Shown: piece after piece, positions 1 through 64,000 of the stretch
How the letters are laid out: every line of letters starts with the position of its first letter
How positions within the stretch are numbered: position 1 is the stretch's first letter
DNA from: Acidobacteriaceae bacterium
GTDB lineage: Bacteria; Acidobacteriota; Terriglobia; Terriglobales; Acidobacteriaceae
Reading direction: 5' to 3'
DNA length: 64,000 bases
Assembly: GCA_030038195.1 (NCBI GenBank)
Contig: JASHPJ010000124.1
Location: 62,001 to 126,000, forward strand
The notes under the pieces: model-generated
The model's input: the letters and a program-made list of their open reading frames with translations, nothing else
What the model was told of the DNA's origin: nothing
Databases searched by the model: none
Program-made: the position numbers and the translations under genes

Positions 1-1
1 A

Positions 2-394
2 ATCGTCTACCTTGCGCTTGCGGCAACTTTGATTGCATCGGCTCCGGTCAGCCGCGCCCAGGCCGGCGCCGCACCCAGTCTTGACAAGCACGCCCGGAAG
101 ATTCACAAGCGGCTCGCGAAATATCCGCCGGGAACCTACGTCAACATCGTCCTTCGCGACGGCTCAGAGAGCGCCGGCGCGCTCAGCACCGTCCACGCGG
201 CATCCTTTACCATCACCAACGCGGATAACAACGCTCCTGAAACGCACAACTACGCCGATGTGGCCAAGGTACAGAAAGGAAGAGAGTACATCGGCGCCGG
301 CTCAGAAGCGGAGCACCATGTTCACTGGGTCCGATGGGGCATTGCCGGCGCGGCGGTGGCAGGAGCGGCGGTGGCCGCCTTCGAGGTGCGCTGA
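2..394 (+). CDS. Small secreted protein, 5'-truncated by window edge
   Basis: The reading frame is open from base 2, so the true start lies upstream of the window. The first visible residues are hydrophobic (IVYLALAATLIASAP) and end in a likely AQA signal-peptidase site, so this is the tail of a signal peptide. The mature part (~100 residues) is basic at first and has a segment resembling an Sm-like or SH3-like barrel (PGTYVNIVLRDGSESAGAL), as seen in many small acidobacterial exported proteins. It ends with an alanine/valine-rich hydrophobic stretch that could be a membrane anchor. I do not recognise a named family. The TTG at 29 is inside the signal peptide and is unlikely to be the real start. 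Confidence 0.6.
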   Translation: MVYLALAATLIASAPVSRAQAGAAPSLDKHARKIHKRLAKYPPGTYVNIVLRDGSESAGALSTVHAASFTITNADNNAPETHNYADVAKVQKGREYIGAGSEAEHHVHWVRWGIAGAAVAGAAVAAFEVR

Positions 395-572
395 GCAGAA
401 CGAAACCTTTCCTGGTGTGGTACGCGATCCCTTTTGCGCCTGATAGATTCTAGAGAGGCCTCCATTGCAGCGATTAGCCCAATGGGGCGCCGGGCGCATG
501 CCGTTTCATGTCCGTCGCGGCGGATGCGAAACAGCAGGATCGTACTGCCCGCGCTTTGCCAGGAAAGAGTTC

Positions 573-1640
573 ATGTTTCACACCACCGAAGACATTCGCA
601 TTAAATGGACCAAGGTCGTCCTTCCGCCTGTATTCCTTGAAGAAGATCTCCCCGTCATGGAAGCCGCTTCCACCACCATCTTCGACGCGCGCAACCAGAT
701 CGGCGACATCCTGGCCGGCCGCGACGACCGGCTGCTGGTGCTCGTCGGCCCCTGCTCTATTCACGACACCAAGGCTGCGCGCGAGTACGCCGGCCTGCTC
801 AAGGCCGCCATCGAAGAGTTCTCCGCCGATCTGCGCATCGTGATGCGCGTCTACTTCGAGAAGCCGCGCACCACCATTGGCTGGAAGGGGCTCATCAACG
901 ATCCCTACCTCGACCAGTCGTACAAGATCAACGACGGCCTGCGCATGGCGCGCAGCCTGCTCATCGACCTGGCCGAGATGGGCGTGCCCACGGGCACTGA
1001 ATTTCTGGACATGATCTCGCCGCAGTACATTGCCGGCCTGGTGAGCTGGGGCGCCATCGGCGCGCGCACCACCGAGAGCCAGGTGCACCGCCAGCTTGTC
1101 TCCGGCATCTCCTGCCCGGTGGGATTCAAGAACGCAACTTCGGGCGACGTGCAGGTGGCTATCGACGCCATTCTTTCAGCGGCTTACTCGCACACCTTTC
1201 TGGGCCACACCAAGCACGGCCAGTCGGCTATCTTCGTGACCACCGGCAATCCGGACTGCCATATCATCCTGCGCGGCGGGCGCAAGACCGTGAACTACAC
1301 CGCCGCGTGCGTGGCCGACACCGCGGCCAGGATGGAGCAGGCCGGTGTGGCGCCGCGCATCATGATCGACTTCAGCCACGCCAACAGTGGCAAGGATTAC
1401 CGGCGCCAGGGCGAGGTCTGCCACGATGTAGCCAGGCAGATCGCCGGTGGCGAGAAGCACATTATGGGCGTAATGATCGAGAGCAACCTGATAGCCGGCG
1501 CGCAGAAGCTCGAAGCCGGCAAGCCGCTGAGCAATCTGGTTTATGGCCAGAGCATCACGGATGGATGCATCGACTGGAAGGAAACGCACGCGCTGCTCGG
1601 CGAGCTGGCCGCAGCGGTGCGGGCAAGGCGCGGCACTTAA
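573..1640 (+). CDS. aroG: 3-deoxy-7-phosphoheptulonate (DAHP) synthase, class I
   Basis: Catalyses the first step of the shikimate pathway, condensing phosphoenolpyruvate with erythrose 4-phosphate in the cytoplasm. The protein is 355 residues, the usual length of the AroF/G/H type. Visible family motifs in order are LVGPCSIHD, the PEP-binding RVYFEKPRTT, KGLINDP, GARTTESQVHR, GFKNATSGD and DFSHANSGKD, then GVMIESNL. The ATG at 573 is chosen because AGGAAAGAG lies just upstream and the family N-terminus (TTEDIRIK) starts there; the in-frame upstream extension has no family resemblance. It overlaps the convergent gene 1637-2299 by four bases. Which aromatic amino acid inhibits it cannot be read from the sequence, so the aroG/aroF choice is nominal. 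Confidence 0.95.
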   Translation: MFHTTEDIRIKWTKVVLPPVFLEEDLPVMEAASTTIFDARNQIGDILAGRDDRLLVLVGPCSIHDTKAAREYAGLLKAAIEEFSADLRIVMRVYFEKPRTTIGWKGLINDPYLDQSYKINDGLRMARSLLIDLAEMGVPTGTEFLDMISPQYIAGLVSWGAIGARTTESQVHRQLVSGISCPVGFKNATSGDVQVAIDAILSAAYSHTFLGHTKHGQSAIFVTTGNPDCHIILRGGRKTVNYTAACVADTAARMEQAGVAPRIMIDFSHANSGKDYRRQGEVCHDVARQIAGGEKHIMGVMIESNLIAGAQKLEAGKPLSNLVYGQSITDGCIDWKETHALLGELAAAVRARRGT

Positions 1641-2299
1641 AGTGCTGCAGCTTCAGCGCGCAGCTTAGCTGCTTCATCCGTTCTGTCCATCTTGTCCAGC
1701 AGCGCCGCATGTTGCCTGAGAATCGCCGCCAACGTCTGGCCGTACCTTTGCTTCATATCCGGCAGATTGGCGATCGCCTTACGGTGCGTGGCTTCCGCCG
1801 CGGTATAGTCGGCCAGTGCCGCATCGTTCTGGCCAAGATTGTCCTCAACAACGCCACGCCAGAAATAGGGCATGGCGTATTCCTGGTCCTTGTCCGTGAG
1901 GCATTTGTGCGCCTCATCCACTGCCATGTACTCCTGCGCCAGCGCGGCCCGCATTTTGTCGGCCAACAGCAGCGCATGCCCATAAAGCTGATACGAGCCG
2001 GTGCGGGCAAGCTGAGTGCTCGCGGTCAGATCGCCTGCCTTCATCGACATGTCGAGCATCTGTTTGCAGCTATCCACGGCCTCCTGCACGGCTTGCGCCT
2101 TGATCGCGTTCATGCATTTTTCCTCGATCGGAAACCAGTCCTGCGCGGCCTTTTGCTGGTCAGTAGTCGGTTGCGGCCCACTCTGCGCCAGGTGCTGATG
2201 CGCATCCGCTTCGGAAACTGATTTTGGCGCATCCGCGCTCTGCGCGCTGGCCAGGCCAGCCAACAGAAAGAGGCAAAACAAAACTCCGGCTCGACGCAT
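1637..2299 (-). CDS. Secreted TPR-like protein of unknown function
   Basis: A 220-residue protein starting MRRAGVLFCLFLLAGLASAQS, a clear signal peptide with an A-S-A-type cleavage site. GGAGGT lies 3 bases before this ATG, which favours it over the longer frame beginning further upstream. The mature protein is helical and alanine-rich, with helix-pair spacing typical of tetratricopeptide repeats (for example the segments around PYFWRGVVEDNLGQNDAALADY). Two cysteines near residues 80-100 could form a disulfide. No enzyme motif is visible. It is probably a periplasmic TPR protein for protein-protein contacts; the partner is unknown. Confidence 0.7.
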   Translation of the reverse strand: MRRAGVLFCLFLLAGLASAQSADAPKSVSEADAHQHLAQSGPQPTTDQQKAAQDWFPIEEKCMNAIKAQAVQEAVDSCKQMLDMSMKAGDLTASTQLARTGSYQLYGHALLLADKMRAALAQEYMAVDEAHKCLTDKDQEYAMPYFWRGVVEDNLGQNDAALADYTAAEATHRKAIANLPDMKQRYGQTLAAILRQHAALLDKMDRTDEAAKLRAEAAAL

Positions 2300-2338
2300 C
2301 GCACCTCCGCACAAATCGAAATCTTTCCCCGCATGGGC

Positions 2339-2406
2339 TACAGCATTTTCGGAACTGCTGCAGATCGAAAGTACACACTCAAGGGGCTTTTTCTCAAGAA
2401 AAAGCC
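2339..2406. repeat. Interspersed repeat with AGAAAAAGCC hairpin (family F, copy 3)
   Basis: Lies in the 200-base gap between the divergent TPR gene and lpxB. It carries ACAGCATTTTCGGA followed by a perfect hairpin, GGCTTTTTCT (2385-2394) and AGAAAAAGCC (2397-2406), with a two-base loop. The same two blocks recur at 35863-35985. Confidence 0.55.
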
Positions 2407-2500
2407 ACCTTTCACACATCTCAAGAAGTCTACGTGTATTCCGAAAATACGCTAGCCTTCTATGATCATAAGTAGCACAGAGTCTTCATCCTAATCGACC

Positions 2501-3712
2501 ATGCCCCCTGTCCTTTTCATCTCGGCCGGCGAAGCCAGCGGCGAACATTACGGCGCTCTGCTCGTCGCCGCGCTGCGCCGCCGGCTCGCGGATGCGCAGT
2601 TTTTCGGCATGGGCGGCGAGCGCATGGAAGCCGCCGGCCTTGAACGCATTGTGCGCGCGGAAGACATGGCCGTGATGGGCCTGACCGAGGTGGTGCGTCA
2701 CCTGCCGCGCATCTACGGCGAGCTCCGCAGGCTCAAGCGGGCCATCCGCCAGCGTAAACCGGACGTGGCCGTGCTGATCGACTTTCCCGAGATTCACTTC
2801 CGCCTGGCCAAAGAGTTTCACCGGCTCGGCGTACCGGTGATCTACTTTGTCAGCCCGCAGTTGTGGGCGTGGAAGAAACGCCGCATCAAGCTGGTGCAGC
2901 GCTACATCCGCCGCATGCTGGTCATCTTTCCCTTCGAGGAGCCGTTCTATCGCGCGCGTGGTGTGGATGCCGAGTTCGTGGGCCACCCGCTGGCCGAGCT
3001 GCCGCTGCCTTTCATCAGCCGCGAGCAGTTCGCGGTGGAAAACGGCCTCGACCCGGCCCGCACCTGGATCGGCCTTCTTCCTGGCAGCCGTCCGCACGAG
3101 ATCGGTGACCATTTACCCGAGTTGCTGAAGGCGGCGCGCGGACTGGCGGAATCCCATCCCGCGCAGAGCTTCGAGTTCGTTATCCCGTTGGCTCCTACGC
3201 TGCACTCCGCGCAGCGGGCAGCGGTGGCGCGACTGGCCAGCGAACACGGTCGCGGGCTTGCGGTCCGCCTCGTCGACGACGCGCGCGCTGCCCTGCTCCA
3301 CGCGCGGGCCTCGGTCGTCGCCAGCGGCACGGCTACCGTGGAGGCGGCGCTGATCGGCAATCCATTCGTGGTGGTTTACCGGGTCTCGCCGGCTACCTAC
3401 GCCGTTGCCAAGCGGATCGTGACCGTGCCGCATGTGGCCATGGCCAACCTCATCGCCGGCCGACAGGTGGTTTCGGAGCTCATTCAGCATGACTTCACGG
3501 CGGCAAATATCGTCCAACACCTTGCAGCCCTGCTACCCGACGGGCCCGTTCGCCAGTCCATGATGGAGGGGCTCATATCCATTCGCGACGCATTGAGCAG
3601 GCGTCCCGAGGCCGGCGAACCGGCGCAGGCGGGCGCAATCGAGCGGGTAGCCGCTGTAACAATAGATGAACTGGGACACGCCGCAGGCAAGGACAAGACC
3701 GTGCAAGCCTGA
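2501..3712 (+). CDS. lpxB: Lipid-A-disaccharide synthase
   Basis: Transfers 2,3-diacylglucosamine-1-phosphate from UDP to lipid X, forming the beta-1,6 disaccharide of lipid A at the inner membrane surface. The protein is 403 residues, near the family norm. LpxB signatures are visible: the N-terminal SAGEASGEHYGA, the segment FFGMGGERMEAAG, DFPEIHFRLAKEFH, YFVSPQLWAWKKRR, FPFEEPFY followed by VGHPLAE, LLPGSRPHEI, and SGTATVEAAL with the sugar-nucleotide region near the C-terminus. The gene shows that the organism makes lipopolysaccharide. No strong ribosome-binding site precedes the ATG, but the family N-terminus begins within a few residues. It has no lpx neighbours here. Confidence 0.95.
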   Translation: MPPVLFISAGEASGEHYGALLVAALRRRLADAQFFGMGGERMEAAGLERIVRAEDMAVMGLTEVVRHLPRIYGELRRLKRAIRQRKPDVAVLIDFPEIHFRLAKEFHRLGVPVIYFVSPQLWAWKKRRIKLVQRYIRRMLVIFPFEEPFYRARGVDAEFVGHPLAELPLPFISREQFAVENGLDPARTWIGLLPGSRPHEIGDHLPELLKAARGLAESHPAQSFEFVIPLAPTLHSAQRAAVARLASEHGRGLAVRLVDDARAALLHARASVVASGTATVEAALIGNPFVVVYRVSPATYAVAKRIVTVPHVAMANLIAGRQVVSELIQHDFTAANIVQHLAALLPDGPVRQSMMEGLISIRDALSRRPEAGEPAQAGAIERVAAVTIDELGHAAGKDKTVQA

Positions 3713-3783
3713 GCAAAACCCAACCTGGTCAGATCCTGGGATTGCTCTCCGGAATCGAATGCCACACGGGCGGCGGGAATGCG

Positions 3784-5817
3784 ATGATGACTGCTATGCG
3801 TAGACGAGAAAACTGGACGCAGCCTCGTACCGGATCGCCACTCCTTTTCTTGACCGTGCTCAGCCTTTTGGCCCTGGCTCTGGCCGCACCGGCGCGGCTG
3901 CTGGCCCAGCGCGAGCGGCCCGCGCTCAACATCACCGGCTATGTTATCAACGCCGAGCTTGATCCGGCCACGCATCATCTGGCGGCTACGGCCGTCGTCA
4001 GCTTTACTGCCCCGCCTAATCTGGACGTGGTCACCTTCGGCTTCCATCCCGCGCTCAGGATTAGCAAAATCACCGACGAAAGCGGCAAGGTGCTCGACGG
4101 CGAGCGCACCGCCGACGGCTCGATCCGCGTCACCCCCTCCGCTCCGCTGGCCGAGGGCCAGACCGTCCGCTGGACTTTTGCCTATGACGGCGTCATCACC
4201 GGCAATGAAGACGGCCCCGTCGAGGGACTGAAGCTGGCCGCCATCCAGGAGCCGATCAGCTACCTGCTCTACCCGGCGCGCTGGTTCCCGATGACCGGCT
4301 ACATGACAGACCGCTTCACGGCCGAGATGCATATCCGCGTGCCGCAGGGCATGCGGGTCTTCGCCAGCGGCAGCACCGGTCCGTCGCACCCGGTGACGCT
4401 GGCTAACGGCAAACCCGGCGACGAGTACGACCTCAACTGGAAGAAGCCTGGCTTTCCCGGAACCGTGATTGCTGGCCGCTACCTTGACCCCGTCTCGGTG
4501 GGCGCGGGCAACGTGAAGGTCTACCTCACCGTCAGCCATCAGCAGTCGGGCAACCAGCTCGCGCAGACGGCCACCAGGGAGTATGACTTCTTCACCGACA
4601 GTTTTGGCGAGCCGACCACCACCCGCCTGAACGTCATTGAGATTCCGGACGACACACTTCCCGCCGTCTGGGCGCCGGAGCTGGCCGCTATCGTGGGCTC
4701 GCGGGTGGGCGACAAGTCCGGCATCCGCTTGCTGGCCAACACCATCGCCCACCAGTGGTGGGGATGCGAAGTCAGCCCGCACAGTCTTGACGATGCCTGG
4801 ATCACCAACGGCATGTCGCGCTACGGCGAGTTGATGTATGTGGAAGACGAGAGTGGCCGCAACGCGCTCAAGGCGGCGCTTGAAGACGTCTCCGCTGGCG
4901 CTCTGGCTTACGACACCATTCCGCTCTCGAGCGTGACTCGGCTGGGCCCGTTCTCGCCGCAGTTCCAGTCGATGACGCTCGAGAAGGGCGCCATGGTCTT
5001 TCACATGCTCCGCGGCATGGTGGGTGACAAGGTCTTTCTCAGCATCCTCAAGGGCGCACTCAGCCAGTATGCAGGCAACTCCATCCGGACCTCGGAGTTT
5101 GAGAAGGTGGCCGAGGAGCAGAGCCAGCAGCAGCTCCTGCCGTTCTTCTCGCAATGGATCGACGGTACCGGAGCGCCACGCTTTACTGATAAGTACACAG
5201 TTTACCGGTTAGGCAACAACAAAGGCTTCCGCACCATCGGCGAAATCGACCAGGACCTCGATCTCTTCCGCATGCCCGTGGAGCTGCGCATCGAAACCGA
5301 CGGCAAGACGGTGACCCAGAAGATTGATGTGGTTGGAACCGACTCGCAGTATGTCGTGGACACCTTTGGCCGGCCACGCCGGGTCAGCATCGACCCGCAG
5401 GACTGGGTGCTCAAAACCACCCCCGATCTGCAGGTGCGCATTGCCATCCTGAAAGGGCAGCAGCTTGTGGCCCAGGGCGACCTGGTGGGCGCGCTGGCCG
5501 AGTACCAGAAGGCGCTGACCGCCAATCCGCAGAGCTCGCTGGCCAGCTACCGCATCGGCGAAGTGCTCTTTACCCAGCGCAACTACCAGGCCAGCGTGAA
5601 CGCCTTCCGCGATGCGCTGCGCGGCGACGACGAGCCGCCGTGGACCGAGGTCTGGAGCCATATCGCCATCGGCAAGATCTTCGATCTCACTGGCCAGCGC
5701 GACCGCGCGGTGAACGAATACCGCCTGGCCGTGCAGACCAACGACAACACGCAGGGCGCCGTAAACGAGGCACGGCAGTACCTGCAGAAGCCGTACACCC
5801 GTCCTGACAACGACTGA
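3784..5817 (+). CDS. Secreted M1-peptidase-like protein with degenerate zinc site and C-terminal TPR
   Basis: 677 residues from ATG 3784 (ATG 3796 is an alternative). The N-terminus is basic, followed by a hydrophobic core ending ARLLAQ, so it is exported or anchored. Residues ~45-290 resemble the beta-rich N-terminal domain of M1 aminopeptidases and ~300-480 the catalytic domain. The zinc motif HEXXH...NEG is altered: the aligned stretch is ANTIAHQWWG, so the first His and the catalytic Glu are Asn319 and Thr320, only His323 is kept, and the downstream WLNEG is WITNG with Asn342 replacing the third ligand. The GxMEN substrate loop is also absent. The last ~130 residues hold TPR-like helices. 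I infer a non-catalytic binding or scaffold protein derived from an M1 peptidase; its ligand is unknown. Confidence 0.8.
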   Translation: MMTAMRRRENWTQPRTGSPLLFLTVLSLLALALAAPARLLAQRERPALNITGYVINAELDPATHHLAATAVVSFTAPPNLDVVTFGFHPALRISKITDESGKVLDGERTADGSIRVTPSAPLAEGQTVRWTFAYDGVITGNEDGPVEGLKLAAIQEPISYLLYPARWFPMTGYMTDRFTAEMHIRVPQGMRVFASGSTGPSHPVTLANGKPGDEYDLNWKKPGFPGTVIAGRYLDPVSVGAGNVKVYLTVSHQQSGNQLAQTATREYDFFTDSFGEPTTTRLNVIEIPDDTLPAVWAPELAAIVGSRVGDKSGIRLLANTIAHQWWGCEVSPHSLDDAWITNGMSRYGELMYVEDESGRNALKAALEDVSAGALAYDTIPLSSVTRLGPFSPQFQSMTLEKGAMVFHMLRGMVGDKVFLSILKGALSQYAGNSIRTSEFEKVAEEQSQQQLLPFFSQWIDGTGAPRFTDKYTVYRLGNNKGFRTIGEIDQDLDLFRMPVELRIETDGKTVTQKIDVVGTDSQYVVDTFGRPRRVSIDPQDWVLKTTPDLQVRIAILKGQQLVAQGDLVGALAEYQKALTANPQSSLASYRIGEVLFTQRNYQASVNAFRDALRGDDEPPWTEVWSHIAIGKIFDLTGQRDRAVNEYRLAVQTNDNTQGAVNEARQYLQKPYTRPDND

Positions 5818-5880
5818 CGCGCGAGTAAAAAACAAGACCAGCCGTTCAGGCTGACCTTCGCATTTTCAATAAGTTGCAGC

Positions 5881-6426
5881 CTATTTGCCGTTCTTTGACT
5901 TACCCAGGGACAGCACCTGGAGATCGACCTTCGCCAGCCCATTGTGGGTCATGGCCAGCTTCGTCGCCGCGCCATACGAGAGATCGATAATCCGGCCCTC
6001 TTTGTCGAGGTCGCCGCGGTCGGTGATTTTCACCACGACCGCGCGCTTATTCGACCGGTTGATCACTTTCACGATCGAGCCAAAGGGCAGCGAGGGGTGG
6101 CAGGCGGTCATGGCGTACATGTCGAACCGCTCGCCGCTGGCCGTCCTGCGGCCGTTGAAGATCCCTCCGTACCACGAGGCAACGCCGTGGAGCCGGTCTT
6201 TCCACGCCACTCCCGGCGTGGGCTGCTTGGCCAGCGAAGCCGGAGTGGCGCTGGCAGCCGGCGTGGCTGCAGCGGTTGGGATCGGCAGCAGAAGACGCAC
6301 ATCCGCCTGCACGGTCCGCGTGGAGAGCAGCACCACCACAGCGGCCAGCGCAACCGAAGAAGTTCCCGCAAGCAGATAAATCCGAAGCGGGGATTTTGCG
6401 TTCAAGTTGCGTGATTTCCGTCTCAT
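5881..6426 (-). CDS. rlpA: RlpA-like septal ring / lytic transglycosylase-type protein
   Basis: 181 residues with an N-terminal membrane segment or signal peptide (LAGTSSVALAAVVVLL), an alanine/proline-rich linker and a C-terminal double-psi beta-barrel of the RlpA type. The barrel carries GVASWYGGIFNGRRTASGE, MTACHPSLPFGS, VKITDRG and GRIIDLS, all classic RlpA motifs. Members cleave naked glycan strands or bind peptidoglycan at the septum. No SPOR domain follows the barrel, so this is the short form. ATG 6426 is preferred over ATG 6432 because GGTGGA sits six bases before it. It is convergent with the M1-like gene, about 60 bases away. Confidence 0.88.
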   Translation of the reverse strand: MRRKSRNLNAKSPLRIYLLAGTSSVALAAVVVLLSTRTVQADVRLLLPIPTAAATPAASATPASLAKQPTPGVAWKDRLHGVASWYGGIFNGRRTASGERFDMYAMTACHPSLPFGSIVKVINRSNKRAVVVKITDRGDLDKEGRIIDLSYGAATKLAMTHNGLAKVDLQVLSLGKSKNGK

Positions 6427-6740
6427 AACCATTCCACCATTTTACCAACTCGATACTCCTTTTCGCCCAGCGTTGGCAAGACCCCGGCGAGATTTCCTGT
6501 TGAAAACATCCGGCCGCATGGTTGCAAAAAAGTGCAGCTTTTTCTTAGACTTGCATCCTATCTGGTGCAAAAGCCGGCCCCGGCGGGACCGATCTGGAGG
6601 CCTAAGAGGAACGAAAAGCAGCACATAGGGCCGAAACGGCCGGACCGCGGATCGATTTTCCTGGAAACAGTAGAGGCAAGAGTATCTTATGAGATTGAAT
6701 CTAAATAACTTAAATATAAAATAGACTACTGGGGGCCGCG
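6427..6740. other. Intergenic region upstream of rlpA, no gene seen
   Basis: No convincing coding frame. It holds a short hairpin AAAAAG/CTTTTT (6527-6532 with 6538-6543) and a strongly AT-rich stretch around 6688-6724, unusual for this GC-rich sequence, which lies just beyond the end of the gene at 6741-7028. The rlpA promoter should be in the first part but I cannot place it with confidence. Confidence 0.5.
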
Positions 6741-7028
6741 TCAGCCCCGGCCTGGCGAACTGACCGGTTGAAGCTCACAAACCGCCAGCCGCTCGGAGTG
6801 CTTCAGGTAGCCTTTGCGCCGGAACCAGTCTTCCATGGCAATCGCCAGCCGGTCGAGCGGGACCCGGTGGCCGGCTTCGAGCAGCCCATCGCCGGCCGGC
6901 AGGGTATCGTCGAAGATCGCGTCGTTGGTAAAGTTGCGCATGGCGAAGTTGTCGATCCAGGCGATGGGGCAGGCATGGCGCACACCCTCGGCGTCGATGC
7001 GCTCAATGGAAATCCGACGGAGGAACAT
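6741..7028 (-). CDS. Hypothetical protein, 95 aa
   Basis: A 95-residue protein that follows the gene at 7043-7906 by only 14 bases on the same strand, so the two are probably cotranscribed. It is acidic in the middle (NDAIFDDTLPAGDGLLEAG), with no signal peptide, membrane segment or cysteine pair. It reads like a small soluble domain, but I do not recognise the family. Codon use resembles the neighbours, supporting it as a real gene. Confidence 0.5.
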   Translation of the reverse strand: MFLRRISIERIDAEGVRHACPIAWIDNFAMRNFTNDAIFDDTLPAGDGLLEAGHRVPLDRLAIAMEDWFRRKGYLKHSERLAVCELQPVSSPGRG

Positions 7029-7042
7029 GCATTCAATGTAAC

Positions 7043-7906
7043 TTACGGCCTGGCCGGAACCGCTGTCGCCTGCTTTGACTCCTCGGTCTCCACGCGGAAC
7101 TGCTTGAAGCCGTAGTCGCGCTCGGTAACGTGCTGGCGCAGGCTCTTGAGCAGCAGGATGCGGGCCTGCATGTCGGCCTCGCCGCCGGTGGGCAGCCAGA
7201 GGCCGTTGTCTACCGGAGCCTGGTCAAAGCGGAAGCTCGATCCCTTCTGGATGCTGGCAAACAGGCCTCCAACGAGGCGGAAGTTGTCGTCGAAGCTCAC
7301 TTCCACGTGGGCTACCTGCCGGTCGGCCTCGTCTATCCAGACTGTTCCCTTGAGCTTCTTGGAGGCGTCTTCGACCACACCGTGGGTCTTCGCGTCTTTG
7401 CGGCCCACGAAATCGAAGACGATGGTGGGACGGCCGCGGTAGTCCACGCGACGTGGATTGCGGACGTCCATGATCTCAAGCAGCCGGCTGATGGTGATGG
7501 CCGGGCCCTCGAGCGGCTCTCCGGGTGGGACTTTCTGCGCCTTTTCCACTAGCTTGGTAATGCGCTCGGTCTCTTTCTCTTCGTCGCGGCCGGTGAGCGG
7601 CTGGCCGTCTTTCTTCACCTCGCGCTCGATGATGTGGCCGTTGACGAAGAAGTCGTCGTACTCCTCGGACTGGGTCTTTTTCACCTGGCCGCTCGAGTCG
7701 ACATCCTGGATGGTCTGGATAGAGTTATAGGTGTAATTCTCGCGGACCTTTTCGAGTTGCTCCTGGTGCGCCTCCACCTCGCGCATCAGCGCGCGGATAT
7801 CGGGGAGCGGGGCATCGGCTGCGCGGGTCAGGGAAGCCAGCGCCAAGGCCGCAAGCAGCCCGGCGAACCGGAACCGGCATCGGATTTTGGAGCAGCCTGG
7901 GTGCAT
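7043..7906 (-). CDS. Exported LolA/outer-membrane-lipoprotein-sorting-like protein
   Basis: 287 residues with an N-terminal signal peptide (FAGLLAALALASLTRAADA). The mature part has a charged helical start (REVEAHQEQLEKVRENYTYN), then a beta-rich region with alternating segments such as GTVWIDEADRQVAHVEVSF and GLWLPTGGEADMQARILLL. This is typical of proteins with the LolA/LolB-like half-barrel fold, which carry lipids or lipoproteins across the periplasm and are common in Acidobacteria. The fold call rests on strand pattern and the TVWIDxxxxxVxxVE motif, so it is tentative. It is probably the first gene of a two-gene operon with 6741-7028. Confidence 0.6.
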   Translation of the reverse strand: MHPGCSKIRCRFRFAGLLAALALASLTRAADAPLPDIRALMREVEAHQEQLEKVRENYTYNSIQTIQDVDSSGQVKKTQSEEYDDFFVNGHIIEREVKKDGQPLTGRDEEKETERITKLVEKAQKVPPGEPLEGPAITISRLLEIMDVRNPRRVDYRGRPTIVFDFVGRKDAKTHGVVEDASKKLKGTVWIDEADRQVAHVEVSFDDNFRLVGGLFASIQKGSSFRFDQAPVDNGLWLPTGGEADMQARILLLKSLRQHVTERDYGFKQFRVETEESKQATAVPARP

Positions 7907-8035
7907 GCATCGCAGCCTGACCGGGCACGTCGACGGGAGCGTCTAAGGGCCGTCTACGGGCTTTGACGCATCCACGCAAGCAAACGTCGCTCGGTCATAA
8001 ACGTCCTGTGTTTCCTGTTATGGTATTTCTCCCTG

Positions 8036-8130
8036 AGAGCGGTTTCGCTTCACATCCCGACCTCTGGAGAGCGTGTCCGCCGCGGCGGACATGACGCCGG
8101 AAACACCCCCATGAACCGGGAAACTGCTCT
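8036..8130. repeat. Palindromic interspersed repeat (family F, copy 1)
   Basis: Imperfect terminal inverted repeat AGAGCGGTTTC (8036-8046) and GAAACTGCTCT (8120-8130) around an inner palindrome GTCCGCCGCGGCGGAC. Its end overlaps the stop codon of tdk by two bases. A longer relative with the same plan lies at 35863-35985. Confidence 0.55.
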
Positions 8131-8737
8131 AATGCGGACGGCCGGGGAGCACAAAATGCTCGGTGCAGCGCGGCTCGTAGGCATCTCCCGGCACCTTGAT
8201 GGGGCTGTCGTAAGGCGCGGGCTTGCCCTCGATCAGCCGCTGCGAATAAAGCGCGCGCGCGCCGCAGGAGCAGTAGGCCATGCATTCGGTAATGCTGCCG
8301 CCGTAGGCGTTCACCAGCCAGGTAAGATTGAGCATCTCGCCAAAGGGCATGGCGCGAAAGTCGAGATCGAGGCCGGCGACGAGCACGTCATGACCGGCGT
8401 CGAGCAGATGCTTGACGAAGAGAAACAGCTCGTTGACGAACTGGCCTTCATCGATGGCGATGCACTCGACGCGCTTGCCGATGCGCTGCTCTTCTTCCGC
8501 AAGGACGTCGAGCACTTCCCACGGATTGGCGGAGTTGAACTCGTGGGCACGCATCTTGGCGTGGCCGTTGGGATTGCGGCTCTCCACCACGCCGGGCTCG
8601 CCCTTGGTGTCGTCGCTGGGCTTGAGGACCATTACGTGCTGCTTGGCGTATTGGCGACGCATCTCCGCGCGCCGCAGCAGCTCCGCGGTCTTGTTGCTGC
8701 GCATCGGTCCCAGCATCAACTCCAGCTTGCCCTGCAC
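8129..8737 (-). CDS. tdk: Thymidine kinase, type II
   Basis: Phosphorylates thymidine to dTMP with ATP in the nucleotide salvage pathway. The 202-residue length is normal. The Walker A motif GPMRSNKT is at residues 10-17, the Walker B-like CIAIDEGQF at ~93-101, and GLDLDFRAMPF is the conserved loop after it. The C-terminal lasso and zinc module is present as YCSCGARALYSQR followed by a Cys-His pair (RCTEHF). The start is supported by the family N-terminus (GKLELMLGPM). The next gene upstream on the same strand (8789-9736) is separated by about 50 bases and is unrelated. Confidence 0.95.
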   Translation of the reverse strand: MQGKLELMLGPMRSNKTAELLRRAEMRRQYAKQHVMVLKPSDDTKGEPGVVESRNPNGHAKMRAHEFNSANPWEVLDVLAEEEQRIGKRVECIAIDEGQFVNELFLFVKHLLDAGHDVLVAGLDLDFRAMPFGEMLNLTWLVNAYGGSITECMAYCSCGARALYSQRLIEGKPAPYDSPIKVPGDAYEPRCTEHFVLPGRPH

Positions 8738-8788
8738 GGCGCACTCCTCCGGCTTTTCATCATAAACGTGCCGGAGCGAGGCGCGGAT

Positions 8789-9736
8789 TCAGGGCTGTTG
8801 TAGCGCGTGCAGCGGCGTGTCTCTTACAACAGAGGCGGTAAGCGTCATGCCGGGCTTGATCTCTGCATCTTCGCCGCGAATGAACAGCGCACTCGCGCCT
8901 ACTACGGGAACAAGGATAAAGTGCCGCACGGAATTCACCTTGTCGAGCCCTTCCAGCGTCTCACCGCCGCGCAACGGAATGGTGACGCCATCCCCCTTGA
9001 GGGAGTGGACCTCGAAGGCCAGGTCGCCAGGCTCGCCTGCATGGCCCGAGCGATCCACTGCGGAGATGGTCGCCTCTACCTCCGATCCCTTGGGAACCAC
9101 CACCGCATCGCCTACCTTGACGTCCTCATCGAGCCGCAGCGAGATCGCGTCGCCCACCTGCGCGGTCTTCGAGCTTACGTCAGAGCCCGTCACCAGGCGC
9201 AGCGCGGTGCCGGCGCGCAATACGCCATCCGTCACCACGGCGGCCTGCGGTGCGGCGGGCATTTGCCCGGCCACGGTGTAATCGGTTGCGGCTACCAGGC
9301 TGCGTTCGTAGCCGGGAGCAACGGCGATAGCCTGCAGATGCGTAGCCCGGTCAATCCGGATAGGACCCGTGTAGCGCCTGGAGTAAATGGTCGGCGTCCA
9401 GCCGTCAGTGGTGTAGAAGATGATGGCGTGGCGCGTCGAGCACTTCATCCGCACGGTGGTTCCCGCTGCCACCTGGCCGGCGGGAACCGAGAACGTGGGC
9501 CGGCTGGCGAAGCCGATGACTGGACCTGAGTTTTGCATGGCAGCCATCTGGCTGGCCTGCATCGCCTGTTGATTCGCCATCTGGCTGGCTTGCATGGCTT
9601 GCTCATTGGCCATCTGTGCCGCTTGCATGGATTGCTGCGCCGCCATCTGCGATGCCTGCATTGCCGCCATGCTGGCCGCATCCTGCCCGTAAGCGGCCAC
9701 CGACGCGGCGATCAGGAGCAAGAATCCCGTTTTCAT
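8789..9736 (-). CDS. Secreted protein with Met/Gln-rich 11-residue repeats and chitobiase-C-like domain
   Basis: 315 residues from the ATG at 9736, preceded by GGGGGAGGAG at good spacing. The signal peptide is MKTGFLLLIAASVAAYGQ. Residues ~20-75 form a low-complexity helical segment built from 11-residue units of the type NQQAMQASQMA. Residues ~80-155 match the short beta domain at the C-terminus of chitobiases and hexosaminidases (FYTTDGWTPTIYSRRYTGPI, then AIAVAPGYERS). The remaining C-terminal half is beta-rich, with LRAGTALRLVTGSDVSSKTAQVGD and KVGDAVVVPKGSEVEA, a pattern shared by acidobacterial exported surface proteins. The function is not known; an envelope-bound or exported structural role is inferred. 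Confidence 0.7.
   Translation of the reverse strand: MKTGFLLLIAASVAAYGQDAASMAAMQASQMAAQQSMQAAQMANEQAMQASQMANQQAMQASQMAAMQNSGPVIGFASRPTFSVPAGQVAAGTTVRMKCSTRHAIIFYTTDGWTPTIYSRRYTGPIRIDRATHLQAIAVAPGYERSLVAATDYTVAGQMPAAPQAAVVTDGVLRAGTALRLVTGSDVSSKTAQVGDAISLRLDEDVKVGDAVVVPKGSEVEATISAVDRSGHAGEPGDLAFEVHSLKGDGVTIPLRGGETLEGLDKVNSVRHFILVPVVGASALFIRGEDAEIKPGMTLTASVVRDTPLHALQQP
9553..9660 (-). repeat. In-frame 33-bp tandem repeats inside the 8789-9736 gene
   Basis: About three imperfect 33-base units encode 11-residue blocks rich in Met, Gln and Ala. Limits are approximate because the units are diverged at both ends. Confidence 0.6.
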
Positions 9737-9810
9737 ACACACTCCTCCCCCGAGAAGCGGGAACATCCTACTCAGCTTAGAAAGAAATGGAGGGAAATAG
9801 GTTGCTGCGT

Positions 9811-11499
9811 TCAGTGCCTGGCAGCAGCTCCGTGCGCGGCGCGCATCTCCGCATCGACCGCAGCTTTCATCACGCCACAGCCCTGGAAGAAACGAACCAG
9901 ATCGGCCGAGAGCGCTTCGGGCTGCAGCGGCGGTTTCCGCCCTGCAGAACGAAGCGATACGGCCTGAAGCGCCGGCGCTGGCGTTCCGGCCATGCGCAAC
10001 TCGCCGGTGCCCTGTGCGTCGAGGATCAGCGAGGTGAGCTTGCGCGCCAGCGGCAGAGGAAAGCTCTCTGCGATAAATACCAGCTTGCCGCGGATGGTGA
10101 TCACTACCGGTCCCTCGTTGGTTGTGTAAACCGTCTCTACTTCGCCGTCTTCGGCCGGGGCAGAGCTTACAGCCGAATCGTCGGGCTTGACGCTCGTGTA
10201 TTTGCGGCCGAGGCTGTCAGTGTAGAGCTTGGTGAAGGCCTGCGCTGAAGCCTTGTTCTTCCACACAGACAGGTAGAACAGGGCCAGCGAGCCGGTGCTG
10301 TTCTGCTCGGCCGGCGTTGTGGCGCTGCGCAACTGGCCGGCCCAATAGAGCCCGCCGTTCCAGGCCGGCGTCAGGTCACTGGCTGCGCCGTCGCCGCCAA
10401 ACAGCTCCGCCAGGATGTGCAGATCGAGCTGGCCCACCTGCCCGATGTCGTAAGGCCGATAGAGCTTGTCAACGAGCGGGTGAATATCCGGCAGCAGCGG
10501 CACGGCAGGAATAGCCTTCTTTTCATACTCGCGCGGGTTGATGATCTCCCAGCTCGACGTGGGCGGATGGTCGAGCGCGCCGGCAAAGGCCGGGGTCTGT
10601 CCTTCGTCCATCCAGATATCCTGCTCGAAACTGAGCCCCTCGCGATAGGGAAAGAGCATGGATTCGGACAGCAGCAGCGGCGCGCGGGCCATGACCGGCG
10701 AGTCTTCCGAGCCGGTCATCTGGTTTTTCACAAAGTCCATCACCTCGGGATCCTTGACCAGGCTCTTACCCAGAGGCTTCAGGATGTAATCCATCATCAC
10801 GGCCGTGGCTTGGCCCTCGGCCACCGCGTCGCGCGCCGTGTCCATCTCGTCTTTGGCCAAGTGGTCCTGGTCGCCGGCGGCGTCGGTCGAGACGTCATCC
10901 GGGGTCTGGTCGTCCCACTTGTCCAGATCGACGTGCTGGTCCTGCAGCGCATGGGTCAGCTCGTGGGCCAGCACGGGCTTTTGCTCGTCGGCGTCCACCC
11001 AGTCCAGCAGGTTCACGGTTTTGGTCTTCGAGTCGTAGTAGGCCTCGATCTGCTCCTTGAGCAGCGCCAGCAGAAAGGGCTTGAGCTCGAAGTCGTGATC
11101 GAGCAGGCCGAACTTTTTCAGAACGATCTCGTCGCGCTGCAGCCGTTTGGCGCCCTCGTCCTCATTGAACTTCTCTTCGAGATAGCTCTCCACGGCGGCC
11201 CGCGTAGTGAGCTGGCGCTTGACGGTGCTCTTGATGGGCAGGCCGGTCTCGTCGGAGGAGAACTTCATCAGCACGTCCACCAGGGCAAACAACTGCCTGG
11301 CCTGCTCGGGAGTGATGTGCGTGGCTCCGGAGCTGTCGACGGTGGGGGTGGTGGACTGCGCGGCGCCCGCCGGCGGAGTTTGCGCTCCGGGCGCGGCAGC
11401 CTGTGGCGGCAGGGCTGCCGCAGCCATGCAACCCAGCACCGCCATGAAAAACCATCCGGCGTGTCTCGTCCCTCGTGTTCTTTTTTGCTGCTCGCTCAT
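9811..11499 (-). CDS. Exported zinc-metallopeptidase-like protein (HELTH motif)
   Basis: 562 residues starting MSEQQKRTRGTRHAGWFFMAVLGCMAAAALPP, with a hydrophobic segment at ~17-30 (signal peptide or anchor) followed by a Pro/Ala/Gln linker. HELTH at residues 179-183, within PVLAHELTHALQDQH, is a complete HEXXH zinc site; a plausible third ligand is the Glu in RDAVAEGQATAVMMD about 60 residues later. The preceding region (ALLKEQIEAYYDSKTKTVNL) is typical of this uncharacterised acidobacterial metallopeptidase-like group. The C-terminal ~200 residues are mixed alpha/beta and include TNEGPVVITIRGKLVFIAES. It is probably a periplasmic peptidase; the substrate is unknown. The frame extends upstream but has no likeness to a protein before residue 1. 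Confidence 0.75.
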   Translation of the reverse strand: MSEQQKRTRGTRHAGWFFMAVLGCMAAAALPPQAAAPGAQTPPAGAAQSTTPTVDSSGATHITPEQARQLFALVDVLMKFSSDETGLPIKSTVKRQLTTRAAVESYLEEKFNEDEGAKRLQRDEIVLKKFGLLDHDFELKPFLLALLKEQIEAYYDSKTKTVNLLDWVDADEQKPVLAHELTHALQDQHVDLDKWDDQTPDDVSTDAAGDQDHLAKDEMDTARDAVAEGQATAVMMDYILKPLGKSLVKDPEVMDFVKNQMTGSEDSPVMARAPLLLSESMLFPYREGLSFEQDIWMDEGQTPAFAGALDHPPTSSWEIINPREYEKKAIPAVPLLPDIHPLVDKLYRPYDIGQVGQLDLHILAELFGGDGAASDLTPAWNGGLYWAGQLRSATTPAEQNSTGSLALFYLSVWKNKASAQAFTKLYTDSLGRKYTSVKPDDSAVSSAPAEDGEVETVYTTNEGPVVITIRGKLVFIAESFPLPLARKLTSLILDAQGTGELRMAGTPAPALQAVSLRSAGRKPPLQPEALSADLVRFFQGCGVMKAAVDAEMRAAHGAAARH

Positions 11500-11650
11500 G
11501 GATTTTCCCGCATGCGCCTTATGGAGCCAAGGCCGTCCCTGGCGCGTCCCTGCCCGCCCGTCGCACCTTCTTTCAAGGCTATAATCAAGATGCAGCCTTG
11601 CGCTAAGTTTTGCTGTAAAATCGGCGCCGGACGATGGAAAAATTCTCCCC

Positions 11651-12862
11651 ATGACTGAGACCGACCTTATCACGAACCTGCAGGCCACAGCGCTGGCCGC
11701 AACCCTTGAACCACCTCGCGCGCCGCGTGATCTTACCGCGTATCACGGCGTCTTTACCCCACCAGAGTTGGACGTGCCAGAGCTGGAAACAGCGGCATTT
11801 GTCTCCGGTGCGGCGCTCCACGACCTGGGCTGGCTGAAGCGTGTACACGTGCGCGGGGCCGACCGTTTCCGCTGGCTCAGCGGCATGGTCACCAATACAG
11901 TGAACGACCTGTTTCCCGATTCAGGGGCCTGGAACCTGGTGCTCAACGCCCAGGGGCGCATCCAGGGCGACCTGACCGTGTGGCGCGGCGGCGAAGAGCA
12001 GTCGCCGCAGCGGCGCAAGCCCAACCCGGAGGGTGCGAAATCCGGCGATCGGCTGTCCGGCACCCCGTTTGCCGGCGAATCCACGCTGGAGCTGGAGATT
12101 GCCGCCGATCAGTACGAAAAGCTGATGGCGCATCTGAACCACTTCATCATCATGGACGATGTGGAGCTGGTTCCGCTGGGCGAAGAGCAGGTGGGCGAAG
12201 CGGGCTCAGAGACGGCCCTGGGTCTGACCGGTCCACAGGCTCACGAGGTGCTGGAGCGGCTGGGTCTTCCGGTCCTGTTGCATCCCCTGTCCGCAGTGCA
12301 CGTGGAGTGGAACGGGCTGGACCTGATCATCCGCCGCGGCCACGGCGTGCTGGCGGCGCACTACGAGTTCTGGCTGCCGTCAGCGGGCGTGGCCAAATTG
12401 TGGCCCTGCCTGCGCACAGCGGGCGCCATTCCCTCGGGCTTCGCCTCACTGGAGGCATTTCGTATCGCCGAGGGGATTCCGTCCTACGGGCAGGACATCG
12501 TCGAGCGCGACCTGCCGCAGGAGACCTCGCAGATGCGCGCGCTCCACTTCAATAAAGGCTGCTATCTTGGCCAGGAGATCGTGGAGCGGATCCGCTCGCG
12601 CGGCAATGTGCACCGGCATCTGCGCCCGCTGGAGCTCGCCGGCCCCGTGCCGGGGGTGGGCGCCGAGCTTACGCTTGCAGACGGCAAGGCCGCGGGCCAC
12701 ATCACCAGCGCGGCTGAGCTGCCGCTGGCCTCGGGCCGGCGGATCTTTGCCATGGCCATGGTCCGCGCCGAGGCTGAAACGCAGGACCAGCCGTTGCACT
12801 ATACCTCCGGGCCGGCTGCAGGGACGGCCCGCATTCTGGCTGCGCCGCCGGTGCTTCAATAA
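11651..12862 (+). CDS. ygfZ: YgfZ/GcvT-like folate-binding iron-sulfur repair protein
   Basis: YgfZ (IbaG/IbA57 relatives) uses folate to help assemble or repair certain Fe-S enzymes in the cytoplasm. The 403-residue protein has the YgfZ signature KGCYLGQEIVERIRSRGNVHR near residues 305-325 and GcvT-fold segments before it (VHVRGADRFRWLSGMVTNTV, LNAQGRIQGDLTVW). It is longer than typical YgfZ, partly because of an insertion at residues ~113-144 (GEEQSPQRRKPNPEGAKSGD...) between two expected adjacent strands, and a ~45-residue N-terminal extension. It is the first gene of a tight cluster with the DUF1844 gene (42 bases downstream), the MBL hydrolase and ribF. The start at 11651 lies in the divergent gap with the metallopeptidase. 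Confidence 0.85.
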   Translation: MTETDLITNLQATALAATLEPPRAPRDLTAYHGVFTPPELDVPELETAAFVSGAALHDLGWLKRVHVRGADRFRWLSGMVTNTVNDLFPDSGAWNLVLNAQGRIQGDLTVWRGGEEQSPQRRKPNPEGAKSGDRLSGTPFAGESTLELEIAADQYEKLMAHLNHFIIMDDVELVPLGEEQVGEAGSETALGLTGPQAHEVLERLGLPVLLHPLSAVHVEWNGLDLIIRRGHGVLAAHYEFWLPSAGVAKLWPCLRTAGAIPSGFASLEAFRIAEGIPSYGQDIVERDLPQETSQMRALHFNKGCYLGQEIVERIRSRGNVHRHLRPLELAGPVPGVGAELTLADGKAAGHITSAAELPLASGRRIFAMAMVRAEAETQDQPLHYTSGPAAGTARILAAPPVLQ

Positions 12863-12904
12863 CTGCCCGCGCAATTCGGCCAGGAAAAATGGGACAATCA
12901 GGAT

Positions 12905-13513
12905 ATGAGCGACACGCCCAAATTTGAAGTGATTGACCGCCGCAAGATCAAAGCGGAAGAAGAACAGGAAAGCCCCAAGCCGGCTGCTCCTGAGCCATCC
13001 GCCGAGCCTGCCGCTGGGCCGCGGCTGGTGGTGAATGAGGGCCGGCGTGAGGCTGACGCCGAGCCGCCCGCTGCCGGGGAAGAGGACCTGGCGCAGCAGC
13101 TCGAAACCGACCTGCCACCTGCACCCACGGCCCAGGAGAGCAGCGAGCAGAAGGCCGCCTACGACGCATCGGCCGAGCGGCTGGAAGACCTGATCCGCGC
13201 ACAGAACCCCGGCGTGGGCAAGCAGCCGCCGGTCAGCTTCGAGCACCTCGTCCAGCAGTTCTACGTCTCGGCCATGATCCAGATGGGCGCGGGCACGCAG
13301 GAGGGCCAGCGTCCACGCGTCGATATTCTGGGCGCGCGCACCACCATCGACCTGCTCGGCATCCTGGCCGAAAAAACCCGTGGCAACCTCACCGACGCCG
13401 AGGATCGCATGCTGCAGTCGGTTCTGTTTGAGGTTCGCATGGCCTTTCTGGAGCTGACCAGCATGATCAGCATGCAGGGCGTTCCACCGCCGCCGCCCAC
13501 AGGCAAGCACTGA
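12905..13513 (+). CDS. DUF1844 domain protein
   Basis: 202 residues. The N-terminal ~100 residues are charged, disordered and Pro/Ala/Glu-rich (starting DTPKFEVIDRRKIKAEEEQE, itself a frequent opening of this family). The C-terminal ~90 residues form the DUF1844 helical domain: FEHLVQQFYVSAMIQMG, then LGARTTIDLLGILAEKTRGN and MLQSVLFEVRMAFLEL. The function of DUF1844 is unknown; it is widespread in Acidobacteria and Deltaproteobacteria-related lineages. The gene sits 42 bases after ygfZ and 7 bases before the MBL hydrolase, so it is translated from a shared message. Confidence 0.88.
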   Translation: MSDTPKFEVIDRRKIKAEEEQESPKPAAPEPSAEPAAGPRLVVNEGRREADAEPPAAGEEDLAQQLETDLPPAPTAQESSEQKAAYDASAERLEDLIRAQNPGVGKQPPVSFEHLVQQFYVSAMIQMGAGTQEGQRPRVDILGARTTIDLLGILAEKTRGNLTDAEDRMLQSVLFEVRMAFLELTSMISMQGVPPPPPTGKH

Positions 13514-13520
13514 AACGGGC

Positions 13521-14318
13521 ATGGAAGGCAGCCTGACATTTCTGGGCACAGGCACGTCGATGGGAGTGCCTACGCTTGGCTGCGTGTGCCCGGTATGCAC
13601 CTCGGCCGATCCGCACGACAAGCGGCTGCGCCCATCGATCCTGGTGCGCTGGCATGAGCCGGCCACGGGCATCGAGCGCGCGGTCGTCGTCGACACCGGG
13701 CCGGATTTTCGCGAGCAGGGATTGCGCGCCGGGCTCCGGCACGTGGATGCGGTCTTCTATACCCACGGTCACGCCGACCACATCCTCGGCATGGACGATC
13801 TGCGGCCACTGAGCTTTACTGCCGCGCGCGAGTCCGGTCCCATTCCGCTTTACGCCGCGTCCGACACCATCGCCATTCTCGAAAAGATCTTCGACTACAC
13901 TTTTGCTGCCGACGCCACCTACATCAATCGCGCGCGCGTCACGCTCGAGTCGTTGGCCGCGCACAACCCGGTGCACGGCGTGGACTTTGCATGCATTCCG
14001 GTCATGCACGGCGAGCAGTCCATCAGCGGATTCCGCTTTGGCCGCGCGGCTTACCTGACCGACGTAAGCGCAATTCCCGATGCGAGCTTCGCGCTTCTTG
14101 AAGGCGTAGAGTTGCTCGTGCTCACCGCGCTGCGCCATGCTCCGCACCCCAGCCACGCCACGCTGGAGCAGGCCGTTGCCTGGGCCACGCGCATCGGCGC
14201 ACGCCACACGTGGTTTACGCACATTGCCCACGATCTTGGCCACGAAGAGACCAACCGCACGCTGCCGGCAAACATGAAGCTGGCGCACGACGGGCTGACG
14301 GTGCCGGTGAGCCTATGA
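13521..14318 (+). CDS. MBL-fold metallo-hydrolase, PhnP-like
   Basis: 265 residues. Zinc-site motifs of the metallo-beta-lactamase fold are present: THGHADH (the HxHxDH signature) at ~75-81, a conserved His in IPVMHGE, an Asp in AYLTDVSAI and a His near the C-terminus (THIAHDLGHEE). The opening LTFLGTGTSMGVPTLGCVCPVC, with a Cys pair, is that of the PhnP / phosphoribosyl cyclic phosphodiesterase-like branch, but no phn genes are nearby. It is probably a phosphodiesterase acting on a small molecule or nucleic acid. Its stop overlaps the ribF start (ATGA), which implies translational coupling. Confidence 0.85.
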   Translation: MEGSLTFLGTGTSMGVPTLGCVCPVCTSADPHDKRLRPSILVRWHEPATGIERAVVVDTGPDFREQGLRAGLRHVDAVFYTHGHADHILGMDDLRPLSFTAARESGPIPLYAASDTIAILEKIFDYTFAADATYINRARVTLESLAAHNPVHGVDFACIPVMHGEQSISGFRFGRAAYLTDVSAIPDASFALLEGVELLVLTALRHAPHPSHATLEQAVAWATRIGARHTWFTHIAHDLGHEETNRTLPANMKLAHDGLTVPVSL

Positions 14319-15289
14319 GCACAGCACGCTATCTCGCGCCGGTTCCCATCTTCCGCACGCCTGCGGAGATTCCCTCCGGCTTCGGTCCGTCCGTCGTCGC
14401 CATCGGCAACTTTGACGGCGTGCACCTGGGCCATCGCGAGATTCTCTCTGCGGTGGTTGCCGAAGCCCGCGAACGCTCGCCGCGGCAAGCCCGCGCAGTG
14501 GCCATCATCTTCGATCCGCATCCGGAGCAGGTGCTGCGCCCGGCGCAGGCGCCCAGGCTGCTGACGCCGCTGGCCGAGCGGGTGCGCCTGCTTTCCGAAA
14601 CCGGAGTCGATGCAATCCTGGTGTTGAACTTCGATGCGGCGCTTGCGGGGCTCACGGCACGCGAGTTTGTGGAGCGCATTCTGGTCTCTGCGCTCGGCAT
14701 TTGCGGCATCCACGAGGGCCGGAGCTTTCGCTTTGGCCGCGGCGCCGCAGCGGGCGTTCGCGAGCTGGCCGGGTTTGGGGCCGAGCTCGGTTTTTCCGTG
14801 CGTGTGCATCCTGCACTTTGCGTGCGCGGCCTTGAAGTGTCCAGCTCGGCGATTCGTGCGCTGGTTGCATCCGGCGACATGCGCCGCGCCCGCTGGATGC
14901 TTGGCCGGCCCTTCACGATTCTTTCCACGCCGGCACGCGGCCGCGGCGTCGGCACGCGCCTGCTGGTGCCCACGGTCAACCTCGCGCCTTACGACGGCCA
15001 GCTCCCGGCCTTCGGAGTCTACGTCACGCGCCTCACAATCGCCGGCCGCACATTCGAGTCCGTAACCAACGTGGGCAATCGCCCTACCTTTGGCGAGCCC
15101 TCGTTTGCCGTCGAGTCGCACATCCTCAACTTCGAGCCCATCGATCTCGACGAACAGACGCCGCTTGAGCTGGAGTTCCTGCTGCGCCTGCGCGGGGAGA
15201 TCAAGTTTCCTTCCCCCGAAGCATTAAAAGGCCAGATCTTCCACGATGCAGCCCGCGCCAAACGCTACTTTCATCGGATGAATGCTTGA
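14315..15289 (+). CDS. ribF: Bifunctional riboflavin kinase / FMN adenylyltransferase
   Basis: Makes FMN from riboflavin and FAD from FMN in the cytoplasm. 324 residues. The N-terminal adenylyltransferase domain carries VVAIGNFDGVHLGHREIL (nucleotidyltransferase HIGH-like motif), FDPHPEQVL and the segment EGRSFRFGRGAAAGV; SSSAIRALVASGDMRRARWMLGRPF is the conserved end of that domain. The kinase domain follows with GVGTRLLVPTVNLAP (normally G-x-GFPTAN) and NVGNRPTFG, then HILNFE and LRGEIKFPSPEALKGQI. The ATG overlaps the stop of the MBL gene. It is the last gene of the ygfZ-DUF1844-MBL-ribF cluster, which has a flavin/folate/Fe-S flavour. Confidence 0.93.
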   Translation: MSTARYLAPVPIFRTPAEIPSGFGPSVVAIGNFDGVHLGHREILSAVVAEARERSPRQARAVAIIFDPHPEQVLRPAQAPRLLTPLAERVRLLSETGVDAILVLNFDAALAGLTAREFVERILVSALGICGIHEGRSFRFGRGAAAGVRELAGFGAELGFSVRVHPALCVRGLEVSSSAIRALVASGDMRRARWMLGRPFTILSTPARGRGVGTRLLVPTVNLAPYDGQLPAFGVYVTRLTIAGRTFESVTNVGNRPTFGEPSFAVESHILNFEPIDLDEQTPLELEFLLRLRGEIKFPSPEALKGQIFHDAARAKRYFHRMNA

Positions 15290-15348
15290 CTTTTTCCAGG
15301 TATCGCCACATCACTTCCGTGCCCCATCCTTGCGCCGGGAATCAAGTT

Positions 15349-17874
15349 TTACTGCTCTCCAGGTTTTTCTGTGGGAGAAACCAGCGCGCGCCGAACTGTG
15401 CCTTGTGGTCTGGGTGGAGCATAATCCTGCGGTAGTGCGGGATGGATCAGGGGTGCGGAAGTGCGTGGTGTGGCGGGCTGTCTCGACTCAGAATGAGCCG
15501 CCGGCAACGCGGAAGGGGTTGCAGCCGGTGCGTTCTGAAGCGATCTCGCCGGCTCACTGAGCGTCGTGCGGTTCAGATGAGCGTCCGGCGCTGGATTCGC
15601 AGCCTGATCCTGTGCGGCCGGCTGCTCGTCGCCGGGGAACTGCTCGCCATCCTTACCGGCAATTGCTGCCTTCATGAATGTGATCCAGATGGGCAGCGCA
15701 GCCACGGCGCCTGTCTCTTTCTCGCCCAGCGACTCGCGGTTGTCGTAGCCCACCCACACGCCGCACGTCACTGAAGGTGAGAAGCCCAGGAACCACGCGT
15801 CGGTAAAATCGCTGGTGGTCCCTGTCTTGCCTCCCAGCGGATGGCTCAGCTTGGCGGCCGCAGCGCCGGTGCCGTGCTGGGTCACGCCCTTGAGCAGGGT
15901 CATCATGGTGCGCGCCGTCTGCTGGTCGATCACCTGCGTGACGTCCGGCCGGTCTTCCCACAGCGTGATGCCGTCGGCGTTCTCCACCTTGCGAATCAGG
16001 TGCGGTGCAATGCGGATGCCGTCATTGGGAAAGACGGAGTAAGACGCCACCTGCTCTTCCAGCGTGATCTCCACTGCGCCCAGCGCAATGGGCAGATCGG
16101 CGGGGATATTTTCGGTGACGCCGAACTTGTGCGCCATGTCGATGACGTTGTGAATGCCCACGCGCGCGGCCAGCTTGAGCGCGGGAATATTGCGCGACTC
16201 GGCGAACGCGTTGGCCACGGTCATGGCACCCTTGTAGTCGTTCTCGTAGTTGTGCGGATGATAGCTGCCGAAGCTCACCGGCGTATCCATGATGATGTCC
16301 GTGGGCTTCACGCCGTCTTCGATTGCGGTGGTGTAGACGTAGGGCTTGAAGCTGGAGCCCACCTGGCGCTCGGCCTGCGTGGCGCGGTTGAAGACCGAAA
16401 GCGCATAGTCGCGCCCGCCCACCATGGCCAGCACGTCGCCGGTGGTGTTATCCATGGCCAGCAGCGCCGCCTGCGCGCCGGAGTCCTGCTCGAGCGTGGC
16501 GCGGCGCTCGGAGCCCTCCATGTTTGCGGCCAGGCGCACGTAGATGATGTCGCCCGGCTTGACCAGGTCGTCCGCATCGCGCTGGCCGGTCCATTGCCAG
16601 TCGGCGGGTAGCATGAGAATCTCTTCTTTGCCGACGCGCGCGTGAATCTCCAGCGGCAGCACGCGCGTGACCAGCGCGTGGACGTAGTCGCCGGGGCCAT
16701 AGGCGTATGCCCAGTCGGGATGCTTGTAGTCGTCCAGCGCGATGCCAGCTTCGAGCGCGTTTTCAAGATGGCCCTTCCATCCGCGCCGGCGCTCGTAGAC
16801 CGCCAGGCCGTCGTCCACGGCACGGTTTGCCGTCTCCTGCAGGTCCAGGTCGAGCGTGGTGTCCACGCGCAGCCCATCCTCGTGCACCTCTTCTGTGCCG
16901 AAGCGCTTGTCGAGCTCGCTTTGCACCTCTTCCTGGAACCACGGAGCCACGGAGCTGCCAGGCTGCGTGATGTGCAGGCCGAGCGGCGCGCTGCGCGCAG
17001 CTTCAGCCTGTGCGTGGGTGATCACGCCGTCAGACTCCATCTCGCTCAGAACAAGGTTGCGCCGCTTCAGTGCGCGATCGGGGTTGAGGATGGGCGAAAA
17101 AGCCACCGGACCCTTGGGCAACCCGGCCAGCAGCGCCGCTTCGGTCAGATTCACATCCTTGGCGTGCTTTGAGAAGTAGAACTCCGAAGCAGCCTCAAAT
17201 CCATACATGCCGCTGCCCAGGTAGATCTGGTTGCCGTAGAGCGTGAAGATCTGCTCCTTGGTGAAGGCCCGCTCGATCTGGATGGCAAGATACGCTTCCT
17301 GAATCTTGCGCGTGGCCGTGCGCTCGTCAGAAAGGAAGAGATTCCGCGCCAGTTGCATGGTGAGTGTGGACGCGCCCTGCGCGCGGCCATGGCTGCGGAT
17401 GTCGTGCCACGCCGCGCCGGCCACGCGAAAGACGTTGATGCCCCAGTGCGACTCGAAGTTCTTGTCTTCAATGGAGATCACCGCCTCGCGCAGGATGGGC
17501 GCAAATCCGTCGTAGCCCACCACGATGCGGCGCTGCAGCGCGAACGATCCGATCGGGCGGCCCTTGCAGTCGTAAAGATCAGTGGTCGTGGAAGGGCGAT
17601 AGCTTTCGAGGTCGTTGATCTGCGGCAGGTCGACGGAGTAGACCAGCGTGAGGCCGGCTAGCGAGCCGGTAACGGCCGAGAGAAAGAGCAAAACCACCAG
17701 CACCGAACGGCCGGCAAGCTTGCGCCGGCACGGCGGAAGAGGAAGCGGCTCAACAGGACGCCGTCCGCGATCCGGATCGAAAGACTTCGGGCCGCGCAGA
17801 ATTGGGCCGCGGGATTCCACAGGCCGATTGGGGGTGGCAGCCAAGCAAAAGCCTCTCGGGCATCTCTCAGGCAA
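15349..17874 (-). CDS. mrcA: Class A penicillin-binding protein (1A type)
   Basis: Polymerises and cross-links peptidoglycan in the periplasm while anchored in the inner membrane. The membrane segment is at ~55-80 (LAGRSVLVVLLFLSAVTG). The GT51 glycosyltransferase domain follows, with ISIEDKNFESHWGIN, the QGASTLTMQLARNLFLSDERT block and KEQIFTLYGNQIYLG. The transpeptidase domain has SSFK (SxxK nucleophile, after RQVG), SRN within AESRNIPALKLA and GGKTGTT (KTG motif). A Pro/Ala-rich C-terminal tail of ~90 residues follows. 841 residues from TTG 17874; a GTG at 17820 is an alternative, and the start is not certain because no clear ribosome-binding site is visible. Confidence 0.92.
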   Translation of the reverse strand: MPERCPRGFCLAATPNRPVESRGPILRGPKSFDPDRGRRPVEPLPLPPCRRKLAGRSVLVVLLFLSAVTGSLAGLTLVYSVDLPQINDLESYRPSTTTDLYDCKGRPIGSFALQRRIVVGYDGFAPILREAVISIEDKNFESHWGINVFRVAGAAWHDIRSHGRAQGASTLTMQLARNLFLSDERTATRKIQEAYLAIQIERAFTKEQIFTLYGNQIYLGSGMYGFEAASEFYFSKHAKDVNLTEAALLAGLPKGPVAFSPILNPDRALKRRNLVLSEMESDGVITHAQAEAARSAPLGLHITQPGSSVAPWFQEEVQSELDKRFGTEEVHEDGLRVDTTLDLDLQETANRAVDDGLAVYERRRGWKGHLENALEAGIALDDYKHPDWAYAYGPGDYVHALVTRVLPLEIHARVGKEEILMLPADWQWTGQRDADDLVKPGDIIYVRLAANMEGSERRATLEQDSGAQAALLAMDNTTGDVLAMVGGRDYALSVFNRATQAERQVGSSFKPYVYTTAIEDGVKPTDIIMDTPVSFGSYHPHNYENDYKGAMTVANAFAESRNIPALKLAARVGIHNVIDMAHKFGVTENIPADLPIALGAVEITLEEQVASYSVFPNDGIRIAPHLIRKVENADGITLWEDRPDVTQVIDQQTARTMMTLLKGVTQHGTGAAAAKLSHPLGGKTGTTSDFTDAWFLGFSPSVTCGVWVGYDNRESLGEKETGAVAALPIWITFMKAAIAGKDGEQFPGDEQPAAQDQAANPAPDAHLNRTTLSEPARSLQNAPAATPSALPAAHSESRQPATPRTSAPLIHPALPQDYAPPRPQGTVRRALVSPTEKPGEQ

Positions 17875-18082
17875 GTCGAGGAAGATGCTTCAGCTTAAGG
17901 ATAGCTCTTTCGCGATTCACGCAAACGCCACTGAATCGAAAGTTGTACCAGCGCACGCAAGGGTGAGATAGGATTTGCCGTGCGCGGCGCTGTGCCAACT
18001 CAGCCAATCCGCGCCGAAACACCGGGCAGCGCCTATTGCGCAGAGCGCGCCTCTGAGGTGCTTGAATGCGAGAGAATCCGCG

Positions 18083-19288
18083 CTACGCGCCCTTGGCTTT
18101 GAGCAGATCGAGAGCCTTGTTCAGCATGTCGTCGCCATTGGGCGGCGTCAGGCCCTCGTCTTCCTCATCGAGGGGCGAGGCGACTTGCACGTTGGGAACC
18201 ACGGCGTCGTCCTGAATCTTCCTGCCGTCAGGGCTCTCGTATTTAGCCACGGTGAGCATGATGGCGCCGCCGTCGGGCAGGTCGATGGTCTTCTGCACCG
18301 AGCCCTCGCCAAAGGTGCGCTCGCCCACCACGTCGCCGCGCTTCAGGTCTTCAATTGCCGCGGCCGTCAGCTCGCCGGCTCCGTAGGTGCCGCGGTTCAC
18401 GATCACGGCCATCGGCGCATCGGTCAGGAACTGTGCGGGATCGGCGGTGAAGGTCTGCTCGGGAAATTGCTGTCCCTGCAGCGTGGCCAGTGTTCCCTGC
18501 TTGATGAAGAAGTTCGCCAGGCGCAGTCCCTGCTGTGGATCGTTGCCGGTGCAGTCGCGCAGATCGAGCAAGATCTTGCGGCCCTTGCCGGCAGACTTGA
18601 TAGCCGCCGCGATCTCATCAACGCGCGCCGCGGTGAGCACGCCGGGCTTGATGTAAAGGATCGTGGAGTTGTCGTATTGCTGCTGGCTCAACGCGGGAAT
18701 ATTGATGACCGCGCGGGTGAGCGAAATCTTCTCGGGATCCGGCTTGGTGGGACGAATCACCGTGACGTCCACCGTCGATCCCGGCTTGCCCTCAAGCATC
18801 ATGCGAATGACCGCCAGCGAAAGATCGTGGGTATGCTTGCCGCCGATGGACTCGATCACGTCGCCGTCGGCCAGATGCGCCTGGTCGGCGGGCGAGCCCG
18901 GCGCCACGTTCACCACCGTGGCGTAGCCGAAGCGGCGGGAGATGGTCATGCCCTCCTGCGCGGTGCCGCCGGTGGGGTGGTCTTTGTAGATTTTGTACTC
19001 GGCCGGCGTCAGATAGCTGGAGTCCGCGTCGAGCGATTCGAGCAGGCCGTGGAGCGCGCCGGTAGTTACGTCGTCCATGCTGGGATCGGTGACGTAGTCG
19101 CTCTGGATCTTCTGCAGCACCTCAGCGTAGACGCGCATCTGGCGATAGGAGCCGTCCTGCTCGTCGCCGGCGTGCACGCCGAACCATCCAAACTGGCCCA
19201 GGGCAAAGCCCAGGCCGAGGGTAACGAAGATCGCCACGGAAAGCACAAAGACAAAACGCTGGAAGAATCGCGACACACACACCACCAT
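18083..19288 (-). CDS. S41-family (CtpA/Prc-like) protein lacking catalytic Ser and Lys
   Basis: 401 residues from ATG 19288, with an N-terminal membrane anchor (FVFVLSVAIFVTLGLGFALGQFGW). A PDZ domain at ~115-190 contains GYATVVNVAPGSPADQAHLADGDVIESI, and the S41 domain follows (KILLDLRDCTGNDPQQGLRLANFFI). In active C-terminal processing proteases the core reads (S/T)ASASE and later TFGKGSVQ. Here it is TYGAGE with Gly at position 303 where the nucleophilic Ser belongs, and TFGEGSVQ with Glu328 in place of the general-base Lys. Both catalytic residues are therefore missing although the fold looks intact. A non-proteolytic PDZ scaffold or peptide-binding role is inferred. It lies divergent to the fluoride island. 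Confidence 0.85.
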   Translation of the reverse strand: MVVCVSRFFQRFVFVLSVAIFVTLGLGFALGQFGWFGVHAGDEQDGSYRQMRVYAEVLQKIQSDYVTDPSMDDVTTGALHGLLESLDADSSYLTPAEYKIYKDHPTGGTAQEGMTISRRFGYATVVNVAPGSPADQAHLADGDVIESIGGKHTHDLSLAVIRMMLEGKPGSTVDVTVIRPTKPDPEKISLTRAVINIPALSQQQYDNSTILYIKPGVLTAARVDEIAAAIKSAGKGRKILLDLRDCTGNDPQQGLRLANFFIKQGTLATLQGQQFPEQTFTADPAQFLTDAPMAVIVNRGTYGAGELTAAAIEDLKRGDVVGERTFGEGSVQKTIDLPDGGAIMLTVAKYESPDGRKIQDDAVVPNVQVASPLDEEDEGLTPPNGDDMLNKALDLLKAKGA

Positions 19289-19324
19289 GAGCCGGCCGCA
19301 ACGGGGAGCCGGCCGCTCACACAC

Positions 19325-19838
19325 CTATAGACGCAATCATAGCGCAACTGGCTTTGGAGCAAAGGTCAGCGCCGCCACGGATGGGTTTTGAGCAGCCACG
19401 ATTTTGCTCCCATCACTTTTGTATTGTATGGTTTGCAAACTGGCGACGGAGGGCGCAACCAGATGGATGTCCAGGACCCTCTCGGACGGACGATACATCA
19501 CCCCGGAAATGGCCGAAATCCGCTGAAATTTAGACGTGACCATCCAGTTCGTCCGGAGCCTGTTGCCTCGAAAGCTGTCCTATCACTTTTTTATGAATGT
19601 ACCGGTTGCCCCGGACGGAGAGCTGAATTGCGCAGACGAAACTTCCGCTGCAGGGAAGTGCATGGAGCTGCGCGCAGAAACAGATGTGCTTGATGCTCAT
19701 CAGCAACTGCCCGCAATTAAACAACCCAGGGAATGCCTATAACCCTATGTCGATTGAAGTGCTGATCTGGGATGCCTCAAGGCAACGTTCCGCAGAGTTT
19801 TTCGTTCATGTGATTGCCCCGGTTTTTGCCCCGGCCTC
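19325..19838. other. Intergenic region left of the fluoride island
   Basis: About 510 bases in which I see no gene with a plausible start, ribosome-binding site and codon bias. Base composition falls from the GC-rich style of the left neighbours to the lower-GC style of the island within this stretch, so it may contain an island boundary. No tRNA or integrase was recognised. Confidence 0.5.
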
Positions 19839-19867
19839 TTGATAAGGAGGTGTGGCAGATATATACT
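19839..19867 (+). promoter_or_regulatory. Sigma70-type promoter for the fluoride operon
   Basis: TTGATA at 19839-19844, a 17-base spacer, then TATACT at 19862-19867. This is a near-consensus housekeeping promoter. The expected start of transcription is ~19874, immediately ahead of the fluoride aptamer that begins at 19881. Confidence 0.8.
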
Positions 19868-19880
19868 GTTAGTAGTTTGT

Positions 19881-19950
19881 GGTGACGGAGTTCACCCTTA
19901 ACCGCTGTCCCATCCAATAGGCTGGACAGATGATGACTCCTGACAGGGAT
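19881..19950 (+). promoter_or_regulatory. Fluoride riboswitch (crcB motif), copy 1
   Basis: The fluoride aptamer can be drawn directly. The first stem-loop is GGTGA...TCACC (19881-19896) with loop CGGAGT. The conserved joining segment CTTAACCGC follows, then a second stem TGTCC...GGACA (19906-19910 with 19924-19928). The 3' strand GATGATGACTCC contains ACTCC, which pairs with GGAGT of the first loop to form the pseudoknot. A hairpin ACAGG/CCTGT follows at once as a possible expression platform. In known examples fluoride binding turns on crcB and related genes; here the first gene is eno and crcB is third. The leader to eno is about 350 bases long. Confidence 0.93.
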
Positions 19951-20012
19951 TCCTGTTGGGGGAGTTGTGTCCCGGCTCGATCCCTGATCAGAAAATCCAG
20001 GAGTTTGCGTTC

Positions 20013-20213
20013 ATGTTGAGCGCTCGGATTTTGTCCGCATTCGGGGACTTCATTCTGCTGACGGCCACGCTGTCTGCGATCCGTTTTCGGTACGCAGCGC
20101 TCTTGCCCGCTCCGATTCTGACCTCACCTAGAGCGCAGTTCTTGATGCGTGTTCCTGGCGCACCCTTTTCCTTATTCATGCAACTTTTTTCTACCAATGG
20201 CCTGAATGGCTGA
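20013..20213 (+). CDS. Candidate small ORF in the riboswitch leader
   Basis: 66 codons with AGGAG nine bases before the ATG, lying between the riboswitch and eno and ending 14 bases before the eno start. The predicted peptide (MLSARILSAFGDFILLTATL...) is moderately hydrophobic and arginine-containing, without a clean transmembrane segment. It may be a real small protein, a leader peptide that couples translation to eno, or chance. I do not recognise it. Confidence 0.3.
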   Translation: MLSARILSAFGDFILLTATLSAIRFRYAALLPAPILTSPRAQFLMRVPGAPFSLFMQLFSTNGLNG

Positions 20214-20227
20214 GAAAGTGTGAAACG

Positions 20228-21529
20228 ATGTCCGAAATTGCAAGGCTCGAAGCTCTGGAAATTCTCGATTCCCGTGGGAATCCAACACTCGCTGTCACCG
20301 CAACTTTGTCGAATGGCGTGCAAGCAACTGCAAAAGTGCCATCCGGCGCATCGACCGGAAAACGGGAAGCGGTTGAGCTGAGAGATGGCGATAAAAGACG
20401 CTATGACGGTAAGGGTGTCCTCAGGGCCAAGAGCCACGTGGAGACCGAGATTCTGAATTGGGTCCGCGGTCTCGATGCCAACAATCAAGCCGCTCTTGAC
20501 AAGACAATGTGCGAGCTTGATGGAACGCCAAACAAAGCCCGTCTTGGAGCCAATGCCATTCTTGGTGTTTCTCTGGCGGTAGCGCGGGCCTCGGCAGCCG
20601 ATCGCGGCTTGCCGCTGTACGCCAGTCTTGGGGATCTTTCAGCCAACCTGATTCCAGCTCCTTGGTTCAATGTATTGAATGGCGGAAGACACGCCGATAA
20701 CAGTGTCGACTTCCAGGAGTTCATGATTTCGCCAGTGGGAGCGCCTCGATACAGCGACGGTTTGCGCGCCGCGGCTGAGACATTCCACGCGTTGAAGTCC
20801 GTTCTCCACAAAAAGGGCCTGAACACCGCCGTCGGCGATGAGGGCGGCTTTGCGCCCCAATTAAAGTCGAACGAAGAGCCGATTGAATTGATTCTCGAAG
20901 CGATTCACAAGGCCGGCTACAAGCCGGGAAAAGATGTAGTTCTCGTGCTCGATCCGGCAACAAGCGAGCTGTTCGAAGACGGCGAATATGTTTTTGCGAA
21001 ATCGGGCAAGAACAGAATGTCGCCTGCGCAGATGATCGAATTCTGGAGCGGCTTGCTCGATCAGTACCCCGAGATATGGGCGCTTGAAGACGGAGTGGCC
21101 GAGGACGATCGTACGGGATGGCAGCGATTAACCAGGATGCTCGGCGATCGAATTCAGTTAGTCGGTGACGATAACTTTGTGACCAACCCATCGATCTTCA
21201 AGCAAGGGATCAAGGATGGAATTGCCAATGCGATTTTGATCAAGCTGAACCAGATCGGCACGGTAACGGAAACACTGGAATGTATCCAGATCGCGCGCGC
21301 GAACGGCTATGGCGCGGTCATCTCCCATCGATCAGGAGAGACGGATGACACCAGCATTGCGGACCTGGCCGTAGCCGCAGGCATGGGGCAGATCAAGACG
21401 GGCTCAACCAGCCGCGGAGAGCGCATCGCCAAGTACAACCGCTTTTTAGAGATTGAGCAGGAGCTTGGATCGAAAGCTCGCTATGCTGGTTCCAGTGTGT
21501 ACGAGCGCTGGCAGGCGGTGAAGGCTTAA
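20228..21529 (+). CDS. eno: Enolase (phosphopyruvate hydratase), riboswitch-controlled
   Basis: Converts 2-phosphoglycerate to phosphoenolpyruvate; fluoride with phosphate is a classic inhibitor of this enzyme. The 433-residue protein has all main enolase landmarks: GNPTLAVTATL, VPSGASTGKREAVELRDGD, the GDEGGFAP motif, LEDGVAEDD, QLVGDDNFVTNP, IKLNQIGTVTETLE, the VISHRSGETDDTSIADLAVA signature and GSTSRGERIAKYNRFLEIE near the end. Mg-ligand and catalytic Lys contexts look intact. It is the first gene of the fluoride-riboswitch transcript and has the lower-GC codon style of the island, so I infer a second, stress-specific enolase rather than the housekeeping one. Whether it is fluoride-resistant cannot be seen. 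Confidence 0.95.
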   Translation: MSEIARLEALEILDSRGNPTLAVTATLSNGVQATAKVPSGASTGKREAVELRDGDKRRYDGKGVLRAKSHVETEILNWVRGLDANNQAALDKTMCELDGTPNKARLGANAILGVSLAVARASAADRGLPLYASLGDLSANLIPAPWFNVLNGGRHADNSVDFQEFMISPVGAPRYSDGLRAAAETFHALKSVLHKKGLNTAVGDEGGFAPQLKSNEEPIELILEAIHKAGYKPGKDVVLVLDPATSELFEDGEYVFAKSGKNRMSPAQMIEFWSGLLDQYPEIWALEDGVAEDDRTGWQRLTRMLGDRIQLVGDDNFVTNPSIFKQGIKDGIANAILIKLNQIGTVTETLECIQIARANGYGAVISHRSGETDDTSIADLAVAAGMGQIKTGSTSRGERIAKYNRFLEIEQELGSKARYAGSSVYERWQAVKA

Positions 21530-21619
21530 GAGAGCCAAAACCGATATGGGTGTTGGAGTCCACCAGAGATCGCTCGCTAGGGCAGATGACTCCTCGGGAG
21601 CCAAAAATTCGGAGGAGTC

Positions 21620-23722
21620 ATGCCCAACAAAGGTCTGGAAGTGGTGAAGTCCCGACGCCCAGGCGAGTTGAACGAGGCGCAGCAGCGGCGTCTGCTCGTC
21701 TCCTGCCAATACATTGACAAGCTGCTTGGCAGCATCGAAAACGCGCTGCACTCCGCGTCGTCGCTATCGCCATTTCCACGGTATGTCGTCGACGTGACGC
21801 CCGCCCAGGCGCGCGTATTGGAAGACCACATACGCCGCATCCGGACTCAACTGCTGCACGCCTTGGATTGGCAGTGCATGAAGCCGGAACCACCTGAAAT
21901 TCCTGTCACGCGAGCGATCACTACCGATCTCGCATTCATCGATATCGCAATCGAAGAACTCAGGCCGAGCTACATGCGTGGAAGTGGCGCTGTGCCCGAG
22001 GACGCGGTGGCTGAGCTGAACGGGGTCGTTCACGAGCTGCGCTCCATTGTTCAAAGCATGAACCACTATGTTCGTCAGGAGCTGGGCATCAATCTCGAAT
22101 CGCGTCTGCGCAAGCTGGAAGCGACCGGGTATAATGTGGCTCTTTTGCGCCTGATCGAGGAACTCATTACCCGTCATGGGCTCGTAGAATTTCGCGCGCG
22201 CATTGACTCGCTGGCTTCCCGTCTCGAGGACAACAACCTTGAGGTTGCCCTGTTCGGCCGCGTCAGCAGCGGAAAGTCGTCGCTCTTGAATGCTCTTCTG
22301 AACACCAACGTTCTTCCCGTAGGCATCAATCCCATTACCGCCGTTCCAACAAGACTGACTTATGGACCGGCCGTTCGCGCTGCCATCACATTCGGCAGCG
22401 GCAGAGAAGAGGAAGTCACTCTCGACGAGCTTGCCAAGCTGGTGACAGAGCAGGGAAATCCCGGCAATCTGCGCAACGTCGTGCGCGCTGTGGTTGAGGT
22501 TCCTTCTCCGCGACTCAAGCAGGGCATCGTCCTGGTGGACACCCCTGGGCTTGGCTCGCTGGCCCGGCGCGGCGCCGCAGAGACGCTGGCCTATCTGCCA
22601 TCCTGCGATCTTGCGCTCTTTCTTCTTGACGCGGGAACTTCACTCAATGACGAAGACATCGGCACTCTTCGCCTGCTTTATGAGGCAGGGATCCCCGCGA
22701 TTGTGCTTCTCAGCAAAGCAGACCTTCTTGCTCCAGGGGACCTGCATCAGACAACCGGCTACATTCAGGAACAGCTTCATGCCGAGCTCGGCCTCGGGAC
22801 AAGCGTGCACGCCGTCAGCTCACTGCCGGAGCGGACGGTGCTGCTCGATCATTTCTTCGAATGTGAGCTCCTTCCGCGATTTGAGCAGGCGCGTGCGCTT
22901 CGGAACAGCTCTATCGCCAGAAAAATTGGGGCATTGCGCGATTCCGTTGCCGCGGCCCTTACCACGATCCTGGACCAGACAAAGCGGAGAGGGCAGGAAT
23001 ACCCAAGCGATGTGCACGATCTTGAGGAGCAACTGCGCTTGATCACAGGTGAGATCGGGGAGCAGGGCTCCATTTTAAGCCACGCCTTCTTCAGGCTTGC
23101 CGAGATGCCGGATGCGATCCTTTCCGAAGCGGCGGACAGCGCAGTTGCGTGGGTGCTGGCAAACAAAAAACCTCGCGTCTCCTCGATGCGGCTTTCCGAG
23201 TGGCTGCACGACGCCGTCTGGAACGCGGTGGGGCGCAGTGTTGACGATGTCCGCGAGGTCTGTCGGCGCGCCATCTTTACTCTTCAGACCGTAGCCCAGG
23301 AGATGGGGCGTACAGACGTGCCATCTCCCGATGAAATAGAGATTCTGTTGCGCGATGTGCCCCGGTTCGAGTTGGCTACGCTTCCGGAGAGCGTGAATCT
23401 GCAGCCGTGGGTGTTTCTGGGAAACCGGTTCCTGCGGTATAAGGTGCGAGCGTCTCTTCGAAGCAATGTTGGCGGCCTGGTGAAACAAGAGCTGCATCTT
23501 TATGGGCAGGCGTTATCGCAATGGGGTCGGCAGTTCGCAAATAAGATCGTGCATCTGGTGGGGTCGTATGCCGATGCCTACCGTGTTCAACTGCACCGGA
23601 TTACCGGAACCTCGAATGACGCTGTGGACGTTCCCCAGCTTGAGCGGGATCTATCTCTGTTGGCAAGCTGGACGGCAGATGAAGGCGCCGGCGTGACCGA
23701 CACCCTGCAGAAGGAGGCCTGA
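21620..23722 (+). CDS. Dynamin-like GTPase 1
   Basis: 700 residues. Helices occupy ~1-205, then a dynamin-type GTPase domain with G1 GRVSSGKSS (213-221), a G2 candidate Thr in NPITAVPTRLTYG (~240-244), G3 DTPGLG (307-312) and G4 SKAD (365-368). A long helical region (~400-700) forms the stalk and bundle. It includes a short hydrophobic patch (LQPWVFLGNRFLRYKV, ~595-610) that could be a membrane-inserting paddle. Bacterial dynamins bend, fuse or seal membranes and usually work in pairs; a second one is encoded at 25901-27655 in the same operon. Only two bases separate its stop from the crcB start codon, so the link to fluoride export is strong by position. The function in fluoride stress is inferred. 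Confidence 0.88.
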   Translation: MPNKGLEVVKSRRPGELNEAQQRRLLVSCQYIDKLLGSIENALHSASSLSPFPRYVVDVTPAQARVLEDHIRRIRTQLLHALDWQCMKPEPPEIPVTRAITTDLAFIDIAIEELRPSYMRGSGAVPEDAVAELNGVVHELRSIVQSMNHYVRQELGINLESRLRKLEATGYNVALLRLIEELITRHGLVEFRARIDSLASRLEDNNLEVALFGRVSSGKSSLLNALLNTNVLPVGINPITAVPTRLTYGPAVRAAITFGSGREEEVTLDELAKLVTEQGNPGNLRNVVRAVVEVPSPRLKQGIVLVDTPGLGSLARRGAAETLAYLPSCDLALFLLDAGTSLNDEDIGTLRLLYEAGIPAIVLLSKADLLAPGDLHQTTGYIQEQLHAELGLGTSVHAVSSLPERTVLLDHFFECELLPRFEQARALRNSSIARKIGALRDSVAAALTTILDQTKRRGQEYPSDVHDLEEQLRLITGEIGEQGSILSHAFFRLAEMPDAILSEAADSAVAWVLANKKPRVSSMRLSEWLHDAVWNAVGRSVDDVREVCRRAIFTLQTVAQEMGRTDVPSPDEIEILLRDVPRFELATLPESVNLQPWVFLGNRFLRYKVRASLRSNVGGLVKQELHLYGQALSQWGRQFANKIVHLVGSYADAYRVQLHRITGTSNDAVDVPQLERDLSLLASWTADEGAGVTDTLQKEA

Positions 23723-23724
23723 AC

Positions 23725-24099
23725 TTGCAAAGATATTTCTTTATTGCGATTGGCGGCGCATTGGGCTCGATTACCCGGTACTGGGTGGGCTCGGAAGTCG
23801 CCGATCGCATGGGAACCAAGTTTCCATACGGCACATTCTTCATCAATATCTCGGCCTGCGTGATTATCGGGTTCTCTCTCACTCTGCTGGCAAAGCGGGC
23901 AGAGTTGAGCCCCGCCTGGAGGTTCCTGGTGCCGGTCGGTTTTGTCGGCGCCTACAGCACTTTTTCGACCTATGAATGGGAAACCCTATCTTCCATTCGA
24001 ACGGGGGCTTTTTTCATTGCGGCGTTATACGCGGTCAGCAGTCTTCTTCTTGGGCTCGTTGCGGTCTGGTTTGGCTCTCTTATCGCGGAGATCATCTAA
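23725..24099 (+). CDS. crcB: Fluoride channel Fluc/CrcB
   Basis: Dual-topology, dimeric fluoride channel of the inner membrane that lets toxic fluoride leave the cell. 124 residues with four membrane helices: ~3-20, ~35-55, ~65-85 and ~97-120. Family motifs are GGALGSITRYW, YGTFFINISACVIIG (normally GT-x-x-x-N) and VGFVGAYSTFSTYEWE, which holds the pore Phe and Thr/Ser track. Translation starts at TTG 23725, supported by AAGGAGG about 8 bases upstream. Its stop overlaps the ATG of the next gene. It is the defining member of the island and explains the riboswitch. Confidence 0.95.
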   Translation: MQRYFFIAIGGALGSITRYWVGSEVADRMGTKFPYGTFFINISACVIIGFSLTLLAKRAELSPAWRFLVPVGFVGAYSTFSTYEWETLSSIRTGAFFIAALYAVSSLLLGLVAVWFGSLIAEII

Positions 24100-24665
24100 T
24101 GAGAACGCAAAAGCAACTCGCTTTTTACCAGTCAATCCTTGAAGCGCTTGCAGAGGCCGGGTGCCCGTTTTGCCGGTTCTTAAAGGACTACCAGGCAGCA
24201 CGACTTCAAATTCACTCGAACCGCCAGTTCCAATACCTGTGTAATTTTCATACCTGGGGCCTGGCTGCGGTACAGAACGCCCTGACTGCCGCAGAGGTCT
24301 TTCTGGACCTGGTCGAGAAATCGGCGATAGTCACTGGAGAGCATCCAAGCTGTGAAATCTGCAGCGAAGTTGCTGCCGAAGAGGATAGGCGGATTCGGGA
24401 GCTGGCAAGCTGCATTCACCGGACCGATGTTACCGATTGGCTGCGCAAGGACGCGATATTCTGCATTCCTCATGGAACCAAGCTGCGCCACCAGGTCCAG
24501 CCTGTCGTCGCCGCCCGTATTGATGCAATTATCGACAACCACCGCAGGCAATTGATTCAGGAACTGGAGACATTGCATGACACGCCACAGACGGACAGGC
24601 CAGGCTGGGGCGCGCTGGGACGCGCCGCGGAGTTCCTGGTTTCGCAACGTGGTCTGCATGTATAG
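24099..24665 (+). CDS. DUF6062-like protein with two CxxC/CxxH zinc-ligand sets
   Basis: 188 residues. Four metal-ligand pairs are visible: Cys22-Cys25 (CPFC), Cys48-His51 (CNFH), Cys85-Cys88 (CEIC) and Cys122-His125 (CIPH). The arrangement CxxC...CxxH occurs twice, so the protein probably binds two zinc ions or an Fe-S centre in a helical scaffold. The pattern fits the DUF6062 family as I remember it; that assignment needs a profile search. The start ATG overlaps the crcB stop (TAATG), so it is translationally coupled to the channel. Its role in fluoride stress is unknown; a metal or redox sensor is one possibility. Confidence 0.7.
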   Translation: MRTQKQLAFYQSILEALAEAGCPFCRFLKDYQAARLQIHSNRQFQYLCNFHTWGLAAVQNALTAAEVFLDLVEKSAIVTGEHPSCEICSEVAAEEDRRIRELASCIHRTDVTDWLRKDAIFCIPHGTKLRHQVQPVVAARIDAIIDNHRRQLIQELETLHDTPQTDRPGWGALGRAAEFLVSQRGLHV

Positions 24666-24680
24666 AAGGAGCCAAGAAGC

Positions 24681-25427
24681 ATGTTGAATGCCGGCAAGGC
24701 TGTCAAGGTATCGATCTACGTGAGTGAAGGGGCAACACATCACGGCGTTCCCACTTATTCCAGCATCATCGACTTTCTTTTTTATCGAGGTATTTCAGGC
24801 GCGACGGTGTTGAAGGGCATTGCCGGATTCGGTGCTGACCATCATATGCACTCTGCCGGTTACGTTGAAATATCTCATCACTTGCCTCTCAAGATTGAAT
24901 TTATCGAGACGAAGGAAAAGGTGGACGAAATTCTCGGCAAGCTTGAAGAGATGGCCGGGAGCGGGATGATCGAGATCCAGGAGACCACGGTGGCAAAACC
25001 CGCCCGGGTTTCAAAGTCGAAAAAGATGGCGCCGCCCGCGCACCTGAAAATTGAGGGCAAGGCAAAAATGATGCGCATCTACATCGGCGAAGTCGATCGC
25101 TGGAGGGACAAGCCTCTTCATACTGCCCTCGTTGAGGCCATGCGGGCGAACGATATCGCCGGTGTCACTGTGTATCGGGGCATCCTCGGCTACGGCGCTC
25201 ATGGACGCATTCACAAAGACAAGGCATTACATATCTCCCACGACGCCTCGATCATGCTGTCGGTGATCGATCGAGAAGAGAAGCTGCAGGCCTTCCTCCC
25301 GATTGTTGAGCAAATGGTGGAGGAAGGGTTGGTGGTTTTATCCGATGTCGACATTATCAAGTATTCCTACCGCGCAATGGAGGTCGAATCACCAGAAGCA
25401 ACTGGATCGGGAAGCAGTTCAGCATAA
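24681..25427 (+). CDS. Tandem DUF190 (PII-like) protein
   Basis: 248 residues made of two DUF190 domains, at ~5-105 and ~125-235, joined by a Lys/Ala/Pro linker. Each has the family core: SIYVSEGATHHGVPTYSSII with GISGATVLKGIAGFGADHHMH, and RIYIGEVDRWRDKPLHTALVEAM with GVTVYRGILGYGAHGRIH. DUF190 proteins have a ferredoxin-like, PII-like fold and are often encoded next to crcB; their ligand is not established. AGAAGGAG precedes the ATG. The gene follows the DUF6062-like gene by 15 bases and precedes a third, single DUF190 gene by 14 bases. Confidence 0.88.
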   Translation: MLNAGKAVKVSIYVSEGATHHGVPTYSSIIDFLFYRGISGATVLKGIAGFGADHHMHSAGYVEISHHLPLKIEFIETKEKVDEILGKLEEMAGSGMIEIQETTVAKPARVSKSKKMAPPAHLKIEGKAKMMRIYIGEVDRWRDKPLHTALVEAMRANDIAGVTVYRGILGYGAHGRIHKDKALHISHDASIMLSVIDREEKLQAFLPIVEQMVEEGLVVLSDVDIIKYSYRAMEVESPEATGSGSSSA

Positions 25428-25441
25428 GCGGAGGCTTAGCC

Positions 25442-25804
25442 ATGAAGGAACAGTTTCAAGCGCGCATGTTGCGGGTCCATTTCGGCGAAGGCGATAAGTG
25501 GCAGGGTAAGCCGCTGCATGAAGCGATTGTCGCCAAATGCAAAGAGGTAGGCATGGCTGGCGCCATTGTGTACCGGGGCATCGAGGGATATGGATCCAGC
25601 ACGCGAATACGGCATGCCAGGGCCCTGTCGCGCGATGCGCCCATCATGCTGAGCATCATCGACTCTGAAGAGCAGATCGCCAAACTGATTCCCCATCTCG
25701 ACACAATGGTTGAGGAAGGGCTGATCGCTATGTCTCATGTGGAGGTCATACGGTATTCGAAAGGCTCTGCGGGCGCTCAGAAATTCGATATTCCGATTGG
25801 TTGA
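25442..25804 (+). CDS. Single-domain DUF190 (PII-like) protein
   Basis: 120 residues carrying one DUF190 domain: MLRVHFGEGDKWQGKPLHEAIV, GAIVYRGIEGYGSSTRIRHA and IMLSIIDSEEQIAKLIPHLDTMVEEGLIAMSHVEVIRYS. It is closest in pattern to the second domain of the preceding protein, so a local duplication is likely. GGAGG lies ahead of the ATG. With the previous gene, three DUF190 domains are made from one message, which would suit a trimeric PII-like assembly of mixed subunits; that is inference. Confidence 0.87.
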   Translation: MKEQFQARMLRVHFGEGDKWQGKPLHEAIVAKCKEVGMAGAIVYRGIEGYGSSTRIRHARALSRDAPIMLSIIDSEEQIAKLIPHLDTMVEEGLIAMSHVEVIRYSKGSAGAQKFDIPIG

Positions 25805-25900
25805 CTGCAGGGACTCGCCGATTTTGGAGAACGACAGTCTCAAGCGAGCGGCAACATCTCGGTGAACTCTGATCGAGCCGGCAGAATGCAAGGCGGCACC

Positions 25901-27655
25901 ATGACAGATCATGAATCTATACAGACGGATCGTGCGGCGCTCTTACAGTCCGTTGACGTTCTTTCCGACTTGGCAAAACGCAACCAGATCGAGGACCTGC
26001 AGGTCGCGCTGGCGGCGCTTTCGGAAAAGTTAGAGAGGAACCGCTTCAATCTGGCCGTGCTCGGCCAAATGAAGCGCGGCAAGAGCTCGTTCATCAATGC
26101 ATTGCTGGGTGCGGAAATATTACCTACCGGTATCCTCCCGCTCACATCCGTGATTACCCGAGTGACGTATGGGCCCGTGCCAACGGCAACCATCTTCTAT
26201 AATTCGGGCCGATCGGAATCGATCGAAGTACCGGCTCTCCGCGAATACATCACGGAAGCAGCTAACCCTGGGAACCGGAAACAGGTGGCCGCCGCGGAAG
26301 TAACCTATTCTGCCGGGCTCCTGCGCATGGGAATTGATCTCATTGATACACCGGGGATCGGTTCAACTCACTCACATAACACGTCGACAACCGAGGACTA
26401 TCTCAGCGAAGTCGATGCCGGCATCGTGGTACTTTCTGTCGACCCTCCGATTACTGCCGTCGAATTGCAGTTCCTGCGGCGCGTTCATGAGGATATTCCC
26501 CGGTTGCTGTTCGTCATCAACAAGGCTGACATGGTGATGCCGAGCGAGCTGGAAACCATTCGGAGATTTCTTGAGCGCGAGCTGCGTAATCGTATCGGTA
26601 TTGAGAGTCCCGAGCTTTTCCCGCTTTCTGCGCGCCAGGCGATGCGGGAGCAGTTAGATCCAACGCTGGAAAAATCCAGCGGCTTAGAGCAACTGGCTGC
26701 CCGGCTTCATTATTTTGCTTCCAAGGAGCGGGAACGGACCCTCCTTCAATCGATCGGACTCGACTTATTGCGCATAGCAAACACTCTCCGCTTCACGGCA
26801 CTCATCGGCGAAAGAGCCAGAGCGATGCGTGGCGAGGATCTCGAAAAGCGGAAACAATTGCTCGAAGCGGCGCTTGCGAAAAGCGATCAGGAATTCAAGG
26901 ACCTGCGTCATCTGCTTCGACAGGACGCGGCCTCGATCGTCGCGCAGGTAGAGGCTGATCTTAAAGACCATGTTGCCGCGGCAAAGCCCGGAGTGCGTGA
27001 GCAGCTAACAAGATTAAGACAGGAGCATCCAACGGAAACCCGCTTGCGGCTGGGAGAGCTGCTGGATCGGTTCCTGGGTGATGAAGTTGCGGCTACGTTT
27101 GATGGATGGTGCACGAGAGAGGACGAATATATCCAAAAGAAATTGGCGGAATTATCGGATCGGTTCGTTGAAAGAACGAACACGGTGCTGGAACGGCTGC
27201 AACAAGCAGCCGGCGCGTTGTTCGATGTTCCGGTTTCGCACGTAGATTTCAGTTCGGCTCTGACGATGGAGAGTCATCTTTATTACCATACGGACCCTGT
27301 TTTTATGTATCAACTGGACAAGTTGATCTTTATCCTGCCTAAATTCCTGCTGCGTCCCATCGTGTTTCGCAGGATGCTGAGCTATATCGACAGAGAGCTC
27401 GATCGCAACTCAGGGCGAATCCGCTATGACTACGTGCAGAGGCTGGAGAAATCCATCGCTGCATTCGAGCAGGAACTGAAGAGCGCAGTTTCCATCGTCA
27501 CCGATAATCTCCGTCGCGTGCTGCAATCGGGGGCAAAGGATGCCGAATGCTCACAGGCAACCGTATCGCAATTGGACCCAATCATTGCACAGTGCTCCTC
27601 GCTGCTGGCTGGAGCAAATCTGAATCCTCAATTTGCGGAAACTGCGGGAGGGTAA
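25901..27655 (+). CDS. Dynamin-like GTPase 2
   Basis: 584 residues from ATG 25901 (a GTG at 25862 would add 13 residues without any family match). The GTPase domain has G1 GQMKRGKSS (~55-63), a G2 region with Thr in LPLTSVITRVTYG, G3 DTPGIG (149-154) and G4 NKAD (207-210). Long helices follow to the end. The hydrophobic stretch YQLDKLIFILPKFLLRPIVF (~470-490) sits at the tip region of the helical part and is a good candidate for a membrane paddle. It differs clearly from the dynamin at 21620-23722, as expected for the two unequal partners of a bacterial dynamin pair. It follows the DUF190 gene by about 95 bases in the same operon. Confidence 0.88.
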   Translation: MTDHESIQTDRAALLQSVDVLSDLAKRNQIEDLQVALAALSEKLERNRFNLAVLGQMKRGKSSFINALLGAEILPTGILPLTSVITRVTYGPVPTATIFYNSGRSESIEVPALREYITEAANPGNRKQVAAAEVTYSAGLLRMGIDLIDTPGIGSTHSHNTSTTEDYLSEVDAGIVVLSVDPPITAVELQFLRRVHEDIPRLLFVINKADMVMPSELETIRRFLERELRNRIGIESPELFPLSARQAMREQLDPTLEKSSGLEQLAARLHYFASKERERTLLQSIGLDLLRIANTLRFTALIGERARAMRGEDLEKRKQLLEAALAKSDQEFKDLRHLLRQDAASIVAQVEADLKDHVAAAKPGVREQLTRLRQEHPTETRLRLGELLDRFLGDEVAATFDGWCTREDEYIQKKLAELSDRFVERTNTVLERLQQAAGALFDVPVSHVDFSSALTMESHLYYHTDPVFMYQLDKLIFILPKFLLRPIVFRRMLSYIDRELDRNSGRIRYDYVQRLEKSIAAFEQELKSAVSIVTDNLRRVLQSGAKDAECSQATVSQLDPIIAQCSSLLAGANLNPQFAETAGG

Positions 27656-27731
27656 GTCAAGGGCAGCTTACTGTTGACTGGTCGAAAGTCGCGAAAAGTA
27701 AGTCACCAGAGTTTCGGAGAAGGATAAACCG

Positions 27732-28097
27732 GTGATTGCTTTCTGCACACGTTGCTGGCGTGAGATTGACTCGGAGATCGCACAGTGCCCGCGCTGTGGG
27801 GCTGATCAGAGTCATGACCTGCGATCGTACGAAGAAAAGATTGTTGCTGCGCTCGCACACCCGCTGCCGGAGGCGAGGGCGCGCATCTGTTGGCTCATTG
27901 GGGAGACGCACATTCGCGCGGCGACTCCGAACCTGATAGAGATCGTGGAAAACGATCCGGATATTTTTGTCCAGAGGGCAGCCATAGAGGCATTAGGGGC
28001 ATTACAGGATCCGCGCTCGGATGCAATATTATGTGCGATCAGTAGAAGCGACAATCGTTTCCTGGCCAATGCCGCCCGAGAAAGCCTCAGAAAATAG
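27732..28097 (+). CDS. Zinc-ribbon plus HEAT-repeat protein
   Basis: 121 residues starting at GTG 27732, with GGAGAAGGAT upstream. Residues 5-23 are a zinc ribbon (FCTRCWREIDSEIAQCPRCG; CxxC...CxxC). Residues ~35-120 form two to three HEAT/PBS-lyase-like helical repeats (AALAHPLPEARARICWLIGE, ATPNLIEIVENDPDIFVQRAAIEALGAL and DAILCAISRSDNRFLANAARESL). It is likely a small adaptor that binds protein partners. As the last gene of the first fluoride transcript it may act with the dynamins, but this is inference from position only. Confidence 0.8.
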   Translation: MIAFCTRCWREIDSEIAQCPRCGADQSHDLRSYEEKIVAALAHPLPEARARICWLIGETHIRAATPNLIEIVENDPDIFVQRAAIEALGALQDPRSDAILCAISRSDNRFLANAARESLRK

Positions 28098-28115
28098 GCG
28101 TCAACATTGGCTATT

Positions 28116-28202
28116 TATCTTACCGGAAATTAGGTGCTCGGTAGGATAAGTGCGCTATTCCTTCGGAAAACTCAGCCACTTATTAAGTACTCGGCTATCC
28201 TA
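28116..28202. ncRNA. Structured intergenic element with competing hairpins
   Basis: Stem TATCTTACCG (28116-28125) with CGGTAGGATA (28139-28148) has one G-U pair. The right arm overlaps ATAAGTG (28146-28152), which can pair with CACTTAT further on, around an inner TTCC/GGAA hairpin. TATCCTA (28196-28202) can pair with TAGGATA of the first stem. These pairings cannot all form together. It may be the terminator of the first transcript, a switch, or a small RNA. Confidence 0.45.
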
Positions 28203-28279
28203 TGCTTGCAAACGATATACATTCGTCTGGGCAGGTGATCAAACATTCTTGCGATCGATTACCGTGATAAACTAAGTGT

Positions 28280-28347
28280 GGCGAAGGAATCCGCCTTCGA
28301 GCGCCACCTGAGAGCAGGTGACTGATGATTCCTACCGATCTGGTAGG
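28280..28347 (+). promoter_or_regulatory. Fluoride riboswitch (crcB motif), copy 2
   Basis: A second fluoride aptamer. The first stem GGCG...CGCC (28280-28294) has loop sequence AAGGAATC. A short joining segment and a second hairpin CACCTGAGAGCAGGTG follow. The 3' strand TGATGATTCC contains ATTCC, which pairs with GGAAT of the first loop. A perfect six-base-pair hairpin CCTACC...GGTAGG (28331-28336 with 28342-28347) overlaps the 3' edge of the aptamer and is a natural expression platform, since it competes with the conserved 3' strand. TAAACT about 10 bases upstream may be the -10 box. The next genes are the two MutS-like ATPases. Confidence 0.88.
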
Positions 28348-28495
28348 AGTCTGTATGCCCCTACCAAAGTTTTACTTGAAGCACATCCCTCTGGAGGCGA
28401 GTACGCTTACCTGGACAGAGGCGCCCGGTATGAGTGGTCACATTTGACGCATGGTTAGCCGGTCTATGATGAACGGCTACTCAAGGCAAATTGCT

Positions 28496-30031
28496 ATGAC
28501 TTTTCACAGCATATTATTCGAAGGTGCAGATCAAGAATTCTCTGCAGAGTGCGCTACAGAGCCAGCATTCTTCAACGACCTGAACCTCGATCAATTTGTG
28601 AACAGAGTGACAACCGGGTGGGAGGAGTACAACCTTGCTCCCTTCTATTACACGAGGCTAGGAGACTTACAGACCATTATCTTCCGCCAGCAAATCGTGC
28701 GGGACCTCGAGCCCCCAACTCTCTTCCAGGCAATCAAGTCTTTTTCCGCGCAGATGCAAGCCATGCGGCGGCGTATTGACCAGGCGAAACAATTTTTTTA
28801 TGAACGTGCCAGCCAGAGAGGGTTTCTCGGCGCTGTCGAAATCTATTGCGCGGCTGTCGAGCGGCTGACCCTGGATATCTGCTCGCACGAACCGAAGTCC
28901 CAGGGCCTGATTCTGCTGCAGGATTATCTGGCTCATTATGTCTCTTCTGCTGGTTTCCGTGCACTTGTAACAGAAACGGAGGCTCTCAAGGCTGACCTGG
29001 CCACGATCAAATATTGCCTGCTGATCAAGGGAGATACGATAACGGTCCGCAATCCCGAGGATGAGGATGATTACAGCGTGTCGGTCGAGGAGACCTTCAA
29101 AAAATTCAGACGCAACGCGGACCAAAGGTTTCGAATCGAGGTGCGCCAAATAGAGGGCGTCAATCACATTCAAGCCCAGGTACTCGATGGATTAGCAACG
29201 TTACATCCCGATACTTTCGAAACGCTGAAGACCTTTTGTACGATTCATGCCAACTATCTGGATCCTGTAATTGCGCGGTTTGACAGAGAAGTGCAGTTTT
29301 ATATGGCCTATCTGACCTTTATGAACAAGCTGCGCATATTCGGTCTCAATTTTTGCCTGCCGGAACTTTCACAAACCGCGAAAGCAGTAGAGGGGCATAA
29401 CGTCTATGATCTTGTTTTAGCCGCAAAACTCGTCGATGACAAGGCAACAGCAGTCTGTAACGATTTCACTCTTTCTGGCGCAGAGAGGATCTTCGTCGTA
29501 ACCGGTCCTAATCATGGCGGCAAAACTACGTTTGCCAGAATGTTCGGACAAATGCACTATCTAGCCAGTCTCGGCTTGCCGGTCCCAGGCACAGAGGCTC
29601 GTCTCTTTCTATTTGATCGCTTGTTTACTCACTTCGAACGGCACGAAAATGTTGCCAATCTTCGCGGCAAGCTACAAGACGACCTGGTTCGAATCCGCAG
29701 CATCCTGGATAAGTCGACTCCAAACAGCGTGATCATCATGAACGAAATCTTCGCGTCTACAACTCTTCAGGATGCCACCTTTCTCAGTCGGCAGATTATT
29801 ACCCATCTTTCCTCGCTTGACCTCCTTTGCGTGTGCGTCACATTTTTAGATGAATTAGCTTCATTGAATGAAAAGACCGTCAGTATCGTGAGCACGGTTG
29901 ACCCGGATAACCCGGCGATTCGAACCTTCAAACTGGAGCGGCGGCCTGCCGACGGGCTTGCGTATGCATTGGCTATCGCGCAGAAGCATCGCGTCACCTA
30001 CGGATTCTTAAAGGAGCGCATTCCCGAATGA
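28496..30031 (+). CDS. MutS-domain-V ATPase 1 (no mismatch-recognition domain)
   Basis: 511 residues from ATG 28496, chosen because the family N-terminus reads like (M)xFHSILF; frames open at 28451 and 28466 have no good ribosome-binding site. The first ~330 residues are helical, equivalent to the MutS lever/clamp region. The C-terminal ABC-type ATPase domain has Walker A GPNHGGKTT (337-345) and a Walker B-like SVIIMNEIFAST, with Asn in place of the usual Asp before the Glu. The N-terminal mismatch-binding and connector domains of true MutS are absent. It is the first gene after riboswitch 2. Such proteins are annotated as MutS-related; the actual substrate is unknown. Confidence 0.87.
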   Translation: MTFHSILFEGADQEFSAECATEPAFFNDLNLDQFVNRVTTGWEEYNLAPFYYTRLGDLQTIIFRQQIVRDLEPPTLFQAIKSFSAQMQAMRRRIDQAKQFFYERASQRGFLGAVEIYCAAVERLTLDICSHEPKSQGLILLQDYLAHYVSSAGFRALVTETEALKADLATIKYCLLIKGDTITVRNPEDEDDYSVSVEETFKKFRRNADQRFRIEVRQIEGVNHIQAQVLDGLATLHPDTFETLKTFCTIHANYLDPVIARFDREVQFYMAYLTFMNKLRIFGLNFCLPELSQTAKAVEGHNVYDLVLAAKLVDDKATAVCNDFTLSGAERIFVVTGPNHGGKTTFARMFGQMHYLASLGLPVPGTEARLFLFDRLFTHFERHENVANLRGKLQDDLVRIRSILDKSTPNSVIIMNEIFASTTLQDATFLSRQIITHLSSLDLLCVCVTFLDELASLNEKTVSIVSTVDPDNPAIRTFKLERRPADGLAYALAIAQKHRVTYGFLKERIPE

Positions 30032-31602
30032 AGGCGTTACTCATGCATCGCGACCAGGACTTCAACGTCCAGCAGAAACGGCCGTGGAATGAAGCCATTC
30101 TCACACAGGATCTGGAGTTGAATCCTCTCTTCAGCGCTATGGCGGCCGGTGACCAATTCCTTTTCGAGGTCGCAAGAGCAGCCCTGTTCTCCGGACTCCA
30201 AAACAATCTGGAGACCATATTGTATCGGCAGGAGGTGCTTAAGGATTGCCTAGCAAGACCGGAATGGATAAAGAAGCTCTACGATCTCACGGTGGATGCC
30301 ACGGACCGCACAAAGCGGATGTGGTGGGACTTATCCAGCCATTATCCCGATTCTGTTCTCTTTGGCGCAGTCTCGCTGCTCGATTCGCTTCTGGAAGCGC
30401 TCAGGACGCTGAGGGGCATCGCGGAAGAAGCTGGCGGCCAGTTTTTCTCGGCGGGGTTTACGACTCTTTTCTCTACACTCCGCAGTGAGCTTGATAACGA
30501 GTATTTGGCAACGATTGAACAGTATTTAACAGATCTAAAATTTCGAAATGGAACTTTATTGCGTGCAACTCTGGGCGAAGACAACGAAGGCACAAATTAT
30601 ATGTTGGTCAAGCCGCCCAAAAGAGAACCAAGCTGGTTCAAGCGCATGCTCTCCAAAGCACCTCCAGGCTACACCTTCCATCTGGATCCGCGCGATGAGG
30701 CAGGTGCAAGGATTGTATCGGGAATAAGACAGCGCGGGATCAGTCGGGCTGCAATCACTTTGGCCCAGTGCGCTGATCATGTTTTAAGCTTCTTCAAAAC
30801 ATTGAAGGCTGAGCTGGCCTTCTACAAGGGATGTATGAATCTTCACGACAGATTGACAGCTAAAGGCGAGCCGGTGTGCTTCCCTGTTCCGGCTCCGCTT
30901 GTTGAGCGTAAGCATCGGTTCAAGGGGCTGTATGATGTGTGCCTTTCGCTCCACCTTGATCGTAAGCTGGTGGGCAATGAGGCGGATATGAACGGTAAAA
31001 GTTTGACCATTGTTACTGGCGCCAACCAGGGCGGCAAATCCAGCTTTCTACGCTCAATTGGCTTGGCGCAGCTCATGATGCAAGCGGGCATGTTCGTTGG
31101 CGCTGAATGTTTCGAGGCTGAACTCTGCCCCGCTCTTTTTACTCATTACATACGCGAAGAGGATGAGACTCTGAAGGGTGGAAAGCTGGACGAAGAACTT
31201 GCAAGAATGAGCGAAATTGCCGACTATATTGTGCCAGACTCGCTCCTGCTCCTCAACGAGTCCTTTGCCGCGACAAATGAGCGGGAGGGATCAGAGATAG
31301 CGAGTCAAGTAATCCGCGCACTTCTCGAAAAAAGAGTCAAGATATTCTTTGTCACACACCTATACTCGTTTGCAGCCGGCATCTTTGAACAAAAAACTGA
31401 AGAAGCATTCTTTCTGCGGGCCGAGAGGCTTTCCGACGGGACACGAACGTTCAGGCTGCTTGCACAGGGGCCACTTGAAACCAGCTACGGGGAAGACTTG
31501 TACCGGGAGATTTTTGCTGGAAGCCCAAACCGTGAAGCCACATCCTCGCGTGAAGCTGGCGTCACAAGCCGGGCAGAAGCGACTGCTTCTACGCCTACAT
31601 AA
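30028..31602 (+). CDS. MutS-domain-V ATPase 2 (no mismatch-recognition domain)
   Basis: 524 residues whose ATG overlaps the stop of the previous gene (ATGA), with AAAGGAG upstream. Helical N-terminal half (QDLELNPLFSAMAAGDQFLF, LETILYRQEVLKDCL), then the ATPase domain with Walker A GANQGGKSS (331-339), a short signature-like segment (GGKLDEELARMSEIADYI) and Walker B-like SLLLLNESFAAT. As in its partner, the mismatch-recognition domain is missing and the Walker B Asp is Asn. Translational coupling and similar architecture suggest an obligate heterodimer. The C-terminal tail is Ser/Thr/Ala-rich and probably disordered. Confidence 0.87.
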   Translation: MKALLMHRDQDFNVQQKRPWNEAILTQDLELNPLFSAMAAGDQFLFEVARAALFSGLQNNLETILYRQEVLKDCLARPEWIKKLYDLTVDATDRTKRMWWDLSSHYPDSVLFGAVSLLDSLLEALRTLRGIAEEAGGQFFSAGFTTLFSTLRSELDNEYLATIEQYLTDLKFRNGTLLRATLGEDNEGTNYMLVKPPKREPSWFKRMLSKAPPGYTFHLDPRDEAGARIVSGIRQRGISRAAITLAQCADHVLSFFKTLKAELAFYKGCMNLHDRLTAKGEPVCFPVPAPLVERKHRFKGLYDVCLSLHLDRKLVGNEADMNGKSLTIVTGANQGGKSSFLRSIGLAQLMMQAGMFVGAECFEAELCPALFTHYIREEDETLKGGKLDEELARMSEIADYIVPDSLLLLNESFAATNEREGSEIASQVIRALLEKRVKIFFVTHLYSFAAGIFEQKTEEAFFLRAERLSDGTRTFRLLAQGPLETSYGEDLYREIFAGSPNREATSSREAGVTSRAEATASTPT

Positions 31603-31704
31603 ACGGGAGCAACTTGCTCTCAAAGAAGGCTATCGCACGCCGACGCACCGCGAGGGCCGCCTCTGTAAGCGGAATGCCGCTACGAGGAGAAAGTGGATGT
31701 CCAG

Positions 31705-31749
31705 AGCAGTTCCAGAGTTTGCGTGTTCTTTTGCAACTCTGGAACTGCT
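31705..31749. terminator. Long hairpin terminator after the MutS-like pair
   Basis: AGCAGTTCCAGAGTTTGC (31705-31722) pairs with GCAACTCTGGAACTGCT (31733-31749), a ~17-base-pair stem with one bulged base and a ten-base loop. A short A/T run follows on both sides. It lies between the convergent mutS-like and TonB genes and could serve both strands. Confidence 0.75.
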
Positions 31750-31789
31750 TTAAAACCACCTTGCCCCTGACCTGCTTCCCTAGCGCTCT

Positions 31790-34678
31790 TCAGAACGTCA
31801 GGCGTGCGCCTAGCTGGATGCTGCGTGGATCGCCGACGGCGGTCGCCTGTCCGAAACTTACGTTCGGCGAGGCAGGGTAAGAGCCGGAGCCCCATGTTCC
31901 ATTGGGAATCATGTTGTTGCGATGATTGAGCGAATTGAAGGCTTCTGCCATGCCTTCGAGCTTAATGCGTTCCGTGATTGCAAAGGTGCGTCCCAGGCGC
32001 GCGTTGAGGCTGAAGAAGTCAAAGCCTCGGCCTGCGTTCCGCTCGATGACGGCGCCGGGAAGCGCCTCAGTGCAGGGATTGAGACCTCCGTTGTCCGTCA
32101 GGCTGTACCCGGCGGCGCAAGGCCGTTGCGAGGTTCCCTGCTTGCTGGTTGTGCCGGTGATGATGTTGAACGGCAGCCGTGAATAGTACTGGAGAATGCC
32201 GCTCAACCGCCACCCGTGCGTCAGATGATCGGCAAAGTTGTGGACCTCAGGGGTTGGCGAGTTCACGGCCGCATTGAAGACCACGCGATTGCGCTGATCG
32301 TCGTCCGAGCAGCTGCGGTCCTGTCCGGGGAAGAAGTTGTTGATCGGAGCGCTGAAGAAGAACTCGCTGATATCGTCGATCGCCTTCGACCAGGTGTAAG
32401 AGATGCGCGCCGATCCCCACGGAACGGGTCGCTGCTCAAACGAGACTTCGAGGCCGTCGTAGTAGGAGTCAAACACCGAGCTGTACGGCTTGATGTTGCC
32501 GCGCGTGGGATCGGGGCGCGTTCCATCGGGATTGATATTCGTGTTGATCGAGCCGATCAGGTGAATGCCGCGCACATGCTGGTACGAGATTCCCAGCGTG
32601 CTCTTCGTCGAAAGCTGCTGCTCGATACCCAGGCTCGCCTGCTGCGAGTAAGGCGTACGGATGTTCGGGCTCATGAGCGAATAATTTTCAACCGCCGCTG
32701 CCGGCGGCTGAGAAGCAACGCCGGGAAACATCGGTGCTCCAGCCTGGCCGGGCGTGAAGGTGTAGCTCAGCAGAACCGCCTTATTCGGGTCTGTCGTGTT
32801 GTCCGCGGACAGCAGTGCGTTGGCGAGAGGACGCAGGGGAATACGGTCAGAGAAGATACCGTAGCTGCCGCGTACCACGGTCGTGTGGCCCTTGTAAGGC
32901 GACCAGGCAAAGCCAATCCTGGGCGAGAGATTGCTGTAAGCGGTGTTGATGGTGCGTAGAAACTCGAGATCATAACGCAGTCCCAGATTGAGCGTAAAAG
33001 CCGGCGCGACCTTCCACTCGTCCTGCGCATAAAACCCGACGTTCGGGTTGTTCTGCCGCACGGTGGGGTTGCCGAAGTTCTGCGTATAGCCCTGCGTGTT
33101 GTAAATGCCGTTGAGGAAGTTCGCGAGAGAGGAGAACGTATAAGAGCCGCGGATTGATTGCGGATAGGTGATGGTGTCGTCGTTGTAGAGGAAATCGACG
33201 CCGGTCTTGAAGGTATGCGCTCCGCGTTGCATCACGAGGTTGTCAACAATCTCTCCCAGGTAATTCAATCGAGCTGTCGGGGAAGAGGTGGAGCGGCCAA
33301 AGACTGCGACGCCCGAAATTGTGACAGCGGGACCGATTGGGTCATTGGGAGGAGCGTTGAGGTCGTCATAGCTAAACTGCGCGCGTGTCTCATTAAACGT
33401 ATGGGCGGAGAGTGTAGCGATATTGCTGACGGCCACGGTATGGTCGGTGTCATAAACGGATGTTCCATTGCTTGCTTCGTTCAGACCGCCGACACCGCGA
33501 GCATTGACGCTGCTGAGCCTGTAAAAGCTGTAGCGCGCATTGAACTGGTCCCGGTCACTGAAGCGATGGTCCCCGCGCAGAAAGGCCGTATCGGTGTGCA
33601 GGGTGGTAGGGTAGAGCGTCGCTGACCCTGATCCGACGGGCAACAGCGGAGCCTGGTAGCCAACCGCTATCAAATGAGCGTCAATCGCAGCGGCGTTAAC
33701 GGGCGTAATGGTGACAACGCCATCAGTATTCAGCCGGCCTTCTTCGAAGTTGCCAAAGTAGAAGGTACGATCTTTTTGAATCGGGCCGCCGAGGCTCGCG
33801 CCGTAAATCTCCTGAGTGAGTGGCAGCTTGCTGCCCGAAAGAGCATTGTCGGCGTTCAGGCGCTGGTTGCGCAGGAAGCCATACGCGGTCCCGTGCAAGT
33901 CGTTCGTTCCACTGCGGGTGATGATATTGAAGTATCCACCGAGCGCGCGGCCGAACTCCGCCTGCCCATCGGAAGTAACCACCTGAAACTCGCGGACAAC
34001 GTCCATCCCGAAGACGTTGCCGGCGACTCCCGCGGCGTCATCGTTCGCCGAAAGGCCATCGACAATGAAGCTGTTCGAAAAGTTGCGCTGGCTGTTAACC
34101 GAATATCCCTGCCCCACGACTGCGGAGGTCTCAGCGAGGGTCTGCGTGCTGGCCGTGTTGGTTGGCGAGACGCCGGGTAGCAATAAACCCAGATCAAGGT
34201 AGTTACGCCCTTCATAAGGCAGGCTTGTTACCTCAGACTGGCTGACGGTTTCGCCGATCTGGCTCCGGTCCGTCTCGATCAGAGGCGGCTCTGCCGTTAC
34301 CTGGACATTGGTGGTTGCTTGAGCGAGCGCAAGCTGAAGCGTCAGGTCAAACGCAGCTCCAACCGTCAACTGCACCTGCTTGGCAACCTCGTGGAACCCG
34401 CTTGCTTGGGCGCGGATGCTGTAAGCCCCAACCGAGAGAAACGGGAAGCGGAATCGTCCCTGATCGTCGGTATAAGCAGTGTAGGTTTCGTTGGTGGCTG
34501 ATTGCAGGGCGGATACAGTTGCCTGCGGCACAACGGCGCCGCTGGGATCGACCACGCGGCCGGTGATCGATGCGCTGGTTAATGTCTCCTGGGCCAGAAG
34601 CGGAACAGCCGGAACCAGGAGGAGCGCGACGAGGCAAGAAGCGAGCACTCGTCGAGGACGAAATTCGATGCGAAACAT
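31790..34678 (-). CDS. TonB-dependent receptor, Oar-like, with N-terminal carboxypeptidase-regulatory-like domain
   Basis: 962 residues from ATG 34678 (GGAG five bases upstream). Signal peptide VLASCLVALLLVPAVPLLAQ. Residues ~35-115 are a carboxypeptidase-D-regulatory-like beta-sandwich (ASITGRVVDPSGAVVPQATV...GRFRFPFLSVGAYSIRAQ). A plug domain follows (VTSLPYEGRNYLDLGLLLPGV, NSFIVDGLSANDDAAG), then a large outer-membrane beta-barrel ending in ...GARLTF, with the usual terminal Phe. Oar-type receptors import or bind large substrates across the outer membrane; specificity is not readable. The preceding small gene (34725-35162) lies 46 bases upstream on the same strand. The frame stays open far upstream of the true start but is not coding there. 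Confidence 0.9.
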   Translation of the reverse strand: MFRIEFRPRRVLASCLVALLLVPAVPLLAQETLTSASITGRVVDPSGAVVPQATVSALQSATNETYTAYTDDQGRFRFPFLSVGAYSIRAQASGFHEVAKQVQLTVGAAFDLTLQLALAQATTNVQVTAEPPLIETDRSQIGETVSQSEVTSLPYEGRNYLDLGLLLPGVSPTNTASTQTLAETSAVVGQGYSVNSQRNFSNSFIVDGLSANDDAAGVAGNVFGMDVVREFQVVTSDGQAEFGRALGGYFNIITRSGTNDLHGTAYGFLRNQRLNADNALSGSKLPLTQEIYGASLGGPIQKDRTFYFGNFEEGRLNTDGVVTITPVNAAAIDAHLIAVGYQAPLLPVGSGSATLYPTTLHTDTAFLRGDHRFSDRDQFNARYSFYRLSSVNARGVGGLNEASNGTSVYDTDHTVAVSNIATLSAHTFNETRAQFSYDDLNAPPNDPIGPAVTISGVAVFGRSTSSPTARLNYLGEIVDNLVMQRGAHTFKTGVDFLYNDDTITYPQSIRGSYTFSSLANFLNGIYNTQGYTQNFGNPTVRQNNPNVGFYAQDEWKVAPAFTLNLGLRYDLEFLRTINTAYSNLSPRIGFAWSPYKGHTTVVRGSYGIFSDRIPLRPLANALLSADNTTDPNKAVLLSYTFTPGQAGAPMFPGVASQPPAAAVENYSLMSPNIRTPYSQQASLGIEQQLSTKSTLGISYQHVRGIHLIGSINTNINPDGTRPDPTRGNIKPYSSVFDSYYDGLEVSFEQRPVPWGSARISYTWSKAIDDISEFFFSAPINNFFPGQDRSCSDDDQRNRVVFNAAVNSPTPEVHNFADHLTHGWRLSGILQYYSRLPFNIITGTTSKQGTSQRPCAAGYSLTDNGGLNPCTEALPGAVIERNAGRGFDFFSLNARLGRTFAITERIKLEGMAEAFNSLNHRNNMIPNGTWGSGSYPASPNVSFGQATAVGDPRSIQLGARLTF

Positions 34679-34724
34679 AGTATCTCCAGTGCAATGGCAG
34701 CCGGATCGGCTGCGGGCCAGTCGA

Positions 34725-35162
34725 TTAGGTGGCTTGCGTCGATGAACCGGAGACAGGCGGACCCCGTAATGAATTGCGCTGGAGGAGCCAGAGCCGGCGC
34801 GCGTCCCGAAGAGCGGCAGATGCGCCTCTGAAGATGGGCGGGGGCGTTGCGAGAAGAGCAGTGGCCGGCGAATCTGAAATCTCGTGATGGAACAACGCGG
34901 GAAGAGCCGGGGTGCACGGACATTTCTCCGTGACCTGGGATACCCGGCCTTTGCCAGCTCCTTGAGAGTCTGCTGGCGCTTCGCGCATCCGCATGGAGCA
35001 GTGGTGCTTTCCATGCGCGCGGCAGCACGCCGGAAGCGAAGCTTCAGACGGAAGGCCATCTGAAGAGAAGCTCGGACAGAGCGGAGCCAGGAGAAGCAGC
35101 AGGAGGCCGAGCGCGCACGCGCGCTGGAGCCGGTTGTACCGATGCTGCCTGGATTGCGCCAC
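34725..35162 (-). CDS. Small secreted CC...HHC...M peptide 1 (putative metal binding)
   Basis: 145 residues from GTG 35162 with GAGAGG at good spacing. Signal segment ACALGLLLLLLAPLCP. The mature part opens with LPACCRAHGKHHCSMRM, in which Cys46, Cys47, His50, His53, His54, Cys55, Met57 and Met59 are candidate soft-metal ligands. A further CPC pair lies at ~80-85. The rest is Ala/Pro-rich with no known domain. The same block recurs in the neighbour at 35398-35790. It lies directly before an Oar-like TonB receptor on the same strand, which suggests cotranscription. Copper binding or delivery is inferred from residues and from the multicopper oxidase nearby. Confidence 0.7.
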   Translation of the reverse strand: MAQSRQHRYNRLQRACALGLLLLLLAPLCPSFSSDGLPSEASLPACCRAHGKHHCSMRMREAPADSQGAGKGRVSQVTEKCPCTPALPALFHHEISDSPATALLATPPPIFRGASAALRDARRLWLLQRNSLRGPPVSGSSTQAT

Positions 35163-35397
35163 TCTCTACCTCTCTCGGTAGCTGGTTCGCCGAGCAAGTC
35201 GGCTTTGCATCCATGCCGCTGATCGAATCGAAAGCACCCGTTCGATCGCGCTTGCGCTCGACGGTCAACCCGGGGCCAATCTGCAGAGGGCTCGCGTCCA
35301 TGGACGCGAACACGGTGCGGCTCCTTGCCGAGCAAAGCGCGCGCGCCATCCTGCAGGCGAGTGCCCGGTGTTTACGATCAGTTGCCGATCAGGAGGA

Positions 35398-35790
35398 TCA
35401 GGGAAGCTGTGAGGCAGGAGGGCCGCGCTTCTGGCGGGAACGATCGAAGGCAATGTGATAGAGAACCTCGGCCTGCACTGTTGCAGACGGATCATGCGAC
35501 CCTGTCGCGCTGGGCAGACTGGCAGGGAGAGGAACGAATAGATGTCCCTGGGTTGTGTTCGGCAGTATGGTCCTCGGGAAGAAAGGGCACGTCTGCTTTG
35601 AAGCGAGGATGGGCTGCCCGGACCCATCAGCGTCATGCGCCGTATCCATGCGCATCATGCAGTGATGCTTGCCATTCCTCTGGCAGCAGGCGGGCAGATT
35701 CCCGTATGGGTCCGGCGAGGCGGCAAGCAGTGGCGCGCCCACGAATGAGCCAAAGACCGCGACCAATAAGATGGCTACGGCACGCTGCAT
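35398..35790 (-). CDS. Small secreted CC...HHC...M peptide 2 (putative metal binding)
   Basis: 130 residues from ATG 35790. Signal peptide AVAILLVAVFGSFVGAPLLAAS. The conserved block LPACCQRNGKHHCMMRMD gives Cys35, Cys36, His42, His43, Cys44 and Met45, 46 and 48 as possible copper or other soft-metal ligands. A single Cys sits in QTCPF later, and the C-terminus is Arg/Gln/Pro-rich. It is a paralogue of the 34725-35162 product. No strong ribosome-binding site is visible. I know no named family for it. Confidence 0.65.
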   Translation of the reverse strand: MQRAVAILLVAVFGSFVGAPLLAASPDPYGNLPACCQRNGKHHCMMRMDTAHDADGSGQPILASKQTCPFFPRTILPNTTQGHLFVPLPASLPSATGSHDPSATVQAEVLYHIAFDRSRQKRGPPASQLP

Positions 35791-35862
35791 ACAAGTTGAG
35801 CTTAACAGTAGAATCGGAAACTCCACAATCGCGAACGAGCAAGCGTAATGCCCGTTTGTGCT

Positions 35863-35985
35863 ACAGCGTTTTCGGTTCAAGTCTTTACAGGGTTGATGTC
35901 GCCGAGTAGCTTTTTCCTCAAGAAAAAGCCATCCGCCGCGGCGGATACGATGCCGGCTTGTCAACAGATGAACCAAAAACGCTCT
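35863..35985. repeat. Palindromic interspersed repeat (family F, copy 2)
   Basis: Outer arms ACAGCGTTTTCGGTTCA and TGAACCAAAAACGCTCT are imperfect inverted repeats. Inside are a GCTTTTTC/GAAAAAGC hairpin (35909-35929) and a TCCGCCGCGGCGGA palindrome. The outer plan matches 8036-8130 and the inner hairpin matches 2385-2406. Confidence 0.6.
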
Positions 35986-36027
35986 AACTGCCCCGTTGCT
36001 TTCGTCACAACCATGCGGAGCATTCAG

Positions 36028-36078
36028 GTTGTCGATCTCCGGGTCTCCAGGGCGCTTCACCAAAGACTTCCGCGGAGG
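36028..36078 (+). repeat. Interspersed repeat GTTGTCGATCTCCG...GCGCTTC (copy A)
   Basis: Begins GTTGTCGATCTCCGGG, continues with GGCGCTTCACCAAAGACT and ends near CCGCGG. Related copies are at 42472-42524 (same strand) and 44774-44815 and 45532-45573 (opposite strand). It lies just beyond the 3' end of the TonB gene 36110-39676. Confidence 0.75.
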
Positions 36079-36109
36079 CCTGGTTCAAAATTCCTCTTCC
36101 ATAGCCTTC

Positions 36110-39100
36110 CTAAAAGAAGAGCTTGAGCGCACCCTGCAGAATGCGCGGTGGAGCGGCGCTGATGACATCGCCAAAAGTTGTGCTAAGGTCGTCGATGTCG
36201 CCATCCACTGCCTGCGGGCCGAGGAACTGTGTGTGATTGAAGACATTGAATGCCTCCACCCGGAACAGCAGGCTCTTCGCCTCGGTAAAGGACAGGTTTT
36301 TGGCGAGCGCCATGTCATAGTTGCCCTGCCCGGGACCATAGAAAAACCGCCTCTTCGAGGTACCTGGGGTTCCCGGCGCATTCTCACTGAAATCGGCAGT
36401 GTCGAAGTAATTGTTTGCGTTCTTACGCGGGTTCCGGTTGAGCTTCAAGAGACCGCCATTGTAGTCCGGCTCATCGATACTCGAGTTGTTCACGCCATTT
36501 GGATTCGTGCCGATAAACGAGTTGTCTCCATTGTTGATCATCGTGACTGGGAAACCTGTCGAAAAGTGCGTAATTCCCGAGAGCGACCAACCTCTCGTCA
36601 AGCGGCTGGGATGAAAGAACTGATCGAAGGGAAGCTGATAGTCGTAGCTGACGACGAAGTTGTGCTTGATGTCGTACGAAGAAATCGCATAACTCAACGC
36701 CGGCTTGAACGGGTTGACTTCCTCGCCGATATTCGATGACTGGTCCATGGACTTACCGTACGTGTAGGAGGCGTCGAACTCGAGCCGGCCAGTCGTATGG
36801 CGCGCGCTCAACTCAAGCGCGTTATAGTTCGCGTGGCCGATGTTGGACTGCAGCGCATTGCTGCCGAAGTTGGGTCCCAACTGCTGGCGTGTGCCGTTCA
36901 CGATGCCGCCTGAGGCCGGATAGTAAACCGTATCTTCGCCAAAGGCATTGCAGGTGGGCGTTCCGAACAGTACGTCGCTGGACTGGTAGAGGCTCAGGCA
37001 GAGAGCGGGATTGCCTGGATTCTCCGCAATCAGCACGCGCTCGCGGTGCGTAGCAGAGCCGATGTAGGTGGCGTCAAAGACAGTTTTGGGGCCTGCCTGG
37101 CGCTCGATCGACAGCGACCATTCTTCTGTATAGGGGGTATGGTTGTGGATGTCGTATCCGGGAATGCCGCTGATCGGTTCGTAGGTGGCCCAGTTGATAT
37201 TCGGATCGGGGTTGCTCCGTGACGAGTCAAGCGGGGCAAACGTGTATGGAAAGGGCTGGCCGTTGTTGGCTCCGTCGGCAGCGCCGATGAAGGGTGTTGC
37301 GAAGAGTGGAGGCTCGGGGCTCGAGTAGGTGGTGCCGTAAGGAGCGTTGGCCGCCAGCACTCCAATCGAAGTCGCATCGATGGCGGTATAGAACATGCCG
37401 AAGCTGGCGCGAACACTCGTCGTTCCAGGCAAGCCCGCCAGTTTACCGAGAGTGGTGTCTTGACTGGCCTGCGGAGACCATGCGATGCCGACGCGCGGCG
37501 AGAGATCCAGCTTGTCGATGGGAGCGAGCGTGTTGGGAATACCCGGATCGCCGGGGTAGAGGATTCCCGGAGGCGCGCCAGGGAAAACTACCGACTGCGC
37601 ATCGGGCACGAAGGTCGAGATCTGGTTGTATTTCTCCGACCACGGCGCAATGCGGTCCCACCGCAATCCGTAGTTGAGCGTCAGGTTCTCAAGGACATGC
37701 CAACTGTCCTGCGCGAAGACGCCGACATACTTGTTCCGGTCATAGAAGGGATTGAGCTGGCTCTGGTTGTATTGGGCGGGCACGCCGATCAGGAAGTCTG
37801 CGAAGTCCACGCCGGTTTCCTGTCCCTGAAATACAAAATTGCCGTTGAACTGCGCGATTGGTGCAGCGTTTACCTGATCGGCATGAAATTCCGCTCCGAA
37901 CTTCATGGTGTGATTACCAAGCACCTTGGAGAAACTATCGGATGTCTGGTAGGTGTTGTTGACCTGAATGAGCTGGTTGGCGGCAGCGCCGGTCGAATAG
38001 GCGTTGAAGTTGAGGTTTTCGACGCCCTGGCTCTTGGGGTTGAGAGCGACGATGCTGTCTGTTCCATCCGCGTTGACGAATCCCTGCGAGGCGAGGCTGA
38101 CACCGAGGCCGCCGATGGGCTGGCCGAGATTGGTGTTGTCGCGCATGAAACTCAGGTGAAACTCGTTGACCATGGTCGTGCCGAAGCTCTTCGTATCACC
38201 AAGCGTGAGAAGCTGCGCGCGCCCGGTGGTGGCGGCGGAGAAGCCGGGAACGCTCGCGCCGCTCTGCGCGACCGGATAGGGATTGACAAGGTAGAAGTCA
38301 TCGATGAAGTAGTACGCCGACATCAGTCCCCAGCGCGTGTTCCAATCGACACGCGATCCCGCCTTATCATCGCGCACCGTCTGGTTATAAGCAGAGGTGG
38401 CAAAACCCTTGGATGTATTGGGTGCGGGAATGTATTGCAGCATCTTCTGCGCCGGGACCGACCAGGCGCTTTGAGGAATGACCGCGTTTGGAAAGACGCA
38501 GGTGGACGTCGCAGCACAACCGGGCAGGTAGTAGGGCTCGCCCGCCGCGACCTCGTAGCCAAGCCTTTGGGTGAGGATGTTGGCGAAATATGAGCCGCTC
38601 ACGAGACCCGATAATTGGTTTCCGGCGGCTCCGGTCGTGAAATCGAGAAGATTTCCAGTGCGATCTGCATTCGAGGGCACGGCGATGTTGCCGGTATCGA
38701 TGCCCTGCGTCTGCCGAGTACCCTGGTAGTCGAGGAAGAAGAAGAGCCTGTCCTTGCGAATCGGACCGCCAAAGGTCCCGCCAAACTGGTTCTGGCGGAA
38801 TGCGCCGCGCGTGGGCGAGAAATAATTGCGCGCATCAAGGTCGGTATTGCGCAGGAAGTCGAAGGCGTTGCCATGAAACTCGTTGCTCCCGGATTTCGTA
38901 ACCACGCTGATCTGCCCGCCGCTGTACTCGCCGTATTCCGCGTCGAAGTTGCTGGTGATGATGCGGAACTCCGCAATCGCGTCGAGGTTGGGAATCACGG
39001 CGGTGCCGGCGTTCACGTCTTCTTCCACGTCGCTGCCGTTCACGCCGAAGTAATTGGCCGTTTCCCGCTGCCCGTTGACCGAGAGGTTGCCGGGATTGAG

Positions 39101-39676
39101 AGTCCCCGAGGGGTTCAAAATGGTTGCGCCCACATCCTGCACCGTCGTATCAGTGATGGCGGTCTGGGGTGCAACGCCAGGCTGAAGAGACAAAAGATCC
39201 GTATAACTGCGGCCGTCGAGAGGCACTGCGGTCATCTGCCGCCCGGTAATGACCTGGCCGATTTGTGTGCTGGCGATTTCAACATGGAGCGTGTTGTCGG
39301 CGACGGTCACACTCTGCGATACGCTGCCCATCGCAAGGGAAGCATCGAGCGTAAGCGCCGCGTTTGTATCGAGAACGATCGCTTTGCGCTCGTACTTGCC
39401 GAATCCGACAGCCTCAATATCGAGCACGTAATGTCCGACGGGAAGAACCGGAAAGGTGTAATACCCTTTGCTGTCAGTGCGGGTTTCGTAGGTCAGCCCG
39501 GTATTCGATTCCTGGACGGTGACATGCGCGCTGGCGACGACACTCCCCGACGGATCCTTTACCGTGCCGGAGATGCTGCCGCTCACGCTGGCCCAGAGCA
39601 CGTTGGCCGATAGACTCGCAGCGATGCAAACGACTCTCATGGTCTGGGCTAGAAGACGAAGGGCTCTGCTCGGCAT
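36110..39676 (-). CDS. TonB-dependent receptor, Oar-like, with N-terminal carboxypeptidase-regulatory-like domain
   Basis: 1188 residues; AAAGGAGAG sits just before ATG 39676. The N-terminus MPSRALRLLAQTMRVVCIAASLSANVLWA is a signal peptide. A regulatory-like sandwich spans ~30-115 (GSISGTVKDPSGSVVASAHV, GYYTFPVLPVGHYVLDIEA). The plug carries QMTAVPLDGRSYTDLLSLQPGV and the residues NYFGVNGSDVEEDVNAG; the barrel shows FHGNAFDFLRNTDLDARN and GGTFGGPIRKDRLFFFLDYQGTR, and ends in LQGALKLFF with terminal aromatics. It differs clearly from the receptor at 31790-34678. It follows the multicopper oxidase gene by 35 bases on the same strand, so the two are probably one transcript. Confidence 0.92.
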   Translation of the reverse strand: MPSRALRLLAQTMRVVCIAASLSANVLWASVSGSISGTVKDPSGSVVASAHVTVQESNTGLTYETRTDSKGYYTFPVLPVGHYVLDIEAVGFGKYERKAIVLDTNAALTLDASLAMGSVSQSVTVADNTLHVEIASTQIGQVITGRQMTAVPLDGRSYTDLLSLQPGVAPQTAITDTTVQDVGATILNPSGTLNPGNLSVNGQRETANYFGVNGSDVEEDVNAGTAVIPNLDAIAEFRIITSNFDAEYGEYSGGQISVVTKSGSNEFHGNAFDFLRNTDLDARNYFSPTRGAFRQNQFGGTFGGPIRKDRLFFFLDYQGTRQTQGIDTGNIAVPSNADRTGNLLDFTTGAAGNQLSGLVSGSYFANILTQRLGYEVAAGEPYYLPGCAATSTCVFPNAVIPQSAWSVPAQKMLQYIPAPNTSKGFATSAYNQTVRDDKAGSRVDWNTRWGLMSAYYFIDDFYLVNPYPVAQSGASVPGFSAATTGRAQLLTLGDTKSFGTTMVNEFHLSFMRDNTNLGQPIGGLGVSLASQGFVNADGTDSIVALNPKSQGVENLNFNAYSTGAAANQLIQVNNTYQTSDSFSKVLGNHTMKFGAEFHADQVNAAPIAQFNGNFVFQGQETGVDFADFLIGVPAQYNQSQLNPFYDRNKYVGVFAQDSWHVLENLTLNYGLRWDRIAPWSEKYNQISTFVPDAQSVVFPGAPPGILYPGDPGIPNTLAPIDKLDLSPRVGIAWSPQASQDTTLGKLAGLPGTTSVRASFGMFYTAIDATSIGVLAANAPYGTTYSSPEPPLFATPFIGAADGANNGQPFPYTFAPLDSSRSNPDPNINWATYEPISGIPGYDIHNHTPYTEEWSLSIERQAGPKTVFDATYIGSATHRERVLIAENPGNPALCLSLYQSSDVLFGTPTCNAFGEDTVYYPASGGIVNGTRQQLGPNFGSNALQSNIGHANYNALELSARHTTGRLEFDASYTYGKSMDQSSNIGEEVNPFKPALSYAISSYDIKHNFVVSYDYQLPFDQFFHPSRLTRGWSLSGITHFSTGFPVTMINNGDNSFIGTNPNGVNNSSIDEPDYNGGLLKLNRNPRKNANNYFDTADFSENAPGTPGTSKRRFFYGPGQGNYDMALAKNLSFTEAKSLLFRVEAFNVFNHTQFLGPQAVDGDIDDLSTTFGDVISAAPPRILQGALKLFF

Positions 39677-39711
39677 AATTTCTCTCCTTTACTCTCGGTG
39701 GGCAGAAGCCC

Positions 39712-42237
39712 TCACTGAATGGTGATCGGGACGTTGACGCTGGTCTGGTACTGGGACGACCCGCTGCCTGCAGCGCCCGTGACAACGACCGTATAAGTGC
39801 CTTTCGCGGTTCCGGGATCAGTCTTTGCCGAACCGCCGCATCCCACGACGGTGAAGGCAATCGCAAGGATTGCCAATATACCCAGCGCGGCGTTGCGACC
39901 TTTGCGCCGCGGCAAGATCAGCAGGACGACACATGCCAGGCTCGCGCCTCCACCAGCCATCAGCCATCCCGGCCGGCTATTCAATCGGCTGCTGGCCGGA
40001 TGCGCCGGCGTGGTGTTGACCGTGAGTTGCACGGTGCCCGTGCCGGTGATCGAGTTGGGATTGACGAAGCATGCGCTTTCGGTAAGGTTCGACGGCAGTG
40101 TGCAACTGAGATCGATGAGGGTGGTGTAGTTGTTGGCAACGTTGACGCTGACATTGGCGATTGCCGCTGCTCCGACGGCTGCGGCCGTACCTGAAGAGGT
40201 CAGCCCAAACGGCGAGACCGTAATGGGGATCGAGGGTGAAGTCGTTTCGGTGTAAGTCGTATCTCCCTCATAGAATGCTGCCAGGTTATTGCTGCCCACG
40301 TTTCCGTCCACTGCCGTGGTCAGCGTCGCCTGTCCGTCGGTGATGGTTGCGGGATCGCCGACATTTTCTCCATTCAACTGGAACTGCACGAGACCCGTGG
40401 GCATCGGATTGTCCGTGCTTGCATCCACGACGTTCGCCGTCAGCGTGACGTTCTGATTGGGTGCGATGCTGGAAGCAGAGGCGGTCACGGCCGCTATCGC
40501 AGCCGAACCCTGCGGCAGCACCTGGATCTCGCCCATCATGCCGCCGTCTTCGTGCTCCAGAATGTGGCAGTGATAGACGAAAGTCCCAACAATGTTCGGA
40601 TCGCTGAAGTCCATGCGGACGGTAATGCTGTGGTACGGTCCGGTGCCGCTCCAGTAAGGAATGTCCATGGTGTCGCGCAGAGCCGGATCGTTCACCGGCT
40701 GACCGTCAATAGCCAGGACCTGGAAGTGAAGCTGGTGAATATGGAAGACGTGATCTTCCTGTGCCCTGTTCTCGACCGTCCAGTCTTCCACCGTTCCCGC
40801 ATGGACGACGATGTTCGGCGCCTGGTCCATGGTGAAGAGCGTGGGCGTCTGTCCTTCTTCCGTGATGTAAAAGTTCGTGGGGCTATTCGGATCTGCCGGG
40901 TTCTGGAGTACTTCAGAGAAATACAGGTTGCGGTGAGCCACCGGTGTAAGGTTGGCCAGGCTATGGTAGAGCGTGGTATTCACTGCGCTGACCTGGGATG
41001 GGACCTGCGCCGGAGCCGGAGCGTCATTCTGGCTTACGATGTTGGCGATGGGACGTGTCGGATCATAATCTCCATCCGGGCCGGTGTTCTGGTATTGCGT
41101 GACCAGTTGCGCCTGGTCGCCGACATTGGGCGTCATGACGACAAACTCGGCGCGCGCACCGGGTCCCATCTGGATCGTGGTCTGGCTATTGCCGCCTCCT
41201 GAAGACACGGGATAGCCGTCCATGGAGTACACCTGCATCGGCTGAGGTGTTCCGTTCACGATGTACTGGAGGTTGAGGATGGTGTCGGCTGCGCTGTTCA
41301 CAACGCGCCACAGTTCCTGCTCTTCCGGAAGGGTCTCGATCACCGCTGGCGTGTAGCTCGGATAAGTGACTGGCACGTAGTTGATCGAGAGATCCCACGC
41401 CGGGATATTTGCGTTATTGGCTTCCGATGCCGGCAGGTTCTGGTCGCGGATCACCAGTGTCCGCTCGGGCATTCCAGCCAGGGACGGATAGACGTTCTGG
41501 ATGCCCTGAACGATCAGGGCGCCGGTCGCTCCGCCCTGTACCTGGCTCTCGGAGATGCCGTGCGGATGCGGGTGATACCAGTAAAGGCCGGGCGGCTCGG
41601 TGGCGGGAATCGTCACGTTGTAGTCGAAGCTCTCACCCGGCTGAACCAGCGTATGAATGACCTCATCCTGTCCGCATACCGGAGCGATGTTCGTTCCATG
41701 GAAGTGGATGTTGGTGACGTTTGTCCCCATCGTGCCGTTGCAGGCCGGGCTGGCGCCGGTGATGGCGTCATTCGAGAGTGTCATCTTCATGCTGGCCATG
41801 TTGTCGCTTACACTCGACGCCGGGACCATGGGAAGCTCGTTCTGAAAATGGATGATCAGGTTGTCGCCGGGATTAACAACCAGTGTCGGCGATTCAAGCC
41901 CGGTATTCGTGACATAGCAATACCGGACGAGCCCCTGCGAATCGGTCACCGTGTAGAAACCGATCGTGACTTCGAGCACTCCATTCTGGCTCTGCAGCAC
42001 GGGAGGGTCGATCACGGTCGATCCGGCAGTGTATCGGGCACATACCTGGTCGGCAGTGGTTGTGCCGCTCGCCGCAGGCGAAGTCAGCCTAGTGAGATCC
42101 TGAGCAGAGACCGCGCCACGGCCGGGATACTTGCGCTGGGCATGCACAGGGAGTGCAACCGCAAGCAAAAAGGCAACGAACAGGAAAGGGAAAAAGACGC
42201 GATCGCGCCACGCGGGCGTCAGCAAGGTACGGTTCAT
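39712..42237 (-). CDS. Secreted multicopper oxidase with Ig-like repeat and C-terminal membrane anchor
   Basis: 841 residues. Signal peptide near 13-33 (VFFPFLFVAFLLAVALPVHAQ). The cupredoxin domains hold all four copper-ligand blocks: HFHG (178-181), HPHPHG (222-227), HIHQLHF and the type 1/trinuclear block YHCHILEHEDGGMMG. After the oxidase part (~570 residues) comes an Ig-like bacterial surface domain (NVTLTANVVDASTDNPMPTGLVQF), a second beta domain, and a C-terminal segment with SLACVVLLILPRRKGRNAALGILAILAIAFTVVGC. The hydrophobic, positively flanked end suggests membrane anchoring. Multicopper oxidases oxidise Cu(I), Mn(II), Fe(II) or phenols; the substrate here is not visible, but copper tolerance fits the neighbours. 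Confidence 0.93.
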   Translation of the reverse strand: MNRTLLTPAWRDRVFFPFLFVAFLLAVALPVHAQRKYPGRGAVSAQDLTRLTSPAASGTTTADQVCARYTAGSTVIDPPVLQSQNGVLEVTIGFYTVTDSQGLVRYCYVTNTGLESPTLVVNPGDNLIIHFQNELPMVPASSVSDNMASMKMTLSNDAITGASPACNGTMGTNVTNIHFHGTNIAPVCGQDEVIHTLVQPGESFDYNVTIPATEPPGLYWYHPHPHGISESQVQGGATGALIVQGIQNVYPSLAGMPERTLVIRDQNLPASEANNANIPAWDLSINYVPVTYPSYTPAVIETLPEEQELWRVVNSAADTILNLQYIVNGTPQPMQVYSMDGYPVSSGGGNSQTTIQMGPGARAEFVVMTPNVGDQAQLVTQYQNTGPDGDYDPTRPIANIVSQNDAPAPAQVPSQVSAVNTTLYHSLANLTPVAHRNLYFSEVLQNPADPNSPTNFYITEEGQTPTLFTMDQAPNIVVHAGTVEDWTVENRAQEDHVFHIHQLHFQVLAIDGQPVNDPALRDTMDIPYWSGTGPYHSITVRMDFSDPNIVGTFVYHCHILEHEDGGMMGEIQVLPQGSAAIAAVTASASSIAPNQNVTLTANVVDASTDNPMPTGLVQFQLNGENVGDPATITDGQATLTTAVDGNVGSNNLAAFYEGDTTYTETTSPSIPITVSPFGLTSSGTAAAVGAAAIANVSVNVANNYTTLIDLSCTLPSNLTESACFVNPNSITGTGTVQLTVNTTPAHPASSRLNSRPGWLMAGGGASLACVVLLILPRRKGRNAALGILAILAIAFTVVGCGGSAKTDPGTAKGTYTVVVTGAAGSGSSQYQTSVNVPITIQ

Positions 42238-42471
42238 CTGCTCTGCCTCACAAGTGACTTGTCGTGAAGATCAAGAACTTCACGAGAGTTGAAACTTCGC
42301 GGGCAGGATCCCTATAGTGGGGGCAGCCCGCAGTCGATTCGGCTGTGGTTCCCAGGTTCTCGCGGTTCTCCGCCAAGAGTTAGCTGCAGGAACCTGGTCT
42401 GACCTTCCGTTAGAAGCACTTCCCAGGGGCTGATCTATCCTTTATCCTGTACCCAGTCGTCAGCCCTGTGG

Positions 42472-42524
42472 GTTGTCGATCTCCGGGCCCCCGTGGCGCT
42501 TCGCCAAAAAGACTGCCGCGGGGG
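42472..42524 (+). repeat. Interspersed repeat GTTGTCGATCTCCG...GCGCTTC (copy B)
   Basis: GTTGTCGATCTCCGGG then GTGGCGCTTCGCCAAAAAGACT and CCGCGGGGG. It lies in the 331-base gap (42238-42568) between the multicopper oxidase gene, which is read away from it, and the end of the fur-family gene. Nothing else was recognised in that gap apart from the expected oxidase promoter. Confidence 0.75.
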
Positions 42525-42568
42525 TTCCGTTTCTCAAAGAGTTTCCGGCGTACGTACACGTTCTTTCT

Positions 42569-43075
42569 TCAGGGTGCTTGAGATTGTTTCCTCCGGCTCG
42601 CTTCTGCGGCGCAATCGGCACAGTAGCCGCCAATCTCCAGACGCGTGGTTTCGATCCTAACTCCTTGTTCCTGAGAGACCTGCTGCTTGAGCTGCTCAAA
42701 GAGAGGCGAAGCCAGTTCCGTGATCCGTCCGCAGCCGAAGCAAGCGAAGTGAAAGTGCTCGTTCCCGGTCCGGGCTTCGTAGTAGTGCATTTCGCCGCGC
42801 AGATGCATCAGGTCGAGCTCATCGACCAGCCCCGCTTTCTTCAGCAGATCCAGCGTCCGGTACACGGTGGCTCGGTCGATTCGCATCCGCTGCCGGGCAG
42901 CTTCCAGAAGGCCCGCAGCGTCCAAATGGCGGCTCGATTCTTCCAGGATCTCAAGCAGTGCGCGACGCCGGGGTGTGAGGCGGACTCCGTGTGCAGCCAA
43001 CCGCTCACTCAATGGCTCCCGTGCGGGATTTCGTGCTCGCAGATAATGCGACTGAGTCGCATTCTGTAAAACCAT
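42569..43075 (-). CDS. Fur-family metal-responsive transcriptional regulator
   Basis: 168 residues from ATG 43075, with AGGAGAAG upstream. The winged-helix domain reads LAAHGVRLTPRRRALLEIL, DAAGLLEAARQRMRIDRATVYRTLDLLKKAGLVDE. The dimerisation/metal domain has the His-rich HFHFACFGCGRITEL and a CADC pair near the C-terminus, giving the two CxxC structural zinc motifs. Whether it answers to iron, zinc or peroxide is not decided by these motifs, so no fur/zur/perR symbol is given. It is divergent from the araC-type gene and read towards the multicopper oxidase operon. Its 5' leader shares an 11-base block with the leader of the TonB gene at 39676. Confidence 0.92.
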   Translation of the reverse strand: MVLQNATQSHYLRARNPAREPLSERLAAHGVRLTPRRRALLEILEESSRHLDAAGLLEAARQRMRIDRATVYRTLDLLKKAGLVDELDLMHLRGEMHYYEARTGNEHFHFACFGCGRITELASPLFEQLKQQVSQEQGVRIETTRLEIGGYCADCAAEASRRKQSQAP

Positions 43076-43197
43076 GAGAACTTCTCCTACTCTCGGTGGT
43101 TGAATTCGGACCCTTTTGATCGTATATAGATTATGACAAAAATTTCGGCTTGGCTTCGCCGTTTCTGTCAATCTTTACGTGAAAACTGCCAAATTCG

Positions 43198-44016
43198 ATG
43201 GAAAGAAGTACCAACCACCACTTCTACCAGACCGTGCCTCGTCCTGTTGGGGCCATGGCAAAGTCATGGCCAAGCGGTTATCCAGGGTTCCTGCACAGCC
43301 ATCCGCGTGCTCAGTTCCTCTATGCCGAGCTGGGAACGATGAAGGTGACGACGGACCGTGGCACGTGGATCATACCCCCGCATCGCGCGGTCTGGTTTCC
43401 TCCGAACTATCCTCATCAAACCGGCACCCTCACGGCAGTCGAAATGCGTACTCTTTATATTCGGCCGGATGCCTGCCCACCGCATGCTCCACAGGAGCCC
43501 TGCGTCATTCAGGTTTCACCGCTGCTGCGTGAGCTGGTGCGCCGCGCCACGATGATGCCGGTCGAATATGACGAACAGGGCCACGACGGCAGGATCATTG
43601 TCCTGTTGCTGGACGAGATCCACTGGTCGCGCGCCCACGTTCCGACAATGCCACGGCTGCTGGATTCGCGTCTCCTGGCCATTGAACGCGAGCTCGCAGC
43701 GAACCCTGGCGACTCGCGAACGCTCGAAGAATGGGCCGGCGTGGCGGGAGCCTCTCCACGCACTCTGGCGAGGCTCTTTCTGCGCGAGACCGGTATGACC
43801 TTCCGTTCCTGGCGAGAGCAATTCCGCGCCTCGGTTGCTGTTTCGCGGCTCGTGAACGGCAGCTCGATCACCGCTCTTGCCAGTGAGTTCGGCTATGAGA
43901 CGGCGGGCGCTTTCACCACCATGTTCCGGCGCGTGATGGGTATGACCCCGAGCCAGTTTTTGTCCGAGTCCTTCAGTGGAAGCAGGTCTTCATCGAGTTC
44001 GCAAACACCGGGCTGA
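43198..44016 (+). CDS. AraC-family transcriptional regulator with cupin sensor domain
   Basis: 272 residues. The N-terminal ~100 residues are a cupin-like sensor (FLHSHPRAQFLYAELGTMKVTTDRGTWIIPPHRAVWFPP). The C-terminal AraC DNA-binding domain has two helix-turn-helix units: TLEEWAGVAGASPRTLARLFLRETGMTF and SITALASEFGYETAGAFTTMFRRVMGMTPSQF. The gene starts close to and divergent from the fur-family gene (122 bases between start codons), so both promoters lie in that gap. The effector is unknown. A Ser-rich tail ends the protein. Confidence 0.9.
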   Translation: MERSTNHHFYQTVPRPVGAMAKSWPSGYPGFLHSHPRAQFLYAELGTMKVTTDRGTWIIPPHRAVWFPPNYPHQTGTLTAVEMRTLYIRPDACPPHAPQEPCVIQVSPLLRELVRRATMMPVEYDEQGHDGRIIVLLLDEIHWSRAHVPTMPRLLDSRLLAIERELAANPGDSRTLEEWAGVAGASPRTLARLFLRETGMTFRSWREQFRASVAVSRLVNGSSITALASEFGYETAGAFTTMFRRVMGMTPSQFLSESFSGSRSSSSSQTPG

Positions 44017-44120
44017 TCTGGTGTTCCCGCGTGTTCTTCGCAACCGGTCCGGCTCCCTTTTCCAACTCGACTTACAAGGGGGTTCCCTGAACGAAGGTCT
44101 CGGTATTAGGATGGAGCATC

Positions 44121-44594
44121 ATGAAGGGAAACGCGAAAGTTCTTGAAAGACTGAACCAGGCCCTGCGGGACGAATTGACGGCGATCAACCAGTACTTTCT
44201 CCATGCGGAGATGTGCGAAAACTGGCGTTACGAGCGCTTGGCCAAGTACATCAAAAAGCAGTCCATCGATGAAATGCGGCACGCGGAAAGACTGATGGAG
44301 CGCATCTTGTTTCTGGATGGGACGCCCAACATGGATCATCTTGATCTCACCATCGGCTCGGGCGTCCGGGAGATGATTAACTCCGATCTCAAGCTCGAGC
44401 TGGGCGCCGTCGCTTCCTATAACGAATCTATTCGAATCTGTGTCGAAAATCAGGACAACGGCTCGCGGGATATCTTCGTCTCTCTGCTGAAGGACGAAGA
44501 AGGGCACGTGGATTGGCTGGAGGCGCAGCTCCATCAGATTCAGGAAGTGGGGTACGAGCGCTACCTGAGCATGCAGATGGAGGAAGAAGCGTAG
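44121..44594 (+). CDS. bfr: Bacterioferritin
   Basis: Stores iron as a 24-subunit shell with a ferroxidase site in each subunit. 157 residues. Ferroxidase ligands are visible as Glu18 (DELTAINQYF), Glu51 and His54 in DEMRHAE, Glu94 in KLELGAVASYNE, and Glu127/His130 in DEEGHVDWLE. The Met in DEMRHAE is at the haem-binding position (Met52). GGAG precedes the ATG. It lies about 100 bases after the araC-type gene and may be transcribed on its own. It places iron handling inside this metal cluster. Confidence 0.95.
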   Translation: MKGNAKVLERLNQALRDELTAINQYFLHAEMCENWRYERLAKYIKKQSIDEMRHAERLMERILFLDGTPNMDHLDLTIGSGVREMINSDLKLELGAVASYNESIRICVENQDNGSRDIFVSLLKDEEGHVDWLEAQLHQIQEVGYERYLSMQMEEEA

Positions 44595-44773
44595 CGGAAC
44601 GCTGGCGATACTGCCGACAGTCATCGCCTGGAAGCACTGCTATCGGAAGAAAGATAGCTGGGCAAGTTGTAGAACGAAAAAGACAATCTTCCTCTTGTCT
44701 GAATTCAGCATTTGGATTATCGTGGAAGCAATGCGGATCATTTTGGTCCGAATTTAGGAATGCACTGCCGTAG

Positions 44774-44815
44774 AGTCTTTTGGCGAAGCGCTGCGGCAGC
44801 GCGGAGATCGGCGAT
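44774..44815 (-). repeat. Interspersed repeat GATCTCCG...GCGCTTCGCCAAAAGACT (copy C)
   Basis: On the minus strand it reads ATCGCCGATCTCCGC, then GCGCTTCGCCAAAAGACT. An internal GCGCTGC/GCAGCGC palindrome lies between. It lies between bfr and the S4-like gene. Confidence 0.7.
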
Positions 44816-44877
44816 GAGGGCTGAAGAGTTGGCAGAGAGCCAGCTTTGCCGTCTTCGTCCATCCAGGAGACGGCTGC

Positions 44878-45501
44878 ATGAGCGAACGGAAGAAGTTCCG
44901 TATCCAGCGTTCGCTGGGAATCGAACTGCCAGGCCTGGGCAAACCGGGCGCGCTTGAAAAACGAAATTACCCGCCTGGGCAACATGGCCGCCTACAAAAA
45001 CGCAGGATCACCCAGTTTGGCGCGCAACTATACGAAAAACAGAAGCTGCTCTTCCACTATGGCCTGCGCGAAGAGCAGCTCCGCCGCTTTGTCCGCAAGG
45101 CAAAGAGCCTGAACGCGTCGAACTGGATGGAGAGCCTGATCGGCCTTCTGGAACGGCGTCTCGACAATGTCGTCTTCCGGCTTGGTTTTGCCCGCAGCAT
45201 CGCCGGCGCGCGCCAGCTTGTTTCTCACGGGCACATTTTCGTCAACGGCCGTCGTCAGACAATCGGCTCGATGGTGCTTCGCATCGGCGAGCGGGTGCAT
45301 CTGAGCGAACGGGCAAAACAGATGACAGCCGTGCAGAGCGCGCGGGAGAATCCGCGCCTGGATCTACCGTCCTATCTCCAATTCGATAATCCGGCAACAA
45401 AGGAGTCCGGCATGATCCTCGCTTTTCCCGGCGTCGGTCATGTTCCCTTCGAATTCAGCGCGGCGCAGGTAGCCGAGTATTACGCCAAACGAGGCGTGTA
45501 G
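44878..45501 (+). CDS. rpsD: Ribosomal protein S4 paralogue without zinc cysteines
   Basis: 207 residues. It has the S4 N-terminal domain (RNYPPGQHGRLQKRRITQFGAQLYEKQKLLFHYGLREEQLRRF) and the RNA-binding S4 domain (LLERRLDNVVFRLGFARSIAGARQLVSHGHIFVNGRR), ending in the usual VAEYYAKRGV-like tail. The extreme N-terminus, where many bacterial S4 proteins bind zinc through four Cys, has no cysteine at all. It sits alone, away from S13/S11/rpoA, in a Fur-associated metal cluster. I infer a zinc-free alternative S4 used under metal limitation; the operon copy elsewhere in the genome would be needed to prove it is a second gene. AGGAG precedes the ATG. Confidence 0.9.
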   Translation: MSERKKFRIQRSLGIELPGLGKPGALEKRNYPPGQHGRLQKRRITQFGAQLYEKQKLLFHYGLREEQLRRFVRKAKSLNASNWMESLIGLLERRLDNVVFRLGFARSIAGARQLVSHGHIFVNGRRQTIGSMVLRIGERVHLSERAKQMTAVQSARENPRLDLPSYLQFDNPATKESGMILAFPGVGHVPFEFSAAQVAEYYAKRGV

Positions 45502-45531
45502 TGTGTGTTTTTTGAAAAGCTCTCCCAGGGA

Positions 45532-45573
45532 AGTCTTTTGGCGAAGCGCCCGATGAGAGCGGAGATCGATAAC
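45532..45573 (-). repeat. Interspersed repeat GTTATCGATCTCCG...GCGCTTCGCCAAAAGACT (copy D)
   Basis: On the minus strand GTTATCGATCTCCGC then GCGCTTCGCCAAAAGACTT. It lies in the gap between the S4 paralogue and the TonB receptor gene. Confidence 0.75.
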
Positions 45574-45628
45574 CAGGCGGTGCAGTTGTTCACCCAATTG
45601 CGCTGCTGCAGCTTGGAAAGGCGCGACT

Positions 45629-47902
45629 ATGCGAAAGAGATTTGTTGTATTTCTGTTCCTTGTTTCTGCTCTGGCCTGCGCACAGGTTCCTCAGAAGACC
45701 TTGTCAGGCCATGTCCTTGACCCATCCGGCAATGCGGTTACCCATGCCGCGATTACTCTTCGCAATACTCTCAGTGGAGCTGGCCTGGCAACGGAGAGTG
45801 GTGCGAGCGGTGAATACTCTTTCTCAGGAGTTGAACCGGGCGAATACGTTCTTACCGCATCGGCATCCGGCTTTGCTGCGCAGACGCGCATTATTACCGC
45901 GAAATCTGACATTCCGTCGGCGAACATCGACATTTCGCTCGCCGTGGCATCCGTTCAACAGACGGTCACAGTCGTGTCGGGCTCACGAGTGGAGGAGCTA
46001 CAGCAGGATTCTCCGTTGCCTGTCGATGTCAAGACGAAACAACAGATCGAGCGCACAGGCTTTGAGAGCGTGGCTGACGTGCTCAGCGAGCTGCCGGGGG
46101 TAGTGACGCGCAACAACGCGTCCTATTCCGGCTCGTCGCAGGAGATGATCGACGGCGTCGCTTCGCAGGATATCCTCGTTTTGCAGGATGGGCTTCCGAT
46201 AGTCGGGGCGCGCGGCATCAACAGCGGCATCATCGACCTCGATCAGCAGAACATCGGCAGGCTCGATCACGTGGAGGTGGTGCGCGGCGCTGCTTCCTCA
46301 CTCTACGGCACCGACGCCATTGGCGGCGTAATCAACATGATTACGCACGAGCCAACGCACCCGCTGGAAGGAGGCTTGCGAATCTCCGGCGGTGACTTGG
46401 GCGTAGTTGATGGCGACCTCGATCTCGGCTCGCAGTGGAAGAAGCTGACGGCATACACCGATCTTGAGATGCATCGCATCGACTCCTACTCGCTGGTTCC
46501 CGGCGATGAAAGCACCGTCGGCGCGAACAACCGGCGTTACGATGCCTTCCTCAAGCTGCGCTATCGTTTCAATCCACGCGCTTCCATCGGTTATACGGGT
46601 GATGCTTATCATAACGATGCCAACGGCAAGAACGACGATTACACGGGGACGGCCGCGTCGGGCTATGACTATGCTGCCAGCACAGACAGCACGCAGACCC
46701 ATGCGATTGTGGGTGACTTTCTTCCCACCTCGACGACCGCTGTGCAAGCCCGGCTGTATGAGGCGCGCTACGATTCAAATTCCTACTCCAATCCGATCAA
46801 TGCCGACAACAGCCTCGGTCCTGAGTTTGACTACGGCAATCTTTACGAGCGTTATCACCGCGCTGACGCCACGGTGTCGCAGCAGATCGGCACATGGCAA
46901 TTCCTGCAGGGCGGAGACGAATGGGTACAGGATTCGTATCGCGGCCTGAACCGCATTGTCGGCAACGATGATGGGCAGCAGATTACAACCAACGATCTCT
47001 GGCTCCAGGATCGCATTCAGTGGAAAAGGCTGATCGTCAATCTGGGCGGGCGCTACAATCACCACTCGCTTTATGGAAGCCATGTGGTGCCGAAGGTCGG
47101 CCTGGTCTATCGCGTCAACGGGCACTGGACGGTGCGCAGCGCGTACGGCAAAGGCTTCCGCTCGCCGACCATTGGAGAGCTCTATTACCTGTTATTGCAT
47201 CCTGAGTATGGTTACCAGGTCCTTGGCAACCCAACTTTGCAGCCGGAGCGCAGCGAGAGCTGGTCAGTGGGCGGAGACTACCAGGTCAACCGGTACAGCC
47301 TCGGAGTAACGCTCTATCGGAACAACCTGAACCACCTGATTAACTATATCTACGCAGGCATGCCCACAGATGAGGCTGAACTCGAAGCTCTGCTTGCCGA
47401 GTACGGAATCCCGTTGTCCTTCGGCGCAGAGCCTGGCCTGATGACCTTCGTCTACACCAACGTCGATCAGGCCTACACGCAGGGCATCAACCTGAAAGGG
47501 AGTGTGCTGCTAAGCCGCAGCCTGCGCGTGGATGGCTTCTACGCCTATCTCGATCCATACGACGTAACCGACAAAGAAACGTTGACCGAGCGCAGCCGCA
47601 ACTCCGGTTATTTCCGCGCGGAATATTCTGCGCCGCGCCTGGGTTTTGTCGCCAATATCCGGGGTAACTACTTCGGCCGCTATCTAATTACGCCGACTCC
47701 CGTGGAACATGAACAGGCTTACGCGATCTGGAATCTCTATGGCTCCAAGGAGATTTGTCCCGGCCTGCAGGTCTATGGCGCCATCGAGAACCTGGGCAAC
47801 AGCCGTGACAGCTTACTGACGCAGAACCCACCCACCTACGACCGCACCGACTATGGACGAACCTTCCGCATCGGCCTGCGCTACACGTTTCCGCACGAGT
47901 AA
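45629..47902 (+). CDS. TonB-dependent receptor (BtuB/FepA-like size) with N-terminal regulatory-like domain
   Basis: 757 residues from ATG 45629, with GGAAAGG upstream. Signal peptide MRKRFVVFLFLVSALACAQ. A carboxypeptidase-regulatory-like domain spans ~25-110 (LSGHVLDPSGNAVTHAAITL). The plug domain has DVLSELPGVVTRN and LVLQDGLPIVGARG, followed by VEVVRGAASSLYGTDAIGGVINMIT, the hallmark of ligand-gated siderophore and cobalamin receptors. The barrel ends IGLRYTFPHE. Unlike the two Oar-like receptors it belongs to the canonical import class. Downstream genes 47920-48165 and 48183-49145 are spaced by 17 bases each and form an operon with it. A metal chelate or corrinoid is a likely substrate. 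Confidence 0.92.
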   Translation: MRKRFVVFLFLVSALACAQVPQKTLSGHVLDPSGNAVTHAAITLRNTLSGAGLATESGASGEYSFSGVEPGEYVLTASASGFAAQTRIITAKSDIPSANIDISLAVASVQQTVTVVSGSRVEELQQDSPLPVDVKTKQQIERTGFESVADVLSELPGVVTRNNASYSGSSQEMIDGVASQDILVLQDGLPIVGARGINSGIIDLDQQNIGRLDHVEVVRGAASSLYGTDAIGGVINMITHEPTHPLEGGLRISGGDLGVVDGDLDLGSQWKKLTAYTDLEMHRIDSYSLVPGDESTVGANNRRYDAFLKLRYRFNPRASIGYTGDAYHNDANGKNDDYTGTAASGYDYAASTDSTQTHAIVGDFLPTSTTAVQARLYEARYDSNSYSNPINADNSLGPEFDYGNLYERYHRADATVSQQIGTWQFLQGGDEWVQDSYRGLNRIVGNDDGQQITTNDLWLQDRIQWKRLIVNLGGRYNHHSLYGSHVVPKVGLVYRVNGHWTVRSAYGKGFRSPTIGELYYLLLHPEYGYQVLGNPTLQPERSESWSVGGDYQVNRYSLGVTLYRNNLNHLINYIYAGMPTDEAELEALLAEYGIPLSFGAEPGLMTFVYTNVDQAYTQGINLKGSVLLSRSLRVDGFYAYLDPYDVTDKETLTERSRNSGYFRAEYSAPRLGFVANIRGNYFGRYLITPTPVEHEQAYAIWNLYGSKEICPGLQVYGAIENLGNSRDSLLTQNPPTYDRTDYGRTFRIGLRYTFPHE

Positions 47903-47919
47903 CCAGTTACGGAGAACTT

Positions 47920-48165
47920 ATGCATGACATCAATGTGGTCCTCGCAGACCTTCCCGGGCTTGGGCGCGTACGTCTGTGCGAGTGCAATGCGATTCACGTA
48001 AGCATCGGGCCGGTCACGCTCAACCTCGAGCCGGCTGCGTTTCTGCAGGTGGTGGCGCTGATGAACAAAGCCACGGACGAGCTTTCGAAGCTCCGGGAAT
48101 CCCCCGAGACCGCCGAGAGCCCTTTCCAGATGTTTGGTACACCACAGAGCCGATTTACGCACTGA
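47920..48165 (+). CDS. Small hypothetical protein between TonB receptor and CbiX-like gene
   Basis: 81 residues with GGAGAA upstream of the ATG. It is soluble, with a beta-rich start (LPGLGRVRLCECNAIHVSIGPVTLNLEP) and a helical second half (FLQVVALMNKATDELSKLRESPE). A CxC pair (Cys20, Cys22) could bind metal. No family recognised. Tight spacing on both sides (17 bases to each neighbour) argues that it is real and works with the receptor and the CbiX-like protein. Confidence 0.65.
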   Translation: MHDINVVLADLPGLGRVRLCECNAIHVSIGPVTLNLEPAAFLQVVALMNKATDELSKLRESPETAESPFQMFGTPQSRFTH

Positions 48166-48182
48166 GAGAAAAGGAAGACACC

Positions 48183-49145
48183 ATGAAAAAAATTCTTCTT
48201 GCACTATTAGCGCTTGGCCTGTCCTGCGCGGCCGCCTTCGGCCAGACACCGGCAAGCTCGAAACCACCGCGACCGGGCGTGCTCCTGCTGGCACATGGCG
48301 GCTCGCTTGAATGGAATGAAGAGGTTCGTCATGTCGCCGATCAGGTCGATCTGCAGATTCCCACCGAGGTCGCTTTCGGCATGGCCACGCGATCGGCGAT
48401 GCAGTCCGCGATCGACCGGCTCGTCGCCCGCAAGGTGACTGAGATTGTCGCTGTGCCGCTGTTCATTAGCTCGCACAGCTCGGTGATTGATAGCCAGGCC
48501 TACCTGCTCGGCCTGCGCGCGCAGATGCCGGAAGACCTCAAAGACTTTGCCGCAATGGATCACGGAGCGATGGGACACGACGGGACAATGGATCATAGCG
48601 CCATGCACGATGCAGCCGCATCCGACGACGCTATGAAGCCGCTTGTCTCGCCTGTCCCCATCCGCATGGCCTTGGCGCTCGATGCTCACCCGATTGTCGC
48701 GGACATTCTCATTGACCGGGCGGCATCCATCAGCAGAGAGCCTGCTCACGAGGTGGTGATCCTGGTCGCCCACGGTCCGGTTCCAGAAGACGACAACAAG
48801 CTCTGGCTCCGGGACATGGGCACGATCGCCGATCGAATGCGCACCAGGACGCATTATGCCTCCATCGATTACCTCACGCTGCGTGACGACGCCGACGATC
48901 CGGTGAGAAATGCCGCTACTGAGCAGCTTCGGCGCAAAGTCGAAGATGTCACGAAAAGCGGCAACACCGCATTGATCGTTCCATTGCTGCTCTCCTACGG
49001 TGGAATCGAAGGCGGACTGCGCAAGCGGCTCGATGGCCTGGCCTACCGAATGCCTTCGCAGGCGCTTCTTCCCGATGAGCGGATGGTGAGCTGGGTTGTT
49101 GCGGCTGCGCAGGAGAATTCTTCTGCAGTTGCCCAGGGGAAATAA
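48183..49145 (+). CDS. Exported CbiX/SirB-like (chelatase-fold) protein with Met/His-rich insert
   Basis: 320 residues from ATG 48183 with AAGGAAG upstream. Signal peptide MKKILLALLALGLSCAAAFGQ. Two chelatase-type half domains follow: PGVLLLAHGGSLEWNEEV with VPLFISSHSSVI, and EVVILVAHGPVPEDDNKLWL with LIVPLLLSYGGIEGGL. Each has the conserved His of CbiX/SirB after the first strand (AHG). Between them, residues ~125-151 are an insert rich in MDH/GHD motifs (MDHGAMGHDGTMDHSAMHD), typical of extracytoplasmic Cu(I)/Ag(I) binding. Cobaltochelatases are cytoplasmic, so an exported form with a copper-type insert is probably a metal carrier or metallochaperone rather than a tetrapyrrole enzyme. Operon with the TonB receptor. 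Confidence 0.82.
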   Translation: MKKILLALLALGLSCAAAFGQTPASSKPPRPGVLLLAHGGSLEWNEEVRHVADQVDLQIPTEVAFGMATRSAMQSAIDRLVARKVTEIVAVPLFISSHSSVIDSQAYLLGLRAQMPEDLKDFAAMDHGAMGHDGTMDHSAMHDAAASDDAMKPLVSPVPIRMALALDAHPIVADILIDRAASISREPAHEVVILVAHGPVPEDDNKLWLRDMGTIADRMRTRTHYASIDYLTLRDDADDPVRNAATEQLRRKVEDVTKSGNTALIVPLLLSYGGIEGGLRKRLDGLAYRMPSQALLPDERMVSWVVAAAQENSSAVAQGK

Positions 49146-49148
49146 AAA

Positions 49149-49316
49149 TGGATGGGCCTGAACACCGTTACCGTCGAGAAACCGCGGACAAGGCGCACCC
49201 GAGTCATGCTTGGCGCGGTTTTATTCGTTATGACTGGTGAACAGGTCCAGGAGATGCAATTGGCGCACTGGCTGCCCGCTACGCATCTCGACGGTTTCGC
49301 TGTAGCCGCGCAATAG
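49149..49316 (+). pseudogene. Remnant resembling the C-terminus of an FTR1-type iron permease
   Basis: A 55-codon frame whose second half reads VMLGAVLFVMTGEQVQEMQ, followed by LAHWLPATHLDGF. The GE-x-VQEMQ-x-AGW-x-P-x-T pattern is the end of FTR1-family permeases. Nothing of the preceding membrane helices remains, and the first ~18 codons look unrelated. It is probably a decayed fragment left in the metal cluster. Confidence 0.45.
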
Positions 49317-49317
49317 C

Positions 49318-49587
49318 GTGGTGCTCGGCCATCGCAACGGGGAATTCTATGCCGCCATGCAAGGAATTTCTGACCAGCGCCGTCGAAAGGCTGCCCTTCC
49401 GGGCCGCGACGGTCAGCGATCCATTGCCGATGTGGATGCAAACGACGTTGTTGAAGTGCCGTGCAGCATTGGCAACGACATAATTACCCCGGAGTCCTGC
49501 GGCTCATTGCCCGCTGCCGTGCGGGACCTGGTGCTCTCTTTGGGATTTGCAGGGATTTGCGGGGTTGTGCAAGGTTTTGCAGGGTAG
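49318..49587 (+). pseudogene. Fragment resembling a family 4 glycoside hydrolase
   Basis: An 89-codon frame with DANDVVEVPCSIGNDIITPE followed by SCGSLPAAVRDLV, which resembles the C-terminal part of GH4 (6-phospho-beta-glucosidase-like) enzymes, where D-D-x-VVEVP and LP-x-x-V-x-x-L occur. The remainder does not match and there is no complete domain. The tail runs into low-complexity DNA. I treat 49146-49680 as a region of gene debris with no intact gene. Confidence 0.4.
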
Positions 49588-49688
49588 AGACGTGCGGGTT
49601 TGACTATATAAGTTATTTATTTTGTTTTGGTTGCTTGGATTTTGAGGCTGGGAAAATGCGGTTTGGGGAGGGGTAGGGGGTAGCGGGA

Positions 49689-50108
49689 TCAGCCGAATTT
49701 GGCGGGTTTGGGGGTGCGGAGCAGGGCGCTAAGCGCAACCTGGGCGGCGTAGAGGAGCTGGCCGCTGCGCTCGGACGGAATCGCTTCGATGAGGATGCCG
49801 TAGGCGACGCAGGCGATGAAGTCGCGGATGCCTTCATAGCCGACGAGCGGAGGCATGGCGCCACGGTAAGCAGCAGCGGCCTCATCAGCGGCGTTGCCTT
49901 GGGCCATGGGGCCGTCTTTACGGGCGTTCTTCTTCATGTATTCGTCGAAGGCCTGCTGCCAGGCTTCGCGGCAGCGGGTGATGGCGGTGGCAGTGCTGTC
50001 GGGCGTGGCCGTGGGAGCCGGGGGCAGCACGGTGACGGGCGCAGATGGATCGGGCTCGGCGATGAGCTTGAGCAGGGCGAGCTCGAGATTGTCGTCGGAC
50101 TGAGACAT
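49689..50108 (-). CDS. Conserved hypothetical protein, 139 aa
   Basis: AGGAGA precedes the ATG. The N-terminal third is Pro/Ala/Thr-rich, the middle is helical and charged (AWQQAFDEYMKKNARKDGPMAQ), and the C-terminal part reads YRGAMPPLVGYEGIRDFIACVAYGILIEAI followed by a helix. The last part looks like a small conserved helical domain common in acidobacterial genomes, but no function is known. No signal peptide or clear membrane span. Possible relation to the downstream repeats is only positional. Confidence 0.6.
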   Translation of the reverse strand: MSQSDDNLELALLKLIAEPDPSAPVTVLPPAPTATPDSTATAITRCREAWQQAFDEYMKKNARKDGPMAQGNAADEAAAAYRGAMPPLVGYEGIRDFIACVAYGILIEAIPSERSGQLLYAAQVALSALLRTPKPAKFG

Positions 50109-50178
50109 GGTGGTCTCCTGTTCTGAGTGTGCGACGACGGGACATAATTTTATGCAAAGAGGAACTTCGCGTGGTGTG

Positions 50179-50252
50179 CCAGAAGTGCATAAGCTGACAT
50201 CCCAAACCGCAGATTCCGTCCCGGCGTATCTTCGGCTTTCGAACTCGCTCCG
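50179..50252. repeat. Degenerate copy of the MITE-like repeat
   Basis: CCAGAAGTGCATAAG...CATCCCAAACCGCAGATTCCG...CGGCGTATCTTCGGCTTTCGA follows the left half of the element at 54394-54557 with many changes. The right end is not recognisable. Confidence 0.4.
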
Positions 50253-50314
50253 TCGAAAATCATGGAGGCGGTTGGGTCGCCCCTACGGGGCTGGCCGAGC
50301 CTTGACCTGCTTGT

Positions 50315-50480
50315 CCCAGGGTTGCGTCCGCCACGGCGGACTTTACCCTGGGCTATTTTCCGCTGCCCCTCCGGGACGAAGGGACAGTGGTGCCGGCCGA
50401 TCGGATTCCCAGGGTTCGGTCCGTGCGGCGGGCCGGACTCCACCCTGGGCTTACTTCGCTTGCTCCATCCGGGAGCGAGG
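50315..50480. repeat. Two tandem copies of a CCCAGGGTT...ACCCTGGGC repeat
   Basis: Unit 1 (50315-50380) has CCCAGGGTT and ACCCTGGGC arms round GTCCGCCACGGCGGAC, then CGCTGCCCCTCCGGGACGAA. Unit 2 (50408-50480) has CCCAGGGTTCGG and CACCCTGGGC, then CGCTTGCTCCATCCGGGAGCGA. They fill the 383-base gap between the 49689-50108 gene and the ArsR-methyltransferase gene, apart from the degenerate MITE copy. I see no gene there. Confidence 0.6.
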
Positions 50481-50491
50481 TTGTTGGGGTG

Positions 50492-51607
50492 CTACTGGGG
50501 TTTGGCGGCTACGGCGAGGAGGGTCTGGAAGTTGGGCGGGGTGGGTTCCTTGTCGACGATGCTGGTTTCGATGCGGGTGAAGCCGGAGTTGTGGAGCATG
50601 GATTCGAGCTCTTCTTCGGTGAAACCCAGCCATTCGTCGGCGTAAAGGTCGCGGGCTTCTTCGAAACGGTGGCGGGCGAGGTCGAGGATGATGACGCGGC
50701 CGCCGGGGACGAGGATGCGCGCGGCTTCGTGGAGAGCGCGGGCGGGGTGCAGGGCGTGGTGGAGGGACTGGGAGAAGAAGACGAGATCGACTTCGCGGTC
50801 GGCGACGGGCAGCTCCTCCATGTCGCCGAGGCGGTAGTCGATGTTCTGGACGCCGTTACGGAGGGCTTCTTCGCGGCCGACTTCGATCATGCGGGCGGAG
50901 GAGTCGACGGCGATCACCCGCCTGGCGCGATGGGAGAGTAAGAGAGCGAAGCTCCCTTCGCCGGCGCCGAGGTCGGCTACGGTGACCGGGGGCATGAGCC
51001 GCAGCAAGGCTTCGGCGAGGCTCTTCCAGGACTTGCCGGGGACGTAGTTGCGGCCGAGGCGTCCGGCGACGGAGTCGAAGAAGGCACGCATCTTGTCCTG
51101 GCGCTTGCGCAGGACGCGGCGGCGGGTGGCCTGGTCGGCGGGAGCTTCGGGGATTTCGCGACGGGCGCGGTCGAGGAGTTCTTGCAGGAGGCTACCGGGG
51201 TTTCCCTCAGGGCCTAAAGGCCCATTGCATTGTGGGCTGTCGATGTACGGGCTGAAGCCCGTACCCTCCTTTTCAGGTCCCTGGTTTTCGGCACGGCTGA
51301 ATCCGTGCCCTTTCAAGACGGTTGGATCAGTTGCTGTTTGGGTGGCCGGTACTTCTGCCGGCCGGGAGATCAACCTATATAGATTGTTTTTGCCGGCGCG
51401 GCGGTCTTCGACCAGTCCCGCCTGCTTGAGCTGGGAGAGGTGGGTGGAGATGGTGCTCTGGCCCATAACCAGGATTTCCTGTAGCTCGGCGACCGAGAGC
51501 TCCTCACCTTCGAGAAGGAGGAGGATACGGAGGCGATTGGGGTCGGCGACGACCCGGAGAATTTTTACGATGGACGGCATTGACGGCATGGGGCTGTTCT
51601 GATACAT
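50492..51607 (-). CDS. ArsR-family HTH fused to SAM-dependent methyltransferase, with repeat-derived linker
   Basis: 371 residues. The N-terminal ~80 residues are an ArsR winged helix (VVADPNRLRILLLLEGEELSVAELQEILVMGQSTISTHLSQLKQAGLV). The C-terminal ~220 residues are a class I methyltransferase with VADLGAGEGSF (motif I), VIAVDSSARMIEVG and LVFFSQSLHHALHP, closing LVPGGRVIILDL. Between them, residues ~98-138 contain KGHGFSRAENQGPEKEGTG and a following stretch that look like a translated interspersed repeat. The pair of functions, next to ahcY and metF, suggests a regulator that senses SAM or S-adenosylhomocysteine; this is inference. Starts at residue 7 (51589) or 10 are possible; a palindrome covers the first start codon. 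Confidence 0.88.
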   Translation of the reverse strand: MYQNSPMPSMPSIVKILRVVADPNRLRILLLLEGEELSVAELQEILVMGQSTISTHLSQLKQAGLVEDRRAGKNNLYRLISRPAEVPATQTATDPTVLKGHGFSRAENQGPEKEGTGFSPYIDSPQCNGPLGPEGNPGSLLQELLDRARREIPEAPADQATRRRVLRKRQDKMRAFFDSVAGRLGRNYVPGKSWKSLAEALLRLMPPVTVADLGAGEGSFALLLSHRARRVIAVDSSARMIEVGREEALRNGVQNIDYRLGDMEELPVADREVDLVFFSQSLHHALHPARALHEAARILVPGGRVIILDLARHRFEEARDLYADEWLGFTEEELESMLHNSGFTRIETSIVDKEPTPPNFQTLLAVAAKPQ

Positions 51608-51619
51608 ATCAATGTATCA
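51600..51619. promoter_or_regulatory. Palindrome over the ArsR-methyltransferase start (candidate operator)
   Basis: TGATACAT-ATCA-ATGTATCA is a perfect inverted repeat with eight-base arms, typical in size and shape of an ArsR-family operator. It overlaps the first start codon of the regulator and faces the ahcY side, so autoregulation is likely. Confidence 0.6.
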
Positions 51620-51750
51620 CGATGGGACGATGGATTGTGAGTGAAATTGGTGGTAGAGGATAGCGGAGTTGGCGAGACGGCGAGTTGGTGTCCGTTGCGC
51701 GGACAGTAGCGAGTTAGTGGGTGAATGGCCGGGGTAGGATTTGTGCTTTC

Positions 51751-51788
51751 CCCCTAGCGGCGTCCGCTGCGGCGGATGCCGCTAGGGG
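51751..51788. repeat. Hairpin repeat CCCCTAGCGGC (family E, copy 1)
   Basis: A perfect 11-base-pair stem CCCCTAGCGGC / GCCGCTAGGGG, with an inner GTCCGC/GCGGAT stem, between the regulator and ahcY. Flanks read TGCTTTC on the left and TGGGGCATCC on the right, as in copies at 54602 and 60657. Confidence 0.6.
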
Positions 51789-51894
51789 TGGGGCATCCAG
51801 AACCCAGGCATCCGGGATTTTGTGGCTCGTGAGAGAGGCAAGACGGTAAAAAGCTCGGATTCAGATTTTGAAGGGGAATAAGGAGAGATTGGAT

Positions 51895-53325
51895 ATGGCG
51901 AGTTCGACGCTGGAAGTGACGGAGCTGGGATACAAAGTGGCCGATATGGGTCTGGCCGACTGGGGTCGGAAGGAGATCACCATCGCCGAGCAGGAGATGC
52001 CGGGGCTGATGGCGATCCGCAACAAGTATGCGGCGGAGAAGCCGCTCAAGGGAGTGCGGGTGACGGGATCGCTGCATATGACGATCCAGACGGCGGTGCT
52101 GATTGAGACGCTGGTGAGCCTGGGCGCGGAGGTGCGCTGGGCGAGCTGCAATATCTTCTCGACGCAGGACCACGCGGCGGCGGCGATTGCGGCCACGGGC
52201 GTGCCGGTGTTTGCGTGGAAGGGCGAGACGCTGGAGGAGTACTGGTGGTGCACGTACCAGGCGCTGAGCCACAAGAATGGCAAGGGGCCGGAGCTGGTGG
52301 TGGATGACGGCGGCGACGTGACGCTGCTGATCCACAAGGGGTATGAGCTGGAAGAGGGCGACGGGTGGGTGAATACGCCGAGCGGCAACCACGAAGAGCA
52401 GGTGATCAAAGATCTGTTGAAGCGCGTGCACGCGGAGGACCCGCAGCACTGGCACAAGGTGGCCAAGGAGTGGCGCGGCGTTTCAGAGGAGACGACCACG
52501 GGCGTGCACCGGCTCTACAAGATGATGGAGGCGGGCAAGCTGCTGGTGCCGGCGATCAACGTGAACGACTCGGTGACGAAGTCGAAGTTTGACAACCTGT
52601 ATGGCTGCCGCGAGTCGCTGGCGGACGGCATCAAGCGCGCGACGGACGTGATGATGGCCGGTAAGGTGGCGGTGATCTGCGGCTACGGCGACGTGGGCAA
52701 GGGCTGTGCGCACTCGCTGCGCGGCATGGGCGCGCGGGTGATCGTGACGGAGATTGACCCGATCAATGCGCTGCAGGCGGCGATGGAAGGCTTCGAGGTG
52801 ACGACGGTGGAAGACGCGCTGGGCCGTGGCGATATCTACGTGACGTGCACCGGCAATACCGACATCATCACCCTCGAGCACATGAAGAAGATGAAGGACC
52901 AGGCGATCGTGTGCAACATCGGGCACTTCGACAACGAGATCCAGATGGACCGGCTGAACGCGGAGAAAGGCGTGGAGAAGCTGAACATCAAGCCGCAGGT
53001 GGACTTCTTCAAGTTCCCGGACGGACACGGAATCTTTATTCTGGCCGAGGGACGGCTGGTGAACCTGGGCTGCGCCACGGGACACCCGAGCTTTGTGATG
53101 TCGAACAGCTTTGCCAACCAGACGCTGGCGCAGATCGACCTGTGGAAGAACAAGGATACGTACAAGGTGGCCGTGTATACGCTGCCCAAGAAGCTGGACG
53201 AGGAAGTGGCGCGGCTGCATCTGGAAAAGATCGGCGTGAAGCTGACCAGGCTCTCGCCGAAGCAGGCGGACTACATCGGCGTGCCGGTGGATGGGCCGTT
53301 CAAGGCGGAGCATTACAGGTATTAG
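51895..53325 (+). CDS. ahcY: Adenosylhomocysteinase
   Basis: Hydrolyses S-adenosylhomocysteine to adenosine and homocysteine, relieving product inhibition of methyltransferases. 476 residues from ATG 51895, preceded by AAGGAG; a TTG upstream would add nine residues without family match. Motifs: [65 protein letters not shown], the NAD-binding [20 protein letters not shown] and [15 protein letters not shown], then [21 protein letters not shown]. The C-terminal end PFKAEHYRY is the conserved tail that contributes to NAD binding. It stands divergent to the ArsR-methyltransferase and about 160 bases upstream of metF. Confidence 0.97.
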
Positions 53326-53379
53326 GGAATAGGGAATAGGGAATAGGGAATAGGGAATAGGGAATAGGGAATAGGGAAT
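53324..53379. repeat. Eight tandem copies of AGGGAAT
   Basis: Perfect 7-base units from 53324 to 53379, starting inside the stop codon of ahcY (TAG 53323-53325). Confidence 0.95.
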
Positions 53380-53486
53380 AGTAACAACTTCGTGCCGCGT
53401 CTTATTGCGGGTAAGTTACGGAATAAGATGGGGCGCGGAGTTGGTTCGTTCGTGGAGATAGAGTTTTTTGGTTGGATACTCAAGGT

Positions 53487-54353
53487 ATGAGTTCGCCGAA
53501 GTTTTCGTTCGAGTTGTTTCCGCCGCGGACGCCGGAGGGGGTGGCGAAGCTGCCGCAGGTGATTTGTGAGCTGGCTACCGCGCGGCCGGATTATTTTTCG
53601 GTGACCTATGGGGCGGGCGGCTCGAACCAGAACGGCACTTATGAAACGCTGCTGACGGTGGTGAAGCACTGCGGCATTGAAGCTGCGCCGCACCTGACGT
53701 GCGTGGGGTCAACACGCGCGCATATTGCCGCGCTGCTGGACCGGTATCGCGAGGCGGGCGTGAAGCGGATCGTGGCGCTGCGTGGCGATCTGCCGGCGGG
53801 GATGGATACGGCTTCTGGGTCCGCATCCGGATTGGGCGAGTTTGGCTATGCGAACGAGCTGGTGAGCTTCATCCGCGAGCAGCATGGGGCCGCGTTTCAC
53901 ATTGCCGTGGCCGCGTATCCGGAGATGCATCCGCAGGCGGCGGGACCGGGCGTGGACTTCGACAACTTCCGGCGCAAGGTTGAGGCGGGCGCGGACTCGG
54001 CGATTACGCAGCTCTTTTACAACGCCGATGCGTACTTCGACTTTATGGAGCGGTGTGCGAAGGCGGGGCTGCGGATTCCGGTGATTCCGGGGATCATGCC
54101 GATTACGAATACGGCGAGCGCGGTGCGGTTCTGCTCAGGATGCGGCGCGGATTTGCCACGCTGGGTGCGGCTGCGGCTCGAAGAGCTGAAGGAGGACAAG
54201 GCGGCGGTGGTGGAGTTCGGGCTGGGCGTGGTGACGCGGCTGTGCGAGACGCTGCTCAAGAACGGTGCGCCGGGACTGCACTTCTACACGATCAACCAGT
54301 CGGAGCCTACGCTGCGGTTGTGGGAGAGGCTGGGGCTGGGCGTGACGGCGTGA
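53487..54353 (+). CDS. metF: 5,10-methylenetetrahydrofolate reductase
   Basis: Makes 5-methyl-THF, the methyl donor for methionine synthesis. 288 residues from ATG 53487 (an upstream TTG would add five). MetF/TIM-barrel motifs: KFSFELFPPRTPEG, DYFSVTYGAGGSNQNGT, PHLTCVGSTRAHI, RIVALRGDLPAGM, FHIAVAAYPEMHPQA, GADSAITQLFYNADAYFDF, IPVIPGIMPI and LHFYTINQSEPTLRLWERLG. These give the FAD and folate contacts. With ahcY and the SAM-linked regulator it forms a methyl-cycle neighbourhood. Confidence 0.95.
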   Translation: MSSPKFSFELFPPRTPEGVAKLPQVICELATARPDYFSVTYGAGGSNQNGTYETLLTVVKHCGIEAAPHLTCVGSTRAHIAALLDRYREAGVKRIVALRGDLPAGMDTASGSASGLGEFGYANELVSFIREQHGAAFHIAVAAYPEMHPQAAGPGVDFDNFRRKVEAGADSAITQLFYNADAYFDFMERCAKAGLRIPVIPGIMPITNTASAVRFCSGCGADLPRWVRLRLEELKEDKAAVVEFGLGVVTRLCETLLKNGAPGLHFYTINQSEPTLRLWERLGLGVTA

Positions 54354-54393
54354 GTTTTTCTGTGGCGGGTTGCGGGTTGTGGCTTCCCACCTT

Positions 54394-54557
54394 CTAGCGT
54401 GGTATCCCAGAAGTTCGTATCCTAAATTGGCATCCCAAGCTGCAGGTCCCGCCACGGCGGATCTTCGACCTTCGACTCTCCGCCGCGGCGGACCGCGGCG
54501 ACCCTCGCTCAGGATGACAGCGGTATTATGTCATGAACTTCAGAGACAGGACACTAG
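54394..54557. mobile_element. MITE-like element, copy 1 (CTAG-ended inverted repeats)
   Basis: Ends CTAGCGTGGTATCCCAGAAG and, on the other side, ...ACTTCAGAGACAGGACACTAG are imperfect inverted repeats of about 23 bases. The inside carries GCCACGGCGGATCTTCGACC and a CCGCCGCGGCGGAC palindrome, then CTCGCTCAGGATGACAGC. No transposase is encoded. A second copy at 55839-55979 lies on the other side of the oxidoreductase gene. Confidence 0.7.
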
Positions 54558-54601
54558 CGCTGGATATGGATTGAAAGGGTAGTTGGTTGGAGGCGTGCTT
54601 T

Positions 54602-54627
54602 CCCAGGTCCGAAAATCCGGACCTGGG
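54602..54627. repeat. Hairpin repeat CCCAGGTCCG (family E, copy 2)
   Basis: Perfect 10-base-pair stem CCCAGGTCCG / CGGACCTGGG with a six-base loop, flanked by GTGCTTT and GGCACCC. Confidence 0.65.
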
Positions 54628-54703
54628 GCACCCGTTTTCATGCTGGAGTGCAATTCTTAAAAACCACTTTCCAAAAATCTTCAACAAGCTGGTTGTGTGT
54701 ACG

Positions 54704-55804
54704 CTATTCGCTGAGCTTTTCGAGGTGGATGGTGCGGGCTTCGCGGGCCGAGGTGCGGGCGGCGTCGAGGATTTGCATGACTGTGACGTTGGTACCGAGC
54801 GCGCTCAGGTCGCCCTGATCCTGGATCTGGCCGTTCAAGACGGCGGCCAGGTAGTCGAGAGAGTTGCTTTCGCCGGTTGCGAGGGGTGGGGCGGTGATTT
54901 GCCGCTCGCCGGGGTCGTGCTGGTGGCGCAGGCGGAGCTGGTCAGGGCCCACGGTGATGGCGTAACCGGTGGCGCCGTAGACTTCCATGTCTTTGCGGCC
55001 GAAGGGCCAGTTCCATGAGGCCTGGATGATGGCCTGGGCGCGCGGGTACTGGAGGATGATGGTGGCGTCGTCGTCGACGCGCGGGTAGATTTGCGGCTTG
55101 TCGTGGTTGACGACGGCGGTGACGGTGAGCGGGGTTGCACCGTGCATGAGCCAGGTCATGAGATCGACGCCGTAGCAGCCGAAGTCGTAGAGCGCGCCGG
55201 CGCCGTTCTGCGCGGGGTCAGTGAGCCAGTTGAGGAACTCGGGCGGGACACCGATCTCCTTGGGGCCCTGGTGGCCGTCGTGGACGACGACGCGACGGAC
55301 GTCGCCGAGCTGGTGCTGGGTGAGCTGGTCGTAGGCGGCTTTATTGCTGGAGTACCAGGTGGTCTCGTAGTTGACGAGGACGTGGATTCTGGATTTGCGG
55401 GCGAGAGCGCGGATGGCGAGCGCATCGTCGAGGGAGATGGTGAGCGGCTTTTCCACCATGACGGAGACGCCGTATTGGGCGGCGATCTCGATGGCGTGGC
55501 GGTGCCCGGCGATGGAGGTGTAGACGAGCACGGCCTGGGGGTGGGCGCGCTCGATCATGTTGGCCTCTGATTTGTAGAGGATGGTTGCGGGGAGCGAGAA
55601 CTTCTGCTGGTACTTGGCGAGGAGCGCGGGGTCGGCGTCGGCGACGCCGACGAGCTGGACGTTGCTGTGGCTGGGCAGGGCATGGAGGAAGCCTTCGACG
55701 TGGCCGTGCTCGAGGCCGACGATGGCGACGCGGAGGGGGCGGTCCTGTGCGGCGGCGGAGATGGATAAGATTGCGGCGAGGAGGGTGAGGATTACGAGAC
55801 GCAT
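54704..55804 (-). CDS. Exported Gfo/Idh/MocA-family oxidoreductase
   Basis: 366 residues from ATG 55804, with AAGGGGA upstream. Signal peptide MRLVILTLLAAILSISAAAQ. The Rossmann part begins LRVAIVGLEHGHVEGFLHAL with D-loops VQLVGVADADPALL and AVLVYTSIAGHRHAIEIA, then VMVEKPLTIS (the conserved EKP). The C-terminal domain holds GAGALYDFGCYGVDLMTWLM. The NAD(P) motif has GLEHGH in place of the usual GxGxxG. Periplasmic members are often sugar-modifying enzymes pre-loaded with cofactor; the signal looks like a Sec rather than a twin-arginine type. The gene is bracketed by two MITE-like elements. Confidence 0.88.
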   Translation of the reverse strand: MRLVILTLLAAILSISAAAQDRPLRVAIVGLEHGHVEGFLHALPSHSNVQLVGVADADPALLAKYQQKFSLPATILYKSEANMIERAHPQAVLVYTSIAGHRHAIEIAAQYGVSVMVEKPLTISLDDALAIRALARKSRIHVLVNYETTWYSSNKAAYDQLTQHQLGDVRRVVVHDGHQGPKEIGVPPEFLNWLTDPAQNGAGALYDFGCYGVDLMTWLMHGATPLTVTAVVNHDKPQIYPRVDDDATIILQYPRAQAIIQASWNWPFGRKDMEVYGATGYAITVGPDQLRLRHQHDPGERQITAPPLATGESNSLDYLAAVLNGQIQDQGDLSALGTNVTVMQILDAARTSAREARTIHLEKLSE

Positions 55805-55838
55805 GGAGATTCCCCTTTTCAGACTGCGGATTGATTGT

Positions 55839-55979
55839 ACGGGGTGGTGAGTCAGAAGTTCGTTGAAGAACAACCGCGGGTCCCGCCACGGCGGATCTTT
55901 GACCTTCGACTCGTCGCCGCGGCGACTCGCTCAAGGTGACAGCTTATTTGTGATGTGAACTTCTGACTCAGGACACTAG
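55839..55979. mobile_element. MITE-like element, copy 2
   Basis: A perfect 14-base inverted repeat, TGAGTCAGAAGTTC (55848-55861) and GAACTTCTGACTCA (55957-55970), followed by GGACACTAG. The inside shares GGTCCCGCCACGGCGGATCT and GACCTTCGACTC with copy 1. The left outer end has lost the CTAG. Confidence 0.75.
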
Positions 55980-56095
55980 ATTATGAAGCAGCTTGTAGGG
56001 CGGGGCACCCGTTTTTGTGGCTGGTTTGGGAGGGAATCACTGGGTTCTGTGATGGGTGATGTAATCAACTCCGGCCTAGCTCTCGTCCATTTCTT

Positions 56096-56350
56096 GTGGC
56101 GCAGGTTGAAACGCGATATCGTTGCCCGTGTTGCGGATACAGGACGCTGGAGGCGCCCGGCGCGCTGGCGCTGTGCCCGGTGTGCTGGTGGGAGGACGAC
56201 GGGCAGGAGGATGAGGACGCGGCGGAGGTCCGGCTGACGGTGAACGGGGAGCTGAGCCTGGCTGAGGCGCGGGCGCACTACGCGGAGTGTGGGGCGGCAC
56301 ATCCGCGGTTTTTGCCGTATGTGCGCAGACCGGCGAGGTCGGAGCTGTGA
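56096..56350 (+). CDS. Cysteine-rich CPCC protein
   Basis: 84 residues from GTG 56096. It matches the CPCC family: YRCPCCGYRTL, CPVCWWEDDGQEDEDA, then NGELSLAEARAHYAECGAAHPRF and a basic end. Two Cys pairs (CPCC and CPVC) make a small zinc ribbon. The function of the family is unknown; it often appears as an isolated gene. The GTG start is the only reasonable one before the motif. It follows MITE copy 2 by about 115 bases. Confidence 0.8.
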   Translation: MAQVETRYRCPCCGYRTLEAPGALALCPVCWWEDDGQEDEDAAEVRLTVNGELSLAEARAHYAECGAAHPRFLPYVRRPARSEL

Positions 56351-56758
56351 TCAGCACAACCGGACAACCGGCGCGATAAGCTGCGCGATGCAAAGGCGCT
56401 GGCGGGCTCCACCCCAACGACAAAAGACCTGTCGCCGGGGATCCTGGACGGGAGACCGGTGGTACAAGATAGAAGGTTGGCACCACGAAAGACTGGCGTT
56501 GCGGACGTCACCCCGGAGTTACGTGCCTTGGACGGTGCGGGCCGGTTTGCGGACAGTCCGGGACGGTTTGACCCTGCCCTGCAATCCCTCTTACCATGGA
56601 ACAAGGTATTTTCCCGGCCACAGTGTGCTTGGCGGCACAGAGCGGCGGACGAAAGCGAAGTTCGGCAGCGCCGTCAAAGCGGGCTGTGTCCTGCCGCTGC
56701 GAGCGGCGCAAAACGCGAGTTTCTATCGGCGCCTGTCGCGCGCCTGGAAGGCGATACG
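56351..56758. other. Intergenic region upstream of tig
   Basis: About 400 bases with no supported gene. The tig frame is open through most of it but has no likeness to the trigger factor N-terminus. The promoter of the tig-clpP-clpX group should lie here. Confidence 0.5.
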
Positions 56759-58144
56759 TTGAGTTCTACCGACACCCTCGAAAACAACCCCCAACCGGAA
56801 ACGGCGGAAGGGACGCACGACCACTCCCACGACCAGGATCAGGGTCACGAGCATCAACATGGGCCGGTTCTGAATCCGGATTGCACGCGCGAACTGGTGG
56901 TGGACGTGGAGGCGGCGGAGGTGACGAAAGCCTATCGCCGCGCGGCGAATCACTACCGGCAATATGCGCGCATTCCCGGGTTCCGTCCGGGCAAGGTGCC
57001 GGAGACGGTGATCCGGCACAAGTTTGCCAGCGAGATCCGCAAGGAAGTGATCGACAGCCTGTTGCCGGATCGGTTCAACCGGGCGGTGAATGAGCTGGGG
57101 CTGCGGCCGGTGGGCCAGCCGCAGGTGACCGAGCTGAGCGTGGAAGACGGCGCGCCGCTGCATGTGAAGGCGGTCTTCGAGTACATTCCTGATTTTTCGA
57201 TCGAGGGCTATACGGACGTGAGGGTCGAAAAGCCTGCGGCCGAGGTGACTGAAGAGGAGTTCCAGCAGGAGATTGAGCGCCTGCGGGAGTCGCGGGCCAC
57301 GATTGAGCCGGTAGAGGAAGACCGGGCGCTGAAGGACGGCGACTGGGCGCAGATCAGCTACAAGGGCCGGATTCAAGATTTACCCGAAGGCGAGGACGCC
57401 GACGCGCCGGTGGAGGGTCAGGACTCGCTGGTGGAGATTGGCGGCAAGGAGACGGTGGAAGCCTTTACGCATGCACTGCGCGGGGCCAAGCCGGGGCAAG
57501 AGCTGAAGGCCGAGGTGGTGTATCCGGCCGATTATGGCGAGGCGGGCCTGGCGGGCAAGACGGTGGCCTACGACGTGGAAGTGAAAGCCATCAAGAAGCG
57601 GACGCTGCCGGACCTGGACGACGAGTTCGCCAAGGAGATTGGCAACTACGAGAGCTACGCCGACCTGGAGACGCGGGTGCGCGAGTACCTGGCGAACCGC
57701 AAGCGCCGGTCGGTGGAAAGCGAGACCAAGGATCGGCTGTTTGCGGCGCTGGCTGAGCGATTTCCGTTCCCGGTGCCGGAGTCGCTGGTGCAGGATCAGA
57801 TTGACCAACGTCTGGACCGCGGACTGCGGGCGCTGGCGGCGCAGGGGATGAGTCCCGACCAGATGCGCCGGATGGATTTTACGCGGCTGCGAGCGGCACA
57901 GCGCGACAGCGCCGCGGCCGAGGTAAAGACCTCGATTCTGCTGGATCGGATTGCCCATGAGGAAAACATTACAGTCAGCGACGAGGACATGGACCACGAG
58001 CTGCAAATGGCTGCACTGCAATCACGTGAGCCGCTCGATACCCTGAAAGTGCGATTGACCGAGAACGGCGGACTGGCTAGAATTCGGGAACAGTTGAAGC
58101 GCGAAAAAACAGCCAATCTGCTCTATGAACGGCTGCCTGGATAG
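56759..58144 (+). CDS. tig: Trigger factor (ribosome-associated chaperone / PPIase)
   Basis: 461 residues from TTG 56759, with GGAAGG eight bases before. It begins with an unusual acidic and His-rich extension of ~30 residues (HDHSHDQDQGHEHQHG) before the ribosome-binding domain (ELVVDVEAAEVTKAYRRA, then the ribosome-docking RIPGFRPGKVPETVI with the GFRxGKxP signature). The FKBP-type PPIase domain follows (DGDWAQISYKGRIQDL) and the C-terminal helical chaperone domain ends at LKREKTANLLYERL. Order tig-clpP-clpX is the classic arrangement. The His-rich start could bind metal, but it may be neutral. Confidence 0.93.
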   Translation: MSSTDTLENNPQPETAEGTHDHSHDQDQGHEHQHGPVLNPDCTRELVVDVEAAEVTKAYRRAANHYRQYARIPGFRPGKVPETVIRHKFASEIRKEVIDSLLPDRFNRAVNELGLRPVGQPQVTELSVEDGAPLHVKAVFEYIPDFSIEGYTDVRVEKPAAEVTEEEFQQEIERLRESRATIEPVEEDRALKDGDWAQISYKGRIQDLPEGEDADAPVEGQDSLVEIGGKETVEAFTHALRGAKPGQELKAEVVYPADYGEAGLAGKTVAYDVEVKAIKKRTLPDLDDEFAKEIGNYESYADLETRVREYLANRKRRSVESETKDRLFAALAERFPFPVPESLVQDQIDQRLDRGLRALAAQGMSPDQMRRMDFTRLRAAQRDSAAAEVKTSILLDRIAHEENITVSDEDMDHELQMAALQSREPLDTLKVRLTENGGLARIREQLKREKTANLLYERLPG

Positions 58145-58297
58145 GGCGGCGAGAAGCAGTCTTCCGCTTCCCGCTTCCAGTTTTTTGAGAGGCGGCGGCG
58201 AGTGAAGTTCACCTATGCTGAAGCGAGCAGAAAAGAGCTAGAAGCTGGCGGCCAGGGGCCGGCAGCCAGGAACTGGCAATAAGGGGTTGGGCATTCA

Positions 58298-58888
58298 ATG
58301 GCATTGGTTCCCATGGTGGTTGAGCAGACGAGCCGGGGCGAGCGCGCCTACGACATTTACTCCCGTCTGCTGCGCGATAACATTATTTTCCTGGGCACGC
58401 CGATCGACGACCAGATTGCGAACCTGGTGGTGGCGCAGATGCTGTTTCTGCAGGGCGAGGACCCGGAGAAGGATATTTCGTTGTACATCAACTCGCCGGG
58501 CGGCTCGATCACGGCGGGGCTGGCGATTTACGATACGATGCAGTTCATCAAGAATCCGGTGGTGACCTACTGCATTGGCCAGGCGGCGAGCATGGGAGCG
58601 TTTCTGCTGCTGGCCGGCGACAAGGGCAAGCGGTTCGCGCTGCCCAACTCGCGCATCCTGATTCACCAGCCGTCGATGGGCGGGCTGAGCGGGCAGGCGA
58701 CCGATATCGATATCCATGCCCGGGAGATTCTGCGCATCCGCGAGATTACCAACACGCTCATGGCGAAGCACACGGGCCAGCCGCTGGAACGGATCGAGCG
58801 GGACGTGGAGCGCGACTTCATCATGAACGCGCAGCAGGCCAAGGAATACGGGATTGTGGACGAGATTATCGACCGGCCGCGCACGTAG
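58298..58888 (+). CDS. clpP: ATP-dependent Clp protease proteolytic subunit
   Basis: Serine-protease barrel that degrades proteins fed in by ClpX. 196 residues. Catalytic Ser in [14 protein letters not shown], His in [10 protein letters not shown], Asp in the DRPR region near the end ([24 protein letters not shown]). N-terminal [20 protein letters not shown] and [20 protein letters not shown] are canonical. It follows tig and lies 36 bases before clpX. Confidence 0.97.
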
Positions 58889-58924
58889 GGGAAGATACAA
58901 AGTCAGTCCGAGGGGAGACAAATA

Positions 58925-60193
58925 ATGAAAACGCGCACGGGACCTGAAGAAGCGCTGCGCTGCTCGTTCTGCCACAAGTCGCAGGACGCGGTTGCGAAGC
59001 TGATCTCGTCGCCCAGCGACTATCCTCGCGCCTATATCTGCGACGAGTGTGTCGCCGTGTGCAATTCGATCCTGGAGGACGACCGCGGTGAGGCCGCGCC
59101 GGCGACGGTGGCGGGTCACCTGCCCAAGCCGCAGGAAGTGAAGAGCTTTCTGGACGACTACGTGATCGGCCAGGACCAGACCAAGAAGAAGCTGGCGGTT
59201 GCGGTTTATAACCACTACAAGCGTGTGCAGATGAACCGGCTGCGCAACAACGAGGTGGAGCTGGCGAAGTCGAATATCCTGCTGATCGGGCCCACGGGCT
59301 CAGGCAAGACGCTGCTGGCGCACACGCTGGCCAAGATGCTGGACGTGCCGTTTGCGATTGTGGACGCGACCACGCTGACCGAGGCCGGCTACGTGGGCGA
59401 GGACGTGGAGAACATCATCCTCAAGCTGTTGCAGGCCGCCGACGGCGACGTGACGCGGGCGCAGCAGGGCATTATTTATATCGATGAGATCGACAAGATC
59501 GGGCGCAAGGACGAGAACCCGTCGATTACGCGCGACGTTTCGGGCGAAGGCGTGCAGCAGGCGCTGTTGAAGATCCTGGAAGGCACGGTGGCCAATGTGC
59601 CGCCGCAGGGCGGGCGCAAGCATCCGCACCAGGAGTTCACGGCGGTGGACACGACCAACATCCTGTTTATCTGCGGCGGCGCTTTTGTGGGGCTGGAGCG
59701 CGTGGTGGGCCGGCGCGTGGGCAAGAAGGCGCTGGGCTTCCGCACGTCGGACACCGAGGATGCATCGATGAGCCGCTCGCACCGCGACACCGAGCTGCTG
59801 CGCAAGACCGAGCCGCAGGACCTGATCAAGTACGGGCTGATCCCGGAGTTTGTGGGCCGGCTGCCGGTGGTGGGCATTCTGGACGAGCTGGACGAGCCGG
59901 CGCTGATCGAGATTCTTACCAAGCCGCGCAACGCGATCCTGAAGCAATATCAGCGGCTGTTCGAGTATGAGAACGTGCGGCTGCACTTTACCAGCGAGGC
60001 GGTGATCGCCGTGGCCCGCGAGGCGCTGGCCCGCAAGGTGGGCGCGCGCGGACTGCGCATGATTCTCGAAGAGCTGATGCTGGATTTGATGTATCACCTG
60101 CCGAGCAACAAGCGGGTGCGCGACCTGGAGATTACGCGCGAGATGGTGGAGCGGCGGGATCTGTCGCTTTGCCTGCTGGAGAAAGCGGGATAG
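58925..60193 (+). CDS. clpX: ATP-dependent Clp protease ATP-binding subunit ClpX
   Basis: AAA+ unfoldase that delivers substrates to ClpP. 422 residues. The N-terminal zinc-binding domain has CSFCHKSQ and CDECVAVC (four Cys). Walker A is GPTGSGKT, Walker B IIYIDEID, then [31 protein letters not shown]. The C-terminal segment [20 protein letters not shown] and [22 protein letters not shown] are typical. The IGF-like ClpP-contact loop is present as the segment LGFRTSDTE. It follows clpP closely. Confidence 0.97.
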
Positions 60194-60312
60194 GTTTTCT
60201 TCGCGGTTGGTTTTTGACGAAGCCCTCATGCCTGGTGTGGGGGCTTTGTTTTGTGGATGTACGCGCGACGGTTGGATGCCAGCGCGTGAGTGAATGCTCG
60301 CGCGCCTGCCTG

Positions 60313-60552
60313 TTACAGCTTGGAGTGGGTGCCGTCGCAGAAGGGTTTGTCGCCGGTGTGCTTGCAGCCGCAGAGCCAGGCGGTGCCGGTTTCGGTGGCT
60401 TCGAACTTTACGGGAGTGATGCCGGTGCCGGCGTGGCTGCCGTCGCAAAAAGGCTGGTTGGCGCTGTGACCGCAGGCACACCAGTAATAGCTTTTGCCGG
60501 CTTCGAGCTCGACGGGGTAAGGGCCTTTCTGGGCGACGACGGGTTCGGGCAT
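60313..60552 (-). CDS. Double CDGSH-type iron-sulfur protein
   Basis: 79 residues with two CDGSH motifs: CACGHSANQPFCDGSH (~25-40) and CGCKHTGDKPFCDGTH (~61-76). Each has the three Cys and one His that bind a [2Fe-2S] cluster, so the protein probably carries two clusters. Soluble, no signal peptide. Roles proposed for small CDGSH proteins are electron transfer or redox sensing. It is convergent with clpX and stands apart from it. Confidence 0.93.
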   Translation of the reverse strand: MPEPVVAQKGPYPVELEAGKSYYWCACGHSANQPFCDGSHAGTGITPVKFEATETGTAWLCGCKHTGDKPFCDGTHSKL

Positions 60553-60656
60553 TGGTGATCCTCCACAGGCGGGAATGATTCATTATCGCTGACCGCGGCC
60601 GGTCTACGGGTTCTATGGCGGAGTAGGAATTATAAAAAGCTTTTAGATAGCAATAT

Positions 60657-60702
60657 CCCACCTTAGCCGTCCGCTGCGGTGGACATCGAAGGTGGGGCAC
60701 CC
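60657..60702. repeat. Hairpin repeat CCCACCTT (family E, copy 3)
   Basis: CCCACCTT...AAGGTGGG arms surround CCGTCCGCTGCGGTGGACAT, and GGCACCC follows, as in the copies at 51751 and 54602. It lies between the CDGSH gene and lon. Confidence 0.6.
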
Positions 60703-60817
60703 GGCAGGCGGTGAAAGCTGCGCCGGCGACCCATTCCGCTGTACAATCCCAACAAGAGCCATAGGCCGGCCCTGAGCCTGGGAGCCGACTGTAAACGTCT
60801 CAATTTCAGGTGTGTTC

Positions 60818-63229
<2,412 letters not shown>

Positions 63230-63278
63230 GGCGGTTCTCTCCTTTTTCCGTTACCCGGATGAGCTTTTGGACAGGTTC

Positions 63279-64000
63279 TTACTCCATGCGCAAGATTTTC
63301 ATCGGGTCTACACTCGCGGCGCGTCGAGCCGGAACCCAAGCGGCGGCTACAGCCAGCACGATCATCATAAGCACTACAGTTCCATAGGTTGCCGGATCGA
63401 GCGGCTCAACCTCGAAGAGGAACCGGCGCATGGTCTGTCCTACAAGCACCGCCGCGGCCAGTCCGGCAACCGATCCTCCTAGAGCGAGGGTGAGGCTCTG
63501 CTGCACGACCCGCTGCACGATCTGCCAGTGCTGCGCACCCAGGGCGAGCCGGATACCGAGCTCGCGCGTGCGCCAGCATCAGGTTGGCGACGTTGGCGCA
63601 GACGATGAGCAGAATGAGTCCTACGGTACCAAAGAACAGGAGCAACCATGGACGCATGGCGCCCACTTCTGAGTCGAGCAGCGGCACCACGGTCATGTTG
63701 GCTGCCCATATGTCGGGCATCTGCCAGGGAAAGAGAGACAACAGCGGCTTTTGTATGCGGCGCAGGTCAGACTGTGCCTGTGTGGGCGTGATTCCGCCTC
63801 GCAGCCGGCCAAAGGTGCGCAGATCGAAGCGATTCCAGGGGTCCTGTACATCAGCGGGATTAAAAGTCACCGGTGTGAGGAACTGGGTGTCTGCGTATGG
63901 GAAATGCACGCCAACAGGCATGACGCCGATCACTCGCCGCAATATGCCGTCGATGCACAGAGTGTGCCCGATGATTTGAGGGTTGGCGGCGAAAGCATCA
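63279..64000 (-). pseudogene. ADOP/MacB-type permease fragment, frameshifted, runs off the window
   Basis: From the right edge the minus frame reads NPQIIGHTLCIDGILRRVIGVMP, the periplasmic MacB-type domain, and continues to the membrane segment WLLLFFGTVGLILLIVCANVANLMLA. The next expected block, ELGIRLALGAQHWQIVQRVV, is in another frame (near 63520-63570), and the last part (LALGGSVAGLAAAVLVGQTM...DPMKILRME) follows it. So a frameshift lies at about 63565-63575. The C-terminus after that is normal for this family. It could be a real pseudogene or a sequencing error. The start is beyond the window. Confidence 0.75.

Follow-up and report, generated by a model that had tools for sequence, protein, structure and literature searches.

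Dynamin-like GTPase genes directly behind predicted fluoride riboswitches in Acidobacteriota and archaea suggest a membrane response to fluoride

Introduction

To our knowledge, the signals that induce most bacterial dynamins are unknown. We know of no link between mycobacterial IniA and fluoride; IniA is reported to be drug-induced. The closest described arrangement to that reported here is Cj-DLP1/Cj-DLP2 of Campylobacter jejuni, an unequal pair encoded in one operon (PDB 5owv, 5oxf; PMC6104087). In that pair, one partner reportedly bears an extra N-terminal domain of 119 aa, the body is BDLP-like, and Cj-DLP1 was crystallized with GDP.AlF4, indicating that fluoride-metal complexes do bind dynamins (PMC6104087).

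Fluoride riboswitches of the crcB motif (RF01734) control known regulons (Weinberg 2010, PMC2864571). The term dynamin is absent from the regulon papers searched, with Baker 2012 outside the search. Similarly, no publication connecting dynamins with fluoride riboswitches came to light in a search that left out most subscription papers, the 2012 founding paper among them. Searches for crcB together with dynamin returned, judged by title, only eukaryotic-cell or cancer papers; the term dynamin-like is absent from the top-ranked fluoride/crcB literature searched, and nothing in the literature searched combines cyclopropane fatty acid, fluoride and riboswitch.

Here, we analyze a 64,000-nt stretch of an Acidobacteriaceae bacterium (GCA_030038195.1, contig JASHPJ010000124.1, positions 62,001-126,000, forward strand), referred to as the window, in which two dynamin-like genes lie among fluoride-response genes.

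Results

Two dynamin-like genes lie among fluoride genes and riboswitches

The relevant features of the window, all on the + strand, are:

19872..19949, +, fluoride riboswitch 1, preceding eno (RF01734, 37.5 bits; gathering cut-off 34)
20228..21529, +, eno, enolase (TIGR01060, 605.8 bits)
21540..21600, +, fluoride riboswitch 2, ending 20 nt before dyn1 (our own model R1, 29.3 bits)
21586..21595, +, 3' pseudoknot strand of riboswitch 2, ATGACTCCTC, able to pair with the ribosome-binding site and start codon of dyn1
21612..21621, +, Shine-Dalgarno and AU of the dyn1 start codon, GAGGAGTCAT, the putative sequestered partner
21620..23722, +, dyn1, dynamin-like GTPase with extra N-terminal helical domain, clade A (700 aa; PF00350, 85.1 bits)
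23725..24099, +, crcB, Fluc fluoride channel, TTG start (TIGR00494, 107.8 bits; cut-off 80.45)
24099..24665, +, Cys-rich protein, weakly DUF6062-like (Pfam E 0.0093, below cut-off; start inferred)
24681..25427, +, double DUF190 protein, PII-like fold (PF02641, 203.3 bits; P-II, 43.7 bits)
25442..25804, +, single DUF190 protein (PF02641, 106 bits)
25862..27655, +, dyn2, dynamin-like GTPase, clade C, tip segment 488-506 (597 aa; PF00350, 101.3 bits)
27732..28097, +, zinc-ribbon-like and HEAT-repeat protein (PF13646, 54.1 bits; zinc-ribbon match under its cut-off)
28271..28341, +, fluoride riboswitch 3, preceding the two MutS-like genes (RF01734, 27.9 bits, below gathering cut-off 34)
28451..30031, +, MutS-like ATPase a (PF00488, 63.3 bits)
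30028..31602, +, MutS-like ATPase b (PF00488, 69.6 bits)

Thus, the two dynamin-like GTPases of the preliminary description are borne out by open frames scoring far above the Dynamin_N cut-off of 27 bits, and, as it had stated, they bracket crcB and the DUF190 genes, which are recognized by profile matches between them. As in described fluoride regulons, switches accompany crcB, eno, mutS-like, formate-hydrogenlyase-like and pyrophosphatase genes. The window enolase is a second copy, 61% identical to the other copy in the genome (G000:C37). The open frame of the Cys-rich gene runs from 23976, and a similar gene is present in 36 of 80 loci.

Riboswitch 2 is divergent: RF01734 does not list 21540-21600 at E<=0.1, and the element is detected by R1 only, among whose seeds it is not. 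Riboswitch 3 reaches 44.9 bits with R1, but 28271-28341 is one of that model's own seeds; its pseudoknot strands read GGAAT/ATTCC in place of GGAGT/ACTCC, a compensated change. A dyn1-proximal riboswitch occupies the equivalent place at 36 sites including the window, 17-54 nt from dyn1. At this site, RF01734 reaches its cut-off in one of six loci of close relatives (dyn1 60-75% identical) and in eight of nine more distant loci (dyn1 37-43% identical); in a second set of six close-relative loci, which shares L053 with the first, four have a match at E<=0.05 that is below cut-off. The operon layout around dyn1 is likewise conserved among the loci compared, one of which (L046) belongs to the culturable relative Acidicapsa dinghuensis. 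This conservation across relatives excludes chance as the source of the window riboswitches and of the dynamin layout.

Riboswitch 2 probably controls access to the dyn1 start codon

In the window, ATGACTCCTC and GAGGAGTCAT can form a 10-bp helix, and a helix of at least 9 bp is possible at 30 of the 35 sites scored. Because its 3' pseudoknot strand could in this way mask the ribosome-binding site and start codon of dyn1, riboswitch 2 looks like a conserved translational ON switch. In the absence of fluoride, the Shine-Dalgarno and start codon of dyn1 would very probably be paired with this strand; binding of fluoride would form the pseudoknot and, in that way, free them.

Fluoride riboswitches precede dynamins in Acidobacteriota and archaea

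In a sample of 297 Acidobacteriota genomes, 44 dynamins are strong (Dynamin_N E<=2.1e-19). RF01734 lies upstream on the same strand of 24 of these at <=800 nt and of 31 at <=4 kb, and 36 have one within 10 kb; the remaining 8 of 44 have no Rfam riboswitch within 10 kb. By contrast, none of the 16 weaker dynamins among the matches listed has a riboswitch within 10 kb (second pieces of the same weak gene were dropped, and the count goes down to 2.3e-10, beyond which the listed matches are for the most part short and partial). On these counts, uncorrected for relatedness, chance juxtaposition of riboswitch and dynamin was rejected. At the level of genomes, 32 of 33 with this dynamin family have a riboswitch versus 68 of 264 without it (Fisher 4e-16, ignoring relatedness). 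R1 places a riboswitch <=400 nt upstream of dyn1 in 62 of 80 loci. One relative of dyn1 whose G3 motif is altered (G203:C35, L037) has no riboswitch in 20 kb. The preliminary description had counted the lack of a conserved neighborhood in related genomes among the findings that would refute its fluoride link; the link is not refuted on this point, as the neighborhood is kept across Acidobacteriota, with riboswitches directly upstream of dynamins there and in archaea.

Of the 19 dyn2-type genes of one archaeal phylum, 18 lie <=400 nt from a riboswitch. The archaeal ribosomal protein eL19, used as a marker in 10 of the 21 archaeal genomes, shares one contig of >2 Mb with a dynamin in G318, G355 and G373, so contamination is excluded as the source of these archaeal dynamins; that of G297, on a short contig, could stem from contamination.

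Because the loci compared were centered on dynamins, the proportion in them of riboswitches followed by a dynamin is biased, and the Acidobacteriota-wide counts (44 strong, 16 weaker dynamins) are fairer. In these dynamin-centered loci, Na+/H+ exchanger-like genes are the first gene behind the riboswitch in 15 of 230 cases, in a tally without L046 and L080, which duplicate regions already represented. Fluoride genes are grouped in islands.

Each of the three dynamins found in the genome of the window lies in a fluoride locus; for the third, the switch of the operon is detected by R1 alone and is not confirmed by Rfam's model. One of the three shares its operon, a sister fluoride-switched operon, with a predicted cyclopropane-fatty-acid synthase. 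Such synthases occur in five fluoride-switch operons of the loci examined, four of which have a dynamin. The gene is found in few loci, with seven instances in the tally of genes behind riboswitches.

Dyn1 and dyn2 are unequal, and dyn2 falls outside the usual partner clade of dyn1

As read from sequence, both proteins have the G1, G3 and G4 motifs that the preliminary description ascribed to them: GQMKRGKSS, DTPG and NKAD in dyn2, and GRVSSGKSS, DTPG and SKAD in dyn1. The dyn1 G4 motif departs from the usual N/TKxD; its residues S365, K366 and D368 do not vary across 50 sequences. The long helical stalks are likewise predicted for both. A hydrophobic paddle had also been suggested for both; a candidate is present in dyn2 only, in which a segment (488-506) of moderate mean hydropathy (1.39) lies at the tip between two long helices. 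Dyn1 has no clear membrane-inserting tip, the best mean hydropathy in its stalk being 0.98 at 496.

The predicted model of dyn2 (pLDDT 89.2, pTM 0.81) matches IniA (Z 25.4, 505 aligned, rmsd 9.8) and BDLP (Z 20.3, 522 aligned, rmsd 9.4), and its best PDB sequence match is Nostoc BDLP (2j68; 3e-22). Thus, dyn2 shares the IniA fold, although the sequence match is only partial, and the G domain-neck-trunk plan of Nostoc BDLP and mitofusin/Fzo1, from which the proteins nevertheless differ in that identity is about 17-18% and dyn1 has no evident paddle. The AlphaFold2 model of dyn1 is of middling quality (pLDDT 79.7, pTM 0.51); it matches IniA (Z 22.3, 390 aligned, rmsd 39.2), and mycobacterial IniA is also the best PDB sequence match (6j72/6j73; 3.6e-18). 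Overall, the best folds for the dynamin models are fusion-type Fzo1/mitofusin and IniA; they also resemble EHD proteins (Z about 18-21). The scores of dyn1 and dyn2 lie below the family cut-offs of DynA (NF052648; 47.1 and 77.5 bits, cut-off 1600), LeoA (NF041922; 18.4 and 20.9 bits, cut-off 325) and CrfC (NF007368; 19.3 and 29.4 bits, cut-off 1146).

The dyn1 fold matches leave residues 1-165 uncovered. A helical domain of approximately residues 16-165 is conserved among relatives and also occurs as a stand-alone protein. Pfam offers no family for it beyond weak matches (the best, to Fzo_mitofusin, at E 0.015; 2 of 15 members), and in the PDB its profile reaches E<0.1 only with designed helical proteins. 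Both models align domain by domain with the 732-residue chain 5owv_A, presumably Cj-DLP1 (dyn1, Z 19.4, 432 aligned, rmsd 18.5; dyn2, Z 22.0, 492 aligned, rmsd 44). As in Cj-DLP1/Cj-DLP2, the two proteins are unequal and encoded in one operon, with an extra N-terminal domain, here of about 150 aa and on dyn1, on a BDLP-like body. Unlike in that pair, the dynamins here are under predicted fluoride riboswitch control, their N-terminal domain is also found alone, and the N-terminal domains of the two systems have no detectable relation by profile comparison with the PDB.

That dyn2 would be the usual partner of dyn1 is not supported: in a quick FastTree tree without support values, dyn2 falls in a third clade, C, whereas the usual dyn1 partner belongs to clade B. 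This 584-aa partner was not found among the three dynamin matches in the genome of the window (assembly 97.5% complete).

Discussion

Here, we identify dynamin genes directly behind predicted fluoride riboswitches, in operons with crcB, DUF190 and eno genes. Riboswitches directly upstream of dynamins in Acidobacteriota and archaea, together with the conserved neighborhood, strongly support the previously proposed fluoride link at the level of regulation, and fluoride almost certainly raises expression of the riboswitch-linked dynamins. We consider it probable that these genes encode a fluoride-induced dynamin-like membrane system, which is the best explanation of the findings. Dyn1 and dyn2 likely belong to the BDLP/mitofusin-like GTPases and work at the cytoplasmic membrane, on its inner face.

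HF re-enters cells after export, most of all in acid habitats. As a working mechanism, we predict that the fluoride-switched dynamins seal or repair the membrane against HF, i.e., that they would act on membrane crossed or damaged by HF, which they would tether, reseal or restructure. By analogy to the assembly domain of Cj-DLP1, which serves Cj-DLP2, the N-terminal domain of dyn1 is likely an adaptor for dyn2-type partners. Cyclopropanation of lipids would join dynamin action as a second line of resistance besides efflux. Because 68 of the 100 sampled Acidobacteriota genomes with a fluoride riboswitch are without these dynamins, fluoride resistance as a whole does not require them.

Other readings were weighed. 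The dynamins could act, without bulk remodeling, as EHD- or flotillin-like organizers that gather fluoride-response membrane proteins such as CrcB and the Na+/H+ exchanger-like proteins into scaffolds or clusters. The position of crcB directly after dyn1 in the window and many loci, the frequency of exchanger genes as first genes behind riboswitches, the lack of a clear lipid-inserting tip in dyn1 and the resemblance to EHD proteins all fit this idea; however, the best folds are of the fusion type and IniA, and in many loci the riboswitch-dynamin arrangement has no recognized crcB beside it, although the annotation used can miss short crcB genes. We regard this reading as rather unlikely.

Alternatively, fluoride might act directly, with GDP and AlF4-/MgF3- locking the dynamins in an assembled, membrane-bound state that forms a fluoride-triggered patch. 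In acid soils and peat, aluminum and fluoride are sometimes abundant. The argument is by analogy to the Cj-DLP1 structure with GDP.AlF4 (PMC6104087), while the G1 and G3 motifs of the dynamins are ordinary; we regard this scenario as unlikely. The same structure, the inhibition of G proteins by fluoride-metal complexes and the second copy of enolase in the operon would agree with dynamins that are fluoride-insensitive spares of a housekeeping dynamin, just as the operon enolase is a spare. However, no housekeeping copy to be replaced was found: the genome yielded three dynamins, each located in a fluoride locus (for the third, as judged solely by R1). This simple logic was therefore set aside, and we consider such spares quite improbable. 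Finally, that the genes are passengers, i.e., anti-phage or mobile-type dynamins brought by chance into a fluoride island, is highly improbable given riboswitches immediately upstream of dynamins in many deeply separated lineages, including archaea, and their absence near all 16 weaker dynamins examined, even though fluoride genes form islands and, on an Alphaproteobacterial plasmid, a dynamin lies divergent from riboswitch-crcB among transposases.

Returning to the fluoride-induced membrane system, it is tentatively conceivable that bacteria and archaea have an export-independent second line against fluoride, in which switched dynamins, a separable N-terminal adaptor and cyclopropanation would seal or rebuild the membrane against HF, perhaps also with switching by GDP-metal-fluoride. 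Altogether, the findings suggest that microbes answer fluoride by membrane remodeling as well as ion export. A dynamin family present in two domains of life would have a defined inducer, fluoride, read from the sequence; the idea that fluoride (HF) resistance includes a membrane arm becomes directly testable; and the separable putative adaptor domain may provide a handle on the assembly of unequal dynamin pairs.

The dynamin genes and their riboswitches

The two dynamin-like GTPases reported in the preliminary description are genuine and lie where they had been placed; both dyn1 and dyn2 are open reading frames matching Pfam Dynamin_N. On one strand, the order is enolase, dyn1, crcB, a DUF6062-like gene, DUF190x2, DUF190, dyn2, a HEAT protein gene and two MutS-like genes. 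The main features are:

19872-19949, fluoride riboswitch upstream of enolase (Rfam; the only one in the window over the cut-off)
21540-21600, fluoride riboswitch ending 20 nt 5' of the dyn1 start (R1 model)
21620-23722, dyn1, 700 aa (Dynamin_N, 85.1 bits)
25862-27655, dyn2, 597 aa (Dynamin_N, 101.3 bits)
28271-28341, fluoride riboswitch upstream of the MutS-like pair (Rfam, under the cut-off)

In the riboswitch at 28271-28341, the pseudoknot strands have co-varied, with GGAAT/ATTCC in place of GGAGT/ACTCC, and this joint alteration of both strands speaks for a functional switch. It and the riboswitch at 19872-19949 were among the 13 seed sequences, from the window's and related genomes, of our riboswitch model R1. 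The switch next to dyn1 gave no match with Rfam's own model at E<=0.1. Its counterparts exceed the Rfam cut-off in 8/9 distant loci tested (dyn1 37-43% identical to that of the window) and in 1/6 close relatives (60-75% identical); in a second set of six close relatives, with locus L053 in both sets, four are under the cut-off at E<=0.05 and two gave no match. A further riboswitch of the window's genome (L044, G000:C27, 6585-6654; Rfam, 38.2 bits), lies 5' of an uncharacterised AAA ATPase gene and 3' of an MFS transporter gene.

Two other parts of the cluster merit description. Between crcB and DUF190, 24099-24665 encodes a small, cysteine-rich protein that contains several CxxC-like pairs and weakly resembles DUF6062; a similar gene is present in 36/80 loci. 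The adjacent MutS-like ATPase genes have their own fluoride riboswitch (28271-31602 including the switch). MutS domain V is their sole Pfam match over the cut-off, and the second scores highest in NCBIfam against the KamC reactivase ATPase (66.9 bits, below the cut-off of 300). MutS-like genes come first after 12/230 riboswitches in the loci examined, and they are candidates for ATPases that reactivate fluoride-poisoned enzymes.

Conservation and association with fluoride

Several lines of evidence tie the dynamins to fluoride riboswitches. First, a scan of species genomes with a dyn1 alignment gave 279 relatives, and among the best 80 loci, whose record titles are acidobacterial in all but one (titled Methanoregula) and none of which supplied an R1 seed, an R1 riboswitch lies <=400 nt upstream of dyn1 in 62 and 1.2-3.2 kb upstream in a further nine. 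Among these nine, enolase separates switch and dyn1 in L078, L079 and L106. No R1 riboswitch was found upstream of dyn1 in six loci (L076, L077, L084, L096, L117 and L121), and three (L082, L086 and L124) have no usable upstream sequence. Conservation of the neighbourhood, the check named beforehand, is borne out by a layout that recurs whole or in part: [switch] eno [switch] dyn1-crcB-DUF6062-like-DUF190x2-DUF190-dyn2-type [switch] MutSa-MutSb. Its members were counted in at least 50 (DUF190x2), 48 (dyn2-type), 41 (eno), 36 (DUF6062-like), 22 (crcB) and 18 (MutSa) of the 80 loci; these are lower bounds because annotation covered only loci with a switch, can overlook short genes and is cut off at early contig ends.

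Second, in a sample of 297 genomes of the phylum, the Rfam model RF01734, run with stricter filters that lose weak sites, gave 133 listed matches (E<=0.001), distributed over 100 genomes; in 92 of these a match passes the cut-off. Among 44 Dynamin_N matches with E<=2.1e-19, a riboswitch lies upstream on the same strand within 800 nt in 24 and within 4 kb in 31, and any riboswitch lies within 10 kb in 36. None of the 16 weaker dynamins (8.1e-15 to 2.3e-10) has one at any of these distances; they include a dyn1 relative with an altered G3 motif (G203:C35), which has no switch within 20 kb. Riboswitches occur in 32/33 genomes with the family versus 68/264 without it (Fisher p 4e-16, ignoring relatedness), and the family is therefore tied to fluoride. 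Fluoride regulons often manage without the dynamins.

Third, the association extends to archaea. In the phylum of the Methanoregula-titled genome, on which the archaeal survey was centred, dyn1 matched 21/392 genomes (E<=1e-12) and dyn2 10/148 (E<=1e-15). The archaeal ribosomal protein eL19 is present in all 10 dyn2-matching genomes, the part of the 21 that this check covered, and absent from two acidobacterial genomes tested. RF01734 matches lie <=400 nt upstream on the same strand of 18/19 archaeal dyn2-type genes, the exception being G575, where the sole candidate is a weak R1 site (17.7 bits) close to the end of a contig. The same holds for 2/3 full archaeal dyn1 genes; the third has a riboswitch 1.5 kb upstream, with enolase between. 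Overall, a riboswitch lies <=5 kb from the gene in 20/21 archaeal genomes, and riboswitches occur in 10/10 genomes with a match versus 2/15 without. Enolase is among the neighbouring genes in 16/22 archaeal loci.

A possible switch at the dyn1 start site

In the riboswitch at 21540-21600, the 3' pseudoknot strand ATGACTCCTC (21586-21595) shows 10-nt complementarity to GAGGAGTCAT (21612-21621), which comprises the dyn1 Shine-Dalgarno sequence and the beginning of the AUG. The survey covered 36 sites, including the window, in which 17-54 nt separate the switch from the downstream dyn1 match, and 35 of them, representing 30 different sequence pairs, were suitable for scoring. With G-U pairs counted, 30/35 leaders can form a helix of >=9 pairs, versus an average of 4-5 pairs in shuffled leaders; shorter helices were found in L046 (7), L063 (5), L066 (6), L070 (6) and L114 (4). 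Because pseudoknot and start-site pairing both use the ATGACTCCTC strand, they are mutually exclusive, so that fluoride binding, with formation of the pseudoknot, should free the Shine-Dalgarno sequence and open the dyn1 start site, as we infer from the leader sequences.

Dynamin kinds and lipid-modifying enzymes

A quick tree of 175 dynamins, which also holds single dynamins from other families, separates dyn1 (clade A), its usual 584-aa partner after DUF190 (clade B), a third kind including the window's dyn2 (clade C) and a kind that neighbours lipid-modifying enzymes and is also present in Lichenicola (clade D). Clades B and C occur together in some loci (L046, L071). The best plasmid match of dyn2 is in Lichenicola cladoniae (Alphaproteobacteria), where the dynamin gene and a riboswitch-crcB-universal stress protein operon are divergently oriented.

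Three dynamins were found in the window's genome: dyn1, the C-type dyn2 and, on another contig, a D-type. The D-type operon (L040, G000:C90, 3707-8671) consists of a switch and genes for a metallophosphatase-like protein, cyclopropane-fatty-acid synthase, a HEAT protein and the dynamin; its switch scores 25 bits with R1 and is absent from the Rfam matches in this genome at E<=0.001. Cyclopropane synthase is encoded in five fluoride-switch operons of the loci examined (L040, L113, L118, L128 and L135), all except L128 with a dynamin, and operons with both often also carry metallophosphatase and HEAT proteins. It is this combination that most clearly hints at the membrane itself as the target.

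Riboswitches can also be clustered in fluoride islands (L128-L137; matches at E<=0.001, some under Rfam's cut-off): 18/20 lie within 130 kb in Acidobacteriaceae bacterium TAA 166 (G299:C1:1697026-1826691) and 12/14 within 56 kb in Acidicapsa dinghuensis (G298:C12:776939-832448). Genes for DnaB-helicase-like proteins and STAND/AAA-type ATPases are first or early after some riboswitches (L118, 1950-3578; L116, 2410-3966; L094, 8789-9547), each kind coming first after 5 of 230.

Predicted structures and the N-terminal domain of dyn1

The model of dyn2 is of good quality (pLDDT 89.2, pTM 0.81) and matches Fzo1 (Z 29.6; 323 residues aligned at rmsd 3.8), mitofusin 1 (Z 28.8, 343, 4.3), IniA (Z 25.4, 505, 9.8), 5owv_A of the Campylobacter jejuni Cj-DLP pair (Z 22.0, 492, 44) and BDLP (Z 20.3, 522, 9.4), large rmsd values denoting a match domain by domain, not of the whole pose. 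The middling dyn1 model (pLDDT 79.7, pTM 0.51), to which the same reading of rmsd applies, matches mitofusin 1 (Z 25.2, 311, 4.0), IniA (Z 22.3, 390, 39) and 5owv_A (Z 19.4, 432, 18.5). A hydrophobic paddle had been proposed for both proteins; dyn2 has a moderately hydrophobic tip (488-506), and none is clear in dyn1.

Residues 1-165 of dyn1 fall outside all fold matches, and for its N-terminal domain we could detect neither a Pfam family nor a convincing relative in the PDB. As a stand-alone protein lacking a G1 motif, the domain is found in seven archaeal loci (L147, L148, L151, L152, L168, L170 and L175) and one bacterial locus (L038), and 7/8 of these loci also contain a dyn2-type gene; longer frames without G1 occur in L039 and L176. 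Because the domain stands alone, mostly with a dyn2-type gene in the same locus, these data fit a separable adaptor that may work with dyn2-type partners. Such a role would resemble that of the N-terminal assembly domain of Cj-DLP1, which binds Cj-DLP2 (PMC6104087). In the archaeal-phylum genome G361 (L168, 5964-6569), the domain stands alone after a riboswitch and the genome has no other dyn1-search match (E<=1e-12), a case that the adaptor reading leaves unexplained.

Putative function

The genes listed for the crcB motif by Weinberg 2010 include mutS and those for K+ or Cl- transport and formate hydrogen lyase; the word dynamin is absent from the text available of that paper (PMC2864571). 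In the available portions of two reviews, dynamin, DUF190 and MutS are absent from one of 2024 (PMC11139923) and dynamin from one of 2022 on riboswitches (PMC9971707). We know of no report linking dynamins to fluoride riboswitches in the literature searched, which excluded Baker 2012.

The data show the gene order, the riboswitches and the motifs, together with the predicted folds. We consider it nearly certain that fluoride induces these dynamins. HF returns through lipid, and efflux by Fluc channels is powerless against such re-entry; a lipid-side response is therefore plausible. With moderate confidence, we suggest that the dynamins act on the membrane in the manner of BDLP and mitofusins. 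Least certain is the benefit: once induced, they might reseal the membrane or lower HF entry. Putative as its function is, this dynamin family is real and conserved, and its link to fluoride riboswitches holds in both bacteria and archaea.
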